In this document: positions 1 to 64,000 of the stretch, in pieces | Numbering within the stretch: position 1 is the first letter of the stretch | Layout: every line of letters starts with the position of its first letter | Assembly: GCF_011044495.1 (NCBI RefSeq) | Contig: NZ_CP049143.1 | Span: 806,001 to 870,000 of the forward strand | Direction: 5' to 3' | From: Roseimicrobium sp. ORNL1 | Lineage (GTDB): Bacteria; Verrucomicrobiota; Verrucomicrobiia; Verrucomicrobiales; Verrucomicrobiaceae | Length of the DNA: 64,000 nt | Made by a program: the position numbers and the translations under genes | Notes under the pieces: model-generated | Told to the model about the DNA's origin: nothing | The model's input: only the letters and a program-made list of their open reading frames with translations | Databases searched by the model: none

Positions 1-115
1 CCTACTCTTACGATTAGTTCCGAAGTGGATTATATGACGTTATCGATAAAGTCCGTGCATAACGCCTAGATAACGCGTTTGCGCTGCAAGTTTTGATACT
101 TTTGAATCGAAATTC

Positions 116-145
116 TTGCCGTTCGATTTTAGATCGCGCTAAAAT
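116..145 (+). promoter_or_regulatory. Possible sigma70-type promoter of the giant repeat protein
   Basis: A TTGCCG hexamer at 116-121 and a TAAAAT hexamer at 140-145 are separated by 18 bases, in an AT-rich stretch about 40 bases upstream of the start codon at 187. The rest of the first 186 bases shows no gene. The match to the sigma70 consensus is fair in the -10 box and weak in the -35 box, so this is a suggestion only. Confidence 0.3.
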
Positions 146-186
146 ATACACCGTCTTTACATCCGAAACGCTCTCCCCCAGCGGAC

Positions 187-3100
187 ATGCAAATCCCCTA
201 CGTGTTCAGGGCTACCGGTGCCCTCCTCCTCGCCGGCCTCAGCTTCACCGCCGAAACCTTTGCCCAGACCACCTACACGTGGGATGGGAGTTCTGATGGC
301 AACTGGGGCACCGCCGCAAACTGGACGGGTAACGTTGCACCTGTGGATGCTGGAACCGCACCGGAGAACATTGTCCGGTTCGACAACAACAGCACAGCGA
401 ACCTGCTGACGACGATGAACCTCACGAGCGGGTTCGACTTGAGCCAGATTATCGTCACCAATCCCACAGGCACGATCACGATTCGCGCCGTGAACAACTC
501 AAGTCGTGTCATCGACCTTTGGGCGAATGGTTCGAATCCAACCATCGACATGTCGACAGCGACGCAGGATCTGATTTTTGCGAATCAAGGCTCTGGGACC
601 ATGACTCTGAATGTGGCCAACACCAGCCAGACCTGGAACGTGGGTGGCGGACGTACGCTTACCACTTCGGATGTGGATGGCAGTACTGCCCAGATCCTGA
701 CGCTGACCGGCGGTGGAACAATCATCCTTGGCGGTACTACTGACAACGCCAGTCTGCGGGTCACCGTGTCGGGCAATACTCTGGTGACACTTGGCAAGAC
801 CGCTTCGACTGCCGCCATCCATGCTCTTGGTGGGAATGCCACATCAGTCATCGACAATGGATCCACGATGCGCATCACGGGCACCGGTGGAGACCAGGTC
901 TTCTTCCAGCATGACCTTCAGGTGGACGGTGTGTTTGATTTGAACGGGCAGTCGGAGGGTATCGATGCACTTTCCTCCGCCGCAGGTTCCGCAACCGGCA
1001 TCATCACCAGCGGCGCAGTCGGCAACGTGACGTTGCGTATCAACGAGAACGGCGCTGGGGGCACCTATGGCGGCATCATCCAGGATGGCGGGGGTGTCGT
1101 TTCTGTATTGAAGGCGCACACCGGCACGCAGGTCTTTGCCGGGAACAACACTTACAACGGCTCCACCACCGTTTCGCGCGGCATCCTGCAACTTCTAGGC
1201 GCCTCCGGTGCTTTGAGTGGTACCAGCAGCATCATCCTGGATGGAACGGGCGAGCTGCGTCTCGACAGTCGTTCCACCTCGGGCGGGTTTGCCGCGGCGG
1301 TGAACAACAACCGCGTTGCGGATGATGCCACGGTCGACATGCGTGGCGGCATCTTCTCCGTCTATGGTGTCAGCACGGCGGACGTCAGCGAGACGGTTGG
1401 TGCCCTGAGTATTACCTCGGGCTTCAACGTGATTCGCCTGTCATCCGATACTGTGGCCGGCACCACGACCACTGGCCTCACGTTGTCTGGTCTGAGCCGC
1501 AGCATCGGCGCCACCTTGGGTGTCATGGCAGACAACCTCACCGTGGCCACGGATTTTGGCACGGTGACGACCGGTGCTGATGCCGCGTATCTCCGCGTCG
1601 TCACTGGGAACATCGCTTCGTCCATGATCTCCGGTGCCAGCGGCACGGGTACGGAGCGAGATATCCTCATCGGCGTCTTCGGTAGCGGAAGCACGACGAA
1701 TGCGAATGCCAGCGACTTCATGACGGTGGAGAGCGGGATAGGTGGCTATGACTATCTCCGGCCGCTGCTTGCTTCTGAGTATGCCACCGCCACCAGCGGA
1801 GAGATTGGGCAGAAGAACGCGCTCAGCACGGCGAATACCACGCTGAACCTTTCCACCGCGTACAATGCCTTGAAGATTTCTGGCGGAGCATTGAGCATCG
1901 GGGCGAACAAGACCCTTTTCCTTGGTGGTCATGCTGGTTCCGGCTCGGAAGGCTCGGGCATGCTGCTGATCACAGGGGGCACGGGTATCACCGGCGGATT
2001 GACCTCCCTGGCTACCCTCGATTTCGGCGCTCGCGAAGCCATCATCCGTGTCACGAGTGCCACGGCCAACATCGATGCCCACATCACCGGTACCAAGGGC
2101 CTTACCAAGTCCGGCACCTCCGCTCTCGTGCTGAACAATTCCAACTCCTTCAGCGGTGCGGTGTATGTCACGGAAGGTACGCTGCAGGTAAAGAATGACA
2201 AGGCGCTTGGAGCTGCGGGTGGCCATGTCTTTGTCGGTTCAGGTGGCACAGCGAGCAATTCGCTCTTCCAACTCTCGACGGGCGTGAACATCACAGGAGA
2301 GAATGTGACCTTGGGAGTTTCCAATGCCAGCCAGAGCGTGGCGTTTGGCTCAGCCAGCGGACACAATACCTGGGGGGGCGATGTGATTGCGTCGAACACG
2401 GGTCTTGGTGGCCGTTCGGATTCCGACAGCCAGATCCAGGCGTCCGGTGCCGAATCCTCTTTGACCATCTACGGCAGAGTGTACGCCGCCCAAGGCGATA
2501 CGCAGACGGACCTGACCTACTACGGAAACGACAGCAACTTCACCCGGAGAATCAGTTTCTCCGGCAGCAGCACGGGTACCATCAATCTGTATGGCACCTT
2601 GTCTGACACGGCCACAGGAGTCTCGGCAACGGCGGTGGATCGCTTGCGTGTGAACATGACGGGCAACGAGCAGCTGAACGTGAATATCGCGAATCAGGTG
2701 CAGGTCACCGGCATCTTCCACATGATCCAGGGCTACATGCGCTATGAAGGCACTGGCAACTTCTTCGACCCGACCACCAGCGGCACGGACCGTCTGGTGC
2801 TGTTTGACCCCGCTGGTACGGCCAGCCAGATTGCCCTCCTCCTTACCAAGGATGGTCAGAGCTTCTACCGCAGGACGGCCGCTGGAGCCACGGATATCCA
2901 GATTGGCAACGGCGGTTCGGGAGTAGGCACCTCGGTGGCGAACGCGCTGATTGGGGGTGAGAACGAAACTGGAGTGGTCACCTTCGGGAGCGGCGTCCAG
3001 CACATGGAATTCAATCCCGTGACTGCCGCCGCGGACGTGGGTCGTTTCCGTGACTTGCGTCTCTATGCGCGTCAGGGTGGCGAGGTGGAAATCAAGATGT

Positions 3101-6100
3101 CCATGAGTGACGACAGCGGCTTCGCGCTCAACAACGAAATCGGCGCGCTGACCAAAGTGGGCCTTGGCACGGTGCGCCTCACGGGACGCAGCGGCGTGAA
3201 CAACGACCTCGACGGTGGTGTGTATGCTCTGGGCGGTACCTTGCTCCTCGACTACAACACGGTGAACAACGTCAAGATTCAGGCCGCGGAGGGCGCGCAA
3301 TTCACCACGGCTGGCGGTGACCTGCGGCTGATCAAAGGGAGTGCTGGATCTGGAGCCATAACCGAACTCATGAGCGGCAGCCTCGCAGTGCGCACCGGGG
3401 GTTCGGAAATCAGCCTGGATGCAGGGGCGGGAGCGACTCTGAGCTTGCGCCTGGCTACGAACACGGGTGCCACCATCACCCGGCAGAACGGCGGTACGCT
3501 GAACTTCGTGAAGAGCGGCCTCGGGACCTCCAGCATCAAGGTGGGTCTCGCGGCGATTCAAAACACCCGCCTCGGTTCCTACGCCACCTTTGGCACGGCC
3601 AACAATCAGGCGACCTCCTGGGCTTTTGTCAGCGCCGGTACCAATGAAATCACTTCGTACACACACAGTGCCGGGGAAATCAACACCTTCGGTGCAGGCC
3701 TGAATACGGACCTCACCACCTCCAATGTCACCCTGGGCGCCGCCACCACGACAAACAGCATCCGTCTCAACGACAGTGCTGTCACGTCCATTGGGCTGGG
3801 CGGAAACCAGCTCACCATCACCGAGGGCGGTATCCTGGTCGGTTCCGGCCATACTGCGGCGTTGAGCATCAGCAACGGCACCATCACCACGGGCGGTACC
3901 AACGACCTCATCATTCACAACTACGGCACCGGTGGACTCACCATCAGCGCGGACATCGTCGGCGCCACTCAATCGGTGACGTACGCGGGCACGGGCATTA
4001 CCACGCTTTCGGGTGCGAAGACCTACACCGGTACGACGTACCTGGTGGGTGGCACGGTTTCCATTGCGTCCGATGGCAGCCTGGGCAATGCGGCAAATGC
4101 GATGTATTTCAACGGTGGCACCCTTCAGACCACCGCGACGATGACCATCGCCCGTGGTATCACCATCGGTGGGGATGCAGCCTTCATTGATACGAATGGC
4201 GCGGCGAACGTGACCACGCTCTCGGGCGTCATCAACCGCGAAGGCAACTTCATCTACAATGAGACGAATGCCAGCGTCGGCGCCATCATCAATGCCGCTA
4301 ACACGGACAACGTGGGCGTGGGTGACATCATCAAGACGGGCGCAGGTACGCTGGTCATCTCCGGTACCGCCAACCTCTTCTCCGGTGTGGTGGATGTGCG
4401 CCAGGGCACGCTGCAGATCGTGCTCGCGGACGTGACCGCAGCACAGGGGAACCTGGGCACGAACGAATCCTGGCTGGATGGCACCATCATTCGCAGTGGC
4501 GCCACCCTTGCCATCAACAAGCTTGGGACCGCGAACATCACCACCTTCGCCGAGTGGATTCGCATGGAGAACAACACTCGAATCAACGTGACCGGCGGTC
4601 GCTTTACCACCTCGGGATTGATGGAGGTGCAAGGCGCGCTCACCATCGATGTTGCCAGTGGAGCGCAATTCGACCAGCAGAGCGCTGGCGGTTACATGTT
4701 TGGTAACGGGAATATCACCAAGACCGGACTCGGTACCTGGATGCTCCTGGGGAACAATACCCTCTTCACGGGTGCGCTCACGGTGGAGAATGGCATTCTC
4801 GGCGCTCGTGGCCAGGGTATGATCACGGGCTCTGATTTTTCGGAGTTGATCACCGTCGGAGGCACCGGCACCACGGCGGAATATCGCCGTTTCTCAGCCA
4901 ACGAGTTCACCAACAACCAGCTTGTGGAGAATCACAACTTCCTGATCACGGGCACGGGTGTGAAGCGCATCGGTTACGGCAATGGCTCGGTGCCGAACGG
5001 TGATGACTTCATCGATTTCAACGGCACCATCACGGTGAACACGGCGGTGGAGCTCAACGTGGATACACCTGGCGGCACGCGCTCCCAGACGGCGTACATG
5101 CGGTTCAACAACTCCTTCTTGGGCGCGGCCAATGCCAGCACCCGCGTTGCGGGCGGCACCGGCACCTTCACCCGCACGGGCGTGTTCGAGCTCAACGGGG
5201 ACAATTCGGCCTGGTCGGGCGGATTCACCGTGGGGAATGCCACTGCTACTCCGCTGAACATGCATGTCCTCCGGCTCGGCAATAACGATGCCCTGAAGTC
5301 CGACAACAACGTGACCCTTCTCCACAACAGCACCCTTCAGGCTGGGGGCCGCACGGTGACGGCGGGCAATCTCACAACATCCGGGAACGTGGGCGCAACC
5401 TCCAACGAAATTGTCGAAAACGCAGCGCATGCCGACGGCACCATCGCTTTCACCCAGACGACGAATGGCAACTGGGATGCAACCTTCCGCGACGGCACGC
5501 CTGTCGGCACGGTCTACGAACAGGACGGAAACACCACAGTGGGCAAGCTGAACATCGTGAAGGAAGGCAGTGCGATTGCCACGCTCACGCTGGACAACCT
5601 GTACACTGGCAGCACCACGGTGAATGCCGGTACCTTGCAAGTGGGTTCAGGTGGTTCGGCCACCAACCGCGCGGTGGGTGACACCGGCACGGGCGCTACT
5701 TCGAGCGTGCTCACGGTGAATTCGGGTGGACGTGTCGCGGGCACCGGTACGGTGCAGGGTGTCGCAAGCTCCACGACGCACTTCGTGACCGGCACCATCA
5801 GTCCCGGTGATATCGTCAGCGGCACTTCGACCACCGGTACCCTTGATGTGGTGGGCAATCTGAATGTGTCCGGCGGCACCATCCACCTCCAGGCGGCGAA
5901 CAATACGACCAACGACAGCGAACTCTCCGTGTATCAGACTGGCACGGCAGAGTACTCACAGCGCATCATTGATGGCATTTCGGAGTGGGAGTCGTCGGCC
6001 AATGGTACCACCCGCGGTGATCACGACATGCTGAACATCGATGGCCAGCTCACCCTGGACTCGAACTCCACCGTGAACGTGGAGTTCCTCACCTACCTCG

Positions 6101-6378
6101 CGAGCGCGGGTGATATCTTCGACTTGATGGACTGGGTCGGCTCGCTGGGTGGCAGTTTCGATGTGGGCGCGAACTTCCGCAACGGTGGCAACGGCGGCGG
6201 GGATCTCTACCTTCCCACCCTCTCTGCGGGCCTGGTGTATGACCTGTCTCGTTTCAACACCAACGGCATCATCATCGTAGCCAACGTCGGCGTGGTGCCG
6301 GAGCCTGGCCGCGTGTTGCTGCTGATGCTCGGCGCCACCTCTCTGGTGCTCCGCAGAAGACGCCGCACGGTGAGGTAA
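187..6378 (+). CDS. Giant autotransporter-associated beta-strand repeat protein with PEP-CTERM sorting tail
   Basis: This 2063-residue protein begins with a signal peptide (about residues 1-26, ending in TFAQ), followed by a TYTWDG..NWGTAANW motif typical of the first strand of such proteins. The body is low in charge and rich in Gly, Thr, Asn, Ser and Ala, with recurrent units of the form LTKSGTSALVLNN..F.G..YVTEGTLQV (around residues 635-675, and again near 1385, 1400 and 1810), which is the PATR / autotransporter-associated repeat. The last 27 residues form a VPEP motif, a hydrophobic helix and a run of arginines, a PEP-CTERM signal recognised by an exosortase. No C-terminal beta-barrel is present, so it is probably sorted to the envelope or matrix rather than autotransported. 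The role is likely adhesive or structural; this is inferred from the family. No exosortase gene lies in the window. Confidence 0.88.
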   Translation: MQIPYVFRATGALLLAGLSFTAETFAQTTYTWDGSSDGNWGTAANWTGNVAPVDAGTAPENIVRFDNNSTANLLTTMNLTSGFDLSQIIVTNPTGTITIRAVNNSSRVIDLWANGSNPTIDMSTATQDLIFANQGSGTMTLNVANTSQTWNVGGGRTLTTSDVDGSTAQILTLTGGGTIILGGTTDNASLRVTVSGNTLVTLGKTASTAAIHALGGNATSVIDNGSTMRITGTGGDQVFFQHDLQVDGVFDLNGQSEGIDALSSAAGSATGIITSGAVGNVTLRINENGAGGTYGGIIQDGGGVVSVLKAHTGTQVFAGNNTYNGSTTVSRGILQLLGASGALSGTSSIILDGTGELRLDSRSTSGGFAAAVNNNRVADDATVDMRGGIFSVYGVSTADVSETVGALSITSGFNVIRLSSDTVAGTTTTGLTLSGLSRSIGATLGVMADNLTVATDFGTVTTGADAAYLRVVTGNIASSMISGASGTGTERDILIGVFGSGSTTNANASDFMTVESGIGGYDYLRPLLASEYATATSGEIGQKNALSTANTTLNLSTAYNALKISGGALSIGANKTLFLGGHAGSGSEGSGMLLITGGTGITGGLTSLATLDFGAREAIIRVTSATANIDAHITGTKGLTKSGTSALVLNNSNSFSGAVYVTEGTLQVKNDKALGAAGGHVFVGSGGTASNSLFQLSTGVNITGENVTLGVSNASQSVAFGSASGHNTWGGDVIASNTGLGGRSDSDSQIQASGAESSLTIYGRVYAAQGDTQTDLTYYGNDSNFTRRISFSGSSTGTINLYGTLSDTATGVSATAVDRLRVNMTGNEQLNVNIANQVQVTGIFHMIQGYMRYEGTGNFFDPTTSGTDRLVLFDPAGTASQIALLLTKDGQSFYRRTAAGATDIQIGNGGSGVGTSVANALIGGENETGVVTFGSGVQHMEFNPVTAAADVGRFRDLRLYARQGGEVEIKMSMSDDSGFALNNEIGALTKVGLGTVRLTGRSGVNNDLDGGVYALGGTLLLDYNTVNNVKIQAAEGAQFTTAGGDLRLIKGSAGSGAITELMSGSLAVRTGGSEISLDAGAGATLSLRLATNTGATITRQNGGTLNFVKSGLGTSSIKVGLAAIQNTRLGSYATFGTANNQATSWAFVSAGTNEITSYTHSAGEINTFGAGLNTDLTTSNVTLGAATTTNSIRLNDSAVTSIGLGGNQLTITEGGILVGSGHTAALSISNGTITTGGTNDLIIHNYGTGGLTISADIVGATQSVTYAGTGITTLSGAKTYTGTTYLVGGTVSIASDGSLGNAANAMYFNGGTLQTTATMTIARGITIGGDAAFIDTNGAANVTTLSGVINREGNFIYNETNASVGAIINAANTDNVGVGDIIKTGAGTLVISGTANLFSGVVDVRQGTLQIVLADVTAAQGNLGTNESWLDGTIIRSGATLAINKLGTANITTFAEWIRMENNTRINVTGGRFTTSGLMEVQGALTIDVASGAQFDQQSAGGYMFGNGNITKTGLGTWMLLGNNTLFTGALTVENGILGARGQGMITGSDFSELITVGGTGTTAEYRRFSANEFTNNQLVENHNFLITGTGVKRIGYGNGSVPNGDDFIDFNGTITVNTAVELNVDTPGGTRSQTAYMRFNNSFLGAANASTRVAGGTGTFTRTGVFELNGDNSAWSGGFTVGNATATPLNMHVLRLGNNDALKSDNNVTLLHNSTLQAGGRTVTAGNLTTSGNVGATSNEIVENAAHADGTIAFTQTTNGNWDATFRDGTPVGTVYEQDGNTTVGKLNIVKEGSAIATLTLDNLYTGSTTVNAGTLQVGSGGSATNRAVGDTGTGATSSVLTVNSGGRVAGTGTVQGVASSTTHFVTGTISPGDIVSGTSTTGTLDVVGNLNVSGGTIHLQAANNTTNDSELSVYQTGTAEYSQRIIDGISEWESSANGTTRGDHDMLNIDGQLTLDSNSTVNVEFLTYLASAGDIFDLMDWVGSLGGSFDVGANFRNGGNGGGDLYLPTLSAGLVYDLSRFNTNGIIIVANVGVVPEPGRVLLLMLGATSLVLRRRRRTVR

Positions 6379-6406
6379 GGCTGGTTCAGGTGATGATGTG
6401 CAACGG

Positions 6407-6440
6407 GGGCCGGACGGAAGTCGCGGGCCCTCTTTGTTTT
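6407..6440 (+). terminator. Possible intrinsic terminator after the giant repeat protein
   Basis: A short GC stem (GGGCC at 6407-6411 pairing with GGCCC at 6426-6430) is followed by a T-rich run (TCTTTGTTTT) starting 28 bases after the stop codon. The stem is only 5 bp, so the call is weak. Confidence 0.35.
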
Positions 6441-6475
6441 CTTGGAGGGACGCATGAACGTCACGACGCCGAATG

Positions 6476-6669
6476 CCTTGGACTGCGGCAGCCTGCTGCC
6501 GCTTTTCTAAAGTGCAGCCCGCTGCACGTTTCACCGCGACGAAGTCGCCAACCTCTTCCGGACACATCACGCTACGAGTGAGTGTCGCCATCGCCACAGC
6601 AGGCTGTGGACCCTTCAACGCGGCGGCAGGCTGCGCGCAGTCCAAGGACGCTGCGCGTCACAGCATCCG
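6476..6669 (+). repeat. Multi-hairpin REP-like element, copy 1
   Basis: About 195 bases built of consecutive GC-rich hairpins. It opens with CCTTGGACTGCGGCAGCC and closes with the complementary GCAGTCCAAGG followed by GACGCTGCGCGTCACAGC. Internal parts include GTGCAGCCCGCTGCAC, GCGACGAAGTCGC and CCACAGCAGGCTGTGG. The same string of hairpins recurs at 30300, 31192, 37259 and 43695. It occupies most of the otherwise empty interval 6379-6913; nothing else is seen there. Apparent reading frames across it are by-products of the repeat. Confidence 0.85.
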
Positions 6670-6913
6670 AACTATTCGTAGATGTTGGCTCGCGAGCAGA
6701 TGGTAAATTTTGCCTCCCGCCTGCCACGGGACGTTATCCATGGCGCGACGACAAAAAGCGTTATGGAGAGCACAATAACGCGTGATGAGTGCAGGGGAGA
6801 CTGCGGGTATCTTGCCTTTGGTTTCGTTTCCTCCCTACGGAAACACGCCTGGACCTGTAGGGTGTATCCGTTCTTTACTTGACGCCCTTATCGCGAAAAC
6901 CTAGCGTCGCGCG

Positions 6914-7789
6914 ATGCATTACCATGTCGCACGTGATGGCCAACAGTTGGGCAGGATCTCCGAAGCCGAACTGAAGGCCGGCTTGCATGATGGACGTTTT
7001 CTTCCCACCGATCTCGCGTGGCGGGAGGGCATGTCCGAATGGACTCCCATTCGCGATCTGAATCTCGTCGCGAATGCAGAGGTGGTGGTGCCGAAGATTG
7101 CCGTGAGTGCCCCGAGAGCTGCGGTGGCGGCATCTGCGCCGGCGTTTTCTCCTTCAGGCCCGAGCGGAGGCGCGCCTGCATTTGGTCCGGCTGTGCCGCA
7201 GGGTGGTTCAGGCCTGGCGACGACCTCGCTGGTCTTCGGCATTGTGTCCCTCGTCACCTGCTCGCTGGCCGGCATCGGTGCGCTGGTGGCCATCATCACC
7301 GGGCATATGGCGCTCGGGCGGATCGATCGCTCCAGAGGAGCCATTGGTGGGCGGGGCAAGGCGAAGGCAGGCTTGATCATGGGGTATATCTCCCTTCTCC
7401 TTGTGGGCATTGCGATCGTGGCTTCGCTCGCTGTGCCTGTCTTTGCAAGAATCCAGGAGAAGGGAATCGTCAAGAAACAGATGAATGACGCCAGGCAAGT
7501 GCATGTGGCCTGCCTGATCTACGCTGCGGAGAACAGCGGCAAGTATCCCGCCACGCTTGAGGAACTGGTGGAAAAAAAGATGTTGGACGCCGCGCTGCTG
7601 GACGGCCTGGATGACGTGAAGCCCACGGGGTGGGAGGGTGAGAAGGGATTCGACTATCTGGGTGCCGGCAAGAATGACACCGCGCTCGGGGAGACGCCCA
7701 TCCTGGTGAGCAGGAGTGAAGGCAAGAAAGGCCAGAGGATAGTGGTCCACCACGACGGGTCGGTGGCGGAGGAGAAGTTGGAAGAGTGA
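6914..7789 (+). CDS. GYF_2 / DUF4190 membrane protein with pseudopilin-like C-terminal part
   Basis: A 291-residue protein. Residues 1-50 form a GYF_2 (DUF4339) domain with the pattern YHVARDGQQLGRIS..EL..GL..GRFLPTDLAWREGM.EW. A Pro/Ala-rich linker follows (about 60-100), then a two-helix DUF4190-type membrane region (about 103-180) with GHMALGRIDRS between the helices. The C-terminal 110 residues, starting just after the second helix, have the look of a Verrucomicrobia/Planctomycetes pseudopilin-like domain (..NDARQVHVACLIYAAENSGKYP..). GYF_2 domains are thought to mediate protein interaction in bacteria; the actual partner is unknown. A paralogue follows at 7914, so the pair looks like a tandem duplication with divergence of the tail. 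Confidence 0.8.
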   Translation: MHYHVARDGQQLGRISEAELKAGLHDGRFLPTDLAWREGMSEWTPIRDLNLVANAEVVVPKIAVSAPRAAVAASAPAFSPSGPSGGAPAFGPAVPQGGSGLATTSLVFGIVSLVTCSLAGIGALVAIITGHMALGRIDRSRGAIGGRGKAKAGLIMGYISLLLVGIAIVASLAVPVFARIQEKGIVKKQMNDARQVHVACLIYAAENSGKYPATLEELVEKKMLDAALLDGLDDVKPTGWEGEKGFDYLGAGKNDTALGETPILVSRSEGKKGQRIVVHHDGSVAEEKLEE

Positions 7790-7913
7790 CCGGCCACGGG
7801 TACGACGTGACCGTGGACATCGACGCGAACAGCAGTGCCGCAGCGTTGGCGGTGCTGCTGGGATTGTGCTAGCATCGCCCTACTTTTAGCAACCGCACCG
7901 CACTCGAACTGTC

Positions 7914-8474
7914 ATGCAATACCACGTGGGCAGAGATGGACACCAATTCGGCATGTTCACCGAAGAGGAGATTGGGCAAGGATTGCAGAGCGGGCGTTTT
8001 CTCACCTCGGACCTCGTGTGGCGCGAAGGCATGCCGCAGTGGAAGCCGCTGGTTGAAGTCTTTGGCTTTGCTGCTGCGGTAGCACTCAGCGCGCCCATGG
8101 TCTCCGTTTCACCCGGCGGACCGCTGCCGGCCAACTTCTTGCCGAACCCTGCAGCCTACCAGCATGTGGGAGTAGGAGTGATGCCCACGTCCGGCCTGGC
8201 GATTGGCAGCATGGTGGTGGGCATCATTTCGCTGGTGTCCTTTTTTGCCTGTCCCGTCGGCGTGTTGCTGGGCCTGCCCGGCGTGATTTGTGGCCACATG
8301 AGCCTGTCGCAGATTCGCAGCTCTGGAAATCAGATACAGGGCAAAGGCATGGCCATTGCTGGATTGGTCATGAACTACGTGGCGATGGCGATTGGCGCGG
8401 CCATCCTGCTGTTCTTTGTTCTCTTCTTCGGCATCGCCGCCGCGAGCGCGGCGGCAGGTGGGAAGGGGCTGTGA
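7914..8474 (+). CDS. GYF_2 / DUF4190 membrane protein
   Basis: A 186-residue paralogue of the preceding gene, lacking its C-terminal pseudopilin-like part. Residues 1-48 are a GYF_2 domain (YHVGRDGHQFGMFTEEEI..GL..GRFLTSDLVWREGM.QW). A short linker leads to a DUF4190 segment (about 85-180) with two membrane helices flanking CGHMSLSQIRSSGNQIQGKG. The cytoplasmic GYF_2 domain and membrane anchor suggest a protein-docking role, but no function is known. It follows the first copy by 124 bases on the same strand and may be cotranscribed with it. Confidence 0.78.
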   Translation: MQYHVGRDGHQFGMFTEEEIGQGLQSGRFLTSDLVWREGMPQWKPLVEVFGFAAAVALSAPMVSVSPGGPLPANFLPNPAAYQHVGVGVMPTSGLAIGSMVVGIISLVSFFACPVGVLLGLPGVICGHMSLSQIRSSGNQIQGKGMAIAGLVMNYVAMAIGAAILLFFVLFFGIAAASAAAGGKGL

Positions 8475-8617
8475 GGAGGATGAATGGAGTGATGTGGGGC
8501 GAAGACATGAGAGGCGTTGCCGATGGCTGATGGTGCTGAACAGCCCATGGTCTTCGTCTTCGTTTAGCGACCATGTTCACCATGCTCTTCAAGGTAAGCG
8601 TCTCTTCATCAATCGGC

Positions 8618-8785
8618 GGTAGGGATGCGCTCCTGCGCGTCCGTCTTTAGGCGGGCGGAGGTGGTGCGGAGTGAAGGGGTGAAACCAGCTTGCAACGCTG
8701 CATCTACCCACCGCCTCCGCCCGCTATTCACGGACGCGCGGGAGCGCATCCCTACCGTCCATTTTTTGAGAGGAGCGTTGGCGTC
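8618..8785 (+). repeat. Nested palindromic repeat family B, copy 1
   Basis: Outer arms GGTAGGGATGCGCTCCTGCG (from 8618) and the near-perfect complement CGCGGGAGCGCATCCCTACC (to 8756) enclose inner arms GCGGGCGGAGGTGGTGCGG (8651-8669) and CCACCGCCTCCGCCCGC (8708-8724). The conserved right flank TCCATTTTT..GAGAG extends the unit. A second copy lies at 49391. It fills the interval 8475-8862, where no gene is seen. Confidence 0.8.
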
Positions 8786-8862
8786 CTGAGTCGATGGTAC
8801 CTCAGGGGCTCAAGCGCACGGCTTCACATTCACATCACCACTGACGCAGTGATCGCCACCAC

Positions 8863-11397
8863 CTACCGCGCCACTTCCTTTTCCTTGAGCTTGTACTCGG
8901 GATACTTCGCCTTCAGCTGTTCGCGCAGGGCGTTGGCCTTTTCCATTTCGCCGAGTTTCTCCAGCGCCCTGGCGGCTTTCGTGGCGGCTTCGGGAGTGAT
9001 TTCGGGGTCCACGAAGAACTGGCTGATGACGATGTAGTTTCCGGCGGAGTCCTTCCAGCTGGCGGCAGCCTTCTCCTTGTCGCCGTTCTTGTCATAGGCA
9101 TCCCCGATGGCGTCGGCGATGTCACCGCGCAGCATCTGCAGGCGCGCGTTGAGCCTTCCTTCTTTCACCTTCTGCAGGGCCTCACCCACATGCTGCATGG
9201 CCTGGTCGAAGTGGCCGAGTTCCTTGAGCGCGGCGGCCTTGTAGAGGAGGGCTTCTGCCCAGCCGCCGCCATCCGGTGTCTTCGCGAGGTAGAAGTCGAA
9301 GTACTTGATGGCGTCCTCGTACTTGGAGTTGTTGAGCTCTGCCTTGCCGAGGTAGTTCCACACGGCGGCATCGGTATTCGCGGGCTCCTGCGGCGTGCTG
9401 GCCATGCCCAGGTAGCGCGCGCTGGCGGCGTAGTTCCCGCGCTCGAAGTAGCGCACGCCCAGCAGCAGCAGCGTGTTGGGCGAGACGGAGGCGTCCTTGC
9501 GGGCTTCCAGGTAGGTGTCCACTTCCTTCGCCAGCCCATCGAGGTCTTCACGCGCGGCCTGGATGGCGATGAGCGTCTGGCTTGATTTGTCCAGGTACTC
9601 CTCGCGGTTCAAGGAGATGGATTTGCGCAGGGGTTCGAGGGCCTTCTCGTAAAGGCTCTTATCCTTCAGGTCAAAGTAACCGCGTCCGATGAAGTAGTAG
9701 GCCTCAGCAGCGGCGCCGGAGTTGGGGAACTTCTGCACCAGTGCTTCGTAGTCGGCGATCATGCCCTTCACGTCGCGCGTCTGCATCTTGATGCGGGCGC
9801 TCTGGAAGAGGGCCATCTCCACGGCGGGGCTGTTGGGATGCTGCTTGAGGATGGTGGCGAAATCCGCCAGCGCACGGTCGTTGGCGCCCACTGCCTTGTA
9901 GGCCACGCCACGCTGCGCGAGGGCCACGGGGATATTCGGGTCGTTCGGATAGTCGCTGATGAAAAGATTCAGCGTATTGATGGCGTCATTGCTCTTGCCG
10001 GACTCCGCCTCGGCGAAGCCCTTCTTGTAGATCACGCTGCTGCGCACTTCCCTCGGCGCGCGCTTCACATCCACGCCGACAAACGCCTCGGCCGCCTTTG
10101 GGTAGTCCTGCTTGGAGAAGTACCAGTCGGCGCGAATCAGGCGCGCCATCTGTAGGTACTCGTGCTTGGGGTACTTGGTGGCGTAGCGTTCCTCGAAGCG
10201 CTCGGTGAAGAGCGGCAGGTCCTTGTCGTTGAGCTGGAAGAAGCACAGCAGCTTCTGATAGCCGGCATCGAGGGCCTCCGGAGACTCCGGGTGATCCTTC
10301 TCGATGAGCAGGAAGACCTCCACCGCCTGGCGGTACATCTGCTTCTTCTTGTACGCCGTGCCCACGATGAGGAGTTGCTTGGGCCGGAGCTCATCCGGCA
10401 GCAACAGGGTGGAGTGCTCCGTGTAGGTCCTGATGGCGGCATCCAGATTCCCGCTGACGTAGTTCGCCTGCAGGGTGCCGAAGACGGCCATGGCCTTCAG
10501 CTCACCGGGGAGGTCCTTGTTCGCCAGCGCCTTTTCGAATTGCTTCAGCGCCTCCTCCGGCTGCTTCATCTCATTGAGCAGAAGACCGTAGCGCACCAGA
10601 ATCTCGCCCGAGGTCTTGTCATCCTTGCTGTTCGCGAGGATTTGCTTGTAAGCAGCAGCGGCTTCCTCCTTGCGCCCGGCCTGCACCGCGAGTGCGGCGA
10701 GTTCCTGCAGGGAAATTTCGATTTCCTTTTGCAGGTTCGGGTTCTTTGATGCGGCGACAATCTTGAAAGCGGCGAGCGCCTTGTCGGCCTGCCCGGCATA
10801 TTTCAGGCTCAGCCCCTTGTTAAACGTGGCCGCCGTGCGCACCTCGGGATTGGTGGACTGGCGTTCCGTGATTTCGAACCAGCTCGATGCGGTCTGGAAT
10901 TCGCGACTTTCATACGCATACATGCCCAGGCGATACGCCGCGGAGGAGGCGCTCTCGGACTTGGGATGGTTCAGCATCACGTCGTTGTAGGCGGCGATGG
11001 CTTCCTTGCGCAGGTTGGTCTTGCGCAGGCATTCCGCCAGGCGGAACCGGGCCTCGGAAGCGTGGCGGCCATTGGGGTACAGCCGTACGTAGTCGGCATA
11101 CGGCTTCAGCGCGATCTTGAAGTCGCCCTGGCTGAAGGCCAGCGTCGCATAGTCGAAGAGGTCTTCATCCGGACCGGCGGGGCGGTTCGGGTCCACCACG
11201 GGCTGCGCGCGTACGGGGGCAGGAGCGGCGGGCGCGCCATTTTCATCCACCGGCACGGCACGCACCGGATTGGAGGGTGGCTCCTCCACCGGGATGGCAC
11301 GGGGTGCACGCTGCTGCGCCAGCGTCATGGAGGCCGGAAGGCCCAAGGAGGCAGAGGCCACCAGGCACAGGGTCCATCGCCGCACGTCAGAGTTCAT
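8863..11397 (-). CDS. Exported tetratricopeptide-repeat protein of an ExbB/ExbD operon
   Basis: An 844-residue protein with a signal peptide ending near ASMTLAQ (about residue 25), a short Pro/Ala/Val-rich linker and then TPR units from about residue 60 to the end (for example DYATLAFSQGDFKIALKPYA and YRLGMYAYESREFQTASSWF). I chose the ATG at 11397 because an AAGG stands seven bases upstream and the signal peptide begins there. An ATG at 11421 is possible, while a longer frame reaching 11652 would overlap exbD and has no exported-protein character. TPR proteins of this kind sit in the periplasm or on the outer membrane and resemble YbgF/CpoB or BamD in design. Being the last gene of exbB-exbD-TPR suggests it couples to proton-motive-force-driven envelope work. 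Confidence 0.8.
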   Translation of the reverse strand: MNSDVRRWTLCLVASASLGLPASMTLAQQRAPRAIPVEEPPSNPVRAVPVDENGAPAAPAPVRAQPVVDPNRPAGPDEDLFDYATLAFSQGDFKIALKPYADYVRLYPNGRHASEARFRLAECLRKTNLRKEAIAAYNDVMLNHPKSESASSAAYRLGMYAYESREFQTASSWFEITERQSTNPEVRTAATFNKGLSLKYAGQADKALAAFKIVAASKNPNLQKEIEISLQELAALAVQAGRKEEAAAAYKQILANSKDDKTSGEILVRYGLLLNEMKQPEEALKQFEKALANKDLPGELKAMAVFGTLQANYVSGNLDAAIRTYTEHSTLLLPDELRPKQLLIVGTAYKKKQMYRQAVEVFLLIEKDHPESPEALDAGYQKLLCFFQLNDKDLPLFTERFEERYATKYPKHEYLQMARLIRADWYFSKQDYPKAAEAFVGVDVKRAPREVRSSVIYKKGFAEAESGKSNDAINTLNLFISDYPNDPNIPVALAQRGVAYKAVGANDRALADFATILKQHPNSPAVEMALFQSARIKMQTRDVKGMIADYEALVQKFPNSGAAAEAYYFIGRGYFDLKDKSLYEKALEPLRKSISLNREEYLDKSSQTLIAIQAAREDLDGLAKEVDTYLEARKDASVSPNTLLLLGVRYFERGNYAASARYLGMASTPQEPANTDAAVWNYLGKAELNNSKYEDAIKYFDFYLAKTPDGGGWAEALLYKAAALKELGHFDQAMQHVGEALQKVKEGRLNARLQMLRGDIADAIGDAYDKNGDKEKAAASWKDSAGNYIVISQFFVDPEITPEAATKAARALEKLGEMEKANALREQLKAKYPEYKLKEKEVAR

Positions 11398-11437
11398 CAC
11401 CAGCCTTGTTGAAAATTCCATGAAGCAGTCGTTCAAA

Positions 11438-11935
11438 TCAATTCGTGGGTGCTGGGGGAGCAGGCACCGATGCAGGGGCAGGAACGGAAGCGGACCCGGG
11501 CGCGCCGGGGGCACCCTCGTCTTCTGGTGGTCGCGTAGCAAAGGATACGTTCCAGATGCCTGCTTTTCGGCAGACATCCATGACTTTGATGGTGTGCTCG
11601 TAGGTGCTGCCCTTGTCCCCACGGTAGATGACCGCCTGGTCCTTGTGCACACTGGCGATGAGCTTGAGCTTTGCCAGCAGTTGCTCCTCGTTCATGGTGG
11701 CGCCTTCCACAACGATGGTGCCGTCCTTGCGCACGTTCACCACGATTTCGCCCACCTGCCGGTTGGTGCTCACTTGACCCTCATCCGCGGCGGGCACCTT
11801 GATGCCCATTTCCGTCTCGCGCTGGGAGAGGTTCATCGTGATGATGAAGAACAGGAGCAGGAGCAGGAGCACGTCAATCAGCGGCGCGAGCTGCAGCGGG
11901 ATGGGCTCGATTTTGCTGACGTTGCGGAACTTCAT
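11438..11935 (-). CDS. exbD: ExbD/TolR-type biopolymer transport protein
   Basis: A 165-residue protein with a short cytoplasmic N-terminus, one membrane helix (about residues 14-36) and a periplasmic domain ending in an Ala/Pro-rich tail. The helix carries Asp21 in the LAPLIDVLLLLLLFF context, the proton-conducting aspartate of ExbD/TolR/MotB proteins. Together with ExbB it forms an inner-membrane motor that uses the proton gradient to energise outer-membrane transport or envelope maintenance. It lies 85 bases downstream of exbB and 40 bases upstream of the TPR gene, so the three are probably one operon. Whether it is Ton-like or Tol-like cannot be decided here, since no tonB, tolA or pal is adjacent. 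Confidence 0.9.
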   Translation of the reverse strand: MKFRNVSKIEPIPLQLAPLIDVLLLLLLFFIITMNLSQRETEMGIKVPAADEGQVSTNRQVGEIVVNVRKDGTIVVEGATMNEEQLLAKLKLIASVHKDQAVIYRGDKGSTYEHTIKVMDVCRKAGIWNVSFATRPPEDEGAPGAPGSASVPAPASVPAPPAPTN

Positions 11936-12020
11936 CGGGACGGGGGAGTGGGGCGGCGAAAAGGAAAGAAAACGAAGGGTGGGACTTGGACTCTGAAGCA
12001 GTCGATTGCTTCACTCTTTG

Positions 12021-12878
12021 TCACATCGCCTCACCATGGGAGGCCGCGGGCATGCGCGAGGCCACGGCGCGGGCGGCGCGCTTATACTGGGCTGCGAGCA
12101 GGGCCATGAGGTGCGTGCTGGCGGATTCCAGTTCGGAGACCAGACGTTGCGCTTTGCCACGCATGAAGGCGTAAATGATGAGCGCGGGAATACCGATGAT
12201 GAGGCCCGCTGCCGTGCAGTACAGCGCCTCATACACGCCCGTGGCCACGCCTGCCGCCTGACCGCCGGCGAACTGCGTGCTGGAGATTTGATTGAAGGAG
12301 GTGATGAGGCCGAACACCGTGCCCAGCAGACCCATCATGGGGGAAATGGAGCCCACGTCACCGAGGTACGAGATGCGCTGAAGAATGAGGCTCGCCTGAC
12401 GGCTGCCCTCCGCCTCTGTCACCTCACGCACTTCATCGAAGCTGGCGGTGGGGTTCTTGGTGGCGAAGTCGAGCGCCTTGGCCGTGACCTTGGCCACGCA
12501 TTCATTGCGGCGGTTGCACACGGCCAGCAGGCCCAGGTAGTCCTGCTTGCGGATGAGGGCGTCCGCCGAGTTCATGAAGGCATCGCTGACCACGGCATTC
12601 TGCCTGATGGTGAACAGGTTGAAGAAAATGAGCATGAGCGTCACCAAGGACAGCACCACCATCGGGTAGAAGAGCAGGCCCATCTTGCGCTTCACCTCGC
12701 TGATGCCGTTGGCGTCTGCGTGGCTGTGGCCTTGGGGGGCGCTCTGCGCTGGGGCTGCGCTGATGGTGGGCTGATTTGAAACCGAGCCGCCTCCTGCAGG
12801 AGCCGTCTGTGCAGGAATCGTGGCCGCGGCTCCAAAGACAAGCCATGCCGCGGTGACAATGAGTAAAAATGAGCGCAT
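12021..12878 (-). CDS. exbB: ExbB/TolQ/MotA-family proton channel protein
   Basis: A 285-residue protein starting at the ATG at 12878 with an apparent signal peptide (MRSFLLIVTAAWLVFG, cut near PAQ), then a His/Gln/Ala-rich linker, a membrane helix at about residues 75-98, and the MotA/TolQ/ExbB domain. The diagnostic stretch GDVGSISPMMGLLGTVFGLI begins one of the two C-terminal channel helices; TGVYEALYCTAAGLIIGIPA makes the other. An upstream TTG at 12914 would add 12 residues but spoils the signal peptide. It partners with ExbD downstream. The extra N-terminal signal peptide and linker are common in Verrucomicrobia/Bacteroidetes-type ExbB proteins. Confidence 0.9.
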   Translation of the reverse strand: MRSFLLIVTAAWLVFGAAATIPAQTAPAGGGSVSNQPTISAAPAQSAPQGHSHADANGISEVKRKMGLLFYPMVVLSLVTLMLIFFNLFTIRQNAVVSDAFMNSADALIRKQDYLGLLAVCNRRNECVAKVTAKALDFATKNPTASFDEVREVTEAEGSRQASLILQRISYLGDVGSISPMMGLLGTVFGLITSFNQISSTQFAGGQAAGVATGVYEALYCTAAGLIIGIPALIIYAFMRGKAQRLVSELESASTHLMALLAAQYKRAARAVASRMPAASHGEAM

Positions 12879-12993
12879 CGGGCGGAAAAGTAGGGGGTCG
12901 TGGGGGTTTTGCAAACCTTTAGGATAGGCGAGGGAAAGGGGGTGGCAGGGTCATGGGATTCAACACAGAGTCATGGCGTATCTGGCCGTTGGC

Positions 12994-13130
12994 ATTTCAA
13001 CACAGAGACACGAAGACACAGAGCCACGGAGGAGAAGAAAGGAAGCCGGGCGGAAATCGGGGATTGGGCGGGCTGCGACGCTCATCATTCAAAAAATTCC
13101 TCTGTGCCTCCGTGTCTCCGTGTTGAAATC
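12994..13130. repeat. Imperfect inverted repeat of the CACAGAGACACGAAGACACAG type
   Basis: The left arm at 12994-13025 (ATTTCAACACAGAGACACGA..) is complementary to the right arm at 13098-13130 (..CGTGTCTCCGTGTTGAAATC), with a ~70-base spacer. Such strings are frequent intergenic repeats in Verrucomicrobia genomes, from memory. It lies between the divergent exbB and uvrC genes and carries no gene. Confidence 0.6.
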
Positions 13131-13261
13131 CCTGACTCCAATCTTCCCACCGCAGCACCCGTGCCGAAATGGGCTGTCTGGGCGTACATTCTGAGTGTAT
13201 TCTGTACGTCGCAGTACGCTCGCTTACTGCCGTCCCGTCTCGCCCGCCCTCACCCCGCTCC

Positions 13262-15004
13262 ATGTCTCTTTCCCGGGAAAAGCCCGACCTCCAGAAGAAG
13301 CTGCACGACGTGCCGCACCAGCCCGGTGTGTACGTCATGCGCGACCGCCTGAACCGCCCCATCTACGTGGGGAAGGCCCGCGACCTGCGGAAGCGGCTCA
13401 GCAGCTACTTTGTCCCCTCCAACGTGCGCCGCGCGGACCTGAAGACGAAGGCCCTCATCGACAGCATCTGGGACTTCGAGACGCACCTGGTGCGCAACGA
13501 GGCGGAGTCCCTCTTATTAGAAGGCCGCCTCATCAAGGACTTCCGCCCGCGGTACAACATCAGCTTCCGCGACGACAAACGCTTCCTGCTCGTGAAGGTG
13601 CAGATGGCCGACCCCTTCCCCCGCTTCGTCCTCTCGCGGCTGAAGAAGGACGATGGCGCGCGGTACTTTGGCCCCTTCGCCCACAGCGGCGCGCTGCGCA
13701 CTACGCTGAACTGGATGAACAAGCAGTTCGGCCTGCGCGTGTGCCGCCCCATGTCGCCGAATGAGAATGACTACCGGCACTGCAGCAATGACATCATCAA
13801 GAACTGCGCCGCCCCATGCATCGGCCGAGTGACTCCGGAGGAGTACCGCGCCCGCGTGGAGCAGGCCTGTGATTTCCTCGGGGGCAAGTCCCGCGACCTC
13901 GTCACCGCGCTGGAGGAGGAAATGCGCAAGGCCGCCGAGCGACTCGACTTCGAGCGTGCCGCCGAGCTGCGGGACATGATTGAGGACTTCAAGAAGACGC
14001 TCAAGCCCACGCGCAGCTTCGAGCGCGGCGCGCGTGCGAAAGTGGTGAGCACCCTCGACCCCATGGCGGACGTGTCCGAGCTGCAGGAGTACCTGCGCCT
14101 CGACCGCCCGCCGCTGGTCATGGAGTGCTTCGACATTGCAAACATCGGCACCGCCCACTGCGTGGCCAGCATGGTGCGTTTCAAGAACGGCGTGCCGGAC
14201 AACGCGAACTACCGTCGCTATCGCATCCGCATCGTGAGCGGGCAGAACGACTTCGCCGCCATGAGCGAAGTCGTGCGCAGGCGGTATTCGCGTATTCTCT
14301 TGGAAGGAAGAGAGCGCATGGGCGCGGAGGGAGCTGACCTGAGTCAGGAAGACCCCCTCGAAGCGATGCGTCGCTTGGAGGAGGAGGCTGCCTTGGCAGA
14401 CGGTGACATCGAAGCGGGAGATGAAGCCACTGGGAATGAAGGAGACACTCCCTCCGATGTGTCCTCTGAGTCCTATCTTTCCTCTGACGCGCCTGAGAGC
14501 TCAAGCAGCAGCAAGAGTAAGAGCACGAGCAAGGGCAAGAGTTCCCACAAGACCCAGTTCGTGCGCCTGCCCGACCTCGTGATCATCGACGGCGGCAAGG
14601 GCCAGCTCTCCTGCGCCATGGAAGAACTCCAGCGCCTCGGCCTGCATGAACTGCCCGTCATCGGCCTCGCGAAGGAAGAAGAAGAGATCTACCGCCCCGG
14701 CATCGACCAGCCCCTCCGCATCCCCCATGACCGCGGCGCGCTCAAGCTACTCCAGCGCATCCGCGACGAAGCCCACCGCTGGGCGAATGGCTACCACCAG
14801 CTCCTGCTGCGCAGACGCGTAGAGGAAAGTATTCTCGATGACTGCCCCGGAGTCAGCCAGACCCGGAAGGCAAATATCCTGCGCGTGTTCGGCTCCGTCG
14901 CCCGACTCCGCCGCGCCACCGTGGAAGAAGTCGCCAAGGTCCCCGGCATTGGGAAAGGCCTCGCGGAGGAGATTGTGAGGTTCTTGAAGGAACGTGAGGG
15001 GTGA
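13262..15004 (+). CDS. uvrC: UvrABC excinuclease subunit C
   Basis: A 580-residue nucleotide-excision-repair endonuclease that makes both incisions around a UvrB-bound lesion. The GIY-YIG domain spans about residues 12-95 (PGVYVMRD, PIYVGKARDLRKRLSSYF, and Glu in RNEAESLLLE). Four cysteines (RVC..RHC..NC..PC, about 160-185) match the iron-sulfur site reported for UvrC. A UVR motif (LEEEMRKAAERLDFERAAEL) follows near 218, then the RNase H-like nuclease with Asp in MECFDIANIGT, Asp in VIIDGGKGQL and His in RDEAHRWANGYH. Two helix-hairpin-helix motifs end the protein. Between about residues 345 and 430 there is an acidic then Ser/Lys-rich insertion inside the nuclease domain, not usual for UvrC. 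I chose the ATG at 13262 because residues upstream are unlike the family. Confidence 0.95.
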   Translation: MSLSREKPDLQKKLHDVPHQPGVYVMRDRLNRPIYVGKARDLRKRLSSYFVPSNVRRADLKTKALIDSIWDFETHLVRNEAESLLLEGRLIKDFRPRYNISFRDDKRFLLVKVQMADPFPRFVLSRLKKDDGARYFGPFAHSGALRTTLNWMNKQFGLRVCRPMSPNENDYRHCSNDIIKNCAAPCIGRVTPEEYRARVEQACDFLGGKSRDLVTALEEEMRKAAERLDFERAAELRDMIEDFKKTLKPTRSFERGARAKVVSTLDPMADVSELQEYLRLDRPPLVMECFDIANIGTAHCVASMVRFKNGVPDNANYRRYRIRIVSGQNDFAAMSEVVRRRYSRILLEGRERMGAEGADLSQEDPLEAMRRLEEEAALADGDIEAGDEATGNEGDTPSDVSSESYLSSDAPESSSSSKSKSTSKGKSSHKTQFVRLPDLVIIDGGKGQLSCAMEELQRLGLHELPVIGLAKEEEEIYRPGIDQPLRIPHDRGALKLLQRIRDEAHRWANGYHQLLLRRRVEESILDDCPGVSQTRKANILRVFGSVARLRRATVEEVAKVPGIGKGLAEEIVRFLKEREG

Positions 15005-15035
15005 GGAGCCGGTGCGACGGTGGAAGCTCAAGGAG

Positions 15036-15080
15036 GTTAGGCGTCCCGCCTGACAGCGGACGTTAGGCGTCCCGCCTGAC
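15036..15080. repeat. Tandem copies of a short repeat, GTTAGGCGTCCCGCCTGAC
   Basis: The 19-base unit occurs at 15036-15054 and exactly again at 15062-15080, eight bases apart. Each contains the palindromic core AGGCGTCCCGCCT. Related strings appear at 17318-17345 and 36413-36470 (CGTCAGGCCGGAGGCCCAACCTCC type). The tract sits just downstream of uvrC and could act as a hairpin, but no T-run follows. Confidence 0.6.
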
Positions 15081-15190
15081 GGATAGGGTGTATCAGTTAG
15101 TGATGTGGATGCTTGTGATGAACAATGTCTAACAGCCGGACTTTACAAGAGTGCCACAAACGTTAGAGCACGGATGTTCTAAAAACACCC

Positions 15191-15748
15191 ATGGACGGAC
15201 CAATGAAAAATGCTGCTGCAGAGTCACTCAGACTCAGAGTCACCTTCACAAAAGTGGTCCTTGCGGCGTTGCTCGTCACCATGCAATGCGGGTGCTGGGG
15301 AGGCTCTTATCGCATACACCATTCGGCAGCCTCCAATGTCACTCTGGTCGCGTATCCTGGCACCTTTGACAGCTTGCATGGGGGCAATCTCGCTGAAGCC
15401 CGCCGGGTTCTGGAGGCAAAGATGCTGAAAACTCCCAAGGACCCCGAGCTCAACTATGCCTTGGGATGTGTTGACCTGATGCAATCGAATGAGTTACCGA
15501 AGGGTGACAGTAGGAAAGCCATGCAGGCACGCGGATGGCAACACGTGGAAGCGGCCTCAGGGAAATTCTATCCCGCAGATGAGTTGCTGTCACATGCGTA
15601 TCTGGTTGGACGCTGGGGAAAGCGTCGCGATGATGATCTGTACGCAAAGCATGTTACCCTGTCGAGTGAGGGATTTTCCTCGCAGGGTGGAAAGGCAAAC
15701 GAAGGCAAGTTGATCAAGCGAACTTGGATATTGCTGACCCCTCCTTGA
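15191..15748 (+). CDS. Hypothetical small lipoprotein
   Basis: A 185-residue protein of no recognised family. The N-terminus has a basic stretch and a hydrophobic segment ending in a lipobox-like LLVTMQCGC, so it is probably a lipoprotein; the ATG at 15203 (MKNAAAE) is an equally good start. The middle part (YPGTFDSLHGGNLAEARRVLEAKM..PKDPELNYALGCVDLM) reads like a TPR helix pair. The gene stands alone between uvrC and a convergent hypothetical gene. The function is unknown. Confidence 0.55.
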   Translation: MDGPMKNAAAESLRLRVTFTKVVLAALLVTMQCGCWGGSYRIHHSAASNVTLVAYPGTFDSLHGGNLAEARRVLEAKMLKTPKDPELNYALGCVDLMQSNELPKGDSRKAMQARGWQHVEAASGKFYPADELLSHAYLVGRWGKRRDDDLYAKHVTLSSEGFSSQGGKANEGKLIKRTWILLTPP

Positions 15749-15799
15749 GAGGTGTTTGCACCTGTCCATCTGCCACGTATGGGCATATGTCGAATGTGT

Positions 15800-16396
15800 C
15801 TACGCATTCTGAATCCTGTCGACCCTGGCCATGATCGCGGCGAATTCGTTCCGCCACTTTTTCGGCGCGTTCTTCTCGAAGGACTTCCGGACTTCAGGAT
15901 CTGCGCCCCAAAAAGCAATCACGCTGGCGAATTCGGGCTTGTACGCGAGGTGCAACCCCACGGCATCTTCAATGAAAGCGGCTTTCCAATCGTTGAGTGC
16001 CGATGTTGAGGAGGGTTGCCCAGCAGATTCCTGCACCTGGGCTGACTTGATGTCGTTGAACAGGCCTGACAGATAGGCCCACTGCGATGAGAAGCGCGCA
16101 TACAAGGCGGCATAAACACCCGCGAAACACGCTGCAAAGAAGGGGCCAATCTCCACCAGCTGCATTTGAAATTCCCGCTGGCTGAACTTCCAGATGCGTT
16201 CGGGGTCCAGCACGTTTCTCGCTCCCAAAGCAAGAAGACATATCAGTGCGGAGATGGCGAACGTGCGCATGAAAATGACCGTGCCTCCGTTGGCGCGCTG
16301 GAACCAGGTCAGCAGGATTTCAAGGGAGACCACTGAGTACAGGACATCGATGCTATTCCATAGGACATTGCCGAGTGTCTTGATGAGAGCATACAT
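15800..16396 (-). CDS. Hypothetical membrane protein
   Basis: A 198-residue protein with no recognised domain. The N-terminal half has hydrophobic segments at about residues 15-33 and 42-61, and a third at 84-100 (EIGPFFAACFAGVYAALYA); the C-terminal 90 residues are soluble and contain ALNDWKAAFIEDAVGL. It is convergent with the lipoprotein gene at 15191 and followed upstream by 560 bases of repeat-like DNA. It could be the anchor or sensor of something not seen here, but nothing in the sequence says so. Confidence 0.55.
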   Translation of the reverse strand: MYALIKTLGNVLWNSIDVLYSVVSLEILLTWFQRANGGTVIFMRTFAISALICLLALGARNVLDPERIWKFSQREFQMQLVEIGPFFAACFAGVYAALYARFSSQWAYLSGLFNDIKSAQVQESAGQPSSTSALNDWKAAFIEDAVGLHLAYKPEFASVIAFWGADPEVRKSFEKNAPKKWRNEFAAIMARVDRIQNA

Positions 16397-16958
16397 AGCA
16401 AGGCAAGGGCTCTGTGGGTTCCCTCTTCAATGCACTGGAACAGTGCCAAAGGGGTCGAGTGTTAATCAGGGAATCATGGTCCGATTTTGTGACTTTATCA
16501 ATCCAATCAATCAATAGTCCCGCCGTGGGGTCACGCTCGCGACTCCCATCGTTCGGAGGCGCTCCTGCCCATAGGCGCCAACTTAACAAGACCACAACTC
16601 AAAATTGCCATACAGCTGTGATTTCGCTTAGAGCAAAAATCTGTTCCCGGAGGGAGCGCGGAACCCTAGCCGGTGGGGGAGGCCTGTAATCAGGCCGGGA
16701 CCACCGGATCTCCCATGGAGATGGATGGCGTCCCGGAGGGCACGCCGGAAGGGGGGCAAAGGCGATGGGGCATTGCTTAACCACGTCACCCTTTTCCGCC
16801 GTCCCATCCGGGACGGAACACCACTATGGATGTGATCCGGTGGTTGCGGTCGCTAAAGCTCCCTCCACCGACCGGCTACCGTTCCGTTGTCCCTTCGGGA
16901 CAGAAGGGAGTCGAGGCTCTGCTGGCTATGAACCATGTCTCCATCCACGCCCGTACCT
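16397..16958. repeat. Gene-free stretch with decayed repeat modules
   Basis: No convincing gene is seen in these 560 bases. Several short near-palindromes stand close together, for example TCCCGGAGGGCACGCCGG near 16733, GTCCCATCCGGGACGGAAC near 16800, and TCCCTTCGGGACAGAAGG near 16888. The run of -CCCGGAGGG-, -TCCGGGA- and -CCTTCGGGACAG- modules resembles a common intergenic repeat of Verrucomicrobia and Planctomycetes, from memory. Reading frames here are short and lack family resemblance. Confidence 0.45.
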
Positions 16959-17213
16959 CTACCTCTGCTGTTGCTTCTGCGGTGTCATCGCGGACTCGGC
17001 GCGGGTGGCGTAGTGCTCATAGGCGGTACGCAGACCCAGCAGGACTTCGGCGGTGGTTTCGAAAAGGGCCTGGGCTTTTGGTTCACTCACTTTCACGCTG
17101 TCGGAGCGGCAGTGATTGAGCACCTCGTCCAGCATGTGCTGGATGTGTCGGACGTGATGCTGAGGGTCGTTGGTCGATTGGGATTGGGATTGGGATTCGT
17201 TCTGCGGGTTCAT
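16959..17213 (-). CDS. Small hypothetical protein
   Basis: An 84-residue soluble protein starting at the ATG at 17213 (MNPQNESQSQSQST); a longer frame upstream reads through low-complexity sequence and is not believed. The Gln/Ser-rich N-terminus precedes a predicted helical part with HHVRHIQHMLDEVLNHC and LFETTAEVLLGLRTAYEHYA, and a Gln-rich end. No family is recognised. It lies downstream of the porin on the same strand but beyond the porin terminator, so it probably has its own promoter. Confidence 0.5.
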   Translation of the reverse strand: MNPQNESQSQSQSTNDPQHHVRHIQHMLDEVLNHCRSDSVKVSEPKAQALFETTAEVLLGLRTAYEHYATRAESAMTPQKQQQR

Positions 17214-17361
17214 GATGACAAGGGATGGTTTCTTTTGGTTTACCTTGTATCGATGGCGCGAGCCTTGTGGCTGTAGGGGCTGAGGCGGAGAAGGAGCGGG
17301 GCTGTGCAGCGCCCACCCGTCAGGCCGGAGGCCCAACCTCCGATGAGCTTCCCAAACGAAG

Positions 17362-17389
17362 AAGGGCGTGGTGTTGCCACCACGCCCTT
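17362..17389 (-). terminator. Intrinsic terminator of the O/P porin gene
   Basis: A perfect 11-bp inverted repeat, AAGGGCGTGGT at 17362-17372 and ACCACGCCCTT at 17379-17389, with a six-base loop, stands 60 bases after the porin stop codon. On the minus strand it is followed by CTTCGTTT. The hairpin is strong but the U-tract is short. Confidence 0.7.
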
Positions 17390-17448
17390 GTTGTTATATT
17401 CCACCGACTGGTCCAACCATAAACCAGCCCGAGAAGATTTCTTGGGTC

Positions 17449-18675
17449 TTAGAAGAACATGCGCAGGCCGACCAGAGTGGTCCAGCCGCTGTAGTCGCCA
17501 CCGTCGCCACCGCCGCTCATGTCGTTGTACTCGGTACCGGCCATGAGCTTGAGCTTGTGGCCATAGAGGTAGTAGTTCACGCCGAGGTAGATGGCGTTGT
17601 ACTCTTCGCCGCGGCCACCGTCGGTAAGGTCGGGGGCAAGGCGCTCATAGCGGCTCTGAAGACGGAGACCGTCGTTGTCGCCGTGAGCATACTGGTAGCG
17701 AAGCACGAGCTGCACGCTGTCAGCCACGAAGACTGCAGGAGTCACCATGAAGCCCCACACATCACCCACGTTGTTGTAACCGGTGGCGGCCATGGCGTCG
17801 GTGTACACGCTCCAGCGGCCCTGCTCGATGTTCGAGTTGAGGGAGAAGGCGTGCTCATAGGAGCCGGGGCCTTCCGTGTTGGAGTCATCCGTGCTCCACT
17901 GCCAGTCGAGTTTCACAAGGGCCTTTTCCACGCCGAGGGCGGAGCCGAAGTCATAACCCACGCTGGTCTGGAACACTGCGCCGGCGTCGAAGCCGCCGAA
18001 CTCCGGATCATACTCACCGGCGAAAGCGCCGAAGGCATACACGAAGTTGTTGATCTTGCCGTTCGCCCACACACCGGTGAGTTCCGCAGGGCGGACCTGG
18101 TTCACCAGGAGGCCGCGTTCGAACACGAGGATTTCCTTGGAGGAGGTGAAGTACTCGTGAGTGAAGAACTTGGCCTTCGTCTTACCGATGCTCAGGTTGA
18201 ACTTGTCGTTCGGAGCCCAGGTCAGGTAGAGGTCATAGATGTCGCGGTAGAAGCCGTCACCCAGCTCAGGATTCGCACCGGGTTCCAGTTCGAAGTTCGG
18301 GTTCACGTCGATCTGACCTTCGAGCTTGAACTGACGAAGGATCTTCGACTTGAAGCCAAGGCGCCAGCGGCGCACTTCGATGCCACCCCAGGTGAGTTCA
18401 TCGGGACGGTCACCGGAATCAAAATCACCCTGGTCGGAGCTACCCCAAGCATACTGGAGCTGGATACGGCCCTGAAGCGAGAACTCCTGGATGAAGGGGT
18501 TCTCCTCATTCTTGTAGAGGGTGGCGAGACCCCAAATCTTGTCATAGATGGAGCGAGTGTCTTCCTTCTGCACAGCGGCTTCGAGATTCTTGCCGGAGCT
18601 GGCGACTACTTCGCCGGCCTGAACGCTGGCGCAGAGACCCGCTGAGCACAGGATCGTTGCGATTTTCAATTTCAT
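17449..18675 (-). CDS. O/P-family (phosphate-selective type) outer-membrane porin
   Basis: A 408-residue protein starting at the ATG at 18675 with a signal peptide (MKLKIATILCSAGLCASVQA). A longer frame to 18864 adds 63 residues without membrane or signal character. The mature part alternates polar and aromatic residues as beta-strands do and ends in aromatic residues (..WTTLVGLRMFF), as outer-membrane barrels usually do. It resembles the porin O/P family (PF07396), including WGGIEVRRWRLGFKSKILRQ and DIYDLYLTWAPNDKFNLSIG. Family members pass phosphate or polyphosphate, though many PVC homologues have unknown substrate. It is divergent from the sulfite dehydrogenase gene and 6 kb from the pst operon. 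Confidence 0.82.
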   Translation of the reverse strand: MKLKIATILCSAGLCASVQAGEVVASSGKNLEAAVQKEDTRSIYDKIWGLATLYKNEENPFIQEFSLQGRIQLQYAWGSSDQGDFDSGDRPDELTWGGIEVRRWRLGFKSKILRQFKLEGQIDVNPNFELEPGANPELGDGFYRDIYDLYLTWAPNDKFNLSIGKTKAKFFTHEYFTSSKEILVFERGLLVNQVRPAELTGVWANGKINNFVYAFGAFAGEYDPEFGGFDAGAVFQTSVGYDFGSALGVEKALVKLDWQWSTDDSNTEGPGSYEHAFSLNSNIEQGRWSVYTDAMAATGYNNVGDVWGFMVTPAVFVADSVQLVLRYQYAHGDNDGLRLQSRYERLAPDLTDGGRGEEYNAIYLGVNYYLYGHKLKLMAGTEYNDMSGGGDGGDYSGWTTLVGLRMFF

Positions 18676-18892
18676 GTGTGTGTGGAGTCGTTTGAGGTTG
18701 TCTGAACCAGCCCGCGTTTCCGCCGGTTGGCACGCGCCCATGTTGCGTATTGGCTTAGCGAGGTCGAGCCGGGTTATGCAACGATTCCGACACATGACCA
18801 ACGCTGAGAGGGGGCCGTTGTCTGGTGAGGTTGATTTTGAAATGCTTGCCCTTTGGTGGTCCAATCCCTAGGATTGTGACGATTCTGTAACT

Positions 18893-20113
18893 ATGGAGCC
18901 TGCATCACGACCCTCACGACGGGAGTTTTTGCGACAGACCACCCTTGCATTTGGGGCACTGGCCAGCGCATCCCACCTCACTGCGGAAGAAACAGTCACG
19001 CTTCCCTTTGAAAACGGGGAGCGCCGTCTGGTGAAGTTTCCCCAGAAGCGCCCGCTCATCCTGCTCACGCATCGCCCGCCCCAGCTGGAGACGCCCTTCT
19101 CCGTCTATCGCGAAGGCGTGCTCACGCCGAATGATGCCTTCTTCGTCCGCTATCACCTGCAGAACATCCCGCGGACCGTGGATGTGAAGACCTTCCGCCT
19201 GGAGGTGAAGGGCATGGTGAAGTCCCCTCTGACACTTTCGTTGGAAGAGTTGAAGACCCAGTTCGAAAATACCGAGGTCATCGCGGTGAACCAGTGCTCG
19301 GGAAACAGCCGCGGATTCTTCAAGCCACGCGTGGGCGGTGGCCAGCTGGCCAATGGCGCCATGGGGAATGCGCGCTGGAGTGGTGTGCGCCTGAAGGACG
19401 TGCTGAACAAGGCCGGACTGCAGGAAGGTGTGAAACAAGTGGTGTGCAATGGCATGGACACGCCGCCGCTTCCGCAGACGCCGGATTTCATCAAGGCACT
19501 CGAAATCGATCACGCGCTCGACGGCGAGATCCTCCTCGCATGGGAGATGAATGGCGAGCCGTTGCCGCTGCTGAATGGCTACCCCTTGCGCCTCGTGGTG
19601 CCGGGCTACTTCGGCACGTATTGGGTCAAGCACGTGAATGAGCTCACCGTGGTGAAGGATGTCTTCGACGGCTTCTTCATGGCCACGGGCTATCGCATTC
19701 CCGCCACGCCGGGAGGCTGCATCGAGCCGGGCACCACACCCGCGAGCACGGTGCCCATCACGCAGTTTTCCATCCGCTCCTTCATCACCAGCCACGAAAC
19801 AGGCGCGAAGGTGGAGAAGGGGAAACCAGTGCAACTCAGTGGTATTGCGTTCGATGCCGGGCGCGGCATCACAGATGTGACCGTGTCTGATGATGGCGGC
19901 AAGACGTGGCGCACCGCGACCTTGGGGAAGGATCACGGTCGCTATTCCTTCCGGCCATGGACGCTCGACTGGACACCCCCGCAAAGTGGCGAGGTGGACC
20001 TGAGGTGCCGCGCGACGAATCGCGTCGGTGAAACGCAACCGCTGGAGCCGCTGTGGAATCCCTCAGGTTACATGCGCAATGTCGTGGAGACCACGCGCGT
20101 GCAGGTGGCGTGA
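18893..20113 (+). CDS. sorA: Sulfite dehydrogenase (SorA-type) molybdopterin subunit
   Basis: A 406-residue periplasmic molybdoenzyme. The N-terminus has a twin-arginine signal (PSRREFLRQTTLAFGALASA). The sulfite oxidase fold spans about residues 90-275, with the molybdenum-ligating Cys135 in AVNQCSGNSRG and the cofactor-binding PLPLLNGYPLRLVVPGYFG segment near 222-240. The Mo-co oxidoreductase dimerisation domain (Ig-like) follows at about 300-400 (GRGITDVTVSDDGGKTW). It should oxidise sulfite to sulfate and pass electrons to the cytochrome c encoded 64 bases downstream. Homologues with other substrates exist, so sulfite is inferred from the pairing with a SorB-like cytochrome. Confidence 0.85.
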   Translation: MEPASRPSRREFLRQTTLAFGALASASHLTAEETVTLPFENGERRLVKFPQKRPLILLTHRPPQLETPFSVYREGVLTPNDAFFVRYHLQNIPRTVDVKTFRLEVKGMVKSPLTLSLEELKTQFENTEVIAVNQCSGNSRGFFKPRVGGGQLANGAMGNARWSGVRLKDVLNKAGLQEGVKQVVCNGMDTPPLPQTPDFIKALEIDHALDGEILLAWEMNGEPLPLLNGYPLRLVVPGYFGTYWVKHVNELTVVKDVFDGFFMATGYRIPATPGGCIEPGTTPASTVPITQFSIRSFITSHETGAKVEKGKPVQLSGIAFDAGRGITDVTVSDDGGKTWRTATLGKDHGRYSFRPWTLDWTPPQSGEVDLRCRATNRVGETQPLEPLWNPSGYMRNVVETTRVQVA

Positions 20114-20177
20114 GCGCAAGGCCGCCGTCGTTCGTTCCTTCGATTTCCAACATCCCCTTTCTTCCCTATCTATTTGT

Positions 20178-20519
20178 ATGAAACGTCTTCTGCCCATGCT
20201 CGCGGTGGCTGCGTTGTTGATGGCCGCACCGGCGATGTCCCTGTCCCAGGACCAGAGCCAGAACCACAACTCCGGCAATATTCCTGACTCCGCGTGGCCT
20301 GCGGAAACCGGCGTCTTCACGCAGGGTCAAGGCGTGGAGTTGGCGCAGGCGCTGTGCATGACCTGCCACTCCACCGAGTACGTCTCCACCCAGCCGCGCA
20401 TGCCCCGCAAGTTCTGGGAAGCGACCGTGAAGAAGATGAAGGACAAATACGCCGCGCCCTTGCCCGACGACACGACGGCGATTGTGGACTACCTCACGGC
20501 GACGTACGGGGTGAAGTGA
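20178..20519 (+). CDS. sorB: SorB-like monohaem cytochrome c subunit
   Basis: A 113-residue protein with a signal peptide (about residues 1-24, ending AMSLSQ) and a single c-type haem site, CMTCH at residues 60-64. The probable axial methionine is in QPRMPRKFW, and the text around it (CHSTEYVSTQPRMPRKFWEA) matches the small cytochrome of SorAB sulfite dehydrogenases. It would accept electrons from the molybdenum subunit encoded just upstream and hand them to the respiratory chain. I start at the ATG at 20178 because the longer frame overlaps sorA and lacks a signal peptide. Confidence 0.83.
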   Translation: MKRLLPMLAVAALLMAAPAMSLSQDQSQNHNSGNIPDSAWPAETGVFTQGQGVELAQALCMTCHSTEYVSTQPRMPRKFWEATVKKMKDKYAAPLPDDTTAIVDYLTATYGVK

Positions 20520-20530
20520 GGGGATCTGGA

Positions 20531-20627
20531 GAGTAGCCGATTCTCTCCGAGAATCGAGGCACGTGAAGACGTCCCTGAGTGAACGAGCGAGATGCATGCT
20601 GCGACTTTCGGAGAAAGTCGGCTACTC
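20531..20627. repeat. Palindromic repeat family C, copy 1
   Basis: The outer arms GAGTAGCCGATTCTC (from 20531) and GAAAGTCGGCTACTC (to 20627) are nearly complementary. Each arm also folds on itself: CGATTCTCTCCGAGAATCG on the left and CGACTTTCGGAGAAAGTCG on the right. A reversed copy lies at 35417. It sits between the convergent sorB and the ACT-domain gene, where it may also stop transcription. Confidence 0.75.
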
Positions 20628-20647
20628 GATGCACGCGCCCCACCGCC

Positions 20648-21133
20648 CTACCGCGTCAGCTCATCCTGCGACAGCACCTTGAACCCACACTTGCTCAGCG
20701 ACTCGCCGCCCACTTCCGGGTCATCCACGTGCAGGGCGATAAGCGGCCTGCCGCTGTTGGGCCGCACCATGAGGGGATAGGCGTGGTGGATATTAATCTC
20801 CGCCGCGAGCAGGCCACTGAGCGCGTGGCCCAGATCGTGTACGCCTTGCTTGAGCTCCACCACCACAATGGGTTTGCTGGCGCAGGAGTGCCCGGCCTCG
20901 GTGAAGACTTGCTCGGCGCGCTGTGGGTCGGTCACAATCAGGCGCACCAGCGTCAGGTCCACACTGTCCTGCACGCTGAGACCCAGCACTTCGATTTGGT
21001 GCTCATTGAGCAGCTTCACCAGGGAGAGCAGGGCCCCCACGCGGTTGTGGAGGAAGACGGAAAGCTGCCTCACCGGGGACTTCGCGTGAGTGGTGTCGGT
21101 AGCGAGAGGGGGCACATCTAGGGAGGAGCTCAT
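20648..21133 (-). CDS. Tandem ACT-domain protein
   Basis: A 161-residue protein made of two ACT domains (about residues 20-90 and 92-155): VRQLSVFLHNRVGALLSLVK.. and KPIVVVELKQGVHDLGHALSG... The N-terminal 20 residues are a loose Ser/Thr-rich stretch. Such double-ACT proteins bind amino acids and are proposed regulators in amino-acid metabolism; the pattern of a glycine in the first loop (NRVGALLSL) is kept, as in ligand-binding ACT domains. There is no attached enzyme and no biosynthetic gene next door, so the ligand is unknown. Confidence 0.8.
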   Translation of the reverse strand: MSSSLDVPPLATDTTHAKSPVRQLSVFLHNRVGALLSLVKLLNEHQIEVLGLSVQDSVDLTLVRLIVTDPQRAEQVFTEAGHSCASKPIVVVELKQGVHDLGHALSGLLAAEINIHHAYPLMVRPNSGRPLIALHVDDPEVGGESLSKCGFKVLSQDELTR

Positions 21134-21247
21134 AGGCCGTAGGCTGGCTGGTGATGGTGCTGGTGTTTGGGAGATGTTGTCGTGTGGCTGCGTGCGTGTC
21201 GCCAGTGCTGGTGCTGATGGCCTTGCGCCAATGAATGAGGAAGTCAG

Positions 21248-21270
21248 TCAATCAATCAATCAATCACTCA
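21248..21270. repeat. TCAA tetranucleotide microsatellite
   Basis: Four perfect TCAA units followed by TCACTCA lie about 115 bases upstream of the ACT-domain gene and 90 bases beyond the end of the DUF6941-like gene. A shorter TCAATCAATC is at 34621. No function is evident beyond the possibility of length variation by slippage. Confidence 0.6.
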
Positions 21271-21361
21271 CATTGTCGGAAGGAAAGCGCACACGCGCCG
21301 GGATATCGTATGAGAGAGGATCCGCGCGTTTTTTGCATGGTAATAATTTATCACCCCGCCT

Positions 21362-21793
21362 CTAGCCCGCGGGGCCCATGGTGGGTCGCATGTCCTCCAG
21401 CCGCGCGACGCGCAGTGGGAGGGAGATCACCTGCCTGCCGTTCCTCTTGATCTCAAAGCGATAGATTCCCGGCTCCTCAAAGCGGAGGTGCTGGAGATTG
21501 CGCACCAGGTTGCGGGTCACAAAGGGGACGCTGCCGGGCGGGAGGGACACATCAATGGTGGCACCCAGGGCGGACTCCGGAATGATCACCCCTCCCACTT
21601 CATCTTCCAGCTGGATGCTGAGCTGGTGCCGTCCGGCGTCCTCCGGATAAAAGAGCAGGCGCAGGGCAAGGGAGCACTGCGGATGCACCACGGGAAACTC
21701 CTGGGCGCACAGCGTATCGAAGGCTCCGAGAATGCACAGCTTGCCCGAATAGTCAGCGGCAGAGTCGCAGAGGGTCGCGAGGAGGAGTTGCAT
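21362..21793 (-). CDS. DUF6941-like hypothetical protein
   Basis: A 143-residue soluble protein starting at the ATG at 21793 (MQLLLATLCDSAADYSGKLC). The opening pattern ..LLATLCDSA..Y.GKL.ILGAFD.. and the beta-rich rest, with GIYRFEIKRNGRQVISLPLRV near the end, match the DUF6941 family as I remember it. A longer reading frame overlaps the neighbouring mrdA gene and is not believed. It lies 58 bases downstream of mrdA on the same strand. Function unknown. Confidence 0.68.
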   Translation of the reverse strand: MQLLLATLCDSAADYSGKLCILGAFDTLCAQEFPVVHPQCSLALRLLFYPEDAGRHQLSIQLEDEVGGVIIPESALGATIDVSLPPGSVPFVTRNLVRNLQHLRFEEPGIYRFEIKRNGRQVISLPLRVARLEDMRPTMGPAG

Positions 21794-21851
21794 GCAGTCT
21801 GGTCTGCCAACGGATACGCCGTGAGGCCGCCGCGCGCGACGCAAATCTCTC

Positions 21852-23963
21852 CTACCTGCCGAAGAGCTTGCGGAAAAACCCGCCAACCGTTTTTCTCTCC
21901 TGCGGGGGCGGGGGAGGGGGCGGCTGGGCCTGCAGGCCCTCCACGGCTGGCGCTCTGGAGCCGCTGCCATCGGTCTGCTCATCTTCATCAGAGATGGCGA
22001 TGGCCTTGGCAGCATTTTCAGACATGGCGAGCTGCACCAGCGGGTCATCCGGCGGGGCATTCTTGTAGATGTTCTCGAACACTTCGCTCACGATGGGCGC
22101 GGCGATGGCGCCACCGCCGACGCGTTCGCCCGGGGAGCCTTCATACACGATTGCGAAGGCATACATCGGTTCATTGGCGGGAAGGAAGCCGGTGAACCAC
22201 GCGAGCTGGCGCTCGGCGGATTCGTTCGTCTCGGGCTTCCATTGCGCGGTGCCGGTCTTGCCCGCCACCTGGATATTGATCTTGTCATCCAGCTTCGCAT
22301 TGCGGCCAGTACCGCCGGAAGCGTTTACCACGGCAATCATGCCCTTCACCACGGTCTCACGTGCCGCCGGGTCCAGGGAGATGCGGCGCTTCACCGTCAC
22401 GGGGAAGGGCTGGATCACGCGGTCCTGCGGGTCCTGCACCTGCTTCACCAGGCGTGCCTGGGGCATCACGTTTCCGTCGGCGATGCCGCACATGGCCTGC
22501 GCCACCTGCAGCGGCGTCACCAGCGTGCGTCCCTGGCCGATGGAGAGGTTCGCAATGTCACCACCCTGCATGCGGTGGCCGTACTTCTGCATCATCCACG
22601 CATCCGTGGGCACGAAGCCCGCCTGCTCGCCCTCCAGCGGGATGCCTGTCTTCTCGCCAAAACCAAAACGCTGGGCCATGTCCGTGATGGGCTGGGCTCC
22701 GATTTGCAGGCCTGCCTGGTAGAACCACGTGTTGCAGGAGCGCTTGATGGCGGTCACCACATTGATGTCGCCTTCAGGCTCCTTGTTCCAGTTGCGGAAC
22801 TCACGGTCACCAATCCACAGGCTCGTGCCGCAGTAGTAGGAGGTGCGGGGGGTGATTTCGCCCGTCTCCAGCGCTGCTTGGGAGACAATGATCTTGAACG
22901 TGGACGCCGGGGGGTACGTTCCCTGGAAGGCGCGCGGCACCAGCGGGTCGCGCTTGTCCATCTTCAGGCGCGCGTAGTTCGCATCCGTGATGCCTGGGCA
23001 GAAGAGGTTGGCGTCGTAGAGGGGATAGGAACCCATCGCCAGCACGTCACCCGTCTTCACGTCCATGATGACCATGGCGGCGCTGCGCGTGTGCTTGGCC
23101 AGTGCATTCTCCACATACTTCTGAAAGTTGTAGTCCAGCGAGGTCACCACATTGTTCCCCGGAATGGGGCGGCTCTTCACCTGCTCCACTTCCTTGGACC
23201 CGTCCGGATTGAAGAGCACCGTAGTCACACCCGGGCGGCCCTGCAGGTCCTTGTCGAATGTTTTTTCCAGGCCGCTGCGACCTTCAATTTCTTCAAAGAG
23301 TGGGTCGCCATCTTGAATCGGTCCCGTGGGGAGCTGGCGCACACGGCCGGTGTAGCCGATGATGTGCGGCGCGCACATGCCCTTCGGATAATAGCGCATG
23401 TAGGATGCCTGGAGCACCACGCCGCTGCCGGGGCGCAGCAGGTCGAAAAGCTTCAACTGCTGGTCGCCATTGATCTCCTCCAGGATGTTGTCCTGATAGG
23501 TGAAGACCAGCGGCAGCCAGCGCCTGTTCTTGTAGTGGAGGAGAAGCCGGTCGTCCGGAAGGTTCCACGCCTTGCCCAGCACCGCATTGACCTTGCGCAG
23601 GCGGGTGTGGGCGAAATCCAGAATCTCGCGGCTGGTGGCCTTCTCCCCGAGGAGGGGGAAGCTCAGTGCCAGGTACTGCACCACGCGCATCTGCGCCAGG
23701 GGCACGCCATTGCGGTCCACAATCTGGCCGCGCGGTGCCGGCACATTGAGAATGAGCGTGCGTGCCTCCGGGTCAGTGCGCCAACCAGCCTTCGACTCCT
23801 TCTTGGGAGCGGGGTCGGGGGCGGGGGTCAATTCCGGGGTCGGGGACGGTGCCTCGACGGGTACGGCTCTGAGCGTGGGTTGACTCTGCGAGGCCGCCTC
23901 CCAGACCGGTCCACAGATGAGAGCCAGCAGGGTAACGGGAAGGGTAAGGCGGGGGCCACGCAT
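21852..23963 (-). CDS. mrdA: Penicillin-binding protein 2 (peptidoglycan transpeptidase)
   Basis: A 703-residue class B penicillin-binding protein that cross-links peptidoglycan in the periplasm. It has an N-terminal hydrophobic segment (about residues 5-20) serving as signal or anchor, then a Pro-rich linker, and the dimerisation domain with LILNVPAPRGQIVDRNGVPL. The transpeptidase domain carries Ser354 in PASTFKI (SxxK), the SCN of KRSCNTWF near residue 408, and Lys569 in AGKTGTAQW (KTG). The long domain and the GRSGLEKTFDKDLQG motif fit PBP2/MrdA of the elongasome, rather than PBP3. The last 40 residues are Pro-rich then basic. I chose the ATG at 23963; residues further upstream add a non-family stretch. 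No rodA or mre gene is adjacent. Confidence 0.9.
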   Translation of the reverse strand: MRGPRLTLPVTLLALICGPVWEAASQSQPTLRAVPVEAPSPTPELTPAPDPAPKKESKAGWRTDPEARTLILNVPAPRGQIVDRNGVPLAQMRVVQYLALSFPLLGEKATSREILDFAHTRLRKVNAVLGKAWNLPDDRLLLHYKNRRWLPLVFTYQDNILEEINGDQQLKLFDLLRPGSGVVLQASYMRYYPKGMCAPHIIGYTGRVRQLPTGPIQDGDPLFEEIEGRSGLEKTFDKDLQGRPGVTTVLFNPDGSKEVEQVKSRPIPGNNVVTSLDYNFQKYVENALAKHTRSAAMVIMDVKTGDVLAMGSYPLYDANLFCPGITDANYARLKMDKRDPLVPRAFQGTYPPASTFKIIVSQAALETGEITPRTSYYCGTSLWIGDREFRNWNKEPEGDINVVTAIKRSCNTWFYQAGLQIGAQPITDMAQRFGFGEKTGIPLEGEQAGFVPTDAWMMQKYGHRMQGGDIANLSIGQGRTLVTPLQVAQAMCGIADGNVMPQARLVKQVQDPQDRVIQPFPVTVKRRISLDPAARETVVKGMIAVVNASGGTGRNAKLDDKINIQVAGKTGTAQWKPETNESAERQLAWFTGFLPANEPMYAFAIVYEGSPGERVGGGAIAAPIVSEVFENIYKNAPPDDPLVQLAMSENAAKAIAISDEDEQTDGSGSRAPAVEGLQAQPPPPPPPQERKTVGGFFRKLFGR

Positions 23964-24424
23964 GACTCGAAAACTCGACAAAGACAGAAGGTAAACTTGC
24001 GGCGAAAGCACCCCTTCGTCAAGAAGTGGCACGCATCGCTCGAGAGCCAGCACCGTCGCAGGGCGTGTGGTCAGCGTCAATCAGACGATGGTCGCACGCT
24101 CCGGTAGGGCTTGCCCTGTCAGCAGTCACCTACCTGATATCGCGCCCGGTGGGCGACAGGTTGGGTTCCGAAGAGGGGGAATTTAGGTTTTGCCTGCCAT
24201 ATTCATCTCAAATGTGAGAATGGAGGCCGTGAAGGGCCGAGTTATGTGAAAAATCGTGTCGATTTCGTCAGATTGGGACTCCCGAGGCGCCGCTGGAGCT
24301 CAACGAAGGGGCTATGTGACATTTTGTTCACCCTCGGTGGGTTGCCCGGGCTCACGCTTCCCGCAACGGTGCCTTCATGCTGGCCCAGGCCGGCTTTGCC
24401 AACACAACACCCAGATAATAAAGC
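23964..24424. other. Intergenic region upstream of mrdA and pstS
   Basis: These 460 bases separate the divergent mrdA and pstS genes. I see no gene. A TATGTGACATTTTGTTCACC stretch at 24313-24332 has one half resembling a Pho box (GTGACA then a T-run), but the second half is poor; a phosphate-starvation promoter is expected here from the operon downstream, not shown by the sequence. Confidence 0.4.
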
Positions 24425-25240
24425 ATGAAATCCACCATCATCACTTCGCTGCTCGCCATCGCCATGACGGCGGGTCTTCAGGCCCAGAGCGTCCTGCGCA
24501 TTCGCGGCTCGGACACCCTGGGCGCCAAGCTTGTTCCGCAGTGGGCGGAAGGCTTCAAGAAGCAGGGCGGCAACGTAAGCTTCGACATCGCTGCAGAAGG
24601 TTCCACCACTGCCTTCACTAACCTCTCGGCTGGTACCGCAGAAATCGGCATGTCCTCCCGCAAGGTGAAGGATGACGAGCGCACCTTCGCCAAGACCAAG
24701 GGCGTGTTCCTTCAGGAGTACAATGTCGCCTGGGACATGATCGCGGTCGTCGTGAACAAGAGCAATCCCGTGCAGAGCCTGACCAAGAAGCAGATCGCTG
24801 GCATCTTCACCGGCGCCATCAAGGACTGGAGCGAAGTGGGCGGCACCCCCGGCCCCATCTCCGTGTACACCCGCAACACCTCGTCCGGTACCTACAAGGA
24901 CTGGCAGACCCTCGCCATGGGTGGCAAGGACTACGCTTCCAGCAGCCAGAAGATGGCCGGCAATGAGCAGATCGCCCAGGAAGTCGCCAGCAACAAGAAC
25001 GGCATCGGTTATGTGGGCTTCGCCTACATCAAGGCCAAGGGCATCAAGGTGGCAGAAGTGGACGGCCATGTGCCCTCCGTGGAGTCCGTGAAGAAGTATC
25101 CCTACAGCCGCCCCACGTTCCTTTACGTGAACGGCAAGCCCGATGGCAACATCAAGGCTTTCATCGACTTCGTGACCAGCCCCGCCGGTGACAAGATCAC
25201 CGAAGTGGTTGGTTTCGTTCCGGTCTCCCAGGTGAAGTAA
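24425..25240 (+). CDS. pstS: Phosphate ABC transporter substrate-binding protein
   Basis: A 271-residue periplasmic protein with a signal peptide (MKSTIITSLLAIAMTAGLQA, cut before QSVLRI). The ligand-binding loops typical of PstS are visible: RIRGSDTLG near the N-terminus, AAEGSTTAFTNLSAGTAEIG with the GST phosphate loop, YTRNTSSGTYKDW, and GIGYVGFAY. It binds phosphate and delivers it to PstC/PstA. It is the first gene of pstS-pstC-pstA-pstB-pstB. A hairpin terminator lies directly after it, before pstC. Its GC-rich codon use is the same as that of its neighbours. Confidence 0.93.
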   Translation: MKSTIITSLLAIAMTAGLQAQSVLRIRGSDTLGAKLVPQWAEGFKKQGGNVSFDIAAEGSTTAFTNLSAGTAEIGMSSRKVKDDERTFAKTKGVFLQEYNVAWDMIAVVVNKSNPVQSLTKKQIAGIFTGAIKDWSEVGGTPGPISVYTRNTSSGTYKDWQTLAMGGKDYASSSQKMAGNEQIAQEVASNKNGIGYVGFAYIKAKGIKVAEVDGHVPSVESVKKYPYSRPTFLYVNGKPDGNIKAFIDFVTSPAGDKITEVVGFVPVSQVK

Positions 25241-25274
25241 TTCACTGAGTTATCTGACAAACGTTTCACCCGCA

Positions 25275-25317
25275 ACCCGACGGGAGACAGTGGACAACAC
25301 TTCTTCCGTCGGGTTTT
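25275..25317 (+). terminator. Intrinsic terminator or attenuator between pstS and pstC
   Basis: ACCCGACGG at 25275-25283 pairs perfectly with CCGTCGGGT at 25306-25314, across a 22-base loop, followed by TTTTCTG. It is placed inside the operon, 34 bases after the pstS stop, so partial termination would give more PstS than membrane components. Confidence 0.7.
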
Positions 25318-25351
25318 CTGTCCCGCCTAAACGTCGCAGCCATTTCCTTGC

Positions 25352-27340
25352 ATGAGCACCGAAGACAGCGTCCACCGCGAGACGGAAAAAGATCTCCTCA
25401 AGCCCCCCGGTTTCCTCGGGCTGCGCATTGATCGCCAGAAGCTCATCAAGGGCTTCTTCACCACATGCGCCATGGTGACCATCGTCACCCTGGTGCTCAT
25501 CATGTGGTCCCTCGTCTCTGAGGGCCCTCTCAGGGTGGGGAAGGCCTTTGGCTTCCTGCCCTATCCCACGCTCAAGGGTGGTTTCCTCGATACCTACCGC
25601 CACGAGCTCTCCGTGTATCGCAAGGCCGGACTGGAGTTCGCCGACTACATCCAGAAGCCCGTCACCGAGCATGAGGAGCTGCTCAGCCGCCTGAAGCGCG
25701 CGCTGAACGCCGAGCTCAACACCGTCTCCAAAATTTCCCGCGACCGCCGTGACGCGGCGCTGCTTGTCAAAACCCACGTGGAGGAAAAGGCCGCCCTCCA
25801 GCGCGAAGCTCTGGAGGAAGCCCTGGAAAAGAAGGAGCCGCCCACCGCGCCGGAGAAGATTGCGGAACTCCGCAAGAGCGTGACGGAGGCCACCCACATC
25901 GCGGTCGCCAGCGAAGTCATCTCTGATGTCTTCAACAGGGACGAGAAGGAGAAGCTCATCGCGGAGCTGAACTCCCTCCAGCCGGACCAGGAGGACCTGC
26001 CGCCCTTCATGCAGACTCTCATGGCGGAGTCCGCCGCGAAGGACGCGGAGGCCAAGAAGCAGTTCGCCGCCCTGGTGACCTCGGTGGAGGAATTCGAGGT
26101 GGCCATTGACCCCGTGCTGGAGCTGCACAACTCCATGAAGGAACTCGTGCTGGTCACCAAGGACAAGGCCGTGCAACAACACATGGCGGAGGATGCCAGG
26201 GCACAACTGCTGGAAGCCGCTGCCACCGCCAAGACGCCTGAGCAGAAGGCCGCCTTTGAGAAAGACGCTGCGGAAACGGAAACCGCGGAAGTGGACTTCA
26301 AGGCCGCCATCGAGCCGGTTCTGGCCAAGCTTCCGGACTTCGAAAAGCTCCTGCCGCCTTACCTCGAAGCCGTCAAGAAGGCTGCCGCATCGCTTCCCGA
26401 GAATCACGGGACCAGGGAGGCTCGCGACCTCGTGGGGCACTTCAACAGGGACTTCCCCCGGCACGTCAAAACCGTCGAGGCCACCGTGCCGCGCATGCAG
26501 GAATGGCGCTGGGACAAGCCGGTGCCCATGACGCAGGCGCTCACCTCCTTCCTCTTCGGCGGCGACTGGATCACCAACAGCTCATGGCAGGACTTCTACG
26601 GCGTGCTGCCGCTGCTCACCGGTTCACTCGTGATTGCGCTCACCGCGCTGGTCATCGCCCTTCCCTTCAGCGTCGGTGCGGCCATCTACGTGAATCAGTT
26701 CGCCACACTGCGTGAACAGGAGCTCGTGAAGCCGCTCATCGAGTTCATCCAGGCCATTCCCTCCGTGGTACTCGGCTTCATCGGTATCTCGGTGCTCGGT
26801 GACCTGATCAAGTCCACGAGCGATATCCCGTGGCTCTCCTGGATTCCCGGCTTCCCGGTGCAGGAACGCTTGAACATGTTCAATGCCGGCGTGCTGCTCG
26901 CTCTCATGGCCATTCCCACCATGTTCTCCCTCGCCGAGGACGCGATCAACAACGTGCCGCGTGCCTTCAGCGAGGCCAGTGAAGCGCTGGGCGCCACGAA
27001 GCTGCAGACCGTTTTCAGGGTCATCGTACCTGCCTCCGTCTCCGGCATCCTCGCCGCGATGCTGCTCGGCCTTGGCCGTATCATCGGTGAGACCATGGTG
27101 GTGCTCCTCGTCGCTGGTAACCGCATCGCCATCCCGGATTTCTCGGACGGCATCGGCACCGTCTTCCAGCCCGCGCACACGCTCACCGGCATCATCGCGC
27201 AGGAGCTGGGTGAAGTCTCCCGCGGCAGCTCCCACTGGCAGGCCCTCTTCATGGTGGGCATCCTGCTCTTCATCATCTCCCTTTTCATCAACTGGGCCTC
27301 CCGTCTCGTGGTGAAGAAATTCCAGCTCCCCAAGATCTAG
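25352..27340 (+). CDS. pstC: Phosphate ABC transporter permease PstC with long helical insert
   Basis: A 662-residue permease, over twice the usual ~300 residues. The first membrane helix is at about 33-53 (TTCAMVTIVTLVLIMWSLVS). It is followed by some 330 mostly charged, helix-prone residues (about 60-390; e.g. KAALQREALEEALEKKE and KDAAETETAEVDFKAAI), which would be periplasmic, before the remaining permease core (about 415-655). The core has the ABC-permease contact loop SEASEALGATKLQTVFRVIVPAS and GLGRIIGETMVVLLV. It forms the phosphate channel with PstA, energised by PstB. The insert is in frame, with the same codon character as the rest, so it is not a frameshift product. Confidence 0.92.
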   Translation: MSTEDSVHRETEKDLLKPPGFLGLRIDRQKLIKGFFTTCAMVTIVTLVLIMWSLVSEGPLRVGKAFGFLPYPTLKGGFLDTYRHELSVYRKAGLEFADYIQKPVTEHEELLSRLKRALNAELNTVSKISRDRRDAALLVKTHVEEKAALQREALEEALEKKEPPTAPEKIAELRKSVTEATHIAVASEVISDVFNRDEKEKLIAELNSLQPDQEDLPPFMQTLMAESAAKDAEAKKQFAALVTSVEEFEVAIDPVLELHNSMKELVLVTKDKAVQQHMAEDARAQLLEAAATAKTPEQKAAFEKDAAETETAEVDFKAAIEPVLAKLPDFEKLLPPYLEAVKKAAASLPENHGTREARDLVGHFNRDFPRHVKTVEATVPRMQEWRWDKPVPMTQALTSFLFGGDWITNSSWQDFYGVLPLLTGSLVIALTALVIALPFSVGAAIYVNQFATLREQELVKPLIEFIQAIPSVVLGFIGISVLGDLIKSTSDIPWLSWIPGFPVQERLNMFNAGVLLALMAIPTMFSLAEDAINNVPRAFSEASEALGATKLQTVFRVIVPASVSGILAAMLLGLGRIIGETMVVLLVAGNRIAIPDFSDGIGTVFQPAHTLTGIIAQELGEVSRGSSHWQALFMVGILLFIISLFINWASRLVVKKFQLPKI

Positions 27341-27343
27341 TCC

Positions 27344-28489
27344 ATGCACGCCCCCGCGAATCCATCGACCTCCGGCGTCATCCCGAATCCGTTCGCCCGG
27401 CCCAAAACCAACAAGGAGCTCTACGAGTTCCTGTGGAAGCAGGTGCTGCGCGTCTGCACGTACACCATCATCCTGGCGGTGGCGGCCATCTTTGTGCCCA
27501 TCATCTGGAAGGGCGTGCCGGTGGTCTTCAAGACCTCCGCGCCCTTCGTGAACACGGACTTCCTCACGAAGCTGCCGGAGACACTCCACGTGCTGGAAGA
27601 CAAGCAGGGGAACAAGTACGAGACCGACCCCAAGGGCTCCGACGTCATCAAGGCGAAGCTGGGTGACAACCTCCGCTCGGAAAAGACCATCTCCTACTCC
27701 GGTGGTGGTATCCTGGGTCCCATCGTCGGCACCGTATTACTTGTCGCGTTTTGTATCGTGATCGCCCTGTTCCTCGGGATTTCCTCAGCAGTGTACCTGA
27801 GTGAATATGCCAAGCACGGACGCTTCATCGAAATCGTGCGCCTCGCCATTCTGAATCTCTCGGGTGTGCCTTCGGTGGTGTTCGGTCTCTTCGGCCTGGG
27901 CATCTTCGTGCTGAGCGCTCCAGTCTTCACGGATGTACCACTGGACCGCTCGCTGCTGGTCATTCCCCTGGGCTTCACCAAGCTCAGCTTCCAGGGCTGG
28001 GATGCCTCCGTGCTCAGCGGTTCCTTCACCCTCGCCTTCGTGATTCTCCCCGTGATCATCACCGCCAGTGAGGAGTGCCTGCGCGCCGTGCCGCAGGGCT
28101 TCCGTGAAACGTCCCTCGCGCTGGGCGCCACCCGGTGGCAGACCATCTGGAAGAGCGTGCTGCCCTTCGCCATGCCGGGCATCCTGACCTCCAGCATCCT
28201 GGGCATTGCCCGTGCCGCCGGCGAGACTGCGCCCATCATGTTCACCGCCGCCCTTGCCTTCAAGGACAAGCTGCCCTGGCAGGGCGATGCCGGGGCCATG
28301 GGTGTCTTCACCGAGTCCGTCCAGGCCCTGCCGTATCACATCTACACCATCGCCGCGCGCATCCCGCAGAGTGAGTACTCTGAGCGCGCCCAGTATGGCT
28401 CGGTCTTCGTCTTTCTGGTGATCGTACTCGCATTTGCCACAGCGAGTGTGTTGCTCCGTCGCAAACTCCGCGCCAAATACAAATGGTAG
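27344..28489 (+). CDS. pstA: Phosphate ABC transporter permease PstA
   Basis: A 381-residue permease starting three bases after the pstC stop. After a cytoplasmic N-terminus and first helix (about residues 38-58) comes a ~65-residue periplasmic loop (..[20 protein letters not shown]..), then the permease core with [15 protein letters not shown], the contact loop [20 protein letters not shown] and [18 protein letters not shown]. It is longer than usual PstA (about 290 residues) because of the N-terminal part. It pairs with PstC in the inner membrane. The last 7 bases overlap pstB, which suggests translational coupling. Confidence 0.92.
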
Positions 28490-29340
28490 CCGCCCCCCCA
28501 CAACCCCGTACCTCCTCCGTGGATCTGTCCCCCGCGCCCAGCGAGCCCCAGGAACGCGCCGAGCCTCTGTCGACCGCACAGCAGGAAGGCATCATCTCTG
28601 TGCGCAGCATGGATTTCATGTATGGCACGAAGCAGGCGCTCTTCGGCATCAACCTGGAGATTCCCCCAAACCAGGTGACCGCCTTCATCGGACCGTCCGG
28701 TTGCGGCAAGTCCACCCTGCTGCGCTGCTTCAACCGCATCAATGACCGCATCCCCGGCGCCCACATCGGCAAGGGCAAGGTGATCATCAAGGGCAAGAAC
28801 ATCTACGACGCGGATGTCGATACCACCCAGCTCCGCCGCCAGGTGGGCATGGTCTTCCAGAAATACAATCCCTTCCCCAAGAGCATCTACGAGAACGTGG
28901 TCTACGGCCTCCGCATTGCTGGGGAGAAGAAGAAGAGCGTGCTCGACGAAGCCTGCGAACGCGCGCTCCGCGAAGCCGCCCTCTGGGACGAGACCAAGGA
29001 CCGTCTGAAGACCAATGCCTTCGGCATGTCCGGTGGCCAGATGCAGCGCCTCTGCATCGCCCGCGCCGTCGCCGTGAAGCCCGACATCCTCCTCATGGAT
29101 GAACCCTGCTCCGCGCTCGACCCCATCGCCACCCTGAAGGTGGAGGAGCTCATCGTCGCCCTCCGCAAGGAGTACACCGTGGTCATCGTGACCCACAACA
29201 TGCAGCAGGCCCGCCGCGTGGCAGACCTCACCGCCTTCATGTACATGGGCAACCTCATCGAGTTCGCCGACACGGTCGCCATCTTCAGCGCTCCCCAGCA
29301 AAAGAAGACCGAGGACTACATCCGCGGCCAGTTCAGTTGA
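28483..29340 (+). CDS. pstB: Phosphate ABC transporter ATP-binding protein, first copy
   Basis: A 285-residue ATPase. About 40 Pro/Ser-rich residues precede the PstB core. The Walker A motif is GPSGCGKST, the Q-loop region is VFQKYNPFP, the ABC signature is [14 protein letters not shown], and Walker B is [13 protein letters not shown], with His in [10 protein letters not shown]. It powers phosphate uptake through PstCA. The start ATG at 28483 overlaps the pstA stop codon by seven bases. The signature has Met-Ser-Gly-Gly in place of Leu-Ser-Gly-Gly, a mild departure. A close paralogue follows. Confidence 0.93.
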
Positions 29341-29429
29341 GGAAGGGGCGGTCCTGCTCGTGCTCATACTCTTGCTCCCCGGCTTCTGAGCCCACGCTTT
29401 TCACTTACCCCTTTTCCACTTTTCACTTC

Positions 29430-30248
29430 ATGTCTGCCACTGCCACCGCCCCGACTACAGCCAACGGCACGCAAGGGTCCTCCTCCGCCGGAGGCCCGCA
29501 GGTGAAAATCAACGGCGTGGACTTCTGCTACGGCACGAAGCAAACCCTCTTCGACGTCTCGCTGGAAATCGCCAACAAGGAAGTCACCGCCTTCATCGGA
29601 CCGTCCGGCTGCGGCAAGTCCACCCTCCTGCGTTGCATCAACCGCATCAATGACCTCATTGAAGGCGCCCGCATCACCAAGGGAAACATCACCCTCGGTG
29701 GCGTGGACATCAATCGGCAGCACATCGACGTCATCGCCCTGCGTCGTAAGGTGGGCATGGTGTTCCAGAAGTACAACCCCTTCCCCCGCAGCATCTACGA
29801 GAACGTGGCCTACGGCCTTCAGGTGGCTGGTGAGAAGGATAAAAAGGTCATCGCCGAAACCGTCGAGCGCAGCCTGCGCTCTGCGACCCTTTGGGATGAA
29901 GTGAAGGACCGCCTGCATGAAAGCGCCCTCGGTCTCTCCGGAGGCCAGCAGCAGCGCCTCTGCATCGCCCGCACCCTTTCCGTGAAGCCCCAGGTCGTCC
30001 TCATGGACGAACCCTGCGCCGCTCTTGACCCCATCGCCACCGCGAAGATTGAGGAGCTCATCACCGTGCTCAAGGAGCAGTACACGATCGTCATCGTGAC
30101 GCATAACATGGAGCAAGCCGTCCGCGTCAGCGACCGCACCGCCTTCTTCTACTTGGGCAAGCTGATTGAGTTTAACGATACGATGAAACTCTTCACCGCG
30201 CCCGAGAAGCCAGAGACGGAGCGGTATTTGAGTGGACGGATGGGGTGA
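29430..30248 (+). CDS. pstB: Phosphate ABC transporter ATP-binding protein, second copy
   Basis: A 272-residue paralogue of the preceding protein. All nucleotide-binding motifs are intact: [63 protein letters not shown]. The N-terminus is a Thr/Ala/Ser-rich stretch of about 30 residues. I chose the ATG at 29430 (MSATATAPT); the longer frame has a Cys/Ser-rich lead of no family likeness. It follows the first copy after 89 bases. Two pstB genes in one operon are known in other bacteria (for example Bacillus), and may be used under different conditions. No phoU is seen next to it. Confidence 0.92.
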
Positions 30249-30299
30249 GTTGGAGGGGGCAAGGGGTAGACAAGGGTATAAGGAGCAAAAGCTCCCGGT

Positions 30300-30508
30300 A
30301 GCTGATGCGTAGCATCCTTGGACTGCGGCAGCCTGCTGCCGCTTTCCTCAAGTGCAGCCTGCTGCACGTTTCACTGCGACGAAGTCGCCAAGCCTTCAGG
30401 GAGATGTCATCTCACGAGTGAGTGTCACTATCGCCACAGCAGGCTGTGGACTCTAGAAAGCGGCAGCAGGCTGCCGCAGTCCAAGGACGCTGCGCGTCAA
30501 AGCATCCG
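30300..30508 (+). repeat. Multi-hairpin REP-like element, copy 2 (left flank of RAYT)
   Basis: Begins AGCTGATGCGTAGCATCCTT and runs through the hairpins GCGGCAGCCTGCTGCCGC, GTGCAGCCTGCTGCAC, GCGACGAAGTCGC, CCACAGCAGGCTGTGG and GCGGCAGCAGGCTGCCGC, to GCAGTCCAAGG and the end GACGCTGCGCGTCAAAGC. This copy keeps the internal hairpins best. It lies 60 bases upstream of the RAYT start and in opposite orientation to the copy at 31192. It fills the interval between pstB and the RAYT gene. Confidence 0.88.
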
Positions 30509-30567
30509 AACATCCTTCACTCCGCCATTGCGCTTGACACCTGCAACAGATTTGCTGCCATGCCTTC

Positions 30568-31197
30568 ATGGACCCGCTACGCCTGCCAACGGATGCCGAA
30601 ATCGCCGACGGCACGCGTGAATGGCCTCACGCGCCTCCTCATCGCCTGAAGTTGGGAGGGGTTTTCTTCGTTACGGCACGTGCGGCCAACAGACGTCATC
30701 TCTTGAACACGCCTAGCCGACGGGATTGGTTTCAGGATACGCTATTCTCGCTGATCTCAGAGTTCGGTTGGCAGTTGGAAGCGTGGGCAGTTTTATCCAA
30801 CCACTACCATCTCATTGCGCACAGCCCCGCTGAGCAGCGAGACGGGGCACTTTCCCTGAAGTCGCTTGTCCAGAAGCTGCATAGCTTTACGACCAAAGAA
30901 CTGAATCGTCAGGATGGCACCCCTGGAAGAAACAGGCTCTGGCAGAACTATCGTGAGACATTGCTAACCTACCAGGAGAGCTACATGGCTCGATTGAACT
31001 ATGTGCATCAGAATGCAGTTCATCATAAACTTGTGACTCGTGCATCCGACTGGAAGTGGTGCAGTGCACGCCAGTTCAAGGAAGCCGTGACACCCGCGTG
31101 GGTAAGGACCGTGGCGAGTTTCAAGTTTGATCGAATTGCCGTCGAGGATGAGGATTTTGATACCGATATGGCTGAGTCAGAAAACCTCGGCAGCTGA
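30568..31197 (+). CDS. REP-associated tyrosine transposase (RAYT, Y1_Tnp family)
   Basis: A 209-residue single-stranded-DNA transposase of the HUH, one-tyrosine class. The metal-binding HUH pair is His79 and His81 in LSNHYHLIAHS, and the likely catalytic Tyr145 is in RLNYVHQNAVHHKLV, matching the Y..xNPV..G pattern of RAYTs. WEA/WAV and WQNYRE motifs typical of the family are present. RAYTs bind and cut hairpin REP sequences. Here the gene is bracketed by inverted copies of the multi-hairpin element, and its TGA stop is inside the left end of the downstream copy. Length and motifs are intact, so it is probably functional. Typical family length is 130-230 residues. Confidence 0.9.
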   Translation: MDPLRLPTDAEIADGTREWPHAPPHRLKLGGVFFVTARAANRRHLLNTPSRRDWFQDTLFSLISEFGWQLEAWAVLSNHYHLIAHSPAEQRDGALSLKSLVQKLHSFTTKELNRQDGTPGRNRLWQNYRETLLTYQESYMARLNYVHQNAVHHKLVTRASDWKWCSARQFKEAVTPAWVRTVASFKFDRIAVEDEDFDTDMAESENLGS

Positions 31198-31383
31198 CGC
31201 GTAGCGTCCTTGGACTGCGGCAGCCTGCTGCCGCTTTCTAGAGTCCACAGCCTGCTGTGGCGATGGTGACACTCGCTCGTAGGGTAGAAAGCTTGGCGAC
31301 TTCGTCGCGGAGAAACGTGCAGCAGGCTGCACTTGAGGAAAGCGGCAGCAGGCTGCACGCAGTCCAAAGAGGCTTCGCCTCGG
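31192..31383 (-). repeat. Multi-hairpin REP-like element, copy 3 (right flank of RAYT)
   Basis: Begins AGCTGACGCGTAGCGTCCTT and then shows the reverse complement of copy 2: GCGGCAGCCTGCTGCCGC, GTCCACAGCCTGCTGTGG, GGCGACTTCGTCGC, GTGCAGCAGGCTGCAC, GCAGCAGGCTGCACGCAGTCC. The TGA at 31195-31197 is the RAYT stop codon, so gene and element are physically joined. It ends about 35 bases before the scpB stop codon. Confidence 0.88.
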
Positions 31384-31418
31384 AAATACAGAAGGCTTCG
31401 GGACTTGAAGAATTGCCC

Positions 31419-32171
31419 CTACTCTCCCGCCAGCAACAGCTCCGGCGTATCATCCGCCGCGGCTTTGCCCTTCGAGACTTTGGTCTCTTCTTCGCCCACC
31501 GCACCGGCTTCCGTGCCGGCGTTGTCATTGGCGACAGCGACGTCTTCTGGAGTAGGCAGTTTCACGCGGCGTAGTTCGGCGGCGTTCGGGAGGTCATCCA
31601 GGGTGCGGATGCCGAAGTGGTCGAGGAAGAGGTCGGTGGTGCAATAGAGCAGCGGACGACCGGGGAGGTCGGCGCGGCCTTCGATTTTCAGAAGGTTGCG
31701 ATCCAGGAGCTGCTGCACCATGGCATCCACGGAGACACCGCGTACGGCTTCAATCGCCGACTTCGTAATCGGCTGGCGGTAGGCCACGATGGCCAAGGTC
31801 TCCAGGGCAGGACCGCTGAGACGCTGGGGTTTCTTGCCGGGATACAGCGCGCGGCACCATTCGCCGAACGTGCCCAAGGCGCACAATCTCCAGCCAGCGC
31901 TGCGCTCCACAATGGTGAAGCTGCGTTCGTCCTTCTCGTAGTGCTCGGCCAGGGCATCCAGAGCCGCGCGGACGTCTTCATCCTTCACGGACTCCAGAGC
32001 CGCCTTTTCCTCATCAAGCTCAGGGACGTTTTCCTTGCCGGCTTCCTTCGCCGCTTTGATCTCCTCCTTGGCCTCGCGCACGGTGCTCTGGATGGCGCGT
32101 GCGATGTCCGTCACCGTCAGGGGCTCCTGACTGGCGAAAAGGAGAGCTTCAACGATGCGGCTGAGTTCCAT
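31419..32171 (-). CDS. scpB: Segregation and condensation protein B
   Basis: A 250-residue ScpB. The two winged-helix domains are clear: MELSRIVEALLFASQEPLTV at the start, and ALETLAIVAYRQPITKSAIE..RGVSVDAMVQQLLDRNLLK with GRPLLYCTTDLFLDHFG in the second. About 35 charged residues (TVREAKEEIKAAKEAGKENV and on) are inserted in the first domain, between its second and third helices, and the last 60 residues are an acidic Ala/Glu-rich tail. ScpB works with ScpA and the SMC ATPase in chromosome condensation. scpA lies 3.3 kb upstream on the same strand rather than adjacent. Confidence 0.9.
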   Translation of the reverse strand: MELSRIVEALLFASQEPLTVTDIARAIQSTVREAKEEIKAAKEAGKENVPELDEEKAALESVKDEDVRAALDALAEHYEKDERSFTIVERSAGWRLCALGTFGEWCRALYPGKKPQRLSGPALETLAIVAYRQPITKSAIEAVRGVSVDAMVQQLLDRNLLKIEGRADLPGRPLLYCTTDLFLDHFGIRTLDDLPNAAELRRVKLPTPEDVAVANDNAGTEAGAVGEEETKVSKGKAAADDTPELLLAGE

Positions 32172-32332
32172 GACGATGCGATGCGGAGGGGCACTTTGAG
32201 GGAAAAGCAGGAAGGGGCAAGGAAAAAGGACTTCGGTGCGACGGTGCGACGGTGAGCGGTAGGACGGTAAGCGGTGCGACGGTGGGGCTGTGGTTGAGCG
32301 GTGGGCTTTCTGGAATCGCGGACCGGGGCACG

Positions 32333-32361
32333 AAAAAGCGGCAGGATTTGGGTCCTGCCGC
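32333..32361 (-). terminator. Intrinsic terminator of the L,D-transpeptidase gene
   Basis: The 9-bp inverted repeat GCGGCAGGA (32338-32346) and TCCTGCCGC (32353-32361), six-base loop, is followed on the minus strand by TTTTTCG. It lies 66 bases after the L,D-transpeptidase stop codon and separates it from scpB. Confidence 0.78.
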
Positions 32362-32426
32362 CTGGAGAGATGGAGCTGAGGATGAAAGGCTTCTGGAGAA
32401 GCCTGCTACGTTGGGGTTCGCCTCGC

Positions 32427-33668
32427 TTAGTTCGAGGCGATGACCTGGTGGCCTGCAGCGGCCGGGGGAGCCCAGTTGTCCACGATCTGGACGGTGGTGC
32501 CCTTTGGCGCGTTGTCGAAGATGAAGTGGGCGCTCTCAATCGGCATGCGCACGCAGCCGTGGGAGGCGGGGTAGCCGGGGAGTTCGCCTTCGTGCATGCC
32601 GATGGGCATTTCGCCGATGCGCATCCAGCCGGGGAGGGGGCACTTGTAGATGGTGGACATCTTGCCGCTCCGGACCTTCTCCGTGATGGTGAAGGTGCCG
32701 CGCTTCGTCATGCGGGCGCCACGGCCACTGGAGATGGGCGTTTCGAAGGCAATCGCGCCGTCCTTCAGCATGTAGGCGCGCTGCTGGCCGATGACGATCA
32801 CGATGCGCAGGTCGCTGTGCTGGCGGGCCATCACTTCCTTGTACACACGCGGGGCGTCCTGCACCAGCTTCTGGGACTTCACCGGCAGCACGTCACCGGG
32901 GCGGCTGTCGCCACCGAAAAAGGAGGCGAGGCGGGAATTGGTGGGCTTGGTGATGGGGTCAGCGGCCTGGGCGGAGGTGGCGCTGCCGAAGACCATGGCC
33001 AGCAGGGCGGCGCTGAGCACGGCTTCCTTCAGCCCACGGCCCTCGACCTCAGCGGCATCCAGCAGGAGGCAGCTGCTCTGGCCGAGTCCGGTGCTCTCCT
33101 GCCAGGAGGCTCCCGGGACGCTGCGGCGCACTTCTTCAATGCTGGGGCCATCGGCGAGCCAGATGCCGAGGAAGGAAATCTTCGCGGCGCCTTCTTCCAG
33201 CTTCACGGTGATGAGCGGCACAGCCTCACCCTTAAACCCGGCGGCTGCGATGCTGCTGACTTCACGCACGGCTTCGGAGAAGACGCGGGCCAGTTCGTCC
33301 GGCGTGCCGAGGAAGTGCTCATTGAGCATGGCATGGCCGACCTCGCGGATGACTCCGGCCCAGTCAAAGTGGCTCATGGCCGGGCGGGCCTCGATGAGGG
33401 GCAGGTGGCTCTCCGGCTCGGGGGAAATGGTCAGGAGCTGAAGGGTGCTGTCGTCGTCCAGGTCGCCGTCATAGGAGACGTCGTCGTGGTGCATCACGAA
33501 AGTCGCGGCACGGGTGGCGGCGAGCTCCTGGAAGACATTGAAGAGGTCCGTGGAATTGCCCACGCGCTGTTCCTGGCTGGTGAGTACCAGTTCGTCACCC
33601 TCGGTAGGCAGAAGGGTGCGGGGCACCAGGATGGTGAGGGATACGGCAGGTGTGGCGACGGCATGCAT
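32427..33668 (-). CDS. L,D-transpeptidase (YkuD) with unrecognised N-terminal domain
   Basis: A 413-residue protein. The C-terminal YkuD domain (about residues 270-400) has LRIVIVIGQQRAYMLKDG, IPIGMHEGE-like GMHEGELPGYPASHGCVRMP with catalytic Cys372, which makes 3-3 peptidoglycan cross-links or attaches proteins to peptidoglycan. In front lies an apparent signal sequence at about 213-236 (KEAVLSAALLAMVFGSATSA, then QA), and before that some 205 residues of acidic, soluble sequence with no recognised family. So either the protein is a cytoplasmic domain plus membrane helix plus periplasmic enzyme, or translation may also start internally. No strong ribosome site is seen before the inner signal. 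A terminator hairpin follows the gene. Confidence 0.85.
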   Translation of the reverse strand: MHAVATPAVSLTILVPRTLLPTEGDELVLTSQEQRVGNSTDLFNVFQELAATRAATFVMHHDDVSYDGDLDDDSTLQLLTISPEPESHLPLIEARPAMSHFDWAGVIREVGHAMLNEHFLGTPDELARVFSEAVREVSSIAAAGFKGEAVPLITVKLEEGAAKISFLGIWLADGPSIEEVRRSVPGASWQESTGLGQSSCLLLDAAEVEGRGLKEAVLSAALLAMVFGSATSAQAADPITKPTNSRLASFFGGDSRPGDVLPVKSQKLVQDAPRVYKEVMARQHSDLRIVIVIGQQRAYMLKDGAIAFETPISSGRGARMTKRGTFTITEKVRSGKMSTIYKCPLPGWMRIGEMPIGMHEGELPGYPASHGCVRMPIESAHFIFDNAPKGTTVQIVDNWAPPAAAGHQVIASN

Positions 33669-33784
33669 GGCGATGGCGGAGATAAGATTTTTAAGAAGAA
33701 TGAAAAGTCAGAAGGGAACTGAAGCGGGGAAGGGTTTGGAGTTGCGGCGGAAAAAACGAGTTTGATATGCTTGGTTACTGCATG

Positions 33785-34624
33785 TCAGGCTGGAGCCGGT
33801 TGTGACGCGAGCGTGGGCAGGCGCAGGCGTTTCCGGTCCGGGAGGCCGCTGGCTATCTGTTGCAGCAAGGACTTTGCCTGCAAGGGGGAAGTGTGCGGAA
33901 AAACGGAGAGAATCCGCGCCAGCAGCCCGGCGGCACGCGGCGCGGCGAAGCTGCTCCCGGTGGCCTCACGGCGGATGCCGCCCTTCCACGGCACATTCAC
34001 CTGCACCCCCAGCGCGGCGAATTCTACCAGGGTGCCGGGCGGGTTGCGGAAAATCATGTCGCGCTGCGGCGTGTCCAGCATGTTCACCGTGATCACACTG
34101 GTGAAATCCCCCGGCCACTCGGGCTTGCGGAAGTCATCGTTGTTGCACGCGGCCACCACGTGGATGCCCGCGAGGTAGGCATCGTCCACCCAATCCTTGA
34201 ACATGAGGATCTGCGACTTCAGCCGCGCGCCGAAGCTGCAGTTCAGGATGTGGTACCCGCGCTCCAGCGCCAGCCGCGCGCCGAAGCAGATCATTTCGCT
34301 CTGGGACTGGTTCTTCGCATCCAGCACACGGAAGCTGCCGATTTCCGCCTCCGGCGCCATCTCGTGGATGATGCTGGCCACCGCTGTGCCGTGGCCGAAG
34401 AGGTCCGTGCGTTCCCCGGGCTTTGCCTCGAGAATGCCCATGTCCTCCTCCATGCACAGGTCATCGGCGATTTTCACCCCGCTCAGGTCGGGGTGGTCCC
34501 ACTCCACACCGGAGTCGAGCACCGCCACGCGGATGCCTCGCCCGCGACCGTTGCGCATGGCGGCGGCGGCTTGCTCAGGCGTGATCCATCTGGAGGGGGA
34601 GCCGGACATGCGTGTGTCGGTCAA
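33785..34624 (-). CDS. Subtilisin-like (S8) serine protease without signal peptide
   Basis: A 279-residue S8 peptidase with a complete triad: Asp37 in VAVLDSGVEWDHPDL, His78 in FGHGTAVAS and Ser225 in ATGSSFAAPR, plus the oxyanion Asn in AACNNDD. No signal peptide or propeptide is seen, so it probably acts in the cytoplasm. The frame begins with a TTG directly after the TGA of the GAF gene, with GAAGAGG five bases before it, so translation is likely coupled; an ATG at 34609 is the alternative. The function is not known; the tight link to a GAF-domain protein suggests regulated proteolysis. Confidence 0.85.
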   Translation of the reverse strand: MTDTRMSGSPSRWITPEQAAAAMRNGRGRGIRVAVLDSGVEWDHPDLSGVKIADDLCMEEDMGILEAKPGERTDLFGHGTAVASIIHEMAPEAEIGSFRVLDAKNQSQSEMICFGARLALERGYHILNCSFGARLKSQILMFKDWVDDAYLAGIHVVAACNNDDFRKPEWPGDFTSVITVNMLDTPQRDMIFRNPPGTLVEFAALGVQVNVPWKGGIRREATGSSFAAPRAAGLLARILSVFPHTSPLQAKSLLQQIASGLPDRKRLRLPTLASQPAPA

Positions 34625-35248
34625 TCAATCCTCTTCCAGGCCGATGGCGGCGCAGAGCAGCTTGTGGTCGAGCAGGCGTCCGAAGAGACGCGAGAGCAGG
34701 TTGAGTTCCTCTACCGCTTCCTGGTCGAAGCTGCAGGGCTCCGGGTCATCGAGCGTGGGCTTGTATTTGTATGCTGCGAGCACGCCGCGCATCTTTCCCG
34801 CGATGAAGAAGGGCACCAGCACACGGCAGCACACGATGACGCCCAGGCGCGACTCCAGGGCGCTGCTGGCAGCGGCGCGGTTCTGCGAGAGGTTGTTCTC
34901 ACAAAACGGCTGCTGCGTGGCGAGAATCATGCCGGAGAGCCCCGTGTCCACGGGCACCTTCATGCTGTTCAGCTTGTCCGCGTGCGGCCCCTGGCTGTAA
35001 CCGCAGTAGAGGTTCTTCTGCTCACGGTCCGCCAGCCAGAAGACGCCCTCATGCGCACCCGCATCGCGGAAGCAATCTCCCGCGAGGCGGACCATGAGTG
35101 GATCCATGAACTCCGTGAAAGTCGCCGGGCGGATGTGCGCGGCGAAGTTCCCCACCCGTTCCTCAATGGCCTGCGCATGCGGCGCGACCCGCGGGTCCGG
35201 CAGCCAGCGCATGGACGTGGTGTTTCCCAAATCAGCGTAGGAAGACAT
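34625..35248 (-). CDS. GAF-domain protein
   Basis: A 207-residue soluble protein starting at the ATG at 35248 (MSSYADLGNTTSMRWLPDPR). The GAF-like fold covers about residues 45-200, with AGAHEGVFWLADREQKNLYC, VDTGLSGMILATQQPFCENN and VLVPFFIAGKMRGVLAAYK, the usual order of strand, gly-rich loop and final strands. GAF domains bind small molecules such as cyclic nucleotides or act as sensors; no output domain is attached. The gene is directly upstream of the cytoplasmic S8 protease, whose start codon abuts this stop codon. Confidence 0.75.
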   Translation of the reverse strand: MSSYADLGNTTSMRWLPDPRVAPHAQAIEERVGNFAAHIRPATFTEFMDPLMVRLAGDCFRDAGAHEGVFWLADREQKNLYCGYSQGPHADKLNSMKVPVDTGLSGMILATQQPFCENNLSQNRAAASSALESRLGVIVCCRVLVPFFIAGKMRGVLAAYKYKPTLDDPEPCSFDQEAVEELNLLSRLFGRLLDHKLLCAAIGLEED

Positions 35249-35337
35249 GGGGGCGATGTTAACTCGCAGAACCCGATGCCGCAACTGAGGGAATAGCCGC
35301 AAAGAGACGCAAAGAAGGGATACTGAAGTCTGCAAGC

Positions 35338-35367
35338 CCTGGGAGCGCTGGCCTCTGGCCGGCGTAG
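35338..35367 (-). repeat. Short repeat shared with 43924-43953
   Basis: CCCTGGGAGCGCTGGCCTCT then GGCCGGCGTA is the reverse complement, with one difference, of TACGCCGGCCGGAGGCCAGC then GCTCCCAGGG at 43924-43953. It is a 30-base dispersed repeat lying just upstream of the GAF gene. Confidence 0.6.
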
Positions 35368-35416
35368 GACCATCGCGAATGACATCGCAGCACCACCACA
35401 CGCTCCAGCTCGGATC

Positions 35417-35506
35417 GTAGCCGACTATCTCCGAAAGTCGCTGCGCGTGAAAACCACCCTTGGGAGTGCTTCACTCGCATCGATTCTCGGAGAGAATCGG
35501 CCACTA
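35417..35506. repeat. Palindromic repeat family C, copy 2
   Basis: GTAGCCGACTATCTCCGAAA.. on the left and ..TCTCGGAGAGAATCGGCCAC on the right are the arms found at 20531-20627, in reverse orientation. Inner hairpins GACTATCTCCGAAAGTC and CGATTCTCGGAGAGAATCG are kept. It ends just before the scpA stop codon. Confidence 0.72.
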
Positions 35507-35511
35507 TAACG

Positions 35512-36366
35512 TCACGCCTCCAGCGCGAGGTCCTTCGGCGTGTCGTCTTCCTCCTCCGCATCATCCGCCTTCTGCTTCATCCCGGCAGCGAGCTGCATGT
35601 GCGGGGGAATCGTCGCGGCGAGTTCATCAATCTTGTCCGAGGGACGCACCACCACGATCTCACCGAGCGTGCGCTCCTGCTCCACTTCCAGGAAGTGCAG
35701 TTTCATGAGCTCCAGCATGGCGAGGAAGGTGACAATCACCTCACTGCGGCTGGTGGCGGCGCTGAAGAGTTCGTCAAAGCGCACGCGCCCACCAACGGGC
35801 ACGATTTCCAGGAGGTGATCGATCTTGTCGCTGACGGTCCAGCGGTCGTCCACGATCTCACGCAGCGTGTGCGTGTCCTCGAACTTCCGCAGCACCTTCT
35901 GGAAGGCGCGGATGAGGTCGAAGATGCCCACCTCGGCGATGCTTTCCTCGGGTGTGGTGAGGTCGGGGATTTCCGGCGTGGCGGTGAAGAGCTCGGCACC
36001 CTTGCTCTCGCGCTGGCCCAGGAACTGGGCGGCATCCTTGAACTTCTTGTACTCCACCAGCTGGCGGATGAGCTCCCAACGCGGGTCATCTTCCTCGGCC
36101 GCTTCATCCGGGGGCTGCAGGTCCTTGGGCAGGAGCTCGCGGCTTTTCAGGTACATGAGGTTGGCCGCCATCACGATGAACTCGCTGGCCAGCTCGATGT
36201 TCAGGGCCTGGAAGGTGTCGATGTACGCCAGGTACTGGCTGGTGATGCGCTCGATGGAGACGTCATAGATGTCGATCTCATCCTTCTTGATGAGGTAGAG
36301 CAGCAGATCGAGGGGGCCTTCAAAGACCTCCAGCTTCACCTTGTAATCGTTGTCCGTGGGTTCCAC
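35512..36366 (-). CDS. scpA: Segregation and condensation protein A
   Basis: A 284-residue kleisin subunit of the SMC-ScpAB condensin. The N-terminal SMC-binding part has YKVKLEVFEGPLDLLLYLIK and KDEIDIYDVSIERITSQYL, followed by the helix with AANLMYLKSRELLP; the C-terminal winged helix has RFDELFSAATSRSEVIVTFL and ELMKLHFLEVEQE. An acidic tail follows. It starts at a GTG (36366). The intervening part between the domains is of normal length. The partner scpB is on the same strand but three genes downstream. Confidence 0.93.
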   Translation of the reverse strand: MEPTDNDYKVKLEVFEGPLDLLLYLIKKDEIDIYDVSIERITSQYLAYIDTFQALNIELASEFIVMAANLMYLKSRELLPKDLQPPDEAAEEDDPRWELIRQLVEYKKFKDAAQFLGQRESKGAELFTATPEIPDLTTPEESIAEVGIFDLIRAFQKVLRKFEDTHTLREIVDDRWTVSDKIDHLLEIVPVGGRVRFDELFSAATSRSEVIVTFLAMLELMKLHFLEVEQERTLGEIVVVRPSDKIDELAATIPPHMQLAAGMKQKADDAEEEDDTPKDLALEA

Positions 36367-36472
36367 CGGGGGAGATAGCGGGCGGGGGGAGGGACTGCAA
36401 GCGGGAAAGGGGTTCCGTCAGGCCGGGGGGCCTAACGCCCACTGTGGGACCGGGAGGTCCAACCTCCTCACC

Positions 36473-37114
36473 CTACTTCGTCTCCACCGTCTCCAGCAGC
36501 GTCGAGCTGAAGACATCGCAAGGGCAGATGACCTCCATCTCATACGGCACCTTGTCGCCATAGCGCTCCTTCAGAATCTTCTGCACCGCGGCATGGGAGA
36601 GGTCGAGATCCTTGAGCGTGCGAAGCTCTCCCAACTTGATGCCAGAGGCACGCTCGTAACCTTTCCAGACCAGCTCGGAGCAGTAGATGCTGTCGTCCGA
36701 CCACTCAAAGAGCCAGTCGTAGTTCTTGCCCAGCATGGTGGTGACTTCCTTCTTGAGCGCTACCGTGTCCAGCTTGCTCGGGTCCTTCAGCCGCTTGATG
36801 ACGTAGTGCTCCTTGTCCCCGCGCTTGATCCATTCGTCCAGCGGCGCTTTGCCCACGGGCTGCACCGCCTCGTACACATAGGGCTTCCCATCCTCAATGA
36901 AGATGACCCCCATGTGGGTGAACTCCGAGTGCGTCGCCGCTGCAATGGCCGCCGCCTGCTGGGTCAGCGAACGGTGAAAGATGATGTCGCCGTCGCGGAC
37001 AGGGATGTCCGGGGAGTGGGATGGTGGTGGCGTTTCCGCAAACGCGGCGGTGGACAGCGCGGCTGCCAGTCCCAGGATGATGGTGAAGAAGAAGGTCACA
37101 GGTCTCCGGCCCAT
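36473..37114 (-). CDS. YiiX/YebB-like permuted papain-fold hydrolase
   Basis: A 213-residue exported protein. From the ATG at 37114 it has a signal peptide (MGRRPVTFFFTIILGLAAAL, cut near AFAET). The NlpC/P60-like permuted fold is recognised by DIPVRDGDIIFHRSLTQQAA, His in ATHSEFTHMGVIF and the Cys in SIYCSELVWKGYERA. Family members (YiiX, YycO) are cysteine hydrolases thought to act on peptide, amide or lipid bonds in the envelope. ATGs at 37138 and 37150 are alternatives. Upstream is the multi-hairpin element; downstream lies a short repeat then scpA. Confidence 0.82.
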   Translation of the reverse strand: MGRRPVTFFFTIILGLAAALSTAAFAETPPPSHSPDIPVRDGDIIFHRSLTQQAAAIAAATHSEFTHMGVIFIEDGKPYVYEAVQPVGKAPLDEWIKRGDKEHYVIKRLKDPSKLDTVALKKEVTTMLGKNYDWLFEWSDDSIYCSELVWKGYERASGIKLGELRTLKDLDLSHAAVQKILKERYGDKVPYEMEVICPCDVFSSTLLETVETK

Positions 37115-37258
37115 GGGAAAAGATTTACTCCGGAACATTGTTGCTGGCAACTGGGAGCCTGGCGGGAATTGCGATTCGGGCGGCAGGGCACCCGGAATGG
37201 AAGAGGACTTCCGTCAGGTGAAGAAGGGGGTGCGGTATCAAAGTAGAAGGGGGATGAA

Positions 37259-37475
37259 CGCGACAGATCCAGATGCTGTGACGCGAAGCGTCCTTGGACT
37301 GCGTGCAGCCCTGCTGCCGCTTTGAAGAGTCCACAGCCTGCTGTGGCGATGGCGACACTCGCTCGTAAGGTGATGCGTCCAGAGAGAGTGGCGACTTCGT
37401 CGCGGTGACGCGTGCAGCAGGCTGCACTTTAGGAAAGCGGCAGCAGGGCTGCGCGCAGTCCAAGGCCTTCGGCAC
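37259..37475 (-). repeat. Multi-hairpin REP-like element, copy 4
   Basis: Starts with CGCGACAGATCCAGATGCTG, TGACGCGAAGCGTCCTTGG, and runs in the same sense as copy 3 through GTCCACAGCCTGCTGTGG, GGCGACTTCGTCGC and GTGCAGCAGGCTGCAC to GCGCAGTCCAAGGCCTTCGG. Its two ends match those of copy 5 (43695-43909) over more bases than any other pair. Much of the 480 bases between the YiiX-like gene and the ceramidase fusion is this element; nothing else is seen. Confidence 0.85.
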
Positions 37476-37595
37476 AAGTGTCGCTGAATGCTCATGGTAC
37501 TTAAGTGCCCGCCTGCCGTATTCTTCTTCCAAGATGCCTTAGTGAAAAAGATGCTCTGCAATATGGCGCCGACTGGGACGGTAGATGTTGCCCGC

Positions 37596-40500
37596 ATGAC
37601 ACGCGCTGCTTTTCTCCTCTGCACCCTCGCGCTTCTGGTTGTCGGAGCCCGGCTTTCATCCACGTCCGCATCTGCGCAGGAAACGGCCTCCACTTTCCGC
37701 GCTGGCGCTGCCGCGGTGGATGTCACCCCGCAGAAGTTCCCGGTCATCGTGAATGGAAACTTCACCGAGCGACTCGCCCAGCAGGCCAACGACAAACTCC
37801 ATGCGCGTGCCATCGCGCTCGATGATGGAAACACCAAGCTCGTGCTCTGCGTGGTGGATACCTGCATGATGCCGCGCGAAGTCATCGACCAGGCGAAGTC
37901 CATCGTCGCGAAGGAGACCGGGCTGGACATCTCGCACATGACGGTGTCCGCCACGCATACGCATACGGCACCTGCGGCGATGGGTTGCCTGGGGAGTCGC
38001 ATGGATCCGGAGTACACGAAGTGGCTGCCGGGCAAGGTCGCGGAGGCGATGATGGCAGCACTCAAAAACCTGCAACCTGCGAAGGTGGGCTGGGCATCCG
38101 TCGATGACTGGGAGCACACGCACAACCGCCGCTGGATCTACCGGCCCGACCGCATCCAGGCCGACCCCTTTGGAAATCCCACGGTGCGCGCCATGATGCA
38201 TCCCGGTTATGAAAGCCCGAATCACGTGGGACCCTCCGGACCGGTGGACCCCGGGCTCAGCGTGCTGGCCTTGCAGACGAAGGACGGCAAGCCACTCGCT
38301 CTCTTCGCGAACTACTCGCAGCATTACTTCGGTGCCTCGGCGGTGTCCGCGGACTACTACGGCGCCTTCTGCAAGCACATGGCGAAGCTGCTGGGGCAAG
38401 CGTCAGGCGAGGGGCCATTCGTTGCCCTCATGTCGCAGGGCACCAGTGGTGACCTGATGTGGATGGATTACAGCAAGCCCAAGCAGAACATCACGATGGA
38501 TGCGTATGCGGAAGCGGTGGCGAAGCGCGCGCTGGAGGCTTGGGGCAAGGTGGAGTTCCACGACAGCGTGCCGCTCGGCATCGTGGAGAAGAAGGTTCCG
38601 CTCACCTATCGCGTGCCGGATGAAGCCCGCTTGAAGTGGGCGCGTGAGACCATGGCCACGGTGAAGGACCGCCTGCCCACGAGCAAACCGGAGATCTATG
38701 CGAACGAGGCGATCCAGCTGCACGAGAAGCAGAAGACGGAACTCGTGCTGCAGGCGCTACGCATCGGTGACCTCGGCATCACCGCGTTGCCGAACGAAGT
38801 CTTCGCCATCACCGGATTGAAGCTGAAGGCGCAGTCACCTTTCGCCTCGCATTTTAATATTGAGCTGGCCAATGGCGCGGAGGGTTACATCCCTCCTCCG
38901 GAGCAGCACAAGCTCGGTGGCTACACCACCTGGCCCGCGCGTACGGCAGGGCTGGAGGTGCAGGCGGAACCGGTGATCGTGGACACCTTGCTGAAGGCCG
39001 CAGAGGAAGTGGCGGGCAAGCCACGCCGCAAAATGACGCAGGGCAGGGGAGCGTATGCGGAGACCATCCTCGGAGCGAAACCTCTGGCGTACTGGCGGCT
39101 CGATGAGGCGGTGATTCCCAAGGCCCATGATGCCACGGCGACGAAGGAACATGCCGCGGACATTGAGGACGGCGTTGCGCTCTATCTTGAAGGTCCCGCA
39201 GATGAGGCTTTCTCGGGAGAGGACATCAACCGTGCCATGCACTTCGCCGGCGGTCGCGTGCACGGGGAAGTGAAGGAACTGGGCGATACGTACAGCGTGG
39301 AGTTCTGGTTCTGGAATGGACTGCCGGAAGATGCGCGTCCGGTGACAGGGTATCTCTTCTCGCGCGGTCCGAACAAAGACCGTGCGTGTCCGGGAGATCA
39401 TCTCGGCATCAGCGGCACGCATGCGGATGCGTCACCGGGTCGGCTCATGCTCTACAATGGCGATGGCCAGCGCAAACTCCTCGCAGGTTCCACCCTTCTT
39501 TCACTGAGGAGTTGGCACCATGTGGTGCTCACGCGCTCGAAGAATCAGGTCCGCGTGTATCTCGATGGCAGGACCAAGCCCGAGATCGAAGGCGAGCTGG
39601 AATACACGCTGCCGGAGGAGGTGAAGGACATCTTCCTTGGCGGACGCAGCGATGGCTTCGCGGGGCTCGAAGGCAAGCTGGATGAAGTCTCCCTCTATAA
39701 TAGAGTACTCACGGCGGAGGAGGCCGCGGCGCATTACCATGCCTCCGGCCTGACACCGCCGCGAGCACGCACCGAGACCTCCGCACTTTCACCGGAGGAA
39801 TCACTCAAACGCATTCATGTGCCGAAGGGATTCACTGTGGACCTGGTGGCTGCGGAACCACTCGTGCTGGACCCTGTGGCCTTCGATTGGGATGACCGTG
39901 GCCGCCTCTGGGTCGTGGAGATGGCGGACTATCCATTGGGCATGGATGGCAATGGCAAGCCCGGCGGTCGTGTCTCCATTCTTGAAGACACCAATCGGGA
40001 CGGCAAATACGACAAGCGCACAGTCTTTGCGGAAGGCCTGCGTTTTCCCACCGGCATCCTCACGTGGCGCGATGGCTGCCTCATCACCGCCGCGCCGGAG
40101 GTGCTCCTGCTGCGTGACAAGGATGGCGATGGCAAGATGGATGAGAGCAAGGCGCTGCTCACCGGCTTCCTCGAAGGTAATCAACAACTCCGCGTGAATG
40201 GCCTCCGCTGGGGGCTCGATGGCTGGGTGTACTGCGCGAACGGCGGACACAACGCGAACTATGGCAAGGATATCCACATCACCTCCACGCTCACGGGGGA
40301 GAAGGTGGCACTGGGCAGTCGCGACTTCCGCTTCAAGCCGGACACGGGTGAAGTCGATCCGCTGAGCGGCCCCGCGCAGTTTGGTCGCACGCGCGATGCG
40401 TGGGGGCACTGGTTTGGCGTGCAGAACAGCTATCCTCTCTGGCACTATGCCTTGGAGGACCGCTACCTGCGTCGTAATCCCCATGTGGCCCCGCCTTCGC

Positions 40501-42608
40501 CGAAGGTCATGCTCACGGAGCCCAACGCCCGTGTGTTCCCCGCCAGTGCGCAGGAGAAGCGCTTCCACAGCTTTGACCAGGCAGGGCGCTTCACTTCGGC
40601 CTGCGGTCCCACCATCTATGGAGATGATGCCTTGTTTGGCCGTCGCGAGGGAGTCATGGATGCCTTCGTCTGCGAGCCCTTCCACAATGTGGTGCAGCAC
40701 CTCGTGCTGGAAGAGGACGGCGCCACTTTCAAGGCATCGCGTGATCCTTCCGAGAAGCTCGACTTCTTCGCGAGTGAGGATCGCTGGTGTCGTCCCGTGA
40801 TGGTGCGCACGGGTCCGGATGGTTCCCTGTGGGTAGCGGACATGTATCGCTATATGATTGAGCATCCGCAGTGGCTGCCCACGCAGGGCAAAGAGGAGTT
40901 GCTCGCGCACTATCGCGAAGGCGATGATCGCGGGCGCATGTATCGCGTGTTCGCGGGGACGAAGGCGCCGTCAGTCTATGCGGACCTGAGCAAGCTGGAT
41001 GGCACAGGTCTTCTTTCCCTGCTCGCCAGCCCCAATTGCTGGCTGCGGGACAAGGCGCACATGATGCTGCTGTGGCATGGGGACAAATCCGTGGCGCCGC
41101 AGCTTGCGAGCTTCCTGCAGAATCATCCCAGCCCCTACACCCGCCTGCATGCGCTCTGGCTGCTGGACGGGCTTGGCGCGTTGGAAAGCGGTCACATCAT
41201 CACCGCCCTCTCGGATTCGGTGGCGGGCATTCGCGAGAGCGCACTGCTTCTTGCGGAGAAGTCCAAGGACGATGCCGTGGTCATCAAGGCCGCATCTCTA
41301 GCTGCGGATCCCAGCGCGAAAGTGCAGTTGCAATTGCTGAATTCCCTCGGCGAATGGAAACATCCCGCGGCCAGCGCTGCCCTGGTGAAACTGGCTTCCT
41401 CCAAGCTCGACTCACCTCTGGAGAGAACAGCATTGGCGAGTTCCGCCACGGCACATCTGCCGGCGCTGGCCTCCGCGGCATCGTCGAACCCCACGCTCAT
41501 GGAAACCGTCGTGCGCACCGCGCTCGGAAAGGGAGACAACGAAATCGTACGTGACCTCGCTGCTCCCGTGCTGGCGAAGGTAAACACCAGCGATGAGCCA
41601 TCCCTCCGAAACGTGAGCACCCTGCTGCGGGCTTTGCGCGATGCCGGCAGTTCTCTTGATGCACTGGCTGCGAAGCAACCCGAAGACACTGCATGGCAGA
41701 AGCTGAAGCAGTCGAAGGAGGAGCTCCTGAAGAAGGTGCGTGAGTTTGCTGCCAGTGAGGACGCGACCCCTTCGCCAGTACGCCTCGTAGCCGCTGCCAT
41801 CCTGATGACGGATGCCACGGAAGCCTGCGGAGCCATCGATTTGGTCGCACGCTGGATGCACACACCGGGAGCGGCGGATACGTTCGGTGAATGTGTAGCC
41901 CTACTCTCCTCCTCCTCAGATACTCGCATCCCAACGCTGTTGCTTGCGCAATGGAACGAGCGCACCCCACGCCAGCGCGAAGCGGTGCTGGATGCCCTGC
42001 TTGGCCGGGAAGCCTGGGCGTTGATGCTGCTGAAGGAGATTCAAGAAGGTCGCATCACCAGCAGCAGCCTCGATGCCCAGCGGCAGACACGCCTCTTCAA
42101 GCATCCCGCCAAGACCGTGAGCAAGCTCGCCGGCGAAGTCATCAAGGCACGGGACTCACGCCAGCAGGTGCTGGACAAGTTCCGCCCGGCGCTCTCGCTC
42201 ACGGGTGATCCTGCGAAAGGGAAACAGACCTTCGCGCAGGCCTGCATCGCCTGCCATCAGCTTGAAGGCGTGGGCCTCGCCGTCGGTCCCGACCTGCGCT
42301 CCGTCGTTCAGCATCCGCCGGACAAGCTCTTCACCTCCATCCTGGATCCCAGCGCCATCATCGAGCCCGGGTTCACCGCTTACTTCTGCGACCTCAAGAG
42401 CGGCAGTCAGGTCTACGGCGCCATCGCGAGCGAGACCGGCAGCAGCGTCACCCTGCGCCTCGCCGATGGCAGCCTCAAGCCTGTGCTGCGCTCGGAAATC
42501 AACAAGCTGCAAAGCTCGAACCTGTCCCTCATGCCGGATGGCTTGGAGGCCCTGCTCACGCCGCAGTCACTGGCGGATTTGATTGCGTATCTGCGGCAGC
42601 CGAAGTGA
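37596..42608 (+). CDS. Ceramidase-like / LamG / PVC-type dehydrogenase / HEAT / cytochrome c fusion
   Basis: A 1670-residue exported protein with a signal peptide (FLLCTLALLVVGARLSSTSA.., cut near SAQE). In order: a neutral/alkaline ceramidase-like domain (about 25-460; ATHTHTAPAAMG with metal-binding His, and SQGTSGDLMW); a concanavalin-like LamG domain (about 490-725; AYWRLDEA, KLDEVSLYNRVLTAEEAAAH); the sorbosone/PQQ-dehydrogenase-like propeller of PVC bacteria (about 737-1125; GFTVDLVAAEPLVLDPVAF, GCLITAAPEVLLLRD); a HEAT-like helical part (about 1140-1440); and a haem-binding domain with CIACH at 1550-1554. The last three are the usual TIGR02604/TIGR02603 architecture of Pirellula/Verrucomicrobium proteins; the front two are an extra. 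It may cleave and oxidise a glycan or lipid in the periplasm, but substrate is unknown. The ATG at 37596 gives the best signal peptide. Confidence 0.88.
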   Translation: MTRAAFLLCTLALLVVGARLSSTSASAQETASTFRAGAAAVDVTPQKFPVIVNGNFTERLAQQANDKLHARAIALDDGNTKLVLCVVDTCMMPREVIDQAKSIVAKETGLDISHMTVSATHTHTAPAAMGCLGSRMDPEYTKWLPGKVAEAMMAALKNLQPAKVGWASVDDWEHTHNRRWIYRPDRIQADPFGNPTVRAMMHPGYESPNHVGPSGPVDPGLSVLALQTKDGKPLALFANYSQHYFGASAVSADYYGAFCKHMAKLLGQASGEGPFVALMSQGTSGDLMWMDYSKPKQNITMDAYAEAVAKRALEAWGKVEFHDSVPLGIVEKKVPLTYRVPDEARLKWARETMATVKDRLPTSKPEIYANEAIQLHEKQKTELVLQALRIGDLGITALPNEVFAITGLKLKAQSPFASHFNIELANGAEGYIPPPEQHKLGGYTTWPARTAGLEVQAEPVIVDTLLKAAEEVAGKPRRKMTQGRGAYAETILGAKPLAYWRLDEAVIPKAHDATATKEHAADIEDGVALYLEGPADEAFSGEDINRAMHFAGGRVHGEVKELGDTYSVEFWFWNGLPEDARPVTGYLFSRGPNKDRACPGDHLGISGTHADASPGRLMLYNGDGQRKLLAGSTLLSLRSWHHVVLTRSKNQVRVYLDGRTKPEIEGELEYTLPEEVKDIFLGGRSDGFAGLEGKLDEVSLYNRVLTAEEAAAHYHASGLTPPRARTETSALSPEESLKRIHVPKGFTVDLVAAEPLVLDPVAFDWDDRGRLWVVEMADYPLGMDGNGKPGGRVSILEDTNRDGKYDKRTVFAEGLRFPTGILTWRDGCLITAAPEVLLLRDKDGDGKMDESKALLTGFLEGNQQLRVNGLRWGLDGWVYCANGGHNANYGKDIHITSTLTGEKVALGSRDFRFKPDTGEVDPLSGPAQFGRTRDAWGHWFGVQNSYPLWHYALEDRYLRRNPHVAPPSPKVMLTEPNARVFPASAQEKRFHSFDQAGRFTSACGPTIYGDDALFGRREGVMDAFVCEPFHNVVQHLVLEEDGATFKASRDPSEKLDFFASEDRWCRPVMVRTGPDGSLWVADMYRYMIEHPQWLPTQGKEELLAHYREGDDRGRMYRVFAGTKAPSVYADLSKLDGTGLLSLLASPNCWLRDKAHMMLLWHGDKSVAPQLASFLQNHPSPYTRLHALWLLDGLGALESGHIITALSDSVAGIRESALLLAEKSKDDAVVIKAASLAADPSAKVQLQLLNSLGEWKHPAASAALVKLASSKLDSPLERTALASSATAHLPALASAASSNPTLMETVVRTALGKGDNEIVRDLAAPVLAKVNTSDEPSLRNVSTLLRALRDAGSSLDALAAKQPEDTAWQKLKQSKEELLKKVREFAASEDATPSPVRLVAAAILMTDATEACGAIDLVARWMHTPGAADTFGECVALLSSSSDTRIPTLLLAQWNERTPRQREAVLDALLGREAWALMLLKEIQEGRITSSSLDAQRQTRLFKHPAKTVSKLAGEVIKARDSRQQVLDKFRPALSLTGDPAKGKQTFAQACIACHQLEGVGLAVGPDLRSVVQHPPDKLFTSILDPSAIIEPGFTAYFCDLKSGSQVYGAIASETGSSVTLRLADGSLKPVLRSEINKLQSSNLSLMPDGLEALLTPQSLADLIAYLRQPK

Positions 42609-42683
42609 AGTGGCACTGGTTGGTTGAAACGAATTCGTACGAAGCGGCTATTGTTTCGTGCACTGAACTCAGGCTGTTGAACG

Positions 42684-43250
42684 ATGATGAATGCAGGTAG
42701 ATTTGTTTCTCTTTGGAATGACTTGGTCAAGCAAGTGCGAATTCAGGCGGAAGCAGCGGGAGTACCCGAGGTTGCCGACGATTTGCAGCTGGTGAAGGCG
42801 CCACAGAGCCTGCTTTTAAATCCGCTCTTCCTACCGGACGCGGCACGATTCCTCGTAGAGGCAGGGCTTCCGGGAGGCTGTGCACCGTTCCTAACGTTCG
42901 AAGCGATTGCTCAGGGTCCCATTTCACTGACCCAGCTTCTCGATGATGACGAGGTTATTCCAACGGAGCTGTCGCGACTGGAGTCTTTCTTTGTTCTTGG
43001 TTCCGACAACTACGGCGACTCATTGTGTCTGGACGCCTCCCGAGGCGGCGCTATCGTATGCCTGAATCACGAGGACCGATTCCAGACCAGCCAGTTTGTA
43101 GCGTCCAGTGTCGCGACGCTTGCCGAAGCCCTGTTGCTCATCAATACCAAGGTCCCCTATTCGGAGTTCATCCGTCAACTGAGTCTGGTGGACTCTCCAG
43201 CCGCAAATGAGTCCGCGTATCTTCCGGTAGGGGCAAACCTGCCGGGCTGA
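42684..43250 (+). CDS. SUKH/SMI1-KNR4-like hypothetical protein
   Basis: A 188-residue soluble protein. The order LFLPDAARFLVEAGLPGGCA.., then ..SFFVLGSDNYGDSLCLDASR and ..GAIVCLNHEDRFQTSQFVAS..LAEALLLI resembles the SUKH superfamily (a loop of Asp/Asn residues before the strand, then a final helix). SUKH proteins are often immunity factors to toxins, but many stand alone, as here, with no toxin next door. The assignment is by eye and tentative. It follows the large fusion gene after 75 bases on the same strand. Confidence 0.6.
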   Translation: MMNAGRFVSLWNDLVKQVRIQAEAAGVPEVADDLQLVKAPQSLLLNPLFLPDAARFLVEAGLPGGCAPFLTFEAIAQGPISLTQLLDDDEVIPTELSRLESFFVLGSDNYGDSLCLDASRGGAIVCLNHEDRFQTSQFVASSVATLAEALLLINTKVPYSEFIRQLSLVDSPAANESAYLPVGANLPG

Positions 43251-43282
43251 ACTGCCATCCCATAAGCTCCCCTCCATATCTC

Positions 43283-43573
43283 ATGATCCGCCACACTGTC
43301 GTCTTCCGTTTGAATCACGCCGCAGGTTCCGCCGAGGAGCGCGACTTCCTTGATGCTGGACTGAAGCTCGCCGCTATTCCCGGTGTGGAGAAGTTCGAAG
43401 CCCTGCGGCAGGTCAGTGTGAAGAATCCCTACACGTTCGGCTTCTCCATGGAGTTCGCCTCACAAGAGGCTTACGACTTCTACAGCCAGCATCCGGACCA
43501 CGTCCGCTTTGTGCAGGAGCGCTGGATTCCTGAGGTGGCGGAGTTCATGGAGATTGATTATGTGGCGGTTTAG
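43283..43573 (+). CDS. Dabb (stress-responsive A/B barrel) domain protein
   Basis: A 96-residue protein covering one complete Dabb domain: MIRHTVVFRLNHAAGSAEER opens the first strand, GVEKFEALRQVSVKNPYTFG and FSMEFASQEAYDFYSQHPDH follow, ending with VQERWIPEVAEFMEIDY. These ferredoxin-like barrels occur as dimers in stress-response and small-molecule enzymes of unknown or various function. It starts 32 bases after the preceding gene and could share its transcript. Confidence 0.85.
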   Translation: MIRHTVVFRLNHAAGSAEERDFLDAGLKLAAIPGVEKFEALRQVSVKNPYTFGFSMEFASQEAYDFYSQHPDHVRFVQERWIPEVAEFMEIDYVAV

Positions 43574-43694
43574 GATCCGGGGGTGTTCATCACCTGTGAT
43601 TGGTGTTGTTGGTTAAAATGTCTTCAGCATCCGGTGCTTTTGGGAGCGCTGATGCCACAGGGCGTATGAACGTCAGGATGAGGATGCGGAATCG

Positions 43695-43909
43695 GTGCCG
43701 AAGGCCTTGGACTGCGTGCAGCCCTGCTGCCGCTTTCCTCAAGTGCAGCCTGCTGCACGCTTCATCGCGACGGAGTCGCCAAGTATTTTGGACGCATTAC
43801 CCCGGGAGCGAAGGTCACCATCGCTACAGCAGGCTGTAGACTCTGGAAAGCGGCAGCAGGGCTGCGCGCAGTCCAAGGACGCTGCGCGTCACAGCATCCG
43901 GATCTGTCG
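43695..43909 (+). repeat. Multi-hairpin REP-like element, copy 5
   Basis: Begins GTGCCGAAGGCCTTGGACTG and proceeds GTGCAGCCTGCTGCACG, GCGACGGAGTCGCC, CTACAGCAGGCTGTAG to GCGCAGTCCAAGGACGCTGC, GCGTCACAGCATCCGGATCT. Two bases change together in the CTACAGC/GCTGTAG stem (others have CCACAGC/GCTGTGG), a compensatory pair that argues for selection on the hairpin. It occupies most of 43574-44047, which contains no gene. Confidence 0.85.
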
Positions 43910-43923
43910 TGAATGGCACGTGA

Positions 43924-43953
43924 TACGCCGGCCGGAGGCCAGCGCTCCCAGGG
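43924..43953 (+). repeat. Short repeat shared with 35338-35367
   Basis: A 30-base unit (TACGCCGGCCGGAGGCCAGC and on to CTCCCAGGG) that recurs, inverted and with one change, at 35338-35367. It is next to the right end of REP-like copy 5, upstream of parB. Confidence 0.6.
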
Positions 43954-44047
43954 CTGCATTCGGCATTTCGCCTGAACAGGTCGGTAGCCATACCCCCTTT
44001 GCCACCGGGCTTGAGATTTCCGCAAAGGGTACTACTCTCCGCCTCCC

Positions 44048-44956
44048 ATGGCTAAACCAGCACTCGGCAAAGGACTCGGAGCATTGATCGGCAAGGCTGC
44101 CGCTCAACCGCCTGGGTCTGTGCCTGTCTCCTTCACTCCGCAGCCCGCGCCGGGCGAAATGGTCCGCAAAGTTCCCCTCGGTGAGGTGGTGCCCAGTCCG
44201 CTGCAGCCGCGTAAGGAGTTTGCGCCCGAGCATCTTACGGAGCTGATGGATTCCATCCGTGAGCACGGCATCATCCAGCCGCTCATCGTGCGCCTCGTCC
44301 ATGGGAAGCATGAACTCATCGCGGGTGAACGCCGTTTCCGCGCGAGCCGTGAGCTGGGTCTGAGCGAAGTGCCCGTCATCGTACGCACCGCCTCGGACAA
44401 GGACGTGCTGGAGATGGCGCTGATTGAGAACCTCCAGCGCGAGAATCTCAATCCCCTGGAAGAAGCGCAGGCCTATGTGCGCCTCGCCAAGGAATTCGGC
44501 CTGAAGCAGGAAGACATCGCCCAGCGCGTCGGCAAGAACCGCGCCACCGTGGCGAATGCCATCCGCCTTCTCGAGCTTCCTGGCGGCGTGCAAAATTACC
44601 TGCGCGACGGCAAGCTGAGCACCGGTCACGCGAAGGTGCTCCTCTCGCTGAAGAAGACCGAGGAAATCGAAATGGCCGCGGAGGAAGTCCTTCGCAAGTC
44701 ACTCACCGTGCGTGCCACGGAGAAGCTGGTGGAGAGCATCCTCAACCCACCCGCGCCGAAGCCCAAGCCCTCAGCTCCGGATGCTGAGCTCAAGGTGGCG
44801 CTGGATTCCATCCAGACACGCCTCACGCGCCATCTCTCCACCGGCATCGCCATCCATCACGGTGAGAAAAAGGGCAAGGTCGAGATCGAGTACTACAGCG
44901 TAGATGATTTGAACCGCCTGCTCTCCGCCATGGGATTGCCGGATGATGTCGTCTAA
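44048..44956 (+). CDS. parB: ParB/Spo0J-type chromosome partition protein
   Basis: A 302-residue ParB. It opens with KPALGKGLGALIGKAA, the usual ParA-contacting N-terminal motif, then the CTPase/ParB domain with PLQPRKEF.., GIIQPLIVR, and GERRFRASRELGL, MALIENLQRENLNPLEEAQA, and the DNA-binding helix-turn-helix (TQEDIAQRVGKNRATVAN-like: KQEDIAQRVGKNRATVANAI). A C-terminal dimerisation part ends the protein. It loads on parS and organises the origin region. Neither parA nor gidB is adjacent, and no clear parS site (TGTTTCACGTGAAACA) is visible, so parB stands apart from its usual partner. Confidence 0.93.
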   Translation: MAKPALGKGLGALIGKAAAQPPGSVPVSFTPQPAPGEMVRKVPLGEVVPSPLQPRKEFAPEHLTELMDSIREHGIIQPLIVRLVHGKHELIAGERRFRASRELGLSEVPVIVRTASDKDVLEMALIENLQRENLNPLEEAQAYVRLAKEFGLKQEDIAQRVGKNRATVANAIRLLELPGGVQNYLRDGKLSTGHAKVLLSLKKTEEIEMAAEEVLRKSLTVRATEKLVESILNPPAPKPKPSAPDAELKVALDSIQTRLTRHLSTGIAIHHGEKKGKVEIEYYSVDDLNRLLSAMGLPDDVV

Positions 44957-45002
44957 GAGCAGCGGTCCTCATCTTCATCTTCCCTTTCACACTCCTCGCT
45001 TG

Positions 45003-45476
45003 ATGTTTCCCCAGCACCCTTTGCATCGCAGTCTCTCCCTTTTGGCAGTGGCACTTCTGGCGCTGGTGCTGATTCCGTCCTGTGGAGCCGACACGCCGAA
45101 GCACCCGGATGACACCAACATCCGCGCGTTTCTCGACCGTTACTTCTCCACCTGGTCAGCCCAGGACATGGAGGGTTATGGAGCTTGCTTCGATTCCCAG
45201 GCCCGCATCCTGTTCGTCGACAAGGATGGCTCTGTGATGACCCAGGGTCTCACCGATTTCCTGCACGGCCAAAAGCTCGGCCATCAGCAATCCAGCGTGC
45301 CGATGGTGGAGAAGCCGCTCACCAAGGAGATCATGGGTGATGGGCGGGTCGTGCAGGCGAAGGTGACTTGGCTGCTGACCAAAGGCTCAAGTGAGACGCG
45401 TGGCACTGATTATTTCACCCTCAAGCGCGAGGGGCAGGGCTGGAAGATAGTCGCACTTGTCTTTAACAACGATTGA
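45003..45476 (+). CDS. SnoaL-like (NTF2-fold) lipoprotein
   Basis: A 157-residue protein starting at the ATG at 45003. The signal sequence SLSLLAVALLALVLIPSCGA ends in a lipobox-type SCG, so it is probably lipid-anchored. The mature part matches the NTF2/SnoaL-like pattern: NIRAFLDRYFSTWSAQDMEG, YGACFDSQARILFV, and TLKREGQGWKIVALVFNND. The fold binds small hydrophobic ligands or serves as an enzyme; no catalytic residues can be named here. The longer frame from 44943 overlaps parB and is not believed. Confidence 0.75.
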   Translation: MFPQHPLHRSLSLLAVALLALVLIPSCGADTPKHPDDTNIRAFLDRYFSTWSAQDMEGYGACFDSQARILFVDKDGSVMTQGLTDFLHGQKLGHQQSSVPMVEKPLTKEIMGDGRVVQAKVTWLLTKGSSETRGTDYFTLKREGQGWKIVALVFNND

Positions 45477-45551
45477 GGCAGGCTTTGCTGGTGACAAGAC
45501 ACACGTTCTTCCTGCTTGGCGTGCGAACCAATCGCAGGCAGGTTCTTCACA

Positions 45552-46964
45552 GTGAACTGGGATGACTTTCAGCAGGTCGCACGTGTTCGTGCCGTCGAAG
45601 AGACGGACGGGGACGCGCGCATCTGGGACAGCAACGCCCGCCGCGCAGGCACGGAGGAAGCGAAGCGCGTGTCCGGCTCCAATGTCGCGGCCTTCCTCTG
45701 CCGGCGCGCCAAAGCTTTGCTGACACGGACCAAGGAACCGGTGGAGGCCGTGCTCAGCATGCCGGTGGTACCCGGCTGGTTCGTCAGCACGGGATTGGTC
45801 GCAGCCTTTGGCCTCGGCTGGGCGCTGTCGGCAGTGGGGCAGGAGCGGGAGATCAATCTCCTCGCGCTGCCGCTCATGGGCATCCTCGCGTGGAATGCCA
45901 TCGTGGTGATCATCAGCCTTGTTGCTCTCCTGCGTCCCTCTCGCGGGAATGTCAAAAGGACCCGTGTGGAGCAGTTCTTCCAGCGCATCTCCGCGTGGAA
46001 ATCTCCCTCCGCGCAGAATGTCGTGGCGCGCCTCCCGCAGAGGGCTCGGGAGAGATTTCAGGAGCTGGCGAGCATGCCTTGGAGGGCGAGACTGACTTCG
46101 CGGTTCCGGGTGTGGTTGCATGTGGGCGCGGCGTTGATCGCCATCGGAAGTACCGCAGGCATGTTTGCGCGAGGCTGGTCGCGCGACTACCGCGCGGTAT
46201 GGGAGAGCACCTTGCTGGAGGCGAATGGCGCCTCACGTTTCCTCGGCGCCCTCTTTGCTCCGGCGTCCGATGTCACCGGCATTCATGTCCCGCTGGAGAA
46301 GATTCCAGGCATGCAGCGGGTGGAGGGCAGGGATGCGCTGCACCCGGATTCCGCGCGCGACTGGATCATTCTGTACGGCGCCACGCTAGGCCTGCTGGTG
46401 GTGCTGCCGCGCTTCCTTCTCCTGCTGCTGGAGTCGGTACATACGCGTGCCATTCCACGACGCGCCTTGCAGAGTGTGGAATGGCAGACCTACGCCCGGC
46501 GTCTGCTTTCGCTGGTGGAGGGTGCGGGCGCACCTGCTCAAATTCTGACGCACGGTCTCTCCGCGGATGCGGCATCGCAGGACCGCTGGCGGCAGTGGGC
46601 GCACCTGCACTGGCGTGATGTGGGACATGTGGATTTCCAGGCCGTGCCGGTGGGTGCGGAGACGGAATTCATCGAGACGTGGCAGTCTGCCGCACCACGA
46701 GTGCTGCTGGTGTTTAACATGTCCAATGTTCCCGAGTCTGAAATCCAGCGTGAGCTGGCGGAGGGCATCATCGCGAAGCTGCATGCCAGTCTCTCTTCGG
46801 CGCCCTTGTTGCTGGCGCTCGATGGAAGGGAACTGCGCCAGCGCTGGGCAGGATTTGCAGATGGAGAGTCACGATTGTCCGAGCGCCTGGCATCGTGGCG
46901 TGAGATTATGAATGGTCTGCCCGTGGAATGGTTGCAGGCGGAGGTGGAGATGGGAACTCGATGA
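45552..46964 (+). CDS. DUF2868 membrane protein
   Basis: A 470-residue protein with helices at about 70-90 (PGWFVSTGLVAAFGLGWALS), 95-120 (LLALPLMGILAWNAIVVIIS), 195-215 and 280-300. Its C-terminal half is soluble and ends in RQRWAGFADGESRLSERLAS. The pattern and the DUF3482 GTPase next door fit DUF2868, a family of unknown function whose genes are usually paired with DUF3482. The start is uncertain: a GTG at 45552 (VNWDDFQQ) has AGG nine bases upstream, and a TTG at 45516 is the alternative. The two proteins may form a membrane-bound GTPase system. Confidence 0.8.
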   Translation: MNWDDFQQVARVRAVEETDGDARIWDSNARRAGTEEAKRVSGSNVAAFLCRRAKALLTRTKEPVEAVLSMPVVPGWFVSTGLVAAFGLGWALSAVGQEREINLLALPLMGILAWNAIVVIISLVALLRPSRGNVKRTRVEQFFQRISAWKSPSAQNVVARLPQRARERFQELASMPWRARLTSRFRVWLHVGAALIAIGSTAGMFARGWSRDYRAVWESTLLEANGASRFLGALFAPASDVTGIHVPLEKIPGMQRVEGRDALHPDSARDWIILYGATLGLLVVLPRFLLLLLESVHTRAIPRRALQSVEWQTYARRLLSLVEGAGAPAQILTHGLSADAASQDRWRQWAHLHWRDVGHVDFQAVPVGAETEFIETWQSAAPRVLLVFNMSNVPESEIQRELAEGIIAKLHASLSSAPLLLALDGRELRQRWAGFADGESRLSERLASWREIMNGLPVEWLQAEVEMGTR

Positions 46965-47120
46965 GAAGAATCTACCGCTGCCGACAGCCACGAGCTGCGA
47001 TGATGTCGCGTGTGATTGTTGTAGGACCTTTGGCCGTCTCATGTCGCATTGACGAAGCCGCGCCCTGTGGCAATGCATGGTGTTCAACTGTTTTTCTGAC
47101 TGCTCTCGCTCCGCACTGAC

Positions 47121-48566
47121 GTGGCTTCCATCACCCTCAGCCTCATTTCCCATACGAACGCGGGCAAGACCACGCTCGCGCGGACGCTGTTGCGTCGTGA
47201 TGTGGGAGAGGTGCGGGATGCGGCGCACGTCACGCTTTTCAATACCTCCTACACCTTGATGGAGACGGAGGATGCGTCCCTCGTGCTGTGGGACACACCC
47301 GGCTTCGGGGATTCCGCGCGCCTGCTGAAGAGATTGCAGCGCATGGATCGCCCGCTCGTCTGGTTCTTCAGCCAGATGTGGGATCGCATCACGGACAAGC
47401 CCTTCTGGTGCAGCCAGCAGGCCCTCGGCAATGTGCGCGAGGAGGCAGACGTGGTGCTCTACCTGGTGAATGCCAGCGAGTCACTCGCCGGCGGCACGTT
47501 TGTAGAAGCGGAGATGGAAATCCTCGGCTGGCTCGGCAAGCCGGTGCTGGTGCTGCTGAATCAGACCGGCGTCCCGCGCCCCATGGAGGAGGAGGCTGCG
47601 GAGGAGCGCCTGTGGCGCAATCACCTCACGAAGTTCCCCATCGTGAAATCCGTGCTGAACATGGATGCCTTCTCCCGCTGCTGGGTGCAGGAGGGCGAAC
47701 TGATGCGCGCCATCGCCGAAGTCCTTCCAGTGGAAAAGAAGGATGACTTCGCCATCGTGGAGAAGGCGTGGAACACGCGGAACGAAGACGTGTTCCGCAA
47801 GTCCATGCGTGCCCTCGCGCATCAGCTCACGGCGAATGCGCTCGATGGAGTGCCCGTGAAACCGGTCGGCTTCCTGGAGAAGTCCCTGCGCAGCGTGGCG
47901 GATGCCTTGCACGTGCCCATGCCGGAAGCGGATGCTGAGCGTGCTGCAGCACGGCAGAAGCTGTGTGAATCCCTTTCCGCCCGCATGGAGCAGACGGTGA
48001 ATGAACTGCTCGCGCTGCACGGACTGGAGGGCGATGCCGGTCGCGAACTGCTGGAAGCAGCGCAGACGGACTTCTCCGAGCCGCAGAAGATGGATGTTGC
48101 AGCCACTAGCCTCGTGAGCGGCGCGGTGAGCGGTGGGCTTGCGGGATTGATTGCCGACCTCAAGGCTGGCGGTCTCACCTTTGGTGGTGGCGCCCTGGTC
48201 GGTGCGGTGATTGGCGTGTTCGGCAGCTACCGTTTGATCAAGGCCTTCAATCTCGATCGCGGTGAAGACAACAAGCTTCACTGGAGTCGTGAACATTTCC
48301 GTGAGCAGGTGAAGCTCGCGCTGCTCAGCTACCTTGCCGTGGCGCACTTCGGACGCGGACGTGGCGCATGGAAGCGTGATCCGCGTCCCGCGCACTGGCA
48401 GGAGCAGGTGAGTCAGCTCGTGGACAATGCCAAGGCGCGCGTCGACTCCATCTGGAAGCACTCATCCCGTGCCGACGTCGGCGTGGCGAGTGTGAATGAG
48501 GAAGTGGAGACGATGATGCGCGAGCTCGGCGACACCACGTTGAAGAAGCTGTACCCGGCACACTGA
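47121..48566 (+). CDS. DUF3482-type GTPase
   Basis: A 481-residue protein with an N-terminal GTPase domain: P-loop SHTNAGKTTLARTLL (about residues 11-24), WDTPGFGDS (G3) near 57, and NQTG in place of the usual NKxD near 146. The C-terminal part has two hydrophobic stretches with Gly-rich repeats (SLVSGAVSGGLAGLIADL and TFGGGALVGAVIGVFGSY, about 335-375), as in DUF3482 proteins, then a soluble end. It starts at a GTG. The substitution in the G4 motif could alter base selectivity. It follows the DUF2868 gene by 157 bases; the two usually occur together. Confidence 0.85.
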   Translation: MASITLSLISHTNAGKTTLARTLLRRDVGEVRDAAHVTLFNTSYTLMETEDASLVLWDTPGFGDSARLLKRLQRMDRPLVWFFSQMWDRITDKPFWCSQQALGNVREEADVVLYLVNASESLAGGTFVEAEMEILGWLGKPVLVLLNQTGVPRPMEEEAAEERLWRNHLTKFPIVKSVLNMDAFSRCWVQEGELMRAIAEVLPVEKKDDFAIVEKAWNTRNEDVFRKSMRALAHQLTANALDGVPVKPVGFLEKSLRSVADALHVPMPEADAERAAARQKLCESLSARMEQTVNELLALHGLEGDAGRELLEAAQTDFSEPQKMDVAATSLVSGAVSGGLAGLIADLKAGGLTFGGGALVGAVIGVFGSYRLIKAFNLDRGEDNKLHWSREHFREQVKLALLSYLAVAHFGRGRGAWKRDPRPAHWQEQVSQLVDNAKARVDSIWKHSSRADVGVASVNEEVETMMRELGDTTLKKLYPAH

Positions 48567-48681
48567 TTCATCCCGGCAATGACACGGTATCCGTGTGATG
48601 TGCATGATGATCCGCCGCATCGATGCGCGCGATGTTCATCATCATGAATGCTTGAGCATCACGCGGAGGAACATCATCACC

Positions 48682-48716
48682 AAAAAAAAGCTCTCCGGTC
48701 TTTCGACCGGAGAGCT
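48682..48716 (-). terminator. Strong intrinsic terminator, minus strand
   Basis: AGCTCTCCGGTC (48689-48700) and GACCGGAGAGCT (48705-48716) form a perfect 12-bp stem with a TTTC loop. On the minus strand it is followed by TTTTTTTT. As the plus strand has no T-run after it, the signal works for minus transcription. Confidence 0.85.
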
Positions 48717-48808
48717 AGCGATCCAGCAACCAATACGAGGATCGGAACGAAAGGGTACAACAAACGGGTTGCGACCAATCGGCCTGCCAAACGTGAGTCC
48801 GCACAGAC
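48682..48808 (-). ncRNA. Candidate small RNA with own promoter and intrinsic terminator
   Basis: The minus strand has a strong promoter (TTGACG, 16-base spacer, TATGAT) at 48815-48842 and, about 95 bases downstream of the expected start near 48808, a perfect 12-bp hairpin followed by eight T residues. The transcript would be about 125 bases and does not join any gene downstream on that strand (the nearest is on the opposite strand). A 64-residue frame (48715-48909) ends inside the terminator stem but starts upstream of the promoter; its inner ATG lies in the -10 box, so it cannot be translated from this transcript. No similarity to 6S, SRP, RNase P or tmRNA is seen. The class is unknown. Confidence 0.6.
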
Positions 48809-48814
48809 AGTCGA

Positions 48815-48842
48815 ATCATAAAATCTTTTGGGAAGGCGTCAA
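48815..48842 (-). promoter_or_regulatory. Sigma70-type promoter of the candidate small RNA
   Basis: On the minus strand, TTGACG (48837-48842) and TATGAT (48815-48820) are separated by 16 bases in an AT-rich context. Both boxes differ from consensus at one base. Transcription should start near 48808-48811. Confidence 0.6.
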
Positions 48843-49390
48843 TTGCAGGGGGGGACTTTTTCAAAAACAGACTCTCATTCTCAGTTTTGAGAGGGTGCAA
48901 CACACCCATTTTACGAAAATTTTAGGATTTTTCCGTTTGACAGGGGTGCCAGAAGAAAGATTTGGCCCGGAAAAATCATTTATTCATGGAGAAATTTCAC
49001 ATTTCTTTACCGTCCAACTTGGCGTGGGGGGCGTAACCGGTAGCCCTGAAATGCCTCGAAAAGAGGTGACTGACGAGTTTTGAGGCAAGCCGGCGGGGAG
49101 GGGCGGATGCGGCAAATCCCGAGTTTCGGCGATGACCTTCGCGGCGGTGCATCCCGGTTTGTGAGGTTCGTCCGAGAGGTTCACATTTCACAGTCATCGT
49201 GCTTGTCGTTTAGATCTCTTCGCGATCATTGACTGCATTCCAACGGGGATGACATGTGTGCGCGACTCAATATTGAAATCGTGATGCGAGCATCCATTCG
49301 TCACGCAGATGGGTGCATTTTCCAACGCGTTGTTGAAGCGTTTTCGGTTCGCGACGTTCTTCCATGCAAACGTCCCTCCTCCAACAATGC

Positions 49391-49562
49391 GGTAGGGATG
49401 TGCTCCTGCGCGTCCCACTTCAGGTGGGCGGAGGCGGTGCGGAGCTTTGGCGTGAAATCGCCTGCGACGTTGCAGCAACCCACTGCCTCCGCCCGCTATA
49501 TGCGGACGCGCAGGAGCGCATCCCTACCGTCCATTTTTGGGAGAGGGAGGCTTTCGTCCGGG
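49391..49562 (+). repeat. Nested palindromic repeat family B, copy 2
   Basis: Outer arms GGTAGGGATGTGCTCCTGCG (49391 on) and CGCAGGAGCGCATCCCTACC (to 49528), with inner arms GTGGGCGGAGGCGGTGCGG and CCACTGCCTCCGCCCGC, match copy 1 at 8618. The right flank TCCATTTTTGGGAGAG continues the likeness. Same orientation as copy 1. Confidence 0.8.
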
Positions 49563-49861
49563 GCGAGTGGCGCATCATGTTCTCGGCCTGAATCTTTAAG
49601 TGCCGAATCCGAAATCCGGAAAAAGTGCTCTGCGTCCCGTCCAAAACGTACCTCCCCGGTAGTTCAAATCACGTCCCTCTCCCGTGTCCTGCGCGGGAGG
49701 GTTCCCACCCTGCGTCAGACATGCTGCCTCTGATAGATTTCTCCCAGACCTCCCGTTCCTTCGCTCCGCGTTGCGGCGCTCGGACCGGTTTGCGCTTTTG
49801 GTTGAAGTCGTTAGGCGCCCCGTGTTGAGTTTTGCCCCGCCGTTTTTCCCACCAATCCGTC

Positions 49862-52171
49862 ATGACCCTGCTGCATCATCGCCACCTGGCTCTACTTGCC
49901 GTCGGACTCTCCGTCTTCGCCCCGGCCGTCACCCCCGCTTCGGCGGCAGACGCCGGCAAAGGAAAGAACAATTGGACCACCTGGCGTGGACCTTACCAGA
50001 ATGGAGTCTCTGCGGAACACTATAAGAACGGCAAGCTGAACTCCACCCCTGCCTGGGTGTATGACAGCAATGGCCGCGGCGCTCCCGTGGTGTGTGACGG
50101 CAAGGTCTTTTCCTGGGGCTACCGTGGCAAGGAAGGCAACCTCGTGGAACTGCTCACCTGCCTCGATGCCGCCACTGGCAAGAAGCTGTGGGAGCACGAG
50201 TTCCAGGATTTCCTGAGCGATACCATTTATGACCGGTACTCAATCGGTGCCCCTGCGGTCGACCCCGTGACGAAGCGTGTCTATCTGATCACGCACTACG
50301 GCATGTTCTCCTGTTATGACTTCGACGGGAAACTCCAGTGGACCATCTCGACGATGGAAGACTACGGCCGCATGAGCTTCCCGAACGCGCGTGTAGGCAC
50401 GCCGGTGATCGAAGGCGACCTCGTCATCATCCACGGCATCACTTCCAACTGGGGTGCTGACGGCCCTGCCGCCGACCGCTTCTATGCGTATGACAAGATC
50501 ACCGGCGAGCTCGTGTGGTGGTCCCGTCCCGGCATCGTCCCGCCGGTGGACAGCTCCTTTTCCACGCCGGTGTTCGAAACGCGCGACGGCAAGCGCGTGT
50601 TCTACTCCGGCACCGGCTGCGGCAACGTGGTCTGCGTGAATGCCCGCACTGGCAAGCCGCTCTTCCGTTTCCAGGCAGCGAAGAACGGGGTGAATGCCTC
50701 CGTGCTGTTGTACAAGAACAACATCATCGCCATCCATGGCGATGAAAACGTGGACTCCTCCGAGAAGGGCCGCCTCGCCTCCATCAAGATTCCTGAGAAG
50801 CTCGCTCCGAATATCAGCCCTGAAGGCGAACTCATCCCGCTCGCTACGGCAGATGTGGAAGCCTGGCGCTCTCCCGTGGGTTCAAGCAACGGTTCGCCCG
50901 TGCTGGTCGGTAATCGCATCTATCAGATGGACGACACCGGCGTGCTCAACGTCGTGAACGCGGACACGGGTGAGACACTCTGGACCAAGAAGATGGCCAC
51001 CAGCAACATCCACTCCTCCCCGCTCTATGTGGATGGCCTGCTGTACCTCACCCTTCTCGATGGCCGTCTCGTGGTAATGAAGCCCGGCGACAAGGATGGC
51101 GAAATCCTCCAGGAAGTGAAGCTAGATGGCCAGTGCCTCGGCGCTCCCGTGGTGTGCAATGGCCAGCTCTTCGTCCACACGACGGAGAAGTTCTACTGCT
51201 TCACCATCGAGAACAAGGACATCACGACCGACACGATTGCCGCTCCAGAAATTCCGAAGGCTGGCAAGCCCGCCTCGCTGCAGGCCATCCCTGCGGAAGT
51301 GGTGCTCACCCCTGGCGCATCTCAGAAGTTCCGCGTGCGTGAACTCGATGCCAACGGCTTCGTTGTAGGCGAGGCCAAGAATGTGAAGTGGGAGTCCTTC
51401 ATCCCGCCGACCGCTCGCGTGAAGAGCACCCTGGACGCCAAGTTCAACGACAAGGGCGAACTGGTCGCTGGTCCTGAAGCCCACCTCTCCGCCGGCGCGT
51501 TCAAGGCCACGGGTGAAGGCGGCATCTTCGGCACCATTCGTGGTCGCCTGCTGCAGAACCTTCCCATCAATGCTGACTTCAACAACGTCGAGTTGAACGA
51601 GGAGCAGCCTCAGGAGCACATCAAGTTCGCCTTCCCGCCGCTGCCGTGGATCGGCGCCCGCCTGAAGTTCGACGTGCGTGAGCTGAACGGTGAGAAGGTC
51701 TTCGCGAAGACGTTTGATCGCATCCTCTTCCAGCGTGCCACGTCGTTCATCGGGAAGTCCGACCTGTCCAACTACACCATGCAGGCGGATGTGCTCACCG
51801 AGGGCAGCGCCCGCGTGAAGTCGGACATCGGTGTCATCAACCAGCGCTACATGATCGTGCTGCGTGGCAATGCCGGCCAGCTTGAAGTGAGCTCCAACAT
51901 GGAGCGCCTCAAGGCGACCGCTCCCTACAAGATCAAGGCGAACACCTGGTACACCCTGAAGACCCGCGTGGATGCGAATGCCAATGGCGACGGCGGCGGC
52001 ACCGTGCGTGCGAAGGCCTGGGAAAAAGGCCAGCCGGAGCCAGAAGCCTGGACCATTGAAGTGCCGCTGGCACGTATCCATAAGAATGGATCCCCGGGCA
52101 TCTTCAGCTTCACGCAGATGAACCAGAAGCGCGCCTTCCTCGACAACATTTCCGTGACCCCGAACAAGTAA
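49862..52171 (+). CDS. PQQ-like beta-propeller protein with ConA-like C-terminal domain
   Basis: A 769-residue exported protein. From the ATG at 49862 a signal peptide (LALLAVGLSVFAPAVTPASA) is followed by WTTWRGPYQNGVS and a run of propeller blades to about residue 460, with repeats such as GKVFSWGYRGKEG, LTCLDAATGKKLWEHEF and NVVNADTGETLWTKKM. A linker (about 465-570) and a C-terminal domain with NYTMQADVLTEGSARVKSDI and WYTLKTRVDANANGDGG resemble the DUF1080/3-keto-disaccharide hydrolase jelly roll. The blades are of the BamB/PQQ-like type; PQQ-binding residues of true quinoprotein dehydrogenases are not evident. Role unknown, possibly carbohydrate binding. A paralogous propeller follows 41 bases later. 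Confidence 0.82.
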   Translation: MTLLHHRHLALLAVGLSVFAPAVTPASAADAGKGKNNWTTWRGPYQNGVSAEHYKNGKLNSTPAWVYDSNGRGAPVVCDGKVFSWGYRGKEGNLVELLTCLDAATGKKLWEHEFQDFLSDTIYDRYSIGAPAVDPVTKRVYLITHYGMFSCYDFDGKLQWTISTMEDYGRMSFPNARVGTPVIEGDLVIIHGITSNWGADGPAADRFYAYDKITGELVWWSRPGIVPPVDSSFSTPVFETRDGKRVFYSGTGCGNVVCVNARTGKPLFRFQAAKNGVNASVLLYKNNIIAIHGDENVDSSEKGRLASIKIPEKLAPNISPEGELIPLATADVEAWRSPVGSSNGSPVLVGNRIYQMDDTGVLNVVNADTGETLWTKKMATSNIHSSPLYVDGLLYLTLLDGRLVVMKPGDKDGEILQEVKLDGQCLGAPVVCNGQLFVHTTEKFYCFTIENKDITTDTIAAPEIPKAGKPASLQAIPAEVVLTPGASQKFRVRELDANGFVVGEAKNVKWESFIPPTARVKSTLDAKFNDKGELVAGPEAHLSAGAFKATGEGGIFGTIRGRLLQNLPINADFNNVELNEEQPQEHIKFAFPPLPWIGARLKFDVRELNGEKVFAKTFDRILFQRATSFIGKSDLSNYTMQADVLTEGSARVKSDIGVINQRYMIVLRGNAGQLEVSSNMERLKATAPYKIKANTWYTLKTRVDANANGDGGGTVRAKAWEKGQPEPEAWTIEVPLARIHKNGSPGIFSFTQMNQKRAFLDNISVTPNK

Positions 52172-52212
52172 CCGCCGCCACCACCAACCCCACCACCACT
52201 TAGTTACCTGCG

Positions 52213-53841
52213 ATGAACAAGAAAACTGTCCTCATCCTCGCGGCGGGCCTCGCCTGGGGCTGTCTGCATGCTGCCGACCACCCCCAGTGGGGCGGCGTGA
52301 ACACGCGCAACATGGTGTCCGATGAAAAGGGCCTGCCTGTGGAAATGGAACCCGGCAAGAAGCTGGGACCAAAGGCGGCGCCGAAGACGGCGGGTCGTCT
52401 CCGTCCGGATGCGCAGGAAGCGAATGCCGCTCCCGGCGCGGAAGACATCGACATGTCCACCACCAAGAACTGCCTCTGGGTGGCCAAGCTTGGTTCGCAG
52501 ACCTACGGCTCGCCCATCATCGCAGATGGCAAAGTGTATGTCGGCACGAACAACGAAAGCCCGCGGAATCCCAAGCACATTGGTGACCGTGGTATCGTGA
52601 TGTGCTTCGAAGAGAAGACGGGCAAGTTCCTCTGGCAGCTCGTGAGTCCGAAGATGGGCACCGGCAAGGTGAACGACTGGGAGTACCTCGGCATCTGCGG
52701 TTCTCCCACCATTGTGGGCAAGAAGGGTTACGTCCCCGGCAACCGCTGCCAGATCATCTGTTTCGATGTGGATGGCATGGCCAACGGCAACCAGGGCATG
52801 CAGGACGAGGCCCAGTTCATGGCGGCTCCCGGACCTGATGGCAAACCGGTGCCGGTGGAGCCAGGACCCACGGACTGCGACATCCTCTGGGTGTATGACA
52901 TGTACAAGGAGCTTGGCGTGTTCCAGCACAACGCGACTTCCGGTTATCCCCTCGTGGTCGGTGACAAGGTCTTTGTCCCCACCTGCAATGGCGTGGACTG
53001 GACCCACTCGAACATCCCCGCGCCGAACGCCCCCAGCTTCATCATGCTGAATGCCGAAACCGGCGAACTGCTCGGTGAAATGGATCACGTGGTCAGCGAG
53101 CGCGTGCTGCACTGCTCCTGGTCCTCGCCTGTCGAAACCACGGTGAATGGCGTGCAGCAGATCATCTTCGCCGCAGGCGATGGCTGGATCTACGGCATGG
53201 CCCCTGAAACCAAGAAGAATGACGAAGACCTCGACATCCTGAAGGAATACTGGCGCTATGATGCGAATCCCCCGGAATACCGGAAAGATGACAGCGGCAA
53301 ACCCCGCAAGTATGCCGAGTTCGACGGCCCCAGCGAAATCATCGCCACCCCGGTGTATTATGATGGTCTCGTGTATGTGCCCATCGGTCAGGACCCCGAG
53401 CACGGTGAAGGTCTTGGCATGATCAGCGCCATCGACCCCACCAAGACCGGTGACTTCAGCGGCCAGGCCGTGTGGACCTTCAAGGGCATCGAGCGCTCCA
53501 TCAGCACTCCGGCCATCAAGGATGGTCTCATCTATGTGGCGGACTACACCGGCCGCCTCTTCTGCCTGGATGCCAAGACCGGCAAGGAGTACTGGAAGTA
53601 CGACACCAAGGGCCACATCTGGGCCAGCCCGCTCGTGGCGGATGGCAAGGTGTACATCGGCAACGAAGAAGGCGAACTCTTCATCCTCGCCGGAGGCAAG
53701 GAGATGAAGGAGCTCGGCGTGATTGAATTCCCCGCTCCCATCATGGGTGGCGTGAGCGCGGCTAATGGCGTGCTCTACGTGGCAAGCCACACCCACCTGT
53801 ACGCCTTCAAGCAGGGCGCCCAGGGTGTCGCCAAGAATTGA
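52213..53841 (+). CDS. PQQ-like beta-propeller protein
   Basis: A 542-residue exported protein with a signal peptide (MNKKTVLILAAGLAWGCLHA) and HPQWGGVNTRNMVSDEKGLP near the start of the mature part. Blades show GSPIIADGKVYVGTNNE, TPAIKDGLIYVADYTGRLFC and LDAKTGKEYWKYDTKGHIWA, the repeated YxGxxDGxLYALDAxTG idea of PQQ-like repeats. Several cysteines (CQIICF, TDCDILW, PTCNG, VLHCSW) may form disulfides. It lacks other domains. It is probably cotranscribed with the preceding propeller gene, and a strong hairpin lies 48 bases after the stop. Confidence 0.85.
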   Translation: MNKKTVLILAAGLAWGCLHAADHPQWGGVNTRNMVSDEKGLPVEMEPGKKLGPKAAPKTAGRLRPDAQEANAAPGAEDIDMSTTKNCLWVAKLGSQTYGSPIIADGKVYVGTNNESPRNPKHIGDRGIVMCFEEKTGKFLWQLVSPKMGTGKVNDWEYLGICGSPTIVGKKGYVPGNRCQIICFDVDGMANGNQGMQDEAQFMAAPGPDGKPVPVEPGPTDCDILWVYDMYKELGVFQHNATSGYPLVVGDKVFVPTCNGVDWTHSNIPAPNAPSFIMLNAETGELLGEMDHVVSERVLHCSWSSPVETTVNGVQQIIFAAGDGWIYGMAPETKKNDEDLDILKEYWRYDANPPEYRKDDSGKPRKYAEFDGPSEIIATPVYYDGLVYVPIGQDPEHGEGLGMISAIDPTKTGDFSGQAVWTFKGIERSISTPAIKDGLIYVADYTGRLFCLDAKTGKEYWKYDTKGHIWASPLVADGKVYIGNEEGELFILAGGKEMKELGVIEFPAPIMGGVSAANGVLYVASHTHLYAFKQGAQGVAKN

Positions 53842-53888
53842 ATCACTTTCTACGCTGGAGTTGCTCCCAACGTGAACTGAACCTGTCC

Positions 53889-53940
53889 TGCCCCCGGCGA
53901 TTGCCCTGTCCAAAGTGCGCGCCGGGGGCACTTTCTCTTC
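53889..53940 (+). terminator. Probable terminator after the second propeller gene
   Basis: TGCCCCCGGCG (53889-53899) pairs perfectly with CGCCGGGGGCA (53920-53930), across a 20-base loop, followed by CTTTCTCTTC. The stem is very strong; the pyrimidine tail is not a pure T-run. It separates the propellers from the ligase gene. Confidence 0.6.
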
Positions 53941-54040
53941 CGGAGAACCGGGACAGTGGCAGGCTGGCGAAACCTTGCTAAGATTTCCGCCCCCAGTTCA
54001 CCCTCCGCCCACCACCTCTTCCCTCGCATCGCTCAAGACC

Positions 54041-55090
54041 ATGACTGCTCAAGACCGCCTCGAAGCCCATCTGAAAGAAATCATCCAGTGGCACTTCTCG
54101 CCTGAAACCGGCTGCCAGTTCTGGCTCGACTGGGCAAAGAAAAACTTCGATCCCCGCCAGGAGATCAAGTCCATGGAGGACATGAAGAAGTTCCCCCACT
54201 TCCAGGATGAGTGGCTGCGTGACCTTCAGCCCGAAGTGTGGGTGCCTGCCGCGTTCAAGGGCAAGCCCTTCAACATCTTCGAAACCGGCGGCACCACCGG
54301 CATGCCGAAGCAGCGCATCGGCTGGGAGGACTACAAGACGGACTACAGCGAGTTCTCCACCAAGATTTCGGACGAGCATTTCCCGCCCGGCGGCGCCTGG
54401 TTGATGATGGGACCCACCGGTCCGCGCCGTTTGCGCCTCGCCATTGAGCACCTTGCCAATGTGCGCGGCTCCTCCTGCTATTTCATCGACCTCGACCCGC
54501 GCTTCGTGAAGAAGCTCATCTCGAACAAGCAGTTCGACGTGGCGCGCCAGTACATGGACCACGTGGTGGACCAGGCGGCGACCATCCTGAAGCATCGCAA
54601 GGTCAGCGGTCTCTTCACCACGCCCAAGCTGCTCGAAGCGCTCGCGGAGAAGGTGGACGTTTATGAAGCCGGCATCCGCGGTGTGTTCTGCGGTGGTACC
54701 ACCATGGCGCCGCAGTATGTGCGCTTCATCGTGGAAGAAGTGCTGGAAGGTCGCATCGGTTTCTATCCCACCTATGGCAACACGCTCATGGGCTTGGCCG
54801 CCAGCGTGCCGCTCCAGAAGGAGGACAACTACTCCATCACTTACTACGCTCCGCAGCCTCGCGCCGTGCTTCGCGTCGTGAAGCCGGACGACACCAAGGT
54901 GACCGTGGATTACGACACCTGGGGTCGTGTGGAACTCACCACGTTGACGAAGGAGTTCTTCATGCCGCGCTTCCTGGAGCGTGATGAAGCCCTCCGTCGC
55001 AAGCCACGCGCTCCCTATGAGTGGGACGGCGTGGCCGAGGTGCGTCCCTTCGGCGCCATGGAGAACAAGATCGTGGAAGGCGTGTATTAA
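54041..55090 (+). CDS. Adenylate-forming ligase of phenylacetate-CoA ligase / LuxE type
   Basis: A 349-residue protein starting at the ATG at 54041. The ATP-binding loop is FETGGTTGMPKQR (about residues 79-92), followed by GGAWLMMGPTGPRRLRLAIE, GLFTTPKLLEALAEKV and FCGGTTMAPQYVRF, the order of PaaK/LuxE-type enzymes. The length (349) is shorter than PaaK (about 430), and the C-terminal subdomain is small. It should activate a carboxylic acid as acyl-AMP, for transfer to CoA or directly to the next enzyme. The aldehyde dehydrogenase and alcohol dehydrogenase genes follow with gaps of 24 and 56 bases, so acid, aldehyde and alcohol interconversion is a reasonable guess. Substrate unknown. Confidence 0.78.
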   Translation: MTAQDRLEAHLKEIIQWHFSPETGCQFWLDWAKKNFDPRQEIKSMEDMKKFPHFQDEWLRDLQPEVWVPAAFKGKPFNIFETGGTTGMPKQRIGWEDYKTDYSEFSTKISDEHFPPGGAWLMMGPTGPRRLRLAIEHLANVRGSSCYFIDLDPRFVKKLISNKQFDVARQYMDHVVDQAATILKHRKVSGLFTTPKLLEALAEKVDVYEAGIRGVFCGGTTMAPQYVRFIVEEVLEGRIGFYPTYGNTLMGLAASVPLQKEDNYSITYYAPQPRAVLRVVKPDDTKVTVDYDTWGRVELTTLTKEFFMPRFLERDEALRRKPRAPYEWDGVAEVRPFGAMENKIVEGVY

Positions 55091-55114
55091 TCTGTAGCCA
55101 GTCAGCGTGACATC

Positions 55115-56554
55115 ATGAGCAGCATCCCGCACCTACCCGCCCTGCGCAAAGGGCAGCCCTATGAAAGCCTCGACAAGGTCGAGGTGAAGGACCACCGCAC
55201 CGGCGAGGTCATGGCGACCGTGAGCCAGGTGAATGCCGGCATCCTTCGGCGTGACCTCAACCGCATCGGTGAGGCGCGGCAGGCGCTGCGCAAGTTCACC
55301 GTGGACCAGCTCATCGCCATCTCCGCGAAGGCGGGTGAGCTGTTTTCCGAAGGCACGCTGCCTTTTGGTGACAAGGGGCACACCCAGACCGTCGAGCAGT
55401 ACACGGAAACGCTTTCCCGCACCAGCGGCCTGCCGCATGTGATGGTGAAGCGCAACATCGCCAAGGTCACGGACGCGCTGAAGAACATGCGCACCGTGCT
55501 CAATGGCCTGACGCGTGGCCTGGACACCAGCGTGATCGACATCGGCTTCGGAGAGCAGGCCGGCTGCCCGGTGAGCTATTATCCCACGACGAATGCGCTG
55601 GGCCTCGTGATGCCGAGCAATTCCCCTGCGGTGAATTCCCTGTGGCTTCCCGCGATCGCGCTGAAGACTCCGGTGATCATCAAGCCGGGCCGTGAAGAAC
55701 CCTGGACGCCGTATCGTCTCATTCAGGCCTTCATCGCCGCTGGCGCTCCTGCCGAGGCCTTCGGCTTCTATCCCACCGACCACGAAGGCTCCGGTGAAGT
55801 GATGAAGATCTGCGGACGCGCGCTCATCTTCGGTGATGCGAACACGGTGGCCCAGTACAAGGACAATCCGAAGTATGAGTGCCACGGTCCTGGCTTCAGC
55901 AAGATTCTGATTGGCGCGGATGAAATCGAGCGCTGGCCCGAGTTCATCGACCTCATTGCCGGTTCCATTTCCGACAACGGTGGCCGCTCCTGCATCAACG
56001 CCTCCGCGGTGGTGGTGCCGAAGTACGGCAAGGAAATCGCCGAGGCTCTCGCGAAGAAGCTCGGCCCTGTGGCCCCGACTTCACCTGACGATCCCGAAGC
56101 AAGGCTCTCCGGCTTTGCCAATCCGAAGATGGCCGAGTTCATCGACGGTGCGATCGAGAACGGCCTCAAGGAACCCGGCGCTGAGGACATCACGGCGAAG
56201 TATCGCGGTGGTCCCCGCAAGGCCGAGCGCGATGGCGGCGTGTACATGCGCCCCACGATTGTCTATTGCGATTCCTTCAAGCACACGCTCAGCAACAAGG
56301 AATACCTCTGCCCCTACGCCAGCGTGGTGGAGGTGCCGCAGGCAGACATGCTCGCGCAGATTGGACCTTCACTCGTGGTCACCGCCATCACGAAGGACCC
56401 GCGCTTCATCGAGCAGCTCTTGGAGTCACCGCTCATCGAGCGCCTGAACATTGGACCCATCTCGACGATGCGCATCTCCTGGAACCAGCCGCATGAGGGG
56501 AACATGTTTGAGTTCCTCTACAAGCGCCGCTCCATCGAAGTCGCGCAGAACTAG
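55115..56554 (+). CDS. Aldehyde dehydrogenase family protein
   Basis: A 479-residue protein of the ALDH superfamily. The cofactor part includes ALGLVMPSNSPAVNSLWLPA (about 163-182) and KTPVIIKPGREEPWTPYRLI; the catalytic Cys293 is in NGGRSCINAS. The N-terminal 80 residues have no family features besides RLNRIGEARQALRKFTVDQL-like helices. It may oxidise an aldehyde to acid or, coupled to the ligase upstream, reduce an activated acyl group as LuxC and CoA-acylating dehydrogenases do. The usual general-base Glu motif is not obvious, which fits the acylating type. It stands between the ligase and the iron alcohol dehydrogenase. Confidence 0.82.
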   Translation: MSSIPHLPALRKGQPYESLDKVEVKDHRTGEVMATVSQVNAGILRRDLNRIGEARQALRKFTVDQLIAISAKAGELFSEGTLPFGDKGHTQTVEQYTETLSRTSGLPHVMVKRNIAKVTDALKNMRTVLNGLTRGLDTSVIDIGFGEQAGCPVSYYPTTNALGLVMPSNSPAVNSLWLPAIALKTPVIIKPGREEPWTPYRLIQAFIAAGAPAEAFGFYPTDHEGSGEVMKICGRALIFGDANTVAQYKDNPKYECHGPGFSKILIGADEIERWPEFIDLIAGSISDNGGRSCINASAVVVPKYGKEIAEALAKKLGPVAPTSPDDPEARLSGFANPKMAEFIDGAIENGLKEPGAEDITAKYRGGPRKAERDGGVYMRPTIVYCDSFKHTLSNKEYLCPYASVVEVPQADMLAQIGPSLVVTAITKDPRFIEQLLESPLIERLNIGPISTMRISWNQPHEGNMFEFLYKRRSIEVAQN

Positions 56555-56610
56555 CCAGGTTCTGCCGCCGTCGTTCTTCCATCTCAGTTCAAGCCCCCCG
56601 CTTCATCCGC

Positions 56611-57735
56611 GTGACAACCCTTCTTGCGCCGTTCGATCACATCCCTCGCACCCGCCTGGTCTTCGGAAACGGAGCCGTGCAACGCATTGGTGAACTGGCG
56701 CAGGAACTCGGAGGCAAGCGGGTGCTGGTGGTCTCGGACGCGGGCATCGTAAGAGCCGGTCACACCGGCCATGCGGTCGAGGCCCTGCGCAAGGCGGGCC
56801 TGGAGTCGGCGGTGTTCGACCAGGTGCATGAGAATCCCACGAATCTCGATGTGGATGCCTGCGTGGAGTTCGCGCGGGACTTCAAGACGGATTTGATCAT
56901 CGGCCTCGGTGGCGGCAGCAGCATGGACACTGCCAAGGGCTGCAATTTCATCCTCACCAACGGTGGCACGATGAAGGACTACTGGGGCGTGGGCAAGGCC
57001 ACCAGGGAAATGCTTCCCCTCATCGCCGTCCCCACCACGGCTGGCACGGGCAGCGAATGCCAGAGCTTTGCCCTCATCTCGGACGCTGTCACGCATGTGA
57101 AGATGGCGTGTGGCGACCCCAAGGCTGCGGCGAAGATTGCGCTGCTCGACCCCGAGCTCACCGTTTCCCAACCGGCCCGCGTGACCGCCGTGACTGGTAT
57201 CGATGCCGTGGCGCACGCCTTGGAGACAGCGGTGACGAACAAGCGCACGCCGCTCTCCACCACCTATTCCCGCCAGTCGTTCCGCTTCCTCATGCGTGGC
57301 TTCGAGCGCGTGCTGCAGGAGCCAACCGACCTGGAAGCGCGCAGTTCCATGCAACTAGGCGCGGCCTTTGCCGGCACTGCGATTGAGAACTCCATGCTCG
57401 GCGCGGCCCATTCCTGCGCGAATCCGCTCACCGCAGAGTTCAATATTGTGCACGGTCAGGCGGTGGGCTTGATGTTGCCGCACATCATCCGCTTCAATGC
57501 CGCCCTGCCGGAAATCGCGGAGATTTATGCCAGCTACCACGCTGGGGACTTGCCGGGGCGTGTGACCGAGCTCCTCCGCGCTGCCGGATTGCGCACGCAA
57601 CTCCGCGAACTGAACGTGGACCGCGACCGCATCCCGGTGCTCGCCCAAGGAGCTGCGAAGCAGTGGACCGCCAACTTCAATCCGCGTCCGCTCACGGAGG
57701 GTGACTTCATCGCGCTCTACGAAGCCGCGTGGTAG
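56611..57735 (+). CDS. Iron-containing alcohol dehydrogenase
   Basis: A 374-residue group III alcohol dehydrogenase. The nucleotide-binding part has DLIIGLGGGSSMDTAKG and PLIAVPTTAGTGSE; the metal ligands are Asp198 and His202 (TGIDAVAHALE), His267 (LGAAHSCANPL) and His281 (NIVHGQAVGLMLPH). All four ligands are present. It starts at a GTG at 56611. It reduces an aldehyde to an alcohol or the reverse, with NAD(P). With the two genes before it, it completes a ligase/aldehyde/alcohol set; the substrate is unknown. Confidence 0.9.
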   Translation: MTTLLAPFDHIPRTRLVFGNGAVQRIGELAQELGGKRVLVVSDAGIVRAGHTGHAVEALRKAGLESAVFDQVHENPTNLDVDACVEFARDFKTDLIIGLGGGSSMDTAKGCNFILTNGGTMKDYWGVGKATREMLPLIAVPTTAGTGSECQSFALISDAVTHVKMACGDPKAAAKIALLDPELTVSQPARVTAVTGIDAVAHALETAVTNKRTPLSTTYSRQSFRFLMRGFERVLQEPTDLEARSSMQLGAAFAGTAIENSMLGAAHSCANPLTAEFNIVHGQAVGLMLPHIIRFNAALPEIAEIYASYHAGDLPGRVTELLRAAGLRTQLRELNVDRDRIPVLAQGAAKQWTANFNPRPLTEGDFIALYEAAW

Positions 57736-57879
57736 TCGGTAGTCGAGTTGCTGGAAGAGACGGTCAGAACGCTTCGTTCAGCCGAATGCGTTCTTTGGTT
57801 GCCGTGGTGCGTGTTTGTCTGTCTGCACTACTCCTGCCCGGCCCGGTCGCCTGCCATCACATTCTGCCTTTCTCCCGTC

Positions 57880-58806
57880 ATGAAACCATTTTCCGCCTTC
57901 CTCGCAGCCGCCTTTGCCGTGGCGCTTGTGTCCCCTGCTTTTTCCCAGGGACCTGAAAAGCCCAAGGATCCCGCAGCCAAGCCCGAGAAACCGAAGTTCA
58001 CGAAGGTGCTTCCCGCACTGCCGGACACGCTGACGCTGCACGAGAAGATCGAGTGCTCGCGCGTCGGTGATTTCGCCGTGCTGCTGGACATCTACGTCCC
58101 CAAGGCGGCGGGCAAGTATCCTGCCATCCTGCTCATTCACGGCGGTGGCTGGAGAGCCCGTCAGGTGGAAGCGGACAAGCCCCTCGCCGAACGTCTGGCG
58201 CAGCGCGGGTATGTGGTCGCACAGGTGGCTTACCGCCTCTCGACCGATGCCAAGTTTCCCGCTGCGCTGCATGATTGCAAAGCTGCCCTGCGCTTCCTCC
58301 GTGCCCATGCGGAGGAGTATCACCTCGACCCTGAACGCATCGGCGTGGCGGGCGGCTCTGCTGGCGGCCAGCTCAGTGGCTTGATGGGCATGACCGGTGG
58401 CGTGAAGGAACTGGAAGGCACCGGTGGCGAGCCCGAGCAGTCCACCGCCATCAAGGCCTGCATTGTCATGGCTGCGACTATGGACTTCGTGGAATCCAAC
58501 CGCATGCAGAACAACGAGGCGGTGATTCAGTACCTCGGACCGTTTGCGGAAAACAAGGCGCTGTTTGCCCAGGCCTCGCCCATCACGCACGTGAAGCAGG
58601 GCTGCCCGCCCACCTTGTTCCTCGAAGGAGAGAATGACACCGTGAAAATCGGACGGCCTGAGATGCAGGTGAAACTGCGTGCCCTCGGCGTGCCGACTGA
58701 GGTGATCACGCTGAAAGGCGCACCCCATCCCTTTTGGATGAGCCAGCCCTGGCTGGATGAAACCGCGAAGGCGGCCGGGGATTGGTTCGACAAGTATTTG
58801 AAGTAG
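57880..58806 (+). CDS. Exported alpha/beta hydrolase (BD-FAE/esterase type)
   Basis: A 308-residue protein with a signal peptide (MKPFSAFLAAAFAVALVSPA, then FSQ) and a Pro/Lys-rich linker. The hydrolase core has LLIHGGGW (oxyanion HGGG), the nucleophile Ser in GVAGGSAGGQLSGL, an Asp in LFLEGENDTVKIG, and His in KGAPHPFWMSQPWL, so the triad is complete. The family acts on carboxyl esters such as acetylated or feruloylated glycans. The ATG at 57880 gives the signal peptide; the longer frame from 57748 does not. It follows the alcohol dehydrogenase on the same strand after 144 bases. Confidence 0.87.
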   Translation: MKPFSAFLAAAFAVALVSPAFSQGPEKPKDPAAKPEKPKFTKVLPALPDTLTLHEKIECSRVGDFAVLLDIYVPKAAGKYPAILLIHGGGWRARQVEADKPLAERLAQRGYVVAQVAYRLSTDAKFPAALHDCKAALRFLRAHAEEYHLDPERIGVAGGSAGGQLSGLMGMTGGVKELEGTGGEPEQSTAIKACIVMAATMDFVESNRMQNNEAVIQYLGPFAENKALFAQASPITHVKQGCPPTLFLEGENDTVKIGRPEMQVKLRALGVPTEVITLKGAPHPFWMSQPWLDETAKAAGDWFDKYLK

Positions 58807-58902
58807 CGAAGCGATCAAGGAGTGGGGCCATTCTTGGCCCCATCTTGGGCGTGCTACACCTTGAGGGGTTGTTCTACCTCTTTCTGTAAACGAAGCGACC
58901 GT

Positions 58903-59049
58903 CTCGCAGGGAGCGGCACTAGCCTAGTGCCGTCATGTGCAGTGTAGCCACGCGAATAGCTTGGAAGCGTCCGTAAAGCTTCGGAAGGATGGGCTCCGCA
59001 CCCTCATTTGCCTACCACCGGCACTAAGGCTAGTGCCGCTCCCTGCGAG
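58903..59049. repeat. MITE-like element with 30-bp terminal inverted repeats
   Basis: CTCGCAGGGAGCGGCACTAG at 58903 and on (30 bases) is nearly identical to the reverse complement of the right end, CTAGTGCCGCTCCCTGCGAG, ending at 59049. The inner part is 85 bases long and has no gene. Within each arm GGCACTA..TAGTGCC folds as a small hairpin. It occupies much of the interval 58807-59270, in which no other feature is seen. Confidence 0.7.
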
Positions 59050-59270
59050 TTGCCTGCCACCTCTTGGGGACATGTGACCTGAAGTGTGCCTTTGACACCT
59101 CCCATGGGGGCAGGAATGCCCCCACTCCTTGGGTGGATGCGCGCCTATCTGCCTGAATTTCCACTTGTTCCACACCCCGTCCTAGAGCACCCGATTTGCC
59201 GACACATGCATTTTCTGCTTTCCACCCCGGCAGCGCTCGCTCTAAATCCTCGGGATTTCCTCACACCATC

Positions 59271-60359
59271 ATGACACTGGAAGACGTTCGCATTGAGATT
59301 GACCGCGTGGATCAGGACCTTCTTCGCCTCCTGAACGAGCGAGCCGATCTGGTGCATCATGTCGGAGAGATCAAACGCAAGGAAGGCCTGGAGATCTATG
59401 CCCCCGACCGCGAGGAGCGTCTGCTCAAGAAGCTCATCGAGCTGAACAAGCAGAACAAGGGCCGCCTCCCGGAGAAGTCCATCCGCGCCATCTACCGTGA
59501 AATCATCTCCGCCGCACTGGCCCTGGAGCAGGACATGCGCATTTCCTACATGGGCCCGGCGGGGTCGTGGACCCATCAGGCGGCCGTCAGCCGGTTCGGC
59601 AACAGCGTGCTCTACATTCCGGAGGCAAGCACGGAGGATGTCTTCGAGCGCGTGACCACGCAGGAGGCGGACTACGGAGTGCTGCCCATCGAGCACAGCA
59701 CGGAGGGTGCGGTGCACCACACGCTGGATCACCTCGTGGATTCGCCGATGCAGATCTACTCGCAGTTCCTTTGGCGAACGGAGACCGTCCTCATGTCCAA
59801 TGGTCCCAAGGATACCGTGGACTACATCTATGGCCACCCGCAGGTGATTGCCCAGTGCCGCAAGTGGCTGACCCAAAACTTCCCCGACGTGGAGCTGCGT
59901 GAAGCTCCCAGCACCAGCCAGGCGGCTGCATTCGCCTGCGAACACCCGAACTCCGCCGCGTTGGGCACGGCCCTCGGAGCGGAACTGCAGGGGCTGAAAA
60001 TCATCGCCGCCTCCATCGACGACAGCGCCTCCCAGGCCCGCTTCATTGTGCTGGGTCGCCGTCCTGCTCCCGCCACGGGAAATGATCACACCATGCTCAT
60101 GGTGACTGCTCGCGACCGTGTAGGTGCCTTGTTGGAAATCCTGAAAGCCTTCGCCGATTACGGCATCAACGTGCGGCAGATCGAAAATCGTCCCGTGCCG
60201 GTCGAGGAGTCCGGCTCACAAACGCACGTGCGCTTTTTCCTGGAAGTCACCGGGCATTGTCACGACGAAGCCCTGAAGAAGTCGGTCGAGATCGTGGTCA
60301 ATGAGGGGGATGCCATCAAGGTTCTTGGAAGCTATCCGAGCTCACCTTGGGGCGAGTGA
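59271..60359 (+). CDS. pheA: Bifunctional chorismate mutase / prephenate dehydratase
   Basis: A 362-residue enzyme that turns chorismate to prephenate and then phenylpyruvate, on the way to phenylalanine. The AroQ chorismate mutase domain (1-88) begins MTLEDVRIEIDRVDQDLLRL. Prephenate dehydratase follows at about 93-270, with YMGPAGSWTHQAAVSRFG, PIEHSTEGAVHHTLD and STSQAAAFACE. The ACT regulatory domain (about 275-360) has ENRPVP in place of the ESRP element and RDRVGALLEILKAF. The last domain binds phenylalanine for feedback inhibition in the family. I chose the ATG at 59271; the frame upstream lacks family features. Confidence 0.93.
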   Translation: MTLEDVRIEIDRVDQDLLRLLNERADLVHHVGEIKRKEGLEIYAPDREERLLKKLIELNKQNKGRLPEKSIRAIYREIISAALALEQDMRISYMGPAGSWTHQAAVSRFGNSVLYIPEASTEDVFERVTTQEADYGVLPIEHSTEGAVHHTLDHLVDSPMQIYSQFLWRTETVLMSNGPKDTVDYIYGHPQVIAQCRKWLTQNFPDVELREAPSTSQAAAFACEHPNSAALGTALGAELQGLKIIAASIDDSASQARFIVLGRRPAPATGNDHTMLMVTARDRVGALLEILKAFADYGINVRQIENRPVPVEESGSQTHVRFFLEVTGHCHDEALKKSVEIVVNEGDAIKVLGSYPSSPWGE

Positions 60360-60409
60360 GTGAAGGAGTAGTGCGCAGGTCACCTTCAAGGAGCGTTTTC
60401 CGCCGACCT

Positions 60410-62287
60410 TCACAGCTCCATCTGAATCCCCAGCTCAATGACCTGTCGTGAGGGCAGGTCGAAGTATCCGGTAGCAGGACGGGCGATGCGGGAGAGGAAG
60501 ATGTAGAGTTTCTTCCGCCAGGGCGCCATGCCGCTCTTGCCGGTGGGGAGGAGCAGTTCTCTCGCCTGGTAGAAGCTGATGTTGCTCATCTCGCCGCCGC
60601 GTTTCACGGCGAGGGCACGGCAGAGGTCACGCATCACATCCGGCGATTCCACGAATCCGTATCTGAGCACCACGCGGTAGAAGTCGGGCATCAATTCCGT
60701 GGCGGTGAAGCGCTCTTCTTTTGTCGCGTAGGGTTCCTCCAGGAATGCCACCGTGAGCAGCACCACGCGCTCGTGCAGGGATTTGTTGTGCTTCAGATGG
60801 TGCAGGAGCACGAGCGGCATGCCGTCGGAGGAGCCGCTCATGAAAACACCGGTGCCGCGCACGCGGGGGATGCGTTTGTTCTCCAGTTCACTAATCAGGT
60901 GGTCGATGGGAATCTGTCCACGCGTCATGATGCGCCACAACAGCGCGCGACCGTCCTGCCAGGTCTTCATCAGGATCCAGAGCAGAAGGGTCAGCAGTAG
61001 CGGCATCCACGCACCGTGGAAGAGTTTCGCGAGACTGCCGGCCACATAGGTGGACTCCCAGATGAGGAAGAGAATCACAGGAACCAGCCCCTTCCACCAG
61101 GGCCACTTCCACAGACGCGTGACCACGATGAGCAGGAGTGAGCTGGTCAGCATCATGTTCGCAGACACGGTGAGCCCGTATGCGGCCGCCAGTTTGCTGG
61201 AGCTGCCAAACGCCAAAACCAGCGCGAGACAGCACACGCAGAGGAGCAGATTGATTTGCGGGAGGTAGATCTGCCCGCGCACGTCGGGATTCGTGTGTTT
61301 GATCTTCAGCCGTGGCAGGAAGCCGAGTTGCACAGCCTGCTGGGTGAGGCTGAAGACACCGGTAATCATGGCCTGGGATGCGATGATGGTGGCCAGCGTG
61401 CTCAGAATGACCAGAGGCAGCAGCAAGCTCTGCGGCGCGAGGCGGAAGAAGGGGCTCTCGTGCGTGGTAGGATCACGCAGCACCAGCGCGGCCTGGCCGA
61501 GATAGTTCAGCGCCAGTCCGGGGAATGCGACGAGGAACCAGGAGCGCTGCATCGCCGTGCGCCCGAAGTGTCCGATGTCGGCATATAGCGCTTCACATCC
61601 TGTAACGCACAGCAGCACACTGCCCATGATGCCCAGACCATGGTGGCCGTGCTCAATCAGGTACCTGATGCCATAGTGCGGCGAGAGCGCAGCCGCGGCG
61701 GCCGGATATTGCATCAGGTTGTAGACTCCCAGGGCTCCCAGCACTCCGAACCAGATGAGCATGATGGGCCCGAAGCCCGCACCAATACGGTGCGTGCCAT
61801 GCCGCTGCACGAGGAAGACGGCCAGCAGGATGGCCACGGCCACGGGCACCACGTACTTCTCGAACTCCGGATTGATCTCCTCCAGACCTTCCACGGCAGA
61901 AAGCACGGAAATGGCCGGGGTGATCACGCCGTCGCCATAGAGAAGTGCCGCACCGATGATCGCAAACAGGCCGAGCCACTTGAGGTGTTCCTTCTTCAGT
62001 CCCGCCTCCGGATGTTTCAGGATGGAGAGCAGGGCGAAGACACCACCCTCACCCTGATTGGTCGCATGCACCAGGATCAGCAGGTACTTGATGCTGACGA
62101 TCAGGATGAATGACCAGAGCATGAGGGACACGGGTCCCAATACCGTCACCGGGTCACTTGCCAGGAAGCGCCCTTCACCAAAGCATTCCCGCAACGCATA
62201 CAGCGGGCTGGTACCGATGTCCCCATACACGACACCAAGCGCTGCCACGGCAACCGCCCAGCTTCTGGCATGATGTGGATTGTTCAT
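60410..62287 (-). CDS. kup: Kup-type potassium uptake permease
   Basis: A 625-residue membrane protein of the KUP/HAK family, which brings in K+ with protons. It begins WAVAVAALGVVYGDIGTSPL, the strongly kept first helix, and has HATNQGEGGVFALLSILKHP, YGDGVITPAISVLSAVEGLE and ALYADIGHFGRTAMQRSWFL. About twelve helices lie in residues 10-430; the cytoplasmic C-terminal part ends GYFDLPSRQVIELGIQMEL. Length is normal. A paralogue is 33 bases upstream on the same strand, and the two are probably cotranscribed. Confidence 0.94.
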   Translation of the reverse strand: MNNPHHARSWAVAVAALGVVYGDIGTSPLYALRECFGEGRFLASDPVTVLGPVSLMLWSFILIVSIKYLLILVHATNQGEGGVFALLSILKHPEAGLKKEHLKWLGLFAIIGAALLYGDGVITPAISVLSAVEGLEEINPEFEKYVVPVAVAILLAVFLVQRHGTHRIGAGFGPIMLIWFGVLGALGVYNLMQYPAAAAALSPHYGIRYLIEHGHHGLGIMGSVLLCVTGCEALYADIGHFGRTAMQRSWFLVAFPGLALNYLGQAALVLRDPTTHESPFFRLAPQSLLLPLVILSTLATIIASQAMITGVFSLTQQAVQLGFLPRLKIKHTNPDVRGQIYLPQINLLLCVCCLALVLAFGSSSKLAAAYGLTVSANMMLTSSLLLIVVTRLWKWPWWKGLVPVILFLIWESTYVAGSLAKLFHGAWMPLLLTLLLWILMKTWQDGRALLWRIMTRGQIPIDHLISELENKRIPRVRGTGVFMSGSSDGMPLVLLHHLKHNKSLHERVVLLTVAFLEEPYATKEERFTATELMPDFYRVVLRYGFVESPDVMRDLCRALAVKRGGEMSNISFYQARELLLPTGKSGMAPWRKKLYIFLSRIARPATGYFDLPSRQVIELGIQMEL

Positions 62288-62320
62288 GAGTTCCGGACAA
62301 CGTCCAACAGCACCAAACCA

Positions 62321-64000
62321 CTACAGCTCGAGCTGGATGCCCAGTTCGATGACCTGTCGTGAGGGAAGCTGGAAGTAGCCGGTAGCGGGCCGGGCGATGC
62401 GGGAAAGGAAGACAAAAAGTTTTTTCCGCCAAGTGGCCATGCGGCCCTTGCCGTCAGTGAGCAGGAGTTCGCGGCTCTGGTAGTAGCTGATGTCACCCAG
62501 CTTGGTGATGCCCTGCTTCTTCAGTGCGGCGGTGAGGTCGCGCATCACCTCCGGCTGCTCGGCGAATCCGTAGCGCAGAATGATGCGGGAGAAGGTCTCG
62601 TGCAGCTCCACAATCTGGATGCGGTCGGCATTCTTTACATACGGCTCCTCCTCAAATCGCACGGTGAGGATGACGGCGTTCTGGTGGAGCACCTTGTTGT
62701 GCTTCAGGTGGTGCAGCAGCACCAAGGGCAGGCCATCGGAGGAGGAGGAAAGGAAGACGCCGATGCCCGGCACGCGAAGGATTTTGTTCTTCTTTACCTC
62801 TTCCACGAGGTGAGTCACCGGGATGAGCTGGCGGGTGACTCGCTTCACCAGGATGGCGCGACCGTCGCGCCAGGTCTTCATGAGCGTCCACAGAATGGCG
62901 GTGATGACGAGCGGGATCCACGCGCCGTGGCGTATCTTTGTGAGGCTGCCCAGCCAGTAGCCGATTTCCATGGAAAGGAAAATGCCGACGGGGATGGCAG
63001 CCATCCACGTGGGTGTCTTCCACACACGGGTCATCACCATGAAGAGCAGGATGCTGCTCAGGAGCATGTCGGAGGACACACTCAGGCCGTAAGCGCCGGC
63101 GATGGAACCGGACTCCTGAAACACCAGCACAAGGGCGAGGCACGCCACACACAGGAGCATATTCACCTGCGGCATGAAGATCTGGCCACGAGTGTCCGTG
63201 GAGGTGTGTACAATCTTGAGCCGTGGCAGGAAGCCGAGCTGCACCGCCTGCTGCGTCAGGCTGAAGACGCCGGTAATCATGGCCTGCGAGGCGATGATGG
63301 TGGCGGCGGTGGCGAGGATGACCAGCGGCCACTGCGACCACACCGGAGCCATCTGGAAGAAGGGGTTGAACTTCGGCTGATCCACCATCGTGGGGTTGTT
63401 CAGGATCAGTGCGCCCTGGCCGAGGTAGTTCAGGATCAGCGCCGGGTACGCGACGAAGACCCAGGAGCGTTGCATCGCCGTGCGGCTGAAGTGGCCGATG
63501 TCCGCATACAGCGCCTCGCACCCGGTCACGCAGAGCAGCACCGTGCCCATGATGTGCAGGGCCTCCGACCGCTCATAGATGAGGTAGATCCAGCCGTGGT
63601 GGGGCAGCAGAGCGGCGAGGATGTCGGGCCTCTTCACCAGATTGGTCAGGCCGAGGACGGCCAGCACGAAAAACCATATCAACATCACCGGTCCGAAGCT
63701 GGCACCGATGCGCACCGTGCCATGCCGCTGCACGAGGAAAAGCCCAAGGAGCAGGACGGCCGCGCACACGGGCACAATGTAGTGCGGCAAGTCCGGATTG
63801 ATGACGTAGAGGCCTTCCACCGCCGCGAGCACGGAAATCGCCGGGGTGATGATGCCATCCCCATAGAGCAGGGCCGCCCCGACAAGGGCAATGATGCTCA
63901 GTACGCCGATGGCCCGCTTGGAAAGTCCCGCCGCCTGTTGGCGCAGGAGTGCATAGAGGGCGAACACCCCACCCTCACCCTGGTTGTCCGCACGCGAGAG
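62321..64000 (-). CDS. kup: Kup-type potassium uptake permease, 5' end outside the window
   Basis: The C-terminal 559 residues of a second KUP permease. The open frame runs to the window edge (LSRADNQGEGGVFALYALLR at the edge), so the first two helices, by comparison with the neighbour (about 65 residues), are missing. The same motifs are seen: YGDGIITPAISVLAAVEGLY, ALYADIGHFSRTAMQRSWVF, and GYFQLPSRQVIELGIQLEL at the end. The near-identity of the endings shows a tandem duplication. The stop codon is 33 bases upstream of the start of the next kup. Confidence 0.93.
   Translation of the reverse strand, partial: LSRADNQGEGGVFALYALLRQQAAGLSKRAIGVLSIIALVGAALLYGDGIITPAISVLAAVEGLYVINPDLPHYIVPVCAAVLLLGLFLVQRHGTVRIGASFGPVMLIWFFVLAVLGLTNLVKRPDILAALLPHHGWIYLIYERSEALHIMGTVLLCVTGCEALYADIGHFSRTAMQRSWVFVAYPALILNYLGQGALILNNPTMVDQPKFNPFFQMAPVWSQWPLVILATAATIIASQAMITGVFSLTQQAVQLGFLPRLKIVHTSTDTRGQIFMPQVNMLLCVACLALVLVFQESGSIAGAYGLSVSSDMLLSSILLFMVMTRVWKTPTWMAAIPVGIFLSMEIGYWLGSLTKIRHGAWIPLVITAILWTLMKTWRDGRAILVKRVTRQLIPVTHLVEEVKKNKILRVPGIGVFLSSSSDGLPLVLLHHLKHNKVLHQNAVILTVRFEEEPYVKNADRIQIVELHETFSRIILRYGFAEQPEVMRDLTAALKKQGITKLGDISYYQSRELLLTDGKGRMATWRKKLFVFLSRIARPATGYFQLPSRQVIELGIQLEL

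Follow-up and report, generated by a model that had tools for sequence, protein, structure and literature searches.

The window, a 64,000-nt stretch at positions 806001–870000 of the single 7.96-Mb contig of the host genome (G000), contains a RAYT gene between two inverted copies of a multi-hairpin element, further copies of which are dispersed in the same window. The features, including the stretch that is absent from the syntenic site of a sister species (G002), are the following:

30568–31197, plus strand: RAYT / TnpA-REP gene, 209 aa, ATG start, with His79-Tyr-His81, Tyr145 and Asn149 all intact in its product (ORF list, profiles, structure alignment)
30303–30499, plus strand: upstream element copy (similarity within window)
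30304–30316, no strand: left end hairpin GATGC..GCATC of the upstream copy (sequence; end types compared)
30325–30342, plus strand: outer REP hairpin 1 (GCGGCAGCCTGCTGCCGC) of the upstream copy, with TGGACT 5′ of the hairpin (sequence, motif scan)
30352–30367, plus strand: inner REP hairpin 2 (GTGCAGCCTGCTGCAC) of the upstream copy (sequence, motif scan)
30376–30388, no strand: central hairpin GCGACGAAGTCGC of the upstream copy (sequence, covariation)
30434–30449, minus strand: inner inverted REP hairpin 3 (CCACAGCCTGCTGTGG on the minus strand) of the upstream copy (sequence, motif scan)
30460–30477, minus strand: outer inverted REP hairpin 4 of the upstream copy, with TGGACT on the minus strand (sequence, motif scan)
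30486–30498, no strand: right end hairpin GACGC..GCGTC of the upstream copy (sequence; end types compared)
31195–31381, minus strand: downstream element copy, inverted (similarity within window)
31196–31208, no strand: end hairpin of the downstream copy, overlapping the RAYT stop codon (sequence)
31217–31234, plus strand: outer REP hairpin of the downstream copy (sequence, motif scan)
31245–31260, plus strand: inner REP hairpin of the downstream copy (sequence, motif scan)
31317–31332, minus strand: inner inverted REP hairpin of the downstream copy (sequence, motif scan)
31342–31360, minus strand: outer inverted REP hairpin of the downstream copy, imperfect (sequence)
6468–6680, plus strand: dispersed element copy (similarity within window)
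37259–37473, minus strand: dispersed element copy, empty syntenic site in G002 (similarity; synteny)
43697–43911, plus strand: dispersed element copy, empty syntenic site in G002 (similarity; synteny)
30296–31368, no strand: stretch absent at the syntenic G002 site, C1 ~44240–44271 (synteny alignment)

The two flanking copies are inverted, each ~190 nt long and 87% identical over 197 columns, and a unit of about 200 bases in inverted orientation on both sides of the gene is what the preliminary description of this DNA had reported. It had placed one copy 60 bases upstream and the other directly downstream; the left copy in fact leaves 68 bases to the RAYT ATG, and the right copy does start at the RAYT stop, with the TGA at 31195–31197 overlapping its first small hairpin. 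Instead of the five to six hairpins per unit counted there, seven can be drawn when both end hairpins are included, and the three further copies that it gave at 6476, 37259 and 43695 are real and lie at the positions listed above. At 30318–30620 and 31023–31367 the elements create spurious open reading frames (e.g. MDCGSLLPL...) that may get annotated as hypothetical proteins. Upstream of the unit, at 28483–30248, lie two adjacent phosphate-transport ATPase-like genes, presumably of pstB type; their DNA is 76% identical across the two longest stretches that match.

The product of 30568–31197 has the HUH motif and single catalytic tyrosine of a RAYT and matches the RAYT family profile, NCBIfam REP_Tyr_transpos (NF047646), just over the cut-off (81.5 bits vs 80), whereas Pfam Y1_Tnp falls just under its own (22.7 bits vs 23). 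Its best solved structure is TnpArep 4er8 (PDB; E 1.2e-5), with whose HUH and Y..N motifs H79, H81, Y145 and N149 align; these four residues are invariant in 15/15 aligned proteins, and their roles in RAYTs are described in the text of PMC6006769 and PMC8266576. A transposase with intact His79, His81 and Tyr145 had been proposed from the letters alone, and the intact Asn149 and the profile match extend that assignment. W125, Q126 and E130 align with the guide-contacting W94, Q95 and E100 of the E. coli protein (numbering read from the alignment), and the guide residue R104 falls opposite T134 in the 4er8 alignment, in keeping with a guide other than GTAG. A search of a contig collection for the window RAYT gave one match, 27% identical, in an Opitutaceae MAG.

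Element similarity searches of the examined G000 DNA gave 74 BLAST rows, some of them fragments of one element; the 59 rows of at least 170 bits were aligned, and ends, placement and arm counts were analysed on the 65 that reached 130 bits. From the left, the 59 aligned copies consist of a small end hairpin, CTTGGACT, an outer hairpin, TTTCC, an inner hairpin, the central hairpin GCGACGAAGTCGC, an inner inverted hairpin, an outer inverted hairpin, AGTCCAAGG and a second end hairpin. The four REP-like hairpins have a common top, CAGCC(C)YGCTG, and feet that vary compensatorily, and the whole element, of ~190–215 nt or up to ~300 nt counting ends, folds into a single long stem as well. A REPIN is defined by two inverted REPs that together make a long hairpin, and here that arrangement is doubled, such that a full element is a compound REPIN of two forward REP hairpins, a central hairpin and two inverted REP hairpins. 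The preliminary description was right that the units are longer and carry more hairpins than classical REPs, and this holds of compound REPINs, not of single long REPs. In the motif scan of the loci described below, the outer hairpin has tggact, or a close variant of it, on its 5′ side; the GT[AG]G that stands 5′ of the foot in classical REPs is replaced by TGGACT.

Covariation was assessed in 38 sequences, 24 of the 59 G000 copies and 14 from G002, one of which (L180:437-649) is properly aligned in its right half only. All five measures were above slid controls, and four were reached by 0/500 shuffles and the fifth by 1/500. Doubly changed positions amounted to 8 pairs and 18 cells vs shuffled means of 2.3 and 5.2 (0/500 shuffles), while pairing cells reached 96.8% vs 95.9% in shuffled alignments, a small gap because most columns are conserved.

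Many copies continue into additional end sequence that falls into a few types, and a TGAACGT.AGG tip occurs in some. We sought these end motifs with mismatches, near a core or elsewhere, in 0.37 Mb of G000 and 1.67 Mb of G002. In G000, where the loci had been picked for carrying elements and the counts therefore lean toward near-core, we found 70 b-ends near a core and 5 elsewhere, with 29/0 for the a-end and 26/0 for the tip. The corresponding counts in G002 were 8/18, 3/1 and 1/3; the lone far a-end there is a degenerate element, and the remaining far matches, all mismatched, are taken as chance. As the end motifs in G000 go with cores, we rejected the idea that the ends are pre-existing target repeats. 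The ends mostly belong to the element, and the GAGGC hairpin at the right end of the RAYT unit is ambiguous.

Across the G000 genome the exact arm pattern has 64 forward and 68 reverse matches, 132 in all, vs 0 and 0 for the reversed control; this is the genome-wide count suggested at the outset, and it is not explained by chance. Two exact arms were found in 38 of the 65 copies, one in 20 and none in 7, and this distribution with the 132 arms leads us to expect ~89 elements genome-wide; the arm pattern was derived from G000, which inflates the counts for G000 itself and for its sister G002. The copies are clustered relative to a uniform model (57 in the first 4.9 Mb, at most 5 per 25 kb, p 0.008), yet this clustering is not specific to the RAYT. 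Searches for carriage by viruses or plasmids gave 0 exact matches to the outer REP in viral contigs and, for the RAYT, only 28% identical transposases in three plasmid records, and such carriage was rejected.

By a crude ORF caller, 27 of the 65 copies lie between unidirectional genes, 23 between convergent and 5 between divergent genes, with 9 overlapping an ORF and 1 undetermined, and this placement between genes resembles that reported for REPs in the text of PMC3733652. The preference for gene 3′ ends (5/55 classified sites divergent) and the compensatory changes in the hairpins would also suit a structured RNA or 3′-end element selected for transcript stability or termination and spread by recombination. 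Such an origin is very improbable given the near-complete turnover of sites between sister species and the tie of the element to one RAYT clade, both described below. No Rfam family matched the window at its gathering score, and three sub-threshold matches at the RAYT locus were judged chance, so a structured RNA family at that locus was rejected. The element could conceivably have a secondary role in the host.

Other repeats and insertions were also observed in this DNA. One element copy at ~3512.2–3513.4 kb of G000 (L052 ~2735–3916) is split at a TA within CTAG by an insertion sequence with a helix-turn-helix-like ORF and a DDE-type ORF, which we take to be IS630-like. A different inverted-repeat element of ~150–170 nt has two copies in the window, at 8602–8772, with 43-nt arms, and at 49389–49538.

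To relate the element to its putative transposase, we defined clade RAYTs as those of at least 62% identity, which are present in 12/59 genomes of the family; one genome with two broken RAYT pieces (G017; 70% and 60%) was counted among the 47 others. Arms are present in 11/12 clade-RAYT genomes vs 20/47 others, and three or more arms in 10/12 vs 5/47. Arm abundance differs between the 12 and the 47 genomes with a Mann-Whitney p of 4.6e-6, although related genomes are not independent in this comparison; a within-genus permutation of labels reached the observed value in 0/100,000 cases. Within genus g8, four RAYT-positive genomes (11, 5, 8 and 3 arms) stand against 35 RAYT-negative ones (maximum 7; p = 3.6e-4). 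Copy number correlates with the cognate RAYT, as it does for REPs and REPINs, with exceptions. It had been proposed that the link would be accidental if the element were equally frequent in genomes without such a RAYT, and these frequencies differ.

The hairpin type lies on both sides of the clade RAYT at 16/16 loci from 15 genomes and 10 genera, 7 of them in the host family and 3 in a sister family. The 16 loci contain 125 hairpin tops, whose first foot position is paired in 96%, with eight different fully paired 3-bp feet. By comparison, 10 non-clade RAYT loci (including L027 and L028 of G000) contain 11 stray tops with 27% first-foot pairing, and a background of 1.67 Mb of G002, its own elements included, contains 300 tops with 42%. 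The hairpin type flanks 0/10 of these non-clade loci, the element itself matches 0/8 non-clade RAYT loci of the family, and among the 20 Y1_Tnp loci of G000 only the two clade loci match it. The four-hairpin form is incomplete at some clade loci in the motif scan, with two hairpins per side at L038 and incomplete forms at L033 and L037. RAYT matches at E 1e-60 or better occur in 6/387 phylum genomes, three of the host family and three of the sister family. The three sister-family genomes have copies close to the RAYT, two of them most markedly, with 13/18 (G379), 5/8 (G269) and 4/17 (G289) arm matches within 15 kb; these tallies count the flanking copies, so the binomial p values are optimistic. 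In genus g12, which is without the clade RAYT, 15/15 genomes have 0 arm matches. As regards distance to the RAYT, which it had been suggested to plot, the copies show clustering in G000 that is not RAYT-specific and proximity to the gene in these three sister-family genomes.

In the available text of PMC2817692 and PMC8266576, the term REPtron denotes a RAYT gene with palindromes on its flanks that have further copies across the genome, and the window RAYT is flanked by REPs of this kind. The preliminary description had used this name, and the dispersed flanking palindromes justify it; inverted flanking copies, as at the window RAYT, are found at only 4 of the 16 clade loci, the other 12 being direct, and a GT[AG]G head is missing.

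Several genomes depart from this pattern. Arms occur without a clade RAYT in G011 (16), G049 (7), G040 (4) and G019 (3), and G235, also without it, has 24 matches with a second pattern; no such hairpin was found at nine RAYT-like loci of G011, G049, G040 and G235. Such genomes could once have had the RAYT and lost it, a loss that section 16 of PMC3733652 describes for many E. coli strains, or the element may be served by a different enzyme. Conversely, G006 has a clade RAYT and 0 exact arms, its flanks being a two-hairpin form in direct orientation. The genomes that have the element and lack the RAYT, and the mobility, near symmetry and long inverted arms of the element, would be expected of a MITE of an unrelated transposase with the RAYT as a passenger between two copies. 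We consider this highly unlikely, as the hairpin type accompanies 16/16 clade loci in 10 genera vs 0/10 and 0/9 other RAYT loci and has copies near the RAYT in the sister family.

Separately, we noted that four clade RAYT matches (L035, L037, L230 and L231) have one in-frame TGA each and are either decayed copies or matches that run beyond the stop. In G000, loci L009–L028 comprise 20 Y1_Tnp and 17 RAYT-profile matches. Almost every one is surrounded by repeats, inverted or direct, and several of these repeats have additional copies in other parts of the examined DNA. Window positions ~15031, 20598, 35417 and 58992 match flanking repeats of other G000 RAYTs (L020; L017 and L024; L016), and two of these matches adjoin an inverted pair at 20532–20575 and 35462–35505.

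The sister species G002, the only other genome of the genus compared, is largely collinear with the window and was examined over 1.67 of its 7.9 Mb; it has 75 arms of its own. Flank synteny was sought for the 74 element rows, of which 17, representing 16 sites, could be placed in the 1.67 Mb. The element is absent from 15/16 of these sites and present at one, so the comparison of empty sites proposed earlier points to the site turnover that is expected of mobile REPINs, as judged from sequence. This turnover bears on the view that the RAYT is domesticated, its hairpins being kept as a housekeeping substrate and their spread ancient and passive. RAYT genes are indeed described, in the text of PMC8266576 and PMC6006769, as mostly single-copy and without evidence of mobility, but with 15/16 syntenic sites differing between sister species and local copies around the RAYT in G379 and G269 we regard domestication as unlikely.

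At the RAYT site itself, G002 has 31 nt where G000 has 1115, and both flanks are syntenic at 86–87%. G002 reads AAGCTCC followed by GAGGC, and G000 has 30296–31368 in between; the GAGGC..GCCTC hairpin (31369–31381) has a counterpart at the empty G002 site, which sets the differing stretch at 30296–31368. No target duplication was seen at this site, the only one with readable exact junctions because intergenic DNA has diverged. The whole unit may have been gained by G000 or lost by G002. One possibility, which we hold tentatively and at well under even odds, is that the REPtron itself moves, the RAYT and both elements (1073 nt) having inserted between pstB and scpB. In addition to the length difference between syntenic flanks, this would fit the varied genes that adjoin clade RAYTs, with pstB/scpB at 0/11 loci (L030–L040, up to 1.5 kb each side), and the observation that among 30 scpB loci (of 56 genomes with scpB) a RAYT lies in the examined flank only at the window locus. 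Against it stand the lack of a target duplication and the GAGGC..GCCTC hairpin kept by G002, which could be a scar or a target. Moreover, the window RAYT shares 72% DNA identity with each of the other two copies in the genus, which are 82% identical to each other, making it a paralogue older than the species split that G002 may have lost; and pstB lies beside scpB in only 2/30 loci (G000 and G002), so no outgroup settles the direction. Movement of the unit is compatible with mobilisation of the elements in trans, as it concerns the RAYT gene and not the dispersed copies.

The second G000 RAYT (4.897 Mb) is syntenic with the G002 RAYT, and the RAYT segment is inverted between the two (G000 4896.9–4898.1 kb, L100, vs G002 C16 108.2–109.4 kb, L101), with collinear flanks and breakpoints inside the elements. 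The core of the one element site common to both species is inverted as well, and in at least 5 G000 copies the end types are swapped relative to the core. On these grounds the RAYT with its multi-hairpin arms could conceivably be a single-strand hairpin recombinase that also inverts DNA between two elements, an improbable reading; the same outcome would be expected from ordinary homologous recombination, or from template switching, between the arms.

Taken together, we interpret the locus as a REPtron-type unit in which the RAYT acts in trans to mobilise cognate elements that are themselves non-autonomous, and we put the probability of this at about 0.8. Cleavage and transposition by the window RAYT are inferred by homology to TnpA-REP; the E. 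coli enzyme cuts at a CT dinucleotide beside its REP (text of PMC8266576), and the conserved ACT at the foot of the outer hairpin contains a CT. We propose that the element hairpins would fold when DNA becomes single-stranded, on the lagging strand or in repair, and that the RAYT would bind the outer REP via its top and a 5′ guide in TGGACT. Tyr145 would then cleave the foot of the hairpin at its conserved CT or close by, and the released single strand would be joined to another exposed site. Elements would thereby spread in trans while the RAYT gene itself would seldom move, and long pairing of the two outer arms would let the element behave as one folded unit.

This clade is a natural experiment on RAYT recognition, in which a single RAYT clade and a single hairpin top remain associated in both families with feet and a 5′ flank unlike the GTAG type, and the empty sites in the sister species make mobility testable. 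Experimental RAYT work, as presented in the text of PMC8266576, was done on hairpins of the GTAG type from E. coli, Stenotrophomonas and Marinomonas. A literature search on RAYTs in Verrucomicrobiota gave, among the matches listed, by title only one paper that concerns RAYTs (PMC3733652), and one on REPs in Prosthecobacter gave none. In the open-literature text consulted, figures and additional files aside, we did not meet a four-REP element with a common top that follows one RAYT clade in two families.

The nearest known systems each share part of this design. Like the REPtron or RAYT-REP systems (PMC2817692, PMC8266576, in their available text), the present unit has an HUH-Y1 transposase gene flanked by genome-dispersed palindromes whose abundance follows the RAYT and which crowd around the gene in some hosts, but it lacks a GT[AG]G head, has four REPs per full element and has mostly direct flanking copies. 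REPs are described as species-specific in the text of PMC6006769, whereas the present outer REP is kept across 10 genera and two families. With REPINs and BIMEs (PMC3116915; definition in the text of PMC6006769) the element shares inverted REPs with a spacer, a one-hairpin fold and intergenic dispersal, and it differs in having two REPs, two inverted REPs and a central hairpin in ~190–300 nt. TIRtrons, in which long inverted repeats replace REPs (PMC3733652, section 16), are alike in their RAYT-like (TIRYT) gene, long inverted and partly self-complementary repeats and moderately abundant families; some of their TIRs contain a GGGGWSAS motif, and that text, by which they were compared, describes no four-REP element with a common top. 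RAYT subclass 2.6 and class 3 (text of PMC6006769) likewise have atypical, non-GT[AG]G flanking structures with further genomic copies; compared by description, class 3 is marked by a CnGA foot and the signature Y----Q, where the window RAYT has Y...N and TGGACT. The present unit belongs among these REPtron, TIRtron and subclass 2.6 / class 3 kinds.
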